DNA from: a virus
Strand: one strand, 5' to 3'
DNA: 21,812 nt
Virus record (IMG/VR): IMGVR_UViG_3300023178_000302
Location: 1 to 21,812 of that record
Notes under the pieces: model-generated
Seen by the model: only the letters and a program-made list of their open reading frames with translations
What the model was told of the DNA's origin: nothing
Database searches by the model: none
Program-made: the position numbers and the translations under genes
In this document: positions 1 to 21,812 of the stretch, piece after piece
Layout: every line of letters starts with the position of its first letter
How positions within the stretch are numbered: position 1 is the stretch's first letter

Positions 1-425
1 GAGGTAGAAGAGGTGCTGGTAACTTTGCAATCGTTGATGCTAAAGTTGCTTCAGCTCTACAAGGTATCGCTGGTTTTGTACCAAACCCAATGGCTAACAC
101 GTTCAACCAGGTTGCAGGTGCAATCTACCCAGTTGGATCTGTTGCAGGTATCAATCTTTACACTGATCCTCTAATGTCATTTAACGGTACAGGTGCTGGT
201 TCTATTGGTACTGACGGTCACGAGATCTTAGTCGGTCGTAAGGGCGACGGCAACGGTCCTGGTCTAGTATTCATGCCTTACTTGATGGCTGAATCAGTAC
301 AGACTATTGCTGAAGGTACTATGGCTCCTAAGGTTGCAGTTAAGTCTCGCTACGCACTAGTTGAGGCTGGCTTCCACCCAGAGACTCAGTACATCTCATT
401 TGATGTTGACGCTCTAGAGCTATAA
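1..425 (+). CDS. 23: Major capsid protein, gp23 type, C-terminal part (partial at window start)
   Basis: The open frame is already running at base 3 and ends with TAA at 423-425, giving the last 140 residues; the true start lies before the window. Features typical of the C-terminal half of T4-family major capsid proteins are visible: an early RRGAGNF segment like the 'RG.GN' of gp23, a GPGLVFMPY segment followed by a TMAPKVAVKSRYALVEAGF stretch (the capsid 'pK.a.ktRYa' region), and an ETQYISFDVDALEL end. The protein forms the hexamer lattice of the head shell. Codon use looks richer in C/G-ending codons than in the following genes, as expected for a very highly expressed protein. A strong terminator follows 31 bases after the stop. 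The ATG at 90 is an internal methionine, not a start. Family assignment is firm; the gp23 name follows T4 usage. Confidence 0.9.
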   Translation, partial: GRRGAGNFAIVDAKVASALQGIAGFVPNPMANTFNQVAGAIYPVGSVAGINLYTDPLMSFNGTGAGSIGTDGHEILVGRKGDGNGPGLVFMPYLMAESVQTIAEGTMAPKVAVKSRYALVEAGFHPETQYISFDVDALEL

Positions 426-456
426 TCTTAAAGATTAGAATTCAATATACTATAAG

Positions 457-486
457 GAAAGCCCGCAATTGCGGGCTTTCTTTTTG
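457..486 (+). terminator. Rho-independent terminator after the capsid gene
   Basis: A perfect 10-bp stem (GAAAGCCCGC at 457-466 with GCGGGCTTTC at 471-480) closes an AATT loop and runs into TTTTT at 481-485. It ends the capsid transcript and insulates the next gene, which has its own promoter-like motif at 511. Confidence 0.93.
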
Positions 487-510
487 CTTCAAATTTAAAT
501 TTGACAAGAG

Positions 511-518
511 GATATATA
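511..518 (+). promoter_or_regulatory. Late-promoter-like GATATATA motif upstream of the coiled-coil gene
   Basis: Exact GATATATA, starting 35 bases before the ATG at 546 and 25 bases after the preceding terminator. The same octamer precedes five other late-type genes in the window at 25-36 bases. It resembles the T4 late promoter TATAAATA in position and composition; recognition by a gp55-like sigma is inferred. Confidence 0.6.
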
Positions 519-545
519 CAAAAACGATAATATAATAACATCAAT

Positions 546-2285
546 ATGAAACTAAAGAATAAATTAAAAATGTTTGAGGAGTTTGCTTCTACTGAGAAGA
601 ACACGGAAACTAAAATCAATTCAAAGGGTGTAGTAAAGGCTTCAAATGATACCACCTCTATTTTAGATGACGTAGATAATATTTTAGATAACTTGGAAAC
701 TTTATCTAAGCAAATTACTGAAGAGCATGCTATTTTACTAAAAGATTTTGAAAACGCATCTATTTCTATTTTAGAAAATGAAGAAACTATAGAAATGATT
801 AATGAAGATTTTATGGCTGAAATTATGAAGCAAGTAAAATCTATGAAATCTTATGCTAAGTTAACCGGCCTTTATCCTAAGATGAAGAAAAACATTTTAA
901 AAGCTGAGTTAAACAAAGTAGAAAAACTAGCAAAATTTAAGGCAGAGGAAGCAGAAAAAACAGCAGGGTATCTCGATCAACTCAAGACTGCATATAAAGA
1001 AAAAATTGCACAGGTTGGTGCAAGTGATGCTCCAGCTATTAAAAAGAGTCAAAAGAAAGAGGCACTAAGGCAGCAAAGAGACGCTGCTATTGAAAAAGGA
1101 TCTGACACTGTTAAGACTAAATTAGAAAGCGCAAGGCAAAAACTAACAAAACAGTTAGACGATAAAATTAGAGACTTAAATACTAAGTTAACTGATCTTC
1201 AGAATGATAATAAAATTGAAGCCGAACTTTTAATGAAGCAATGGCAAACTCAAAAGCTTGATACGGATGACAAGATAGAATTTGAAAGAATAGATAAAAC
1301 TGCAGAAATCGAAACAGGGTATGCAGCAGATAATCCTGAACATGTAGAAAGATTGGCCGCGTTTAGAAAACGGGAAATGCAAAAACATAAAACTAAAACT
1401 GAAGAAGAGAAAAGAGAAAAAGCTGAAGAACTTGCTGCTATTCAAGCACAATTTGACGAAGAGTCAGCTAGAGGCACCGAAGAGGAAAAAGAAGCAAAAA
1501 AGAAAATTGTCGACTGGTTCAAGGCCGGTAACGAGTATGCAACCTATTTGGGTAGTGTTGACTTTGGTGTTCAAGAATCTCTAGTTAACGAAGCTGAAAT
1601 TTCAGATGAAGTAAAGGATAGAATTAAAGAACTTAGAAAGGCTTATAGCGATGCTAATGCAGCCGTAAGTGTTTCTACCTTTAAGAAGGCCGGTTCTAGT
1701 GAAGCGGATGCTGAAGAGCAATGGACTACTTTTAAAAAAATGATTGATGGAGCGGTTGATCAATATTCAAACCAAGTTGATTCTATCGATGGTATCGATG
1801 ATTCGGAACCTCCAGCAGATCCACCGCCTCCAGCAGAAGATGACGACGACGAGCGTACAGCAGAACAAATACAACAAGAAATTGACGATCTAGATCAACA
1901 AATAACTGATAAAGAAGCAGATTTAGACTCTAAAAGAGAAGAATCGCAAAATTCAGAAGCTGGTCAAGAATATGCAAGGGTTGAATCAGAATATGACTCT
2001 TTAAGGTCGACTCCAGAGGCAGATCGAGCAGACAATCATCAAGAGCAATTGCAAGCTCTTGAAGATCAAATGGATCAAATAAAACAGGATTTTACAGAAA
2101 ACGATCCAATAGGTCAAGCAATAGCTACACTTGAATCAGAGATAGAATCTTTAAAAGATCAAAGAACCGAAAAGCAACAAGAACTTAGAGATTTACCTCA
2201 AGAATCTTTTAATTATGAAAACGTTACAGAATCGTTTGCATTTAAATCAGGCTCTGTTGCTGATAGATTTAGAAGACTAATATAA
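546..2285 (+). CDS. Large acidic coiled-coil protein, possible head-core or internal head protein
   Basis: 579 residues, very rich in Glu, Lys, Gln and Asp, with long heptad-like helical stretches (about residues 100-320 and 435-550) that should form coiled coils. An acidic, proline-rich linker (DPPPPAEDDDDE) sits near residues 425-437 and separates the two helical halves. The N-terminus, MKLKNKLKMFEEFASTE, resembles the short capsid-targeting peptides of T4 internal head proteins (e.g. IPI/IPIII, MKTYQEF...). The C-terminus ends in an aromatic/basic segment (ESFAFKSGSVADRFRRL). There is no enzyme motif and no membrane segment. The gene directly follows the capsid gene and has a late-type motif upstream, so a scaffold (gp22-like), internal protein or virion role is plausible. 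This is an inference from context and composition; no direct homologue was recognised. Its stop lies 3 bases from the stop of the convergent gene at 2289. Confidence 0.7.
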   Translation: MKLKNKLKMFEEFASTEKNTETKINSKGVVKASNDTTSILDDVDNILDNLETLSKQITEEHAILLKDFENASISILENEETIEMINEDFMAEIMKQVKSMKSYAKLTGLYPKMKKNILKAELNKVEKLAKFKAEEAEKTAGYLDQLKTAYKEKIAQVGASDAPAIKKSQKKEALRQQRDAAIEKGSDTVKTKLESARQKLTKQLDDKIRDLNTKLTDLQNDNKIEAELLMKQWQTQKLDTDDKIEFERIDKTAEIETGYAADNPEHVERLAAFRKREMQKHKTKTEEEKREKAEELAAIQAQFDEESARGTEEEKEAKKKIVDWFKAGNEYATYLGSVDFGVQESLVNEAEISDEVKDRIKELRKAYSDANAAVSVSTFKKAGSSEADAEEQWTTFKKMIDGAVDQYSNQVDSIDGIDDSEPPADPPPPAEDDDDERTAEQIQQEIDDLDQQITDKEADLDSKREESQNSEAGQEYARVESEYDSLRSTPEADRADNHQEQLQALEDQMDQIKQDFTENDPIGQAIATLESEIESLKDQRTEKQQELRDLPQESFNYENVTESFAFKSGSVADRFRRLI

Positions 2286-2288
2286 ATA

Positions 2289-2795
2289 TCAAAGACGGCG
2301 CTTAGCGCTCTTCTTTGCAACTTTAAGGAACTCCTGTCTCTCATTGAGCAGGAGTTCTTTGCATTTCTTGCGAAACTCAATTGAGCTTTTAAGTATACGA
2401 CTGTCCACCATTGGCGCATTTAGTACATCTAAATATTCACCGTCTACAAAGTTTTCTAGGTCGAAGTTCATAAATTTAGCTTTAATTGGCTTATTAGATA
2501 TGGCACAAAACCAATCAATTGTATTGTAGTTTTCTTTAAACTGTTCTTGTGTAACTGGTAAATTATTTTCCCAATCATAATATATTCTAGAAGATGCTGC
2601 GTTTCTCAGTGGAGGTCTTTGCATTTTAATAGCGCATTTAATAAATTGGTCACTTTGTGCCCATCTTTTAATATGTCTATTTTCTACTAAAAATTTACGA
2701 TGTACCTTTAATAAATTCTTTAGTATAATTCCATATCTATTTTTTGGATATGGTCCTTTTGTCCGTTCAATTACGATATTTCTCCAATTTATCAT
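2289..2795 (-). CDS. Hypothetical basic protein, 168 residues
   Basis: The only convincing reverse-strand gene in the window. The ATG is at 2795-2793 and the TGA at 2291-2289. The protein is basic and rich in Arg, Lys, Asn and Trp, with no signal peptide or membrane segment, and it ends in a Lys/Arg-rich helix (VAKKSAKRRL). No family was recognised. Its base composition matches the neighbours, arguing against a recent insertion. It converges tail to tail on the coiled-coil gene with only 3 bases between stops, and diverges from gp44 across a 60-base gap. On its own strand, ATATAAT lies directly upstream of the ATG, so its transcript may have little or no leader. Its place beside the replication block and the lack of a late motif suggest early or middle expression. 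Confidence 0.75.
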   Translation of the reverse strand: MINWRNIVIERTKGPYPKNRYGIILKNLLKVHRKFLVENRHIKRWAQSDQFIKCAIKMQRPPLRNAASSRIYYDWENNLPVTQEQFKENYNTIDWFCAISNKPIKAKFMNFDLENFVDGEYLDVLNAPMVDSRILKSSIEFRKKCKELLLNERQEFLKVAKKSAKRRL

Positions 2796-2802
2796 ATTAT
2801 AT
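2795..2802 (+). promoter_or_regulatory. Possible early/middle -10-like element in the divergent gap
   Basis: TATTATAT on the plus strand, 54-61 bases before the gp44 ATG at 2856. Its reverse complement, ATATAATA, abuts the ATG of the divergent gene. Similar TATWATAT elements precede RNase H (3851) and the gene at 5329. No clear -35 box is visible. Weak evidence, given only by position and recurrence. Confidence 0.3.
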
Positions 2803-2855
2803 GTATCGTCTTAAACAAATTAGCCTTTTTGCATATAAGCTACAAAGCTAATTAT

Positions 2856-3812
2856 ATGAAGTCTATTAATCAACTATTTACGGAAAAGTATCGACCGCAA
2901 AACCTTGATGAACTTATTCTGCCGGATCGAGTAATGAGTAAATTTAAAGATGGTTTAGTTCAGAACATGCTATTTGCTGGTTCGCCTGGCACGGGTAAGA
3001 CTTCTACTGCCAAGGCTATCGTTAATCAGTTTAATCTACCTTATATTTACATTAATGCATCAACTGACACTTCAGTCGATATTATTCGCACTCGTATCAT
3101 TGACTTTTGTTCTACTGTCTCAATTATGGATGACCCAGGAGCATTTAAGGTTGTGATTCTCGATGAGGTTGATGGAGTTAGCGATCAATTTTTTAAAGCA
3201 CTTAGGGCTACTATGGAACAATTTGCTAGTAATAGTAGATTTATAGCAACTTGTAATTATATTAACAAAGTTCCAGATCCGGTTCTAAGCAGATTTGAAG
3301 TTATTAATTTTGATTTTGATAAGCAAGAAGAGTCTGAGTTGACCAAGAAGTATATCAAGAGGGTCTATCATATTTGTAAGGAAGAAGGTTTAACTATTGA
3401 GAAAGATGCTCTTGTAGAGTTTGTACGTAGAAACTTTCCAGATCTTAGAAGTACTCTTAATAAATTACAAGGATTTAAGACGCAAGGCACCACTAATATT
3501 ACAGTTAGTGATGTCAAAAGATTTAATTCAGTGTTTAAAGATGTATTTGAACTAATTTTTAACGAAACAGATCCTGCTAAAAATTATCAAATGTTAGTTA
3601 GTAATTATTCAAATCGAGTTGACGATGTACTTCAGTCACTTGGCGAAGAGTTTATTGAATACATAAACCAAGAACAATCACAAAGTAGTAAACATATACC
3701 ACAAGTTATTATATCAGTTGCTAATCATCAGGCCCAAAGGGTTCATGTTATTGATCCGGTAATTACAATGTTAAGTTGTGTATATGAAATACAAACAGTA
3801 ATTCGTTCGTAA
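2856..3812 (+). CDS. 44: Sliding-clamp loader ATPase subunit, gp44 type
   Basis: 318 residues counted from the ATG at 2856. An in-frame TTG at 2829 would add nine residues, but the ATG start puts the family's EKYRP motif (residues 10-13) where T4 gp44 has 'EQKYRPSTIDE'. This AAA+ ATPase loads the sliding clamp (gp45) onto primer-template junctions for the phage polymerase. Visible motifs are Walker A GSPGTGKTS (42-50), Walker B VVILDEVD (99-106), sensor 1 ATCN (131-134) and the arginine-finger SRF motif (145-147, T4 'SRC'). A FVRRNFPDLRSTLNKLQ segment near 190-206 matches gp44 'LVKKNFPDFRKTIGEL'. Length equals T4 gp44 (319). The gp62 partner is not identifiable here; the gene at 5329 is a positional candidate only. 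There is no Shine-Dalgarno sequence. Confidence 0.93.
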   Translation: MKSINQLFTEKYRPQNLDELILPDRVMSKFKDGLVQNMLFAGSPGTGKTSTAKAIVNQFNLPYIYINASTDTSVDIIRTRIIDFCSTVSIMDDPGAFKVVILDEVDGVSDQFFKALRATMEQFASNSRFIATCNYINKVPDPVLSRFEVINFDFDKQEESELTKKYIKRVYHICKEEGLTIEKDALVEFVRRNFPDLRSTLNKLQGFKTQGTTNITVSDVKRFNSVFKDVFELIFNETDPAKNYQMLVSNYSNRVDDVLQSLGEEFIEYINQEQSQSSKHIPQVIISVANHQAQRVHVIDPVITMLSCVYEIQTVIRS

Positions 3813-3850
3813 ACAAAAATGTTAAAATATTTTCATATTTAACAAGAATG

Positions 3851-3858
3851 TATTATAT
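3851..3858 (+). promoter_or_regulatory. Possible early/middle -10-like element upstream of RNase H
   Basis: TATTATAT within AATGTATTATAT, 25 bases before the RNase H ATG. The same AATGTATWATAT string occurs at 5315-5326 before the next replication-block gene. The late octamer is missing here, consistent with a different promoter class. Confidence 0.35.
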
Positions 3859-3875
3859 TTAACTGTAAAAGACAC

Positions 3876-5138
3876 ATGAAGGTGGGAAAACATACTCTAT
3901 TAATAGACGGAAACTATTTCGTTTTTAGCCGGCTTTTTGTAATGCCGAAACCAAAATCAGGTAAATTGTTAGGAGATGATAAATCTCGAGGTCAATTTAT
4001 GAGGAAACTTGCAATTGACTTTGCATCTGAAATGCGAAAGCTTAATTCTTTTGTAGATGATGTAGTAGTGGCAGTCGATTCCAAATCATGGAGAAAAGAT
4101 CTGTATCCTGAGAGTGATTATAAAGGCACTAGAAAGCAAGATTCTAATGTTGATTGGAATGCAGTCTATGAAACATACGAGCAGTTCCAAGATATCCTAA
4201 AAAGTAAGGGTGTTACTATTCATCAAACCCAAGGAGCTGAGGCCGATGATGTTCTTTTTGGTTGGTCTACAATGCTTAATGGTCGTGGTAAATCATGTAT
4301 TGTTTGGACTGGTGATCGTGACCTAATTCAGCTAGTTAATTATTCCGAGGCCAACGACGCTCATACTATTTGGTATTATAATACACGCAAAAGCTTGTAT
4401 GCCTTTGAAGGTTTTACTGAAGCAATGGAAGCTTCAGCTTCTTTAGAAATGTCAAATGATGACATGCTATTTAATATGGGTGGTCAACATATGATGCGTG
4501 ATCGCTATCAGGGTGATATTTTGCAATGGGTCAAAGATAATAAGGTTGAAATTACAGAGGTTGATTGTGATTTGTTTATCTTAAAAAAGATTTTAACGGG
4601 TGATAAGTCAGATAATATTCCATCTGTTGTGACTTGGCAAAAAGAAATGAAAAACGGTAAGCTTCGTAATTATTCTATCACGGATAAACAAGCCGATAAA
4701 ATTATTTCACAGTTTTTAAAAGAAAAAGAAGAGTTTACTATAGATCACCTTTTTTCTTTAGAAGCTAAAACTTCTATTTGTGATACTATCTATAGAGTCA
4801 TAGGTCATAGTAATCCTGCTTTAATTCAAGCTAATTTTAACAGCAATATTTCATTGATGTTGTTGCATACTAAGACTATTCCTGATGCAATTCAAAATGC
4901 AATCTATGAAAAAATTGATACAGAATGGGAAGGTGCTATCGATAATATGGAATTGATTTTAGATAAAGATCTTATTCTTAAAGGAACAGATTGGTTAAGG
5001 GGTAGTTCAGCTCCGGCATCAATGGATCCATTTGCTGGTTTAGAAGTACCTAAAGAAGAGTCTATTAAAAAAGTAAAAGGTAGAAAAGTTAAGGAAGACA
5101 CAAATCCTAAAACTAAGAAATTGACCGATTTATTTTGA
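3876..5138 (+). CDS. rnh: RNase H / flap-endonuclease-like 5' nuclease (T4 rnh family)
   Basis: 420 residues, ATG start. T4 RNase H is a FEN-1-family 5'-3' exonuclease that removes RNA primers and nearby DNA from Okazaki fragments. The metal-binding acidic residues are recognisable in order: LLIDGNY (D11), VVAVDS (D68), SWRKDLYPE..YKGTR (71-86, the family's 'WR+..Y..YK.+R' helical-arch region), EADDVL (122-127), TGDRDLIQL (D147, D149) and LTGDKSDNIP (D243, D246). It is about 115 residues longer than T4 RNase H (305); the extra length is an insert around residues 160-225 and a charged C-terminal tail after residue 380. The tail ends KKLTDLF, a hydrophobic end reminiscent of clamp-binding peptides in T4 proteins (speculative). 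It sits 63 bases after gp44, consistent with a lagging-strand replication module. All catalytic residues look intact. Confidence 0.93.
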   Translation: MKVGKHTLLIDGNYFVFSRLFVMPKPKSGKLLGDDKSRGQFMRKLAIDFASEMRKLNSFVDDVVVAVDSKSWRKDLYPESDYKGTRKQDSNVDWNAVYETYEQFQDILKSKGVTIHQTQGAEADDVLFGWSTMLNGRGKSCIVWTGDRDLIQLVNYSEANDAHTIWYYNTRKSLYAFEGFTEAMEASASLEMSNDDMLFNMGGQHMMRDRYQGDILQWVKDNKVEITEVDCDLFILKKILTGDKSDNIPSVVTWQKEMKNGKLRNYSITDKQADKIISQFLKEKEEFTIDHLFSLEAKTSICDTIYRVIGHSNPALIQANFNSNISLMLLHTKTIPDAIQNAIYEKIDTEWEGAIDNMELILDKDLILKGTDWLRGSSAPASMDPFAGLEVPKEESIKKVKGRKVKEDTNPKTKKLTDLF

Positions 5139-5140
5139 TT

Positions 5141-5299
5141 ATGGATTTATCAGAGCACATGTATATTGAAGAAGTGTTAGCCGAAGCTAATGCATTTGGA
5201 TTAAAGGCTGAAGTCCAAAAATGGGCAAATAAGTTTTTAAAAGAGGGACACGATTATGAGACAGCTTACACAATGGCATATTATGAATGGTGTAAGTAA
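5141..5299 (+). CDS. Small hypothetical protein, 52 residues
   Basis: A short gene starting with ATG two bases after the RNase H stop and ending with TAA at 5297-5299. The protein is MDLSEHMYIEEVLAEANAFG followed by an amphipathic helix and ends YETAYTMAYYEWCK. It is acidic, predicted all-helical, with no membrane segment. Small proteins with a similar 'TAY..AY.EW' ending occur among T4-like phages of marine bacteria, from memory and not checked. It fills the gap between RNase H and the next gene exactly, shares their strand and is probably co-transcribed with rnh. Function unknown. Confidence 0.7.
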   Translation: MDLSEHMYIEEVLAEANAFGLKAEVQKWANKFLKEGHDYETAYTMAYYEWCK

Positions 5300-5318
5300 A
5301 CTTTAAAATTTATCAATG

Positions 5319-5326
5319 TATAATAT
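5319..5326 (+). promoter_or_regulatory. Possible early/middle promoter element (TATAATAT)
   Basis: TATAATAT, part of AATGTATAATAT, shared with the element before RNase H. It starts only 10 bases before the ATG at 5329, so if it acts as a -10 box the mRNA would be nearly leaderless. It could equally be just the A/T-rich start context common here. Confidence 0.25.
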
Positions 5327-5328
5327 GT

Positions 5329-5757
5329 ATGCTAGACGAAACTAAGCTATTTGATTTCGTGAAAATTATGTTCACGAAAAGATCAGATTACAATAAAATA
5401 AAACAACACAGCAAGAAGCGACATCATTTTATGATTAATCGCTTTTTTGCTATTAAATATCCATCTAATGCAAACGCGTTTAATTTGAATAGAATAGATG
5501 GAGCTTCAGTTGTTGATTGTTGGTCTATGGTTGCTTCTAGATTTAAATCTGTGCCTACATGGTTTTATACTAAAACCAAAAAAGCAACGAAACAAAAAGT
5601 TGATAAATATATTCCAAGCGAAGAAGCCATTCAATTATATCTAGATAAAAATGAGATAGGCAAAAGAGAGTATCAAGAAATGCTTAAATTTGCAAAGAAT
5701 GACTTGTTCGATGACCTTAAAAATATCGAACAACAAATTAATGTTTACGGAGAATAA
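5329..5757 (+). CDS. Hypothetical protein in the replication block, 142 residues
   Basis: 142 residues, basic and helical. The N-terminal half carries a distinctive KRSDYNKIKQHSKKRHHFMI stretch followed by NRFFAIKYPSNANAFN, and a central VVDCWSMVASRFKSVPTWFYTKTKK; the C-terminal third is an acidic helix. There is no signal peptide and no membrane span. I do not recognise the family with certainty. Its place after gp44 and RNase H makes a replication role likely, and the clamp-loader small subunit (gp62), otherwise missing here, is one candidate by position only; the sequence does not resemble T4 gp62 to my reading. The last 17 bases overlap the next gene, implying coupled translation. Confidence 0.75.
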   Translation: MLDETKLFDFVKIMFTKRSDYNKIKQHSKKRHHFMINRFFAIKYPSNANAFNLNRIDGASVVDCWSMVASRFKSVPTWFYTKTKKATKQKVDKYIPSEEAIQLYLDKNEIGKREYQEMLKFAKNDLFDDLKNIEQQINVYGE

Positions 5758-6382
5758 AGATACATTTTCAGAGGTTGTAGATATTACGCTTTATAGATAT
5801 AACTCAGTTGATAATAGAATTTGGGGTATACTTAAGGGATTTAATTCTCATAAAAAATTAAGTAAAAACTCTATTTTAGTTTCTTCTGAATCTCTTAAAT
5901 CTATTCTTTTAGCTAATTTTAGAAAAGAAATAAATAGAGTAGAGTCGTTGCATAGTTCAATTGTTCATAAAGAAGCAACTTCGGTTTATTTCTTATGGAA
6001 AATGCTAGAAGATTTAGTTGGATTAAGATGGGTTAAATTTACTCTTAATTCTAATGTTTCTTATAATAGAGTAGTTGATATAGATGATATGAAAACAATC
6101 AAATATTCTGTTAAAGTTGTTAGAGGAACTCTTAGACTATTTGACGTTTTTAATAAAGTACAATTGCCGCTTGTCAATTCTATTCTTTATAAAGCTAATA
6201 TTTTAAAAAGAGGACAACAGTTTACGGTCATAAAAGCAGATGACTTAAATACAAAGTTAGATATATTCTTAGCTACTAATAATTCTAGTGAAATATTAAC
6301 ACCCATTAATTTGATTATGCAAGAAATAGAGCCTTATCAAACAGATAATCCAGAGCTTCTTCTTGTGACAGATTTCGACTAA
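5741..6382 (+). CDS. Hypothetical protein, 213 residues
   Basis: The start at ATG 5741 is preferred over an in-frame ATG at 5690, because the latter would overlap the previous gene by 68 bases and add a poor N-terminus, whereas 5741 overlaps by 17. The protein begins MFTENKDTFSEVVDITLYRY, is mixed alpha/beta, and holds a WKMLEDLVGLRWVKF segment near residue 85, which is compatible with a helical core. It ends with an acidic NPELLLVTDFD tail. No known motif, signal peptide or membrane segment is seen. It is translationally linked to the 142-residue protein, so the two may act together. It is the last gene before the first strong late motif at 6383, so it probably closes the early/middle block. 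Function unknown. Confidence 0.75.
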   Translation: MFTENKDTFSEVVDITLYRYNSVDNRIWGILKGFNSHKKLSKNSILVSSESLKSILLANFRKEINRVESLHSSIVHKEATSVYFLWKMLEDLVGLRWVKFTLNSNVSYNRVVDIDDMKTIKYSVKVVRGTLRLFDVFNKVQLPLVNSILYKANILKRGQQFTVIKADDLNTKLDIFLATNNSSEILTPINLIMQEIEPYQTDNPELLLVTDFD

Positions 6383-6390
6383 GATATATA
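6383..6390 (+). promoter_or_regulatory. Late-promoter-like GATATATA motif
   Basis: Exact GATATATA immediately after the stop of the previous gene and 26 bases before the ATG at 6409. It marks the switch from the replication block to the structural block and probably drives the membrane protein and the neck protein together. Confidence 0.6.
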
Positions 6391-6408
6391 AAGAAAAGTC
6401 GAAACAAT

Positions 6409-6801
6409 ATGGGAAAGCGCGAAGGTTTAGTTTATCTTGTAGTTGCACTTTGGGTTGTATTAGGAGCTCTTGGTGTATTTAAAGATACCAGTTTATCAGA
6501 GCTTTCGGTTTATTTTGGATCTTTAACCGCTTATGTCGGAATTTATGTATGGTCAGAAACCAAAAAGCCGTCAATAAAATCGAGTGTATTTAAGAAAGGT
6601 CCAACTTCTAGAAGAGAGGCCATGATATACATCGTTACGTTATTATGGGCGCTTGCAGGCGGTTTTACAATGTGGTATAAGCAAAATTTAAATGAAGTTA
6701 CAGTTTATTTTGTTTCTCTTTCAGGGTTTGTAACAAGTTGGATTTTAGGTGAAGTATATAAGCCTGAAGATGAGGTTAACAAAAATATTTCTAGAAAATA
6801 A
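6409..6801 (+). CDS. Small membrane protein with an internal duplication (four membrane segments)
   Basis: 130 residues made of two homologous halves: residues 4-54 and 69-119 align without gaps at 18 of 51 identical positions (RE..Y.V...LW...G at the start, VYF.SL in the middle, E..KP at the end). Each half has two hydrophobic helices (about 8-24 and 32-48; 72-88 and 97-114), giving four predicted membrane spans joined by a basic loop near residues 58-69. No lysis or transport motif is recognised. Holin, superinfection exclusion and virion-associated membrane protein are all possible. The stop overlaps the next start by one base (TAATG), so it is co-translated with the gp14-like protein and expressed late. 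Confidence 0.85.
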   Translation: MGKREGLVYLVVALWVVLGALGVFKDTSLSELSVYFGSLTAYVGIYVWSETKKPSIKSSVFKKGPTSRREAMIYIVTLLWALAGGFTMWYKQNLNEVTVYFVSLSGFVTSWILGEVYKPEDEVNKNISRK

Positions 6802-8834
6802 TGGTAACGGGCTATACAGCTACTGAGATAGGTGATGTTTTAATAGCTAGACTTAAGGAACCATATAGCGGTATACTTAAAGTTTTAGGTTGGAACATAG
6901 TAGCTGGCGTTTCAACAGAAAGAACAAGAAACGTTACACTTAATTTTACTTCTGGTTCAAATATAGTTACAACTAATGGAGATTTTACCTTTAATGTTGG
7001 TGAAAAAATTATAGTAGGTAACCAATATTTTACGGTTAATTCAGCATATGATGCAGTAAATGGGCAATTTGAAGTTTTAGAACAGGTTGCTTTTACTGGA
7101 CCAGGTCTTAAATTTTATGAAGAGCCAAACGAAAATAATAGATTCGTTTATGAGTATAGGTGGTCTCAAAATAAAGATGCTGATGGAGGAGAAATGTCAG
7201 AATTTAGACCATTAAATAACGGTACATCAAACGGAGATTTAATGTCTATCAATTTTAATTCTAATTTACCCCTTTGGTTAGATGTAAGAGCGACAGTTGA
7301 TAGAATGTCAAGTAATGGGGTTACAGATTCGTTGACTATATTAAGTATCACATATGAATTAGAGACAGTAAATGGAACTATTGAAGCATGCCCTCAATTC
7401 TGTGCAGATTGTGAAGATCCTTGGGCATTTGTAGGATGCGAAGGTATTATTGTAGAATGTGAGTCAAACTTATTTAATCCATACGAATTACAAAGACCTG
7501 TTAATTTATATAAGCAAATTACCGATGTTTCTACTTCTATATGGGGTCATGAAGTTAGATATTTTAGAATTGAGCCAGATCAAAGATCAAGAGATGTTAT
7601 ATTAATGGAATATTCTTTATATAATGTTGTTGAAGAGGGTCTAGTTAAGGTTATGGTACCAGATAATGAGTTTCCAACTGAAGAAATAAGTTATGATATT
7701 TTTGGTATGGGTTTTGAAAACTTTGAAATTCATATCACTAAAACTGAATTTAATAAAGCGTTTGGTTTAGGTCCCTCTCCAAGAAGTAGAGATTATCTAT
7801 TCTTCCCGTTCAACAATCGCATGTATGAGGTTGTTTCAGTCACTTTTGCAGATGAGTTCAACAGAAGTTTAACTTACTGGAGGGTTCAGCTTAAGAAGTA
7901 TGAGGATAGAACATCCAGTATTCATACTGATGATGTCGTTGAACAGACAGTGGACGACCTAGTAGTCGGAGTAGAAGAGGTATTTGGAGAAGAAATACAA
8001 GAGGAGTTTGATAAAGTTACTAAACCTCAGCAATACAAGACTGTATTTCACGTAGTTCAAGATGGAATCAGAGCCGCTATAAATAAAAGATTAAATATAG
8101 CTGATGTGGATTTAAGAAACAGATGGACGGTCATATCTAGAAATTATTATGATTTAACTACTGCTATTGAAAAAGTTATGGACACAAGTACACAAAGATA
8201 TGAAAGTGTATTTGATGAAGCAATTATTTATAATTTAAATTCTTCTTTATCTTCTGATGCAAATTTAGCATATACTGCTTGGTTTAAGCCTATTTTAAAT
8301 ACGACTTTTAATACAGTACACCAAACCTTAATAAATGGATTAGATGGGGATAAAGGTATATTAATTGAAACATCCAGACAAGAATTTAGAGTAACTCTTA
8401 ACGATCAAACTTACTTATTTGATTTTGGAGCAATAGACAATACTGAAAATCCTTTTTATGAAGCTACTGATTCTATGTGGTATTCAATGGTTATCAATAT
8501 TAATAATCAATATAATGAAATGTCAGTTAATATTTACAGACTAAATGATATTGTAAATGAAGGGTTACCGCAAAATTCACCCAATAGACTAGAAACTGTA
8601 TTTAATGAAACTAAAAACATACCAGCAGAACTAACCTGGGAAACAGATAAGCAATATAATCTACACGGTGGATACATGTGGATGACAAATATTAGAATAT
8701 TTACAAAGACAATTGAAGTTGAACAGCATCAAAATGTATTACAACAATACGTTGTTAGAGATTCACATATAAATATTTTAACAGATAACGCTATACCAAG
8801 TATTATGCTTAGAAAGTATAGCCAAAGTAGATAA
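6801..8834 (+). CDS. Neck/tail-completion-like structural protein (gp14-like region) with a C-terminal lectin-like domain
   Basis: 677 residues, much longer than T4 gp14 (256). Residues about 300-370 (FGMGFENFEIHITKTEFN ... DYLFFPFNNRMYEVVSVTF) match the characteristic T4 gp14 stretch 'F..QV.DEVTLSINPNLF...GDLIYFPMDNSLFEI'. The N-terminal ~190 residues are beta-rich with no recognised family. Five cysteines cluster at residues 197, 201, 204, 213 and 220 (C-x3-C-x2-C-x8-C-x6-C). The C-terminal part (about 485-660) has a pattern typical of concanavalin/LamG-like jelly rolls: YTAWFKP, ILIETSRQEFRVTL, MWYSMVININNQYNEMSVNIYR and a late HGGYMWMTNIRIF strand. The order neck-16-17-18-19 equals that in T4 (14-15-16-17-18-19), supporting a head-tail connector role. 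The lectin-like domain and cysteine cluster are additions. The gp14 part is fairly sure; the domain roles are inferred. Confidence 0.8.
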   Translation: MVTGYTATEIGDVLIARLKEPYSGILKVLGWNIVAGVSTERTRNVTLNFTSGSNIVTTNGDFTFNVGEKIIVGNQYFTVNSAYDAVNGQFEVLEQVAFTGPGLKFYEEPNENNRFVYEYRWSQNKDADGGEMSEFRPLNNGTSNGDLMSINFNSNLPLWLDVRATVDRMSSNGVTDSLTILSITYELETVNGTIEACPQFCADCEDPWAFVGCEGIIVECESNLFNPYELQRPVNLYKQITDVSTSIWGHEVRYFRIEPDQRSRDVILMEYSLYNVVEEGLVKVMVPDNEFPTEEISYDIFGMGFENFEIHITKTEFNKAFGLGPSPRSRDYLFFPFNNRMYEVVSVTFADEFNRSLTYWRVQLKKYEDRTSSIHTDDVVEQTVDDLVVGVEEVFGEEIQEEFDKVTKPQQYKTVFHVVQDGIRAAINKRLNIADVDLRNRWTVISRNYYDLTTAIEKVMDTSTQRYESVFDEAIIYNLNSSLSSDANLAYTAWFKPILNTTFNTVHQTLINGLDGDKGILIETSRQEFRVTLNDQTYLFDFGAIDNTENPFYEATDSMWYSMVININNQYNEMSVNIYRLNDIVNEGLPQNSPNRLETVFNETKNIPAELTWETDKQYNLHGGYMWMTNIRIFTKTIEVEQHQNVLQQYVVRDSHINILTDNAIPSIMLRKYSQSR

Positions 8835-8866
8835 TAATTAGACTTGTGCTATCTATCTATAAATTA

Positions 8867-8874
8867 GATATATA
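8867..8874 (+). promoter_or_regulatory. Late-promoter-like GATATATA motif before the terminase genes
   Basis: Exact GATATATA, 25 bases before the gp16 ATG, inside a 57-base A/T-rich gap. Followed by TATAATAT at 8878-8885. Confidence 0.55.
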
Positions 8875-8891
8875 GAATATAATATCATAAT

Positions 8892-9545
8892 ATGAGTGAA
8901 AACAAGAAAACAGTTTCAGAACAAGCTGACGAGATACGAAGAGAGCTTGATAATTTAATAGGCAATAATGATTTAGATATTGATTCAGATCCTACTGATT
9001 TGCCTATTATAAATCAACCTTCTACGCCTATGATTAACTATGGTGAATTAAAGGGTATGGCTAGTAAGCAAGCTCAAAAGACAATTACTAGTCTAATGAA
9101 ATTTTATCTTGATGCAGATATTATAGAAAAAGACGAATATATTCAAGCTAAAAAGAAAATGGATGAGATGACTATGGCGTCTCTCATTTATCAACTTCAG
9201 GCGGGAGAAAGAGCACTAACTACATTATTGGAAACTATTGATGGAGGTGAATTAGCTCCTAGAATGTTTGAGGTATTAGCTACTCTACAAAAGTCTATGC
9301 TAGATATTATTAAATCACAAACCATGTACTTGATGGCCGCTGAAGAGTCAACCAAAAGAATAGCACGAGACGCTGAGCTTTATAATAAAAGAGTTAATGA
9401 TTCTGAAATAGAAAAAGCAAAAGGAGGAGAAGAAAGCGGAAATGTAATGAGGGGAACAAAAGACTTAATGGCTAAAATACAAATGGGTATATCTAGTAAC
9501 GAAGATATAGAGGATATTGAAATAGAGGATGAAGATAACGAATGA
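8892..9545 (+). CDS. 16: Terminase small subunit, gp16 type
   Basis: 217 residues. The small terminase recognises or stimulates packaging of the phage DNA and forms a ring through its central coiled coil. The segment ELAPRMFEVLATLQKSMLDI (about residues 118-137) matches T4 gp16 '[26 protein letters not shown]', and the tail holds an acidic helix (EDIEDIEIEDEDNE). N- and C-terminal parts are low-complexity and charged, as in T4 gp16 (164 residues); about 50 residues are extra. The gene overlaps gp17 by four bases (ATGA, 9542-9545), the usual translational coupling of the two terminase subunits. Identity rests on the central motif and on adjacency to gp17. Confidence 0.9.
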   Translation: MSENKKTVSEQADEIRRELDNLIGNNDLDIDSDPTDLPIINQPSTPMINYGELKGMASKQAQKTITSLMKFYLDADIIEKDEYIQAKKKMDEMTMASLIYQLQAGERALTTLLETIDGGELAPRMFEVLATLQKSMLDIIKSQTMYLMAAEESTKRIARDAELYNKRVNDSEIEKAKGGEESGNVMRGTKDLMAKIQMGISSNEDIEDIEIEDEDNE

Positions 9546-11371
9546 GTGATTACGTAGGAGATAATAAATGGATTCCCAGGGGGGAATCTAACGTTGATTC
9601 AGAAAGAATCATTTGGTCTACTAAGCAAATTAACGACCTATTATTGGCTCTTGATCAAGGTTACAGGCCAAAGGTTAAGATGCCTTTTTATGAAGGTAAG
9701 CAATTTTTAAAGAAGGGTAATATTGTCTTTGAATATACTGATGAAGAAATAACAGAGCTTGCAAGGTGCGCTGCAGATATCAACTATTTTGCAGAGAAAT
9801 ATGCAGTCGTTATGACAGACGACGGTATTCAACAAGTTAAGTTACGTGACTATCAAAAACATATGTTAAAGAACTTTCAAAATGAAAGATTTAACATAGT
9901 CTTGGCTTCTAGACAAATGGGCAAAACAGTCACGGCCAGCATCTTTAACGCTTGGTACCTAACTTTTAACCATGACAAAAATACACTCTTACTTGCTAAC
10001 AAATCTGAATCTACTAAAGAAATTATTGATAAAGCTAAAGTAGTTATAGAAAACTTACCGTTTTTTATGAAGCCCGGCATAATTAAGTATGACGTTATGA
10101 ACGTTAGGTGTGATAATGGATGCAGACTAGTTGGACAAGCTACGACAGCTAAAGCAGGTATTGGTTTTACGATTCATAACTTATACCTAGACGAGTTTGC
10201 ACACGTTCAGCATACTATCGTAGATTCTTTTTATGAAAACGTATATCCTACGTTATCCGCTTCTAAAGTATCTAGAATAAACATTACTTCTACACCAAAT
10301 GGATTCAATAAATTTTATGAAATTTATGCTGCGGCTGAAAGAGGTGATAACGAATATAGCGCAATACGCATAGATTGGTGGCAACATCCCGATAGAGACG
10401 ATGCATGGTATGAAAGAGAACTAAAGAATTTAGGTTCAATCGAGGCATTTAATCGTCAGTATGGTAACGAGTTTGTAAGTTCATCTAACTTGCTTCTTGA
10501 TCCGGCTGATATGAAAGTTATGAGAAAGAGGATGAAGCAATTTGTTTGGCATGACATGGAAGAGTTCGATTCTGCCAAGTTAGACACTAAGGGATTTTTA
10601 GGCTTTCACCCTGATTTTGACACAACCGATGCTAGAAATGCAGAAAAGTTTTGGTTGTTTTCAGTTGATATTGCAGAGGGAAATGGAGGTGATTATTCTG
10701 TCATTAACATTTTTGAAGTTGTACCTATGGAAGATGATGAGCTAGATAAGGTAATCAGTCCGGGTGCAATGTATGACTTTTTTAAATTAGAGCAAGTTGC
10801 AGTATTTAGATCTAATGAACATGTCATAGAAGATTTTGCAAAGATACTTTATATTTTGGCCATAGATATATTCTATTTTGAAAATGTAAAAATGATTATC
10901 GAGTATAATACTTATGGTACAGTTTTAATTCAATACTTGAGAACTATCTTTCCTCAAACGAATGACTTTGATGATGATATGATAATTAGATTTAGACATC
11001 GACATGACGCTAAAACTTTAAAGCCTGGTATTAAACTTAAGGCTGATAATAAAGCTATTTTTTGCCAAAATTTTGCTAAATTATATAAGACTAATAGAAT
11101 AAACATTACGGATGAAGAAACCGTTAGAGAGGCAAGTTTATTTGGTACGTTGCCTAATGGATCATATGGCGCGCAAATGGGCAATGATGATATAGTTATG
11201 ACCGCAATTACATCTACTGAATTTTTTAATACAACAGACTACGCTGATTATATAGAGGAGCTGTTAGACTTTATAGAACCTGAAAAGCATGCTAAGATGG
11301 AAGAGATACTTTATAAAGAGGTAAGTGAAGCCGGAGATTTACAATATGATATTTATGATTTATTAAAGTAA
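9542..11371 (+). CDS. 17: Terminase large subunit, gp17 type (packaging ATPase and nuclease)
   Basis: 609 residues, equal to T4 gp17 (610). The ATPase half carries Walker A SRQMGKT (123-129; T4 SRQLGKT), Walker B LYLDEFA (214-220, D217 and catalytic E218) and the coupling motif ITSTPNG (248-254). The nuclease half shows the RNase H-fold acidic residues FSVDIAEG (D376), IEYNTYG (E454) and MGNDDIVMT (D549/D550), corresponding to T4 D401, E458 and D542. The enzyme pumps DNA into the prohead through the portal and cuts the concatemer. All key residues look intact, so the protein should be active. T4-type terminases cut without a strict sequence (headful), so this phage probably has circularly permuted ends. 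Confidence 0.97.
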   Translation: MSDYVGDNKWIPRGESNVDSERIIWSTKQINDLLLALDQGYRPKVKMPFYEGKQFLKKGNIVFEYTDEEITELARCAADINYFAEKYAVVMTDDGIQQVKLRDYQKHMLKNFQNERFNIVLASRQMGKTVTASIFNAWYLTFNHDKNTLLLANKSESTKEIIDKAKVVIENLPFFMKPGIIKYDVMNVRCDNGCRLVGQATTAKAGIGFTIHNLYLDEFAHVQHTIVDSFYENVYPTLSASKVSRINITSTPNGFNKFYEIYAAAERGDNEYSAIRIDWWQHPDRDDAWYERELKNLGSIEAFNRQYGNEFVSSSNLLLDPADMKVMRKRMKQFVWHDMEEFDSAKLDTKGFLGFHPDFDTTDARNAEKFWLFSVDIAEGNGGDYSVINIFEVVPMEDDELDKVISPGAMYDFFKLEQVAVFRSNEHVIEDFAKILYILAIDIFYFENVKMIIEYNTYGTVLIQYLRTIFPQTNDFDDDMIIRFRHRHDAKTLKPGIKLKADNKAIFCQNFAKLYKTNRINITDEETVREASLFGTLPNGSYGAQMGNDDIVMTAITSTEFFNTTDYADYIEELLDFIEPEKHAKMEEILYKEVSEAGDLQYDIYDLLK

Positions 11372-11388
11372 AAACGAAGTCGAAGACA

Positions 11389-11396
11389 GATATATA
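11389..11396 (+). promoter_or_regulatory. Late-promoter-like GATATATA motif before the sheath gene
   Basis: Exact GATATATA, 36 bases before the sheath ATG and 18 bases after the gp17 stop. It allows the abundant sheath protein to be transcribed separately from the low-abundance terminase. Confidence 0.6.
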
Positions 11397-11424
11397 GAAA
11401 AAGTAAAAATACAAATTAAAAGAT

Positions 11425-14367
11425 ATGGCAATAAGTCCCGAACTACAACAGTTTAAGAGCTCAGGTGTATACCGTCTTGAGTTCGATAAATCACAAACAG
11501 TAAATGTTCCTCAAGAGACTATTAGATTAGTCGTTGGTCACTCTGAGACAGGCCCTTACAATACTCCTGTTTTTATAGAGAATACTGAGCAATTTATTCA
11601 AGCTTTTGGAACAGCTACTAAAGCTATGGAAAATAGAGGCATGTTCTTCCACAGATCAGCTCTAGAAGCATTGTCTAGAGGTCCTATTCTAGCTGTGAAT
11701 TTATATAAAGCAGACGATGGAGATGAAGCTTCTTGGGTTTCTGTAAACACTAACGGTTCTGCACAGGGTGTAAGCTCTGCAACTGGAACAAGTGATTTCT
11801 ATAAGTACTTCGATACTGAGAGATTTTGGAATCCAACGGATGATAAGCTACTAAGAGTAGTTGAACAGGCATACACAGCTGATGTTCAAAATTATCCAGA
11901 TGCAACAGCAGTACAACAAGCTTTACAAAATAGAACATTAAATTTTGTTAATATTAAACAAGATCCTATTACTGTTATTGTAAAGCAAGCTGCTGACACC
12001 AGAGGCTTTCAAATTACAGCAAGAGAATGGTATGGCGAAGGAAATCAACCAGACGGAGTTGATCCTTTAGATTACATCTCAGAATACATGGTAGATGTAT
12101 TAGTATTTAAAGGCAAATTTGACGCTTCTGAATTAAATAATGACCCAGTTTACGGTGCATATTTCAACGAAGACGGCTTAGAAAAAGATAAGCTTGGCGC
12201 TTTTACAAATCTAAGAGAAGTTTCTTTATTAGCTAGCTATACTGGATCTTTGTTACCTGATTTCATAGATTTAGAAGGTAGACAACTTTACATTGAGGCT
12301 TTAATAAACCTAGAAACAAGAAGAACGGGTTTATTTTGTGCTATCAACGAAGATGCAACTGAACAGGTTGATTTAGTAGGTGATTCATTTGATATCTATC
12401 AAGACTATCAAGTTCTATCACACATTGTTAAACAAACTACTACTTTAGATCAAAATGGAGCAGTTGAAGTAACAAATATACCAGTTACTGGTTTAATACA
12501 AAAAATAAACGCAAGTGAGCTTAATGTTTTAGGACAAGATTTATCTAGCTCTTTTTCAACTGGCGTTTTCTTAGATTCATCAGTTTCTGGAGAATACTCT
12601 AGAGTAGAAAGTTTAACTTATGATGCTGCAACAGATGTAACAACTATCATTCTTTCAGGAGAAGAAGTTGCAGATTTAGGAAATAGTGCAGCTACAACTC
12701 CATTTAGTTTTAACTCAGCATCTGGAGTAACTTTACAAACGAATGCAGTAGCTGACGATACTCTAAGGTTTGCAGCTCCACAAGGAGTCAATGGATTACC
12801 TACAGCTGGTCAATTTATTGAGTTTAACAGCACTCTTTTTGAAGTTGTAAATGCTATCCAAGATCCTAATAACGGAGATGTAGATATTCAATTAGCGTTA
12901 TCATTTACTGCTCAGGCAGCTTGGGTTGCTGGACTAGATGTTTCGACTTCATTAAGTTTCCCAGTTACTAATGTTTCTGCAACTAATATTGGCACATATG
13001 TTATCGGTCAAAATAATAGAGTAATAGAAGTTCCTGATGAAAACGTAGATGGTTGGGGATTTGAAGTAGTAGGACCAGGCGTTATTGTATTTGATAAACT
13101 AGAAATCAACGGACAAGCTCCTGTTTTTAACGACGATATTAAAGTAGGTCAATATCTTTCAGTTCCTAATGGAAATAAATTATCTAAAATTTTACAAATC
13201 ATTAGATCAACTGAAGATGAAGGAAATGGAAATATAAGACATAAAGTAAGATTTGTTACTCACAGAGAAATATCCGAAAGACCTGTATTCGCATTTAAAT
13301 CATATGATGAAGTTACTGAAGCTTACAAAACATTCCCTCTTGCAGGTTGTGTTATTCAGAAAAAATACATTAAAAATCTATTAAGTGTTTTGGTTCCAGG
13401 AGAAAATCAAGGATTTGCAAATACCTTAGTAGATAAAGATGCTATTACATATAGATACCTTGTTGATACATTTGGATCATTAGAAAAAGATCCTGAAGGT
13501 GGACCTGACATTCTTATGAATAAAGTAGAGTTTACTAAATTGGCAAGAGAGCGTCAAAATGCTTCAGCTATTTTGAATGCACCTATGGTAACAGAACTTA
13601 GAAAGTCTACAGATCCTTCATTCGTAGACGGAGAAGAGGTATTTAAAACAAAGTATATTGAAACTGGCGGTAATTTAGATGCAAATCCATCTAATTTATA
13701 TGCTATGCCAGAGGTGATAGAAGGCGCTAATTATGGCTTCTACTATGGCCCAGGTCTAGTAGTACTTGAAGGCGGTAAAAGAAAGATTATTCCACCAGCG
13801 GCTTACGTATCTAACAATTATATCGATAAGTATACAAATGCTTTGCCATGGTCAATTGTTGCAGGTCCAAGAAGAGGGGTTGTAACAGGCACTGATGTTC
13901 AAGGCGCTGAGTATGCATATGATAAATTAGATAGAGATGTAGTCGAGCCATTTGGTATTAACCCAATTTGCTTTGAAAGAGGCGTTGGTCTAGTTATTAA
14001 AGGTAACAAGACTGGTCAACAGAAGATTACTTCTGCTCTTTCATCTGCGCACGTTAGAGAGGTTCTTATCTACATTGAAGATGGATTGGCTGAAATTCTA
14101 CAAAACTACCTATTCGAGTTTAATACAGCTCAGACTAGATTAGAAATTAAAACTCTTGCTGACGCTTTCATGGAAGCTGTTCAAAAAGACGGAGGTGTTT
14201 ACGATTATCGTAACATCATGGATTCAACAAACAACACTAATGAAGTAATTGATGCAAATATGGGTGTCCTTGACACTTATGTAGAGCCAGTTAAAGGATT
14301 AGAGATTCTAGTATCTAGAGTCACTGTTCTAAATACAGGTGAAATTGCAACAGGTAACTTCTCATAA
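11425..14367 (+). CDS. 18: Tail sheath protein, gp18 type, with a large insertion
   Basis: 980 residues against 659 in T4 gp18. It forms the contractile outer sheath. The N-terminus (residues about 10-90, beginning FKSSGVYRLEFDKSQTVNVP) and especially the C-terminal domain are sheath-like: an EPFGINPICFERG...GNKTGQQKI segment, VREVLIYIEDGLAEIL near 880-895, and GGVYDYRNIMDSTNNTNEVID near 925-945, matching T4 'GGIYEYRVVCDTTNNTPSVID', followed by the conserved VEPVKGLEILVSRV strand. The extra length lies in the middle (about 345-640), a Ser/Thr/Val-rich beta-type region with little resemblance to T4; in T4 the protease-resistant middle domains project from the sheath surface, so this insert is probably exposed. 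Start ATG with no Shine-Dalgarno. Confidence 0.95.
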   Translation: MAISPELQQFKSSGVYRLEFDKSQTVNVPQETIRLVVGHSETGPYNTPVFIENTEQFIQAFGTATKAMENRGMFFHRSALEALSRGPILAVNLYKADDGDEASWVSVNTNGSAQGVSSATGTSDFYKYFDTERFWNPTDDKLLRVVEQAYTADVQNYPDATAVQQALQNRTLNFVNIKQDPITVIVKQAADTRGFQITAREWYGEGNQPDGVDPLDYISEYMVDVLVFKGKFDASELNNDPVYGAYFNEDGLEKDKLGAFTNLREVSLLASYTGSLLPDFIDLEGRQLYIEALINLETRRTGLFCAINEDATEQVDLVGDSFDIYQDYQVLSHIVKQTTTLDQNGAVEVTNIPVTGLIQKINASELNVLGQDLSSSFSTGVFLDSSVSGEYSRVESLTYDAATDVTTIILSGEEVADLGNSAATTPFSFNSASGVTLQTNAVADDTLRFAAPQGVNGLPTAGQFIEFNSTLFEVVNAIQDPNNGDVDIQLALSFTAQAAWVAGLDVSTSLSFPVTNVSATNIGTYVIGQNNRVIEVPDENVDGWGFEVVGPGVIVFDKLEINGQAPVFNDDIKVGQYLSVPNGNKLSKILQIIRSTEDEGNGNIRHKVRFVTHREISERPVFAFKSYDEVTEAYKTFPLAGCVIQKKYIKNLLSVLVPGENQGFANTLVDKDAITYRYLVDTFGSLEKDPEGGPDILMNKVEFTKLARERQNASAILNAPMVTELRKSTDPSFVDGEEVFKTKYIETGGNLDANPSNLYAMPEVIEGANYGFYYGPGLVVLEGGKRKIIPPAAYVSNNYIDKYTNALPWSIVAGPRRGVVTGTDVQGAEYAYDKLDRDVVEPFGINPICFERGVGLVIKGNKTGQQKITSALSSAHVREVLIYIEDGLAEILQNYLFEFNTAQTRLEIKTLADAFMEAVQKDGGVYDYRNIMDSTNNTNEVIDANMGVLDTYVEPVKGLEILVSRVTVLNTGEIATGNFS

Positions 14368-14371
14368 TAGT

Positions 14372-14379
14372 GATATATA
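14372..14379 (+). promoter_or_regulatory. Late-promoter-like GATATATA motif before the tail tube gene
   Basis: Exact GATATATA, 29 bases before the ATG at 14401, in the 33-base gap after the sheath stop. Confidence 0.6.
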
Positions 14380-14400
14380 AAATAAATTATAGACATTAAA

Positions 14401-14964
14401 ATGGCAGGTTTACCACATTACAGAGAAGATCAAACTAGTAAGAAAAACAGACAGTTTGAACCAGTACAAGCTAATCTATTCGAGGTTACCGTACTCGCTC
14501 CAGATATTGTTGAAGCAAACACAGATATGTTACTTCAGCACGTTAATTCAATATCAGGACTTGGAGGTATTCACAGGGAAGTTGCAGCAATCGAGCAAAA
14601 ATATAAGTTTGCTACCAGATCATATGCTGGTGTGCCAGACGGAACTGCGCTCGACGTAACAGTTAATTTCTCATTAAACTTGAATGATTCTAACCAAGCT
14701 TACGTTTACAAGACGTTAAGAGAATGGTACAGAGCTCAATATAATCCTGAAACAGGAGAAATGGGATTGAAGAAAGATTACTGTGGAACTATAATTATAG
14801 TTCAATTTAACAGAAAGGGAGATATCTTTAGAAAGGTAACTCTTGAAGATTGCTTCATCACATCTGGCCTTGGTTTCACAGACACCTTGGATTATGGTAC
14901 AGCTGATGCTCAAACTCTAGAAGTTACATGGAGATCAGATGTATTTAACGAAGAATTAACTTAA
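14401..14964 (+). CDS. 19: Tail tube protein, gp19 type
   Basis: 187 residues (T4 gp19: 163). It forms the inner tail tube that is driven through the cell envelope on contraction. Typical tube features are present: N-terminal RQFEPVQANLFEVTVLAP strand, the central VNSISGLGG loop, a FATRSYAGVPDG segment, DVTVNFSLNLND, the YKTLREWYRAQYNPETGE helix-loop, a TIIIVQFNRKGDIFR strand and the C-terminal TLEDCFITSGLGF..TLDY strand pair. It lies immediately after the sheath gene, as in T4, and has its own late motif. A strong terminator follows, so gp19 is probably the last gene of this transcript. Confidence 0.93.
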   Translation: MAGLPHYREDQTSKKNRQFEPVQANLFEVTVLAPDIVEANTDMLLQHVNSISGLGGIHREVAAIEQKYKFATRSYAGVPDGTALDVTVNFSLNLNDSNQAYVYKTLREWYRAQYNPETGEMGLKKDYCGTIIIVQFNRKGDIFRKVTLEDCFITSGLGFTDTLDYGTADAQTLEVTWRSDVFNEELT

Positions 14965-14973
14965 TCATCCTTT

Positions 14974-15011
14974 AAGAACGGGAGAGAACTTTGTGTCTCT
15001 CCCATTCTTTT
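14974..15011 (+). terminator. Rho-independent terminator after the tail tube gene
   Basis: GGGAGAGA (14980-14987) pairs with TCTCTCCC (14996-15003) around an 8-base loop. AAGAA and TTCTT extend the stem beyond one C/A mismatch, and it ends in TTCTTTT. The next late motif starts at 15012, directly after it. Confidence 0.88.
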
Positions 15012-15019
15012 GATATATA
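15012..15019 (+). promoter_or_regulatory. Late-promoter-like GATATATA motif before the RHH gene
   Basis: Exact GATATATA (continuing AATATATT), 32 bases before the ATG at 15044 and directly downstream of the gp19 terminator. Confidence 0.6.
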
Positions 15020-15043
15020 AATATATTACAATACCAACATAAT

Positions 15044-15271
15044 ATGTCGAATAGAAGAGACAAACTTACTAAGAAGTTGCAAGTTCTTTTAACGGAGGAT
15101 GAGGTTAATATGGTTAATCGTATAATATTGAATGAGGCTATTGAATCAGAATCAAGGCCTATCTCAGTAAGCGCCTTTATAAGAGACTTAATACAACGGG
15201 AAATAAAACAAAGGACACCCCAACAAATGTCCATAACAAGAGAAAATATTAAAAACCTTAAATCAAAATAA
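15044..15271 (+). CDS. Small ribbon-helix-helix-like DNA-binding protein
   Basis: 75 residues. After a basic N-terminus (MSNRRDKLTKKL), residues 13-54 fit the ribbon-helix-helix pattern: a beta strand (LQVLLTEDE), a first helix (VNMVNRIILNEAI), a turn (ESESRPIS) and a second helix (VSAFIRDLIQREI), with a basic tail. CopG/Arc-like proteins bind DNA as dimers and often repress genes. The gene sits in the structural region between the tail tube and the tail-assembly gene, only 3 bases before the latter, and shares its late motif. A regulator in a late transcript might shut down another class or have a packaging role; that is speculation. The fold assignment rests on pattern only. Confidence 0.75.
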   Translation: MSNRRDKLTKKLQVLLTEDEVNMVNRIILNEAIESESRPISVSAFIRDLIQREIKQRTPQQMSITRENIKNLKSK

Positions 15272-15274
15272 GCT

Positions 15275-16273
15275 ATGAACGATAACAAAGATCAAGATCA
15301 AGAAATTGAAAAAATACTTGAATCTAAAGAAGCTTCCCCTGAATTTCAAGAAGCTACAATAGTTGAAGAATCAACTGTGGAGGATCCAGTATTAGAGTCT
15401 ATTACTAATGCAGGATTAGGATCTGTAAATATGGATAGATTCGGCAGAGAAAGGGCTGCTCCCTCAGATTTACACCTGGGCTGGATGGAACTAGATATAG
15501 ATTCATTACCATCACGGGGTATGTTTTACCCAACAGACACTGTCATAAAAATAAGAGCAGCTAAAGCCGCAGAAATTAGACACTTCTCCACTTTGGATGA
15601 AACTAATTTTATAGACATGGAAGAAAAGTTAAATTCTATCATAGAGTCATGTACTATGGTAAATACGCCTTCTAAGAGAATGTCATATAAGGACATTTGT
15701 GAAGAAGATAGAATTGTGCTTCTTTTAAAGATAAGAGATTTGACTTTCCCTGAACCAGAAAACAAAATAGTTTTTAATGCTAAATCAGAAAACGGTTCAA
15801 AATTAGAAATAGATCTATCTACTGATTATTTAGTTCCAAGTGAAATACCGAGCGAAATAAGAAGATATTATGACGAAGATGATAGAACATTTGTTATTCA
15901 AACAAAATCAGCAGGTACTGTTTACATGAAACCGCCTAGCATTGGAGTTATGCAAGAGGTTACTAAATATCTAAAAGATAGAAAAGAAAACGATCAAGAA
16001 ATTGATCAGGCATTTATTCAAGTTCTTCCATATATAGTTAGTGATTGGAGAGGACTAAACGCTAAAAAGATATTTGAACTAGAAATAGAACATAAGCGTT
16101 GGAGTGAAAAGAAGTTTATGGTTATTTATAGACTTGCTGAAAAAATGAAAATAGGTGTAAGCACCACACTTGAAAAAGAAATAGATGGAGAGGTTTTCAA
16201 GGCCCCTCTTGAATTCCCAGGTGGCATCAAAAGTCTTTTCATTATTTCAGATCTCTCTGGAGAACTACTTTAA
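15275..16273 (+). CDS. Baseplate/tail-assembly protein, T4 gp26-like family (tail chaperone candidate)
   Basis: 332 residues in the zero frame. The N-terminal ~60 residues are acidic and disordered. The core begins at LPSRGMFYPTDTVIKIRAAKA (near 88-107), a motif typical of the T4 baseplate-protein family (gp26-like, Pfam T4_baseplate as I recall it), followed by a helical EEKLNSIIESC region, an EIRRYYDEDDRTF segment and a VLPYIVSDWRGLN helix. The C-terminus is PLEFPGGIKSLFIISDLSGELL. The stop TAA at 16271-16273 lies inside an overlapping second frame and directly follows CTT, forming a site like the prfB +1 frameshift. It sits two genes after gp19 and just before the tape measure gene, exactly where tail-assembly chaperones are encoded. 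It probably acts with the tape measure in baseplate and tail initiation. Confidence 0.85.
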   Translation: MNDNKDQDQEIEKILESKEASPEFQEATIVEESTVEDPVLESITNAGLGSVNMDRFGRERAAPSDLHLGWMELDIDSLPSRGMFYPTDTVIKIRAAKAAEIRHFSTLDETNFIDMEEKLNSIIESCTMVNTPSKRMSYKDICEEDRIVLLLKIRDLTFPEPENKIVFNAKSENGSKLEIDLSTDYLVPSEIPSEIRRYYDEDDRTFVIQTKSAGTVYMKPPSIGVMQEVTKYLKDRKENDQEIDQAFIQVLPYIVSDWRGLNAKKIFELEIEHKRWSEKKFMVIYRLAEKMKIGVSTTLEKEIDGEVFKAPLEFPGGIKSLFIISDLSGELL

Positions 16274-16514
16274 GACTAAGTTCTACCTGGCATTACACCT
16301 CAGACTTCAGCCTTCTGAGATAGAAAATTTAGAGTATTATGAGTATTACTACTATGTAAAGAATCTAAGTGAACATCTTAAAGAGCAGAATAATAAAAAT
16401 AAGGAACAACAAGAACAGGCTGACACACAATATAATAAATATAGTCAGCCTAAGATGCCTAAGTTCCAAGCTCCAAAAATGAGTACACCAAGCATAAAGC
16501 TACCCAAATTATAA
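16185..16514 (+). CDS. Overlapping frame; C-terminal extension of the tail-assembly protein, probably read by +1 frameshift
   Basis: This frame opens right after a TAG at 16182-16184 and ends with TAA at 16512-16514. Only the part after 16272 (80 codons) looks protein-like: KTKFYLALHLRLQPSEIENL, an aromatic EYYEYYYYVKNLSEHLKEQ helix, a Gln/Asn/Lys-rich stretch and a Pro/Lys repeat tail (KMPKF, KMSTP, KLPKL). A 'P.EI..L.Y.E...Y...L.E' helical motif is typical of the T-type extensions of phage tail chaperones. There is no convincing start codon near 16272, so either a +1 shift from the 332-residue protein gives a 412-residue product, or it initiates at ATG 16185 or a GTG at 16221. The region 16185-16270 in this frame overlaps the better-conserved upstream gene and is probably not translated. 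The stop lies in the loop of the following terminator. Confidence 0.65.
   Translation: MERFSRPLLNSQVASKVFSLFQISLENYFKTKFYLALHLRLQPSEIENLEYYEYYYYVKNLSEHLKEQNNKNKEQQEQADTQYNKYSQPKMPKFQAPKMSTPSIKLPKL
16259..16274 (+). promoter_or_regulatory. Candidate programmed +1 frameshift site (prfB-like)
   Basis: GGAGA (16259-16263), a 4-base spacer, then CTT TAA G with CTT in the zero frame at 16268-16270 and the stop TAA at 16271-16273. The prfB site of bacteria is a Shine-Dalgarno-like AGGGGG, 3 bases, then CUU UGA: tRNA-Leu slips from CUU to UUU while the stop is decoded slowly. Slipping here moves to AAG at 16272, the frame of the downstream extension. Confidence 0.6.
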
Positions 16515-16533
16515 GGGTAGCTTTATGTTTTTT
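16493..16533 (+). terminator. Strong Rho-independent terminator before the tape measure gene
   Basis: A perfect 13-bp stem, CATAAAGCTACCC (16493-16505) with its complement at 16515-16527, a 9-base loop (16506-16514) and a TTTTTT run (16528-16533). The left arm lies in the coding end of the extension frame and the loop contains its stop codon. It should separate the tail-assembly transcript from the tape measure transcript. Confidence 0.92.
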
Positions 16534-16550
16534 AATCTTAGAGTATATGA

Positions 16551-16558
16551 ATATATAA
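16551..16558 (+). promoter_or_regulatory. Variant late-promoter-like motif before the tape measure gene
   Basis: ATATATAA preceded by GA (GAATATATAAG), one base different in phasing from the GATATATA octamer, 37 bases before the TTG start and 18 bases after the terminator U-run. Its position fits the pattern of the six exact motifs. Confidence 0.45.
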
Positions 16559-16587
16559 GTATGTGCTAAAAAACATTTGTTTAAGAG

Positions 16588-19500
16588 TTGAGCGTATTTA
16601 AATCAGCATTTGAAAAGCTAAGTACAGATAATCTTATAAAAATAGAGGATAATACCCGTCGTTCTGCAGAGGCAGTAACTTCTGGGGGTAGTCTATTTAA
16701 AAAGATAGAGAGTATAGCTACGTCTATTGAGAAAATAGAAAAAGGGGCTGGAAAAATGGATGTAAAAACTGCATTGGCAGTTAGAATTGTCTCGCCTGCT
16801 ATAGAAACAATTGGTTTAGGATTAGGATTTGTTGTAGAGGCCTTAAATAGCATGGAAGATTCTCCAGAAGATGCTGAGGCTAAATTTAAAGTGCTTATAA
16901 ATGGCTTAGTTGATTTAGGTGATGTAGGAAAGGCTCTATTTAATTTAGCTAAATATTTAGTGCTTTCTATTCCGTTGTTAATACTTACAACGGCTGCAGC
17001 GCCTATAATAATAGGAGGCCTTTGGGTTTTATTTAGTGGATTACAGAAAATATCTCAAGCTATAGATAATGAATCAATAGAAAAATTAGGAGAATTAGAT
17101 GGTATAGGGTCAACGCTTTTATCGCTTGTCGGTAATATGGCTTTAATTAGCATTTTAATTATTCCGGTTTTAGCTACTGTTCCTATTATTGTAGGTACAT
17201 TATGGCTTTTACTTAAAGGGTTACAAAAGGTTGCTAGCCTCATAGATGAAGAAACTATTGAAAAGCTTTCTAAATTAGATGACGTAGGTAAAAGTATTTT
17301 AATTTTTGCAGGTAGTTTAGCTCTAATTAATTTTATAGCTATTCCAGCCATGTTGGGTTTATTAGCGGCCGGAGTTTTAATACTTGGAGTAGGAGCTATT
17401 CTTAAATTAATGGAAAAGTTTGATTTAGGTATAGATAAATTGACAGAATTTGGAGAATCATTAAAGATTTTTGCATTGGGTTTATTATACTTAGGCGGTA
17501 CATTAGCTTTAGTTGGTTTAGCAGCTCCTTTAATATTTACAGGTTTAATGGTGTCTGTAGTTGTAATAGGAGGTATAGGCCTTGTAATGAAAATATTAGA
17601 AAGCACGGGTCTTATTGAATCTATAGATAGTGCAGCGGAGGCACTAGAAAAAACGGCTAAGGCTTTATTTATGCTAGGTGGTACGCTAGTATTAATAGGC
17701 ATGTTTGCTAAACCAGCTTTTTATGGCTTAGCTGTTTCAATGGGAATTATAATTGCTATAGGAGGCGCATTTTATCTTCTCGATAAGATGAATGTAGAAA
17801 GATCTATGACAAAAATTTCTATTGCACTATTAGACGTAAGTATAGCCATTTTAGCATTAGGTTTGACAATTGCTTTATTGGGAACCATGTCGGGTTATAT
17901 ATTACCGGGTATTGGTGTTGTATCATTAATGGTTCTTTTAGTAGGCGGAGTATTTTATGCATTAGACAAGATGAATGTTGAAAGGTCTATGATAAAGATA
18001 TCGGGGGCCTTAGCTATCGCAGGCTTAGGCATTTTAGCAATTTCATTTGCGTTTTATTTAGCAGATAGAATTTTACCCAATTATGAAAACGTATTAATAT
18101 TATTAGGTCTAATTTCAGCTGTAGGTTTAGTATTTTATATTGCAGGTCTAGCCTTCACGCAAATACTTAAAGGTGCATTTGTAATGGGTGTTGCTGGTTT
18201 AGCTTTAATATTATTAGGCTATGGATTAAAAGCAATAACTAGCTCCGTACCTGATTTAATGACAGGGCTTGGAGTAATAGCTTTGATTATAGGAGTCGGA
18301 GCAGCGTTTGCTTTAGCGGGGCTTGTTGCTGTTAATATTATACTTGGTTCAGCTGCTATGGCCTTAGCTGGAATTTCTATGTTAGTTCTTAGTGTAGGCG
18401 TAACCGGTATGGTATCGGCCATGAGTGGAGAAATCACTTTAGAAAAAATAGGCCTTATGGCTGCTTTAATCGTAGGCGTCGGGGCTGCATATGCTCTAGC
18501 TGGATTTGCCGCTGCTAATATTATACTTGGTTCAGCTGCTATGACAGCAGCAGGAATTTCGCTTCTTGTCCTTGGTGGCGGAATTGCAATTATAACAATG
18601 GCAACTAAAGGATTAACATTAGAACAAGCAGGTATTATAGGAGCTATAATTTTAGGGGTAGGAGCATCCTTTGCCGCTGCCGGAATAGCTTCTCCTCTTA
18701 TATTACTTGGATCTGCAGCTATGCTTGTTGCTGCAGTTGCTCTTGTAACTTTAACCGGTGCAATAGCAGTTCTTAATACAATAGGATTTGCAGAATTAAC
18801 ATCTAAAAACGGAATCTTTGGAGACTCGGGTCAAGTAACATCAGGATTTTTAGGAATCGGTGCCGGCAGACCTAAGACTAATTTAGAAGTGATGATGGAA
18901 GCAGTTGCTAATTCATTTATGTTAAATCCTATTTCTATAGCAGCTATGTATGCGGGTGCTCCGGCTTTAATTATGGCGGCGGTTGCTTTAACTTCAATTG
19001 CGTTTGGTGTTAAACAATTTCAAAAAATAGCTAGAGAGGCAGATCTATCCACGTTGGGCGCAAATGTAAACGAAATAGTTAATTCTTTATCAACAACATT
19101 TGCAAATATAGGCCAAACATACCCAGGAGGAAGGAAAAGTCTATTTAATAGAGTATTTGGCGGTGGAGGCCAATCGGTAGTTGCTGATGGTATATCGTCG
19201 GTAATGGGAATGGGCTCTGCTTTAACGGGCATAGCAAGAGGTGTTCAAGCTATGGCTAATTTAAAGTTTCCTACTAAATGGGATAAAGAAGGAAATCCTA
19301 TAGCATTTGAAAAATTAGATAAAGATGCAGCTAAAAGAGTATTAGAGAATACTCAAATGTTAGTTCGAGGTTTAGCAGAGCCCTTTGCATTAATAGGAAG
19401 GGGACTTGAAATAACACTAGACGATGGTTCTAAAGTTACTGTTGGTGGCGGAGGTAGAAAAGGTTTATTTCAAAGAATATTTACTGGCGGAGGAGGTTCT

Positions 19501-21741
19501 CCTGTGGCTGATGGTATATCAGCTGTTATGGGAATGGGTGAAGCTTTAACTGGTATTGCTCAAGGAACTCAAGCAATGGCTGATTTAAAGTTCCCTACTG
19601 GATTCGGAGCAGATGGTAAGCCAACTGGATATCAAACCATAGATTTAACTACAGCTATACCTAAATTAATAGAAAACACCAAATCAATTGTGGTAGGTAT
19701 GTCGTCTGTATTCGGAGACATTGGTGCTGATGCAGATAAACAAAGATCTTGGTTTTTTGGTAAAAGTAATACAGAAAAAGGTATAAAGATAGTTCAAGGA
19801 TTTGCAGAACCCGTAAAGAGTTTAGCAGAGACAGTAAAGATATTTTCAGAAATGGAAGTAGAAGTATTTTCAAAAGTTCCTGAAAATTTTAGAAAGATAG
19901 TTACTGGTCTTACTAATGTATTTGGAGACATAGGTAAAGATCCAGATGCAGAAAGATCTTGGTGGTTTGGAAAATCCAATATAGAAAAAGGTGTAAAAAT
20001 TGTAAAAAAGATAGCAGATCCAGCTAAAGATATTGCTGATGTAGTAAAGGCCTTAACGGGAGAAGGAGTTGGTGATTTTAAGGCAAACATAAAAAACATT
20101 ATAGCTGGACTTAATGAATTTGCAGCAATTAATCTTGAAACTTTAACTGCATTTAATTTAGCTAGTTCTGCTTTAGGGTCAAGTAGTACTTCAACTATGA
20201 TATCTAATTTAGATAAATTAGGAAACACGGCGCCGACCCTTAAAGGTCTAGGAAAAGTAATAGATGAAATATCAGCCTCATTATTAAAAATGAGCAAAAT
20301 CCCTCCTGGAAATCTAAAACATTATTCTGAACCTATTGCCTTTTTAGCTAAAACTGCGCCTATTGTTGCTCGCCCAATAACTCAAATAGCAGATGCTTTA
20401 GTTAGAATAGGAAATATACCAAATCAAGCGTTAATTCTTTCTAGGGCGTTTATTCTTTCTATTGCTGAAAATAGCTTTGATAAGCAAGCTACAGACTTAA
20501 CTGTAATTGCTAATGCTTTTGAAAAAATGGCTAAAAGTACACCTATTATTGCTGGGCCAATAACCATAATAGCTAACGCTATTGTCAGAATAGGAAATAC
20601 GCCGATTGATGCTTTAACGGCTTCTAAAGACTTTATGATGGCGCTTATTTCAAGCTCACTTTCTTTACAAGCAGAATCTATGACAATTATAGCAGCTGCT
20701 TTTGAAAGTATGGCTAGAAGCACACCTATTATTGCTGGGCCAATAGCCGTAATAGCTAACGCTATTGTCAGAATAGGAAATACGCCGATTGATGCTTTAA
20801 TGGCTTCTAAAGACTTTATGATGACGCTTATTTCAAGCCCGCTTTCTTTACAAGCAGAATCTATGACAATTATAGCAACTGCTTTTGAAAAAATGGCTAG
20901 AAGTACACCTATTATTGCTGAGCCAATAACCGTAATAGCTAACGCTATTGTCAGAATAGGAAATACGCCGATTAATGCTTTAATGGCGTCTAAAGACTTT
21001 ATGATGTCGCTTATTTCAAGCCCACTTTCTTTACAAGCCGAATCTATGACAATTATAGCGGCTGCTTTTGAAAGTATGGCAACTGGCTTTTTTACAGCGG
21101 ATAAGTATAAAGGCGTTATGGCCTTATTGAATACTTTAGATAAGACTGCAAATGGAGTAAATTTAGCGTCAGTCGGTTTAAAAAGTATTGCATCTTCAGC
21201 TTTAAAAATATCTAATGTAAATATAGAAGGAGTAAACACATTTAGAGAAATGGCTTGGCATTTAAATAGAAGTGCCTTTGGAAGACAAGCTCAATCTATA
21301 GAGAAGATAGCAAATTCATATAAAGTTATATCTGATGCCAGTAAAGATATGGATAAAGAGTCCATAAGAGTAACTACTGAAATGTTTGAAGCGCTAGCAT
21401 ATCTTTCTAGCAAAGGCAAAGATAACGCTATAGAACAGCTTGGAGAAGAATTAGTTAATGCTATAACTAGACTAGCTCAAATGATAGCAGACTTTGAAGG
21501 TACAGTTAATGCTCAAAATGAAGGAAGTAAAACAGTACAAGAATCAGTAGCACGTGCAGTTGACGGACTTACCGATGCAGTTGGTTTAGCACCTAAATCT
21601 AAATCAAGTTCAACTAATTCAGGTTCAAGTTCTTCATCATCTTCGAGCGATGTTATACAAGACCTAATAGACTTATTCCAAAATGGATCTGCTAGAGTTG
21701 TTATAACTGATCTTGAGCAAGCTGCAGCCGCTAAAATTTGA
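16588..21741 (+). CDS. Tape measure protein (very large, repeat-rich)
   Basis: 1717 residues starting at TTG 16588. An in-frame stop at 16582 rules out an upstream start, and the next ATG (16756) would remove 56 well-formed residues. It begins with an amphipathic helical segment, then residues about 60-830 form a long series of hydrophobic helices with repeated blocks (e.g. NIILGSAAM twice, DKMNVERSM twice). Gly-rich repeats follow near 845-1000, paired FGDIG...W(F/W)FGKSN repeats at 1041 and 1111, then a tandem 61-residue array (about 1257-1500). A Ser-rich linker (near 1670-1690) precedes the last helix. Length, hydrophobic repeats, helical content and position after the tail chaperone identify it. 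T4 gp29 has 590 residues; by the rough 0.15 nm per residue rule this would suggest a tail of up to about 250 nm. It also exits into the host membrane during infection in related phages. Confidence 0.9.
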   Translation: MSVFKSAFEKLSTDNLIKIEDNTRRSAEAVTSGGSLFKKIESIATSIEKIEKGAGKMDVKTALAVRIVSPAIETIGLGLGFVVEALNSMEDSPEDAEAKFKVLINGLVDLGDVGKALFNLAKYLVLSIPLLILTTAAAPIIIGGLWVLFSGLQKISQAIDNESIEKLGELDGIGSTLLSLVGNMALISILIIPVLATVPIIVGTLWLLLKGLQKVASLIDEETIEKLSKLDDVGKSILIFAGSLALINFIAIPAMLGLLAAGVLILGVGAILKLMEKFDLGIDKLTEFGESLKIFALGLLYLGGTLALVGLAAPLIFTGLMVSVVVIGGIGLVMKILESTGLIESIDSAAEALEKTAKALFMLGGTLVLIGMFAKPAFYGLAVSMGIIIAIGGAFYLLDKMNVERSMTKISIALLDVSIAILALGLTIALLGTMSGYILPGIGVVSLMVLLVGGVFYALDKMNVERSMIKISGALAIAGLGILAISFAFYLADRILPNYENVLILLGLISAVGLVFYIAGLAFTQILKGAFVMGVAGLALILLGYGLKAITSSVPDLMTGLGVIALIIGVGAAFALAGLVAVNIILGSAAMALAGISMLVLSVGVTGMVSAMSGEITLEKIGLMAALIVGVGAAYALAGFAAANIILGSAAMTAAGISLLVLGGGIAIITMATKGLTLEQAGIIGAIILGVGASFAAAGIASPLILLGSAAMLVAAVALVTLTGAIAVLNTIGFAELTSKNGIFGDSGQVTSGFLGIGAGRPKTNLEVMMEAVANSFMLNPISIAAMYAGAPALIMAAVALTSIAFGVKQFQKIAREADLSTLGANVNEIVNSLSTTFANIGQTYPGGRKSLFNRVFGGGGQSVVADGISSVMGMGSALTGIARGVQAMANLKFPTKWDKEGNPIAFEKLDKDAAKRVLENTQMLVRGLAEPFALIGRGLEITLDDGSKVTVGGGGRKGLFQRIFTGGGGSPVADGISAVMGMGEALTGIAQGTQAMADLKFPTGFGADGKPTGYQTIDLTTAIPKLIENTKSIVVGMSSVFGDIGADADKQRSWFFGKSNTEKGIKIVQGFAEPVKSLAETVKIFSEMEVEVFSKVPENFRKIVTGLTNVFGDIGKDPDAERSWWFGKSNIEKGVKIVKKIADPAKDIADVVKALTGEGVGDFKANIKNIIAGLNEFAAINLETLTAFNLASSALGSSSTSTMISNLDKLGNTAPTLKGLGKVIDEISASLLKMSKIPPGNLKHYSEPIAFLAKTAPIVARPITQIADALVRIGNIPNQALILSRAFILSIAENSFDKQATDLTVIANAFEKMAKSTPIIAGPITIIANAIVRIGNTPIDALTASKDFMMALISSSLSLQAESMTIIAAAFESMARSTPIIAGPIAVIANAIVRIGNTPIDALMASKDFMMTLISSPLSLQAESMTIIATAFEKMARSTPIIAEPITVIANAIVRIGNTPINALMASKDFMMSLISSPLSLQAESMTIIAAAFESMATGFFTADKYKGVMALLNTLDKTANGVNLASVGLKSIASSALKISNVNIEGVNTFREMAWHLNRSAFGRQAQSIEKIANSYKVISDASKDMDKESIRVTTEMFEALAYLSSKGKDNAIEQLGEELVNAITRLAQMIADFEGTVNAQNEGSKTVQESVARAVDGLTDAVGLAPKSKSSSTNSGSSSSSSSSDVIQDLIDLFQNGSARVVITDLEQAAAAKI
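19126..19599 (+). repeat. Internal duplication in the tape measure gene (108-codon spacing)
   Basis: Residues from about 847 (GGRKSLFNRVFGGGGQS) recur 108 codons later from about 955 (GGRKGLFQRIFTGGGGS). Both copies continue VADGIS.VMGMG.ALTGIA and end LKFPT. Copies span about 19126-19275 and 19450-19599. The copies have diverged at DNA level, so this duplication is older than the array downstream. Confidence 0.8.
19672..20010 (+). repeat. Internal duplication in the tape measure gene (70-codon spacing)
   Basis: VFGDIGADADKQRSWFFGKS (from residue 1041) recurs as VFGDIGKDPDAERSWWFGKS (from residue 1111), both followed by EKG.KIV and a helical AEPVKSLAE or ADPAKDIAD segment. The spacing is 210 bases. 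Confidence 0.8.
20356..21080 (+). repeat. Tandem array of 183-base (61-codon) repeats in the tape measure gene
   Basis: Units begin at 20356, 20539, 20722 and 20905, exactly 183 bases apart. The last three are almost identical in DNA and protein (TPIIAGPIT.IANAIVRIGN ... DFMM.LISS.LSLQAESMTII); units 2 and 3 differ at 7 of 61 residues. The first unit is diverged (APIVARPITQIADALVRIGN). Weaker relatives are visible before (near 20230) and after (near 21125), so the array looks freshly expanded inside an older one. Confidence 0.93.
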
Positions 21742-21750
21742 AACATGATT

Positions 21751-21778
21751 AAAGAACACTATATAAGATATGTTCTTT
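21751..21778 (+). other. Inverted repeat between the tape measure gene and the tRNA gene
   Basis: AAAGAACA (21751-21758) is perfectly complementary to TGTTCTTT (21771-21778), with a 12-base loop containing TATATAAG. No U-run follows directly, so this is not a classical terminator. The loop resembles the late motif, and the stem could aid tRNA processing or weak termination. Confidence 0.45.
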
Positions 21779-21784
21779 GAAAAT

Positions 21785-21812
21785 GCGGGCGTGGCGGAAT
21801 TGGTAGACGCGC
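21785..21812 (+). tRNA. tRNA-Leu, 5' part (cut by the window end)
   Basis: The last 28 bases begin GCGGGCGTGGCGGAATTGGT and continue AGACGCGC. This is the acceptor 5' strand and the D-arm of a bacterial class II tRNA-Leu: E. coli tRNA-Leu has the same GTGGCGGAATTGGTAGACGC core. The anticodon, variable arm and 3' end lie beyond the window, so the codon read is unknown. Phage tRNA genes often cluster, and leucine TTA-rich, AT-rich genomes may benefit from one. Confidence 0.9.

Follow-up and report, generated by a model that had tools for sequence, protein, structure and literature searches.

The locus examined here raises the question of how a +1 open reading frame that overlaps the end of a gp26-like tail-assembly gene is expressed, as a gene of its own or as an extension reached by frameshifting, and, in the latter case, where the frame is changed. 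The window, i.e., the whole stretch of DNA analyzed, is a 21.8-kb IMG/VR virus fragment from a T4-like phage of the Bacteroidetes type. Its gp26-like protein matches records of Prevotella, Tenacibaculum, Chryseobacterium, and Flavobacterium phages, Sphingomonas phage PAU, and uncultured huge phages. The features, with the evidence for each, are as follows.

15275..16273, + strand: short tail-assembly chaperone (TAC-N, gp26-like), 332 aa, 0-frame (ORF; phrog_36717, E = 2e-29; hhalign of the long-form profile)
16185..16187, + strand: ATG of the +1 ORF, not conserved (ORF list; start-codon survey)
16226..16240, + strand: putative frameshift interval ATC_AAA_AGT_CTT_TTC, best candidate T_CTT_TTC at 16234-16240 (substitution pattern; TTC in 81/81)
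16239..16273, + strand: stretch apparently coding in two frames (last 12 codons, 34/6/9-10 changes, versus 276 upstream control blocks)
16239..16514, + strand: +1-frame C-terminal extension (TAC-C, gp51-type), 91 codons plus stop, predicted fused product of 412 aa (phrog_634 match over the junction; +1 third-position-biased changes)
16259..16273, + strand: GGAGA, CTA, CTT, TAA, the site first proposed, probably not the shift site (GGA replaced in 9/81; huge-phage last codon GAA)
16588..21741, + strand: tape-measure-like gene, 1717 aa, TTG start (size and position only)

A probable gp26/gp51-type chaperone pair in two frames

Matches to phrog_150 and PF12322 cover most of both T4 gp26 (208 aa) and T4 gp51 (249 aa), which makes the two proteins paralogues, one short and one long; gp51, unlike gp26, also matches phrog_634 through its C-terminus. 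The +1 ORF of the window (16185-16514) has an E value of 4e-8 against phrog_634 (gp51, "baseplate hub assembly catalyst") and is therefore not a chance ORF. Fusion of the two frames at CTT_TTC gave a single phrog_634 match spanning the junction (36.5 bits, E = 9e-9). Furthermore, a profile of Bacteroidetes-type fused long forms aligned with a T4 gp51-type profile over 262 columns (hhalign probability 97%, E = 4e-11). Since the fused product of the window aligns to the T4-like gp51 group along the length of its proteins, the window encodes a short chaperone and the extension for a long one; judged by homology, the +1 ORF is a gp51-type C-terminal extension of a gp26-like tail-assembly chaperone. 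A Pfam search with the gp26-like protein of the window gave no match, and no PDB relatives were found by sequence.

Related loci were collected by a terminase-based scan (80 close loci) and by gp26-based scans (160 more), and phage records were added; a related-locus search with MA9V-1 as the query found no loci. A +1-frame extension of at least 40 codons was present in 226 of the 227 loci with a readable junction, which came from IMG/VR and phage records and from several clades. A sequence-only reading of this DNA had described the second frame as open from 16185 to 16514, with 80 residues past a CTT_TAA junction, and as extending a tail-assembly chaperone at its C-terminus, beside a tape-measure-like gene; the open frame was found as described (109 codons, 80 of them past the junction), the phrog_634 match and the conservation in 226/227 loci confirm it as genuine, and its assignment as an extension is supported. 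The 1717-codon ORF that comes after the chaperone gene and the extension owes the tape-measure label to size and position only, and the first 471 codons of this gene (16588..21741) gave no family match in profile searches. On the other side of the chaperone gene, a small ORF (15044-15271, 75 aa) has a weak match to phrog_536, a transcriptional regulator family (E = 0.02). A terminator-like hairpin, AAGCTACCC / GGGTAGCTT, followed by a T run (16497-16533), spans the end of the +1 ORF and lies 5' of the tape-measure-like gene; 25 of 78 relatives have a similar hairpin with a T run.

The same reading had seen no convincing start for the extension, and we agree. It missed that an ATG at 16185 opens the ORF directly after an in-frame TAG, yet this ATG is not conserved (position -29, counted from the 0-frame stop; present in 10/81 non-redundant window-type sequences). 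A separate overlapping gene could start at this ATG, which lies in an A-rich context, at a TTG at codon -21, or at a GTG at codon -17; GTG occurs at -17 or -18 in 39 and 20 of the 81 sequences, respectively, and in MaF61, an ATGAGTAA overlap is annotated as a gene. However, the clades have no start in common, the most widely common +1 start position reaching 39/81 sequences at most, and in 8 of the 81 the +1 frame has no ATG, GTG, or TTG from its upstream stop to where conservation begins. The nearest upstream +1 stops sit 20 codons before the 0-frame stop. From the candidate starts down to codon -16, the +1 frame is not conserved, and T4-like relatives that do have a separate gp51 gene encode the full long form with it, not the extension alone. 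An independent start was rejected for want of a conserved start codon, and we regard a separate gene as very improbable. With no conserved start in the homologues surveyed, programmed frameshifting therefore stands.

Probable place of the frame switch

Changes at 0-frame codon positions 1, 2, and 3 were counted by parsimony in the 81 sequences. Codons -60 to -20 showed the usual third-base excess, with about 16 third-base changes per codon. Third-base changes still numbered 5-10 at each of codons -18 to -16 (10 at codon -16) and were gone from codon -13/-12. From codon -12 to the stop, the counts were 34/6/9-10 at positions 1/2/3, i.e., the third bases are frozen and the first bases vary. First-base changes made up a fraction of 0.69 in these last 12 codons, versus at most 0.34 among 276 upstream 12-codon control blocks, and third bases changed at a rate of 0.75 per codon, versus a minimum of 13.7 in the controls. 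The first-base-dominated pattern persists 3' of the 0-frame stop, as +1 coding predicts, and a like pattern (15/3/7) was found in the huge-phage clade (44 sequences). The first base of the 0-frame is the third base of the +1 frame, and it varies from codon -12, so the +1 frame appears to be read before the stop. Judged from this pattern, the frame switch lies within codons -15 to -11 (16226-16240 of the window).

The most constant feature of this interval is T_CTT_TTC (71/81) or T_ATT_TTC (7/81), so that T_(C/A)TT_TTC is present in 78/81. The TTC is found in all 81 and is preceded by CTT in 73, ATT in 7, and TTA in 1; in the huge-phage clade, T_ATT_TTC occurs in 43 of 44 sequences. The position is homologous to the T_TTT_TTC of other T4-like gene 26 ends. 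T_CTT_TTC (T_ATT_TTC in relatives) is the most likely shift site on this comparative evidence, 33 bases upstream of the site first proposed, which is hereby corrected. Codons -15 to -13 are unusually conserved too, which leaves AAA or AGT as possible slip codons. Slippage at AAA_A was rejected as a general site, T following AAA in about half of the relatives. Re-pairing from CUU or AUU to UUU does not fit codon -12 in three loci (L188-L190, TTA_TTC) and in Lak phages (ATA_TTC).

The site first proposed, GGA GAA CTA CTT TAA G, is present at the gene end as described, with GGAGA (16259-16263) four bases 5' of CTT (16268-16270) and the stop at 16271-16273. There, P-site CUU would re-pair to UUU during slow UAA termination, aided by GGAG. 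CTT_TAA is invariant in the window clade (81/81); F. johnsoniae prfB uses AGGAGGUAUCUUUGAC (PMC8710568), which shows a mechanism of this kind to be present in these hosts; and Lak phages end in TTT_TAA_T, a good +1 site. However, a shift at CTT_TAA predicts no +1-frame selection before the stop, precisely where the +1 frame dominates, and a junction there scores lower against profiles. The fusion at CTT_TAA reached 18.6 bits with phrog_634, about half the score obtained at CTT_TTC, and the match started only past the junction. With a profile from T4-like sequences only, scores stayed level for junctions between about -21 and -7 and went down by 7-11 bits towards -1. Profile scores favor a junction upstream of codon -6. 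The GGAG, which had been likened to a Shine-Dalgarno sequence, is broken in 9/81 (GGA to GGC, TCA, GAC, or GAA), and it lies one base farther from CTT than its counterpart in F. johnsoniae prfB if aligned in the AGGAGGU register. Outside the window clade, CTT before the stop is absent, the last codon being GAA, ATT, TCT, TTT, TTA, AAG, AAA, or GAG (GAA TAA in huge-phage relatives), and nearly all loci use UAA as the stop. CTT_TAA is fixed in the window clade because both frames constrain that stretch. CTT_TAA was rejected as the slip site on the substitution pattern and the profile scores, and we give this explanation hardly any credence. What remains of the original proposal is a frameshift into the +1 frame, which is most likely; its prfB-like site does not stand, because the +1 frame is selected from codon -12 and +1 reading begins upstream of CTT_TAA.

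Candidate slip mechanisms at T_CTT_TTC

Taken together, the comparative data make it quite probable that one gene encodes a T4-like chaperone pair, with the long form produced via a forward frameshift at T_CTT_TTC. Most ribosomes would stay in the 0-frame and yield the short gp26-like chaperone of 332 aa. A minority would shift at T_CTT_TTC (16234-16240) and then read the +1 frame through 16511, giving a long chaperone of 412 aa whose last 91 residues would be the gp51-type extension. The occurrence of the shift, its direction and efficiency, and a role in tape-measure and tail assembly are what we infer from this arrangement. Most likely, the P-site tRNA-Leu would slip by +1, from CUU to UUU, a prfB-like re-pairing without an A-site stop codon. 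Alternatively, as in phage Mu, tRNA-Phe could slip by -2 from UUC to UUU, which would lead to the same frame with one extra Phe. Both slips resume at TCA (16239-16241), and the sequence cannot tell them apart; the +1 slip is favored, given that prfB slips on CUU. The -2 slip has a precedent in the tail genes of phage Mu (PMC5009743), would be a cognate re-pairing at every (C/A)TT_TTC, and is nearer to a T_TTT_TTC ancestry, but the mechanism is rare, and we hold it to be the less probable of the two, an unlikely step that nevertheless deserves attention.

The only Shine-Dalgarno-like sequence near the CTT of the candidate slip site is GGTGGC, about 9 nt upstream. A conserved downstream RNA structure was sought as a stimulator and none was found (RNAalifold, -0.66 kcal/mol), and a downstream RNA stimulator was rejected for this reason; single-sequence folds gave z scores of about 0 for the window and about -2 for two relatives (L030 and L189). 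Huge phages (L267-L346) carry a perfect Shine-Dalgarno-like GAGGAGGTC in the gp26-like gene (codons -29 to -26), with frozen third bases, about 36 nt upstream of the putative slip site. In two Lak phages (L003 and L005), the chaperone gene ends in TTT TAA T, and extra sequence is inserted into the +1 extension ahead of its conserved part; these phages may use a true stop-codon +1 site, TTT_TAA_T.

Relation to known chaperone genes and frameshift systems

The abstract of the 2022 study by Vladimirov et al. reportedly describes frameshifting for several groups of T4-like phages and, for T4, genes 26 and 51 as separate. The sequence-only reading took a +1, release-factor-type site in a T4-like phage to be not described; frameshifting of T4-like chaperones as such is covered in prior literature: a passage of PMC10885494 credits Vladimirov et al. 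2022 with identifying the T4-like tail-assembly chaperones, and a passage of PMC12846349, citing the same study, mentions poly-T slippery sites in T4-like TAC-N genes. A 2016 review lists -1, -2, and +1 shifts among tailed phages and names T4 as the exception (PMC5009743). A literature search for such chaperones together with Flavobacterium gave no match. The new part may be that the shift would run forward (+1 or -2) in phages of the Bacteroidetes type and in huge phages.

T_TTT_TTC is present at the gene 26 end in 81 of 82 cyanophage-type loci, and the -1 frame encodes a homologous extension. Gene 26 likewise ends in TTT TTC, with the gp51-type extension in the -1 frame, in the cyanophages P-SSM7 and ACG-2014g, KVP40-like V09, Aeromonas phiWae14 and Asswx, and Stenotrophomonas Moby; Rhizobium RL2RES has TTT TTG instead, again followed by a -1-frame extension. 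Cyanophage and KVP40-like proteins joined at TTT_TTC align to T4 gp51 with no gap at the junction. An extension that follows gene 26 in the -1 frame explains why gp51 of cyanophages and marine vibriophages was described as being without the first 200 residues (PMC3037559). In cyanophage records such as L099 (1974-2069), gp51 is annotated as a 31-residue orphan ORF; such ORFs should be joined to gene 26 via a -1 frameshift. Gene 26 of Salmonella phage GG32 (Ackermannviridae; L104) ends in ATT TTC ATT TAA and lacks T_TTT_TTC; its gp51-like extension lies in the -1 frame.

The window departs from the -1 pattern on T_TTT_TTC, as it has T_CTT_TTC and the +1 frame. An ancestral T_TTT_TTC may have become T_CTT_TTC or T_ATT_TTC by one base and the direction may have changed from -1 to forward (+1 or -2), without a stop codon, a Shine-Dalgarno sequence, or an RNA-structure stimulator; we see this as evenly balanced between right and wrong. 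The homologous slip sites, which differ mainly in one base but give different frames, invite a natural comparison, and they make a direct reporter test of the determinants of frameshift direction possible. The gp26/gp51 pair is furthermore assigned in Bacteroidetes-type and huge phages, a large group that for the most part lacks annotation and in which gp51 is otherwise missed or called a tiny orphan ORF.

Among known systems, T4 gp26/gp51 (PF12322, phrog_150; TAC-N/TAC-NC) are likewise a short and a long form of one protein, but T4 has two separate full-length genes, whereas the window has one gene and an out-of-frame extension. The G/GT genes of the lambda type encode a short protein and a frameshift-extended form ahead of the tape measure, an arrangement that the window would share; their shift is -1, unlike the +1-frame extension of the window. 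Re-pairing of P-site CUU to UUU would be common to the window and bacterial prfB (RF2), but the slip proposed here would differ from prfB in having no A-site stop codon, no close Shine-Dalgarno sequence, and no expected RF2 regulation. Bacteroidia perform +1 frameshifting in prfB despite an occluded anti-Shine-Dalgarno sequence; there, AGGAGGU lies two bases 5' of CUU, and the stop is UGA (PMC8710568), an arrangement unlike that of the window site. The window also resembles the cyanophage and KVP40-like TAC genes, which have a homologous gene and, as in the window, a homologous extension at the end of gene 26; there, the extension lies in the -1 frame on the tandem slippery heptamer T_TTT_TTC, whereas in the window it lies in the +1/-2 frame at T_(C/A)TT_TTC.
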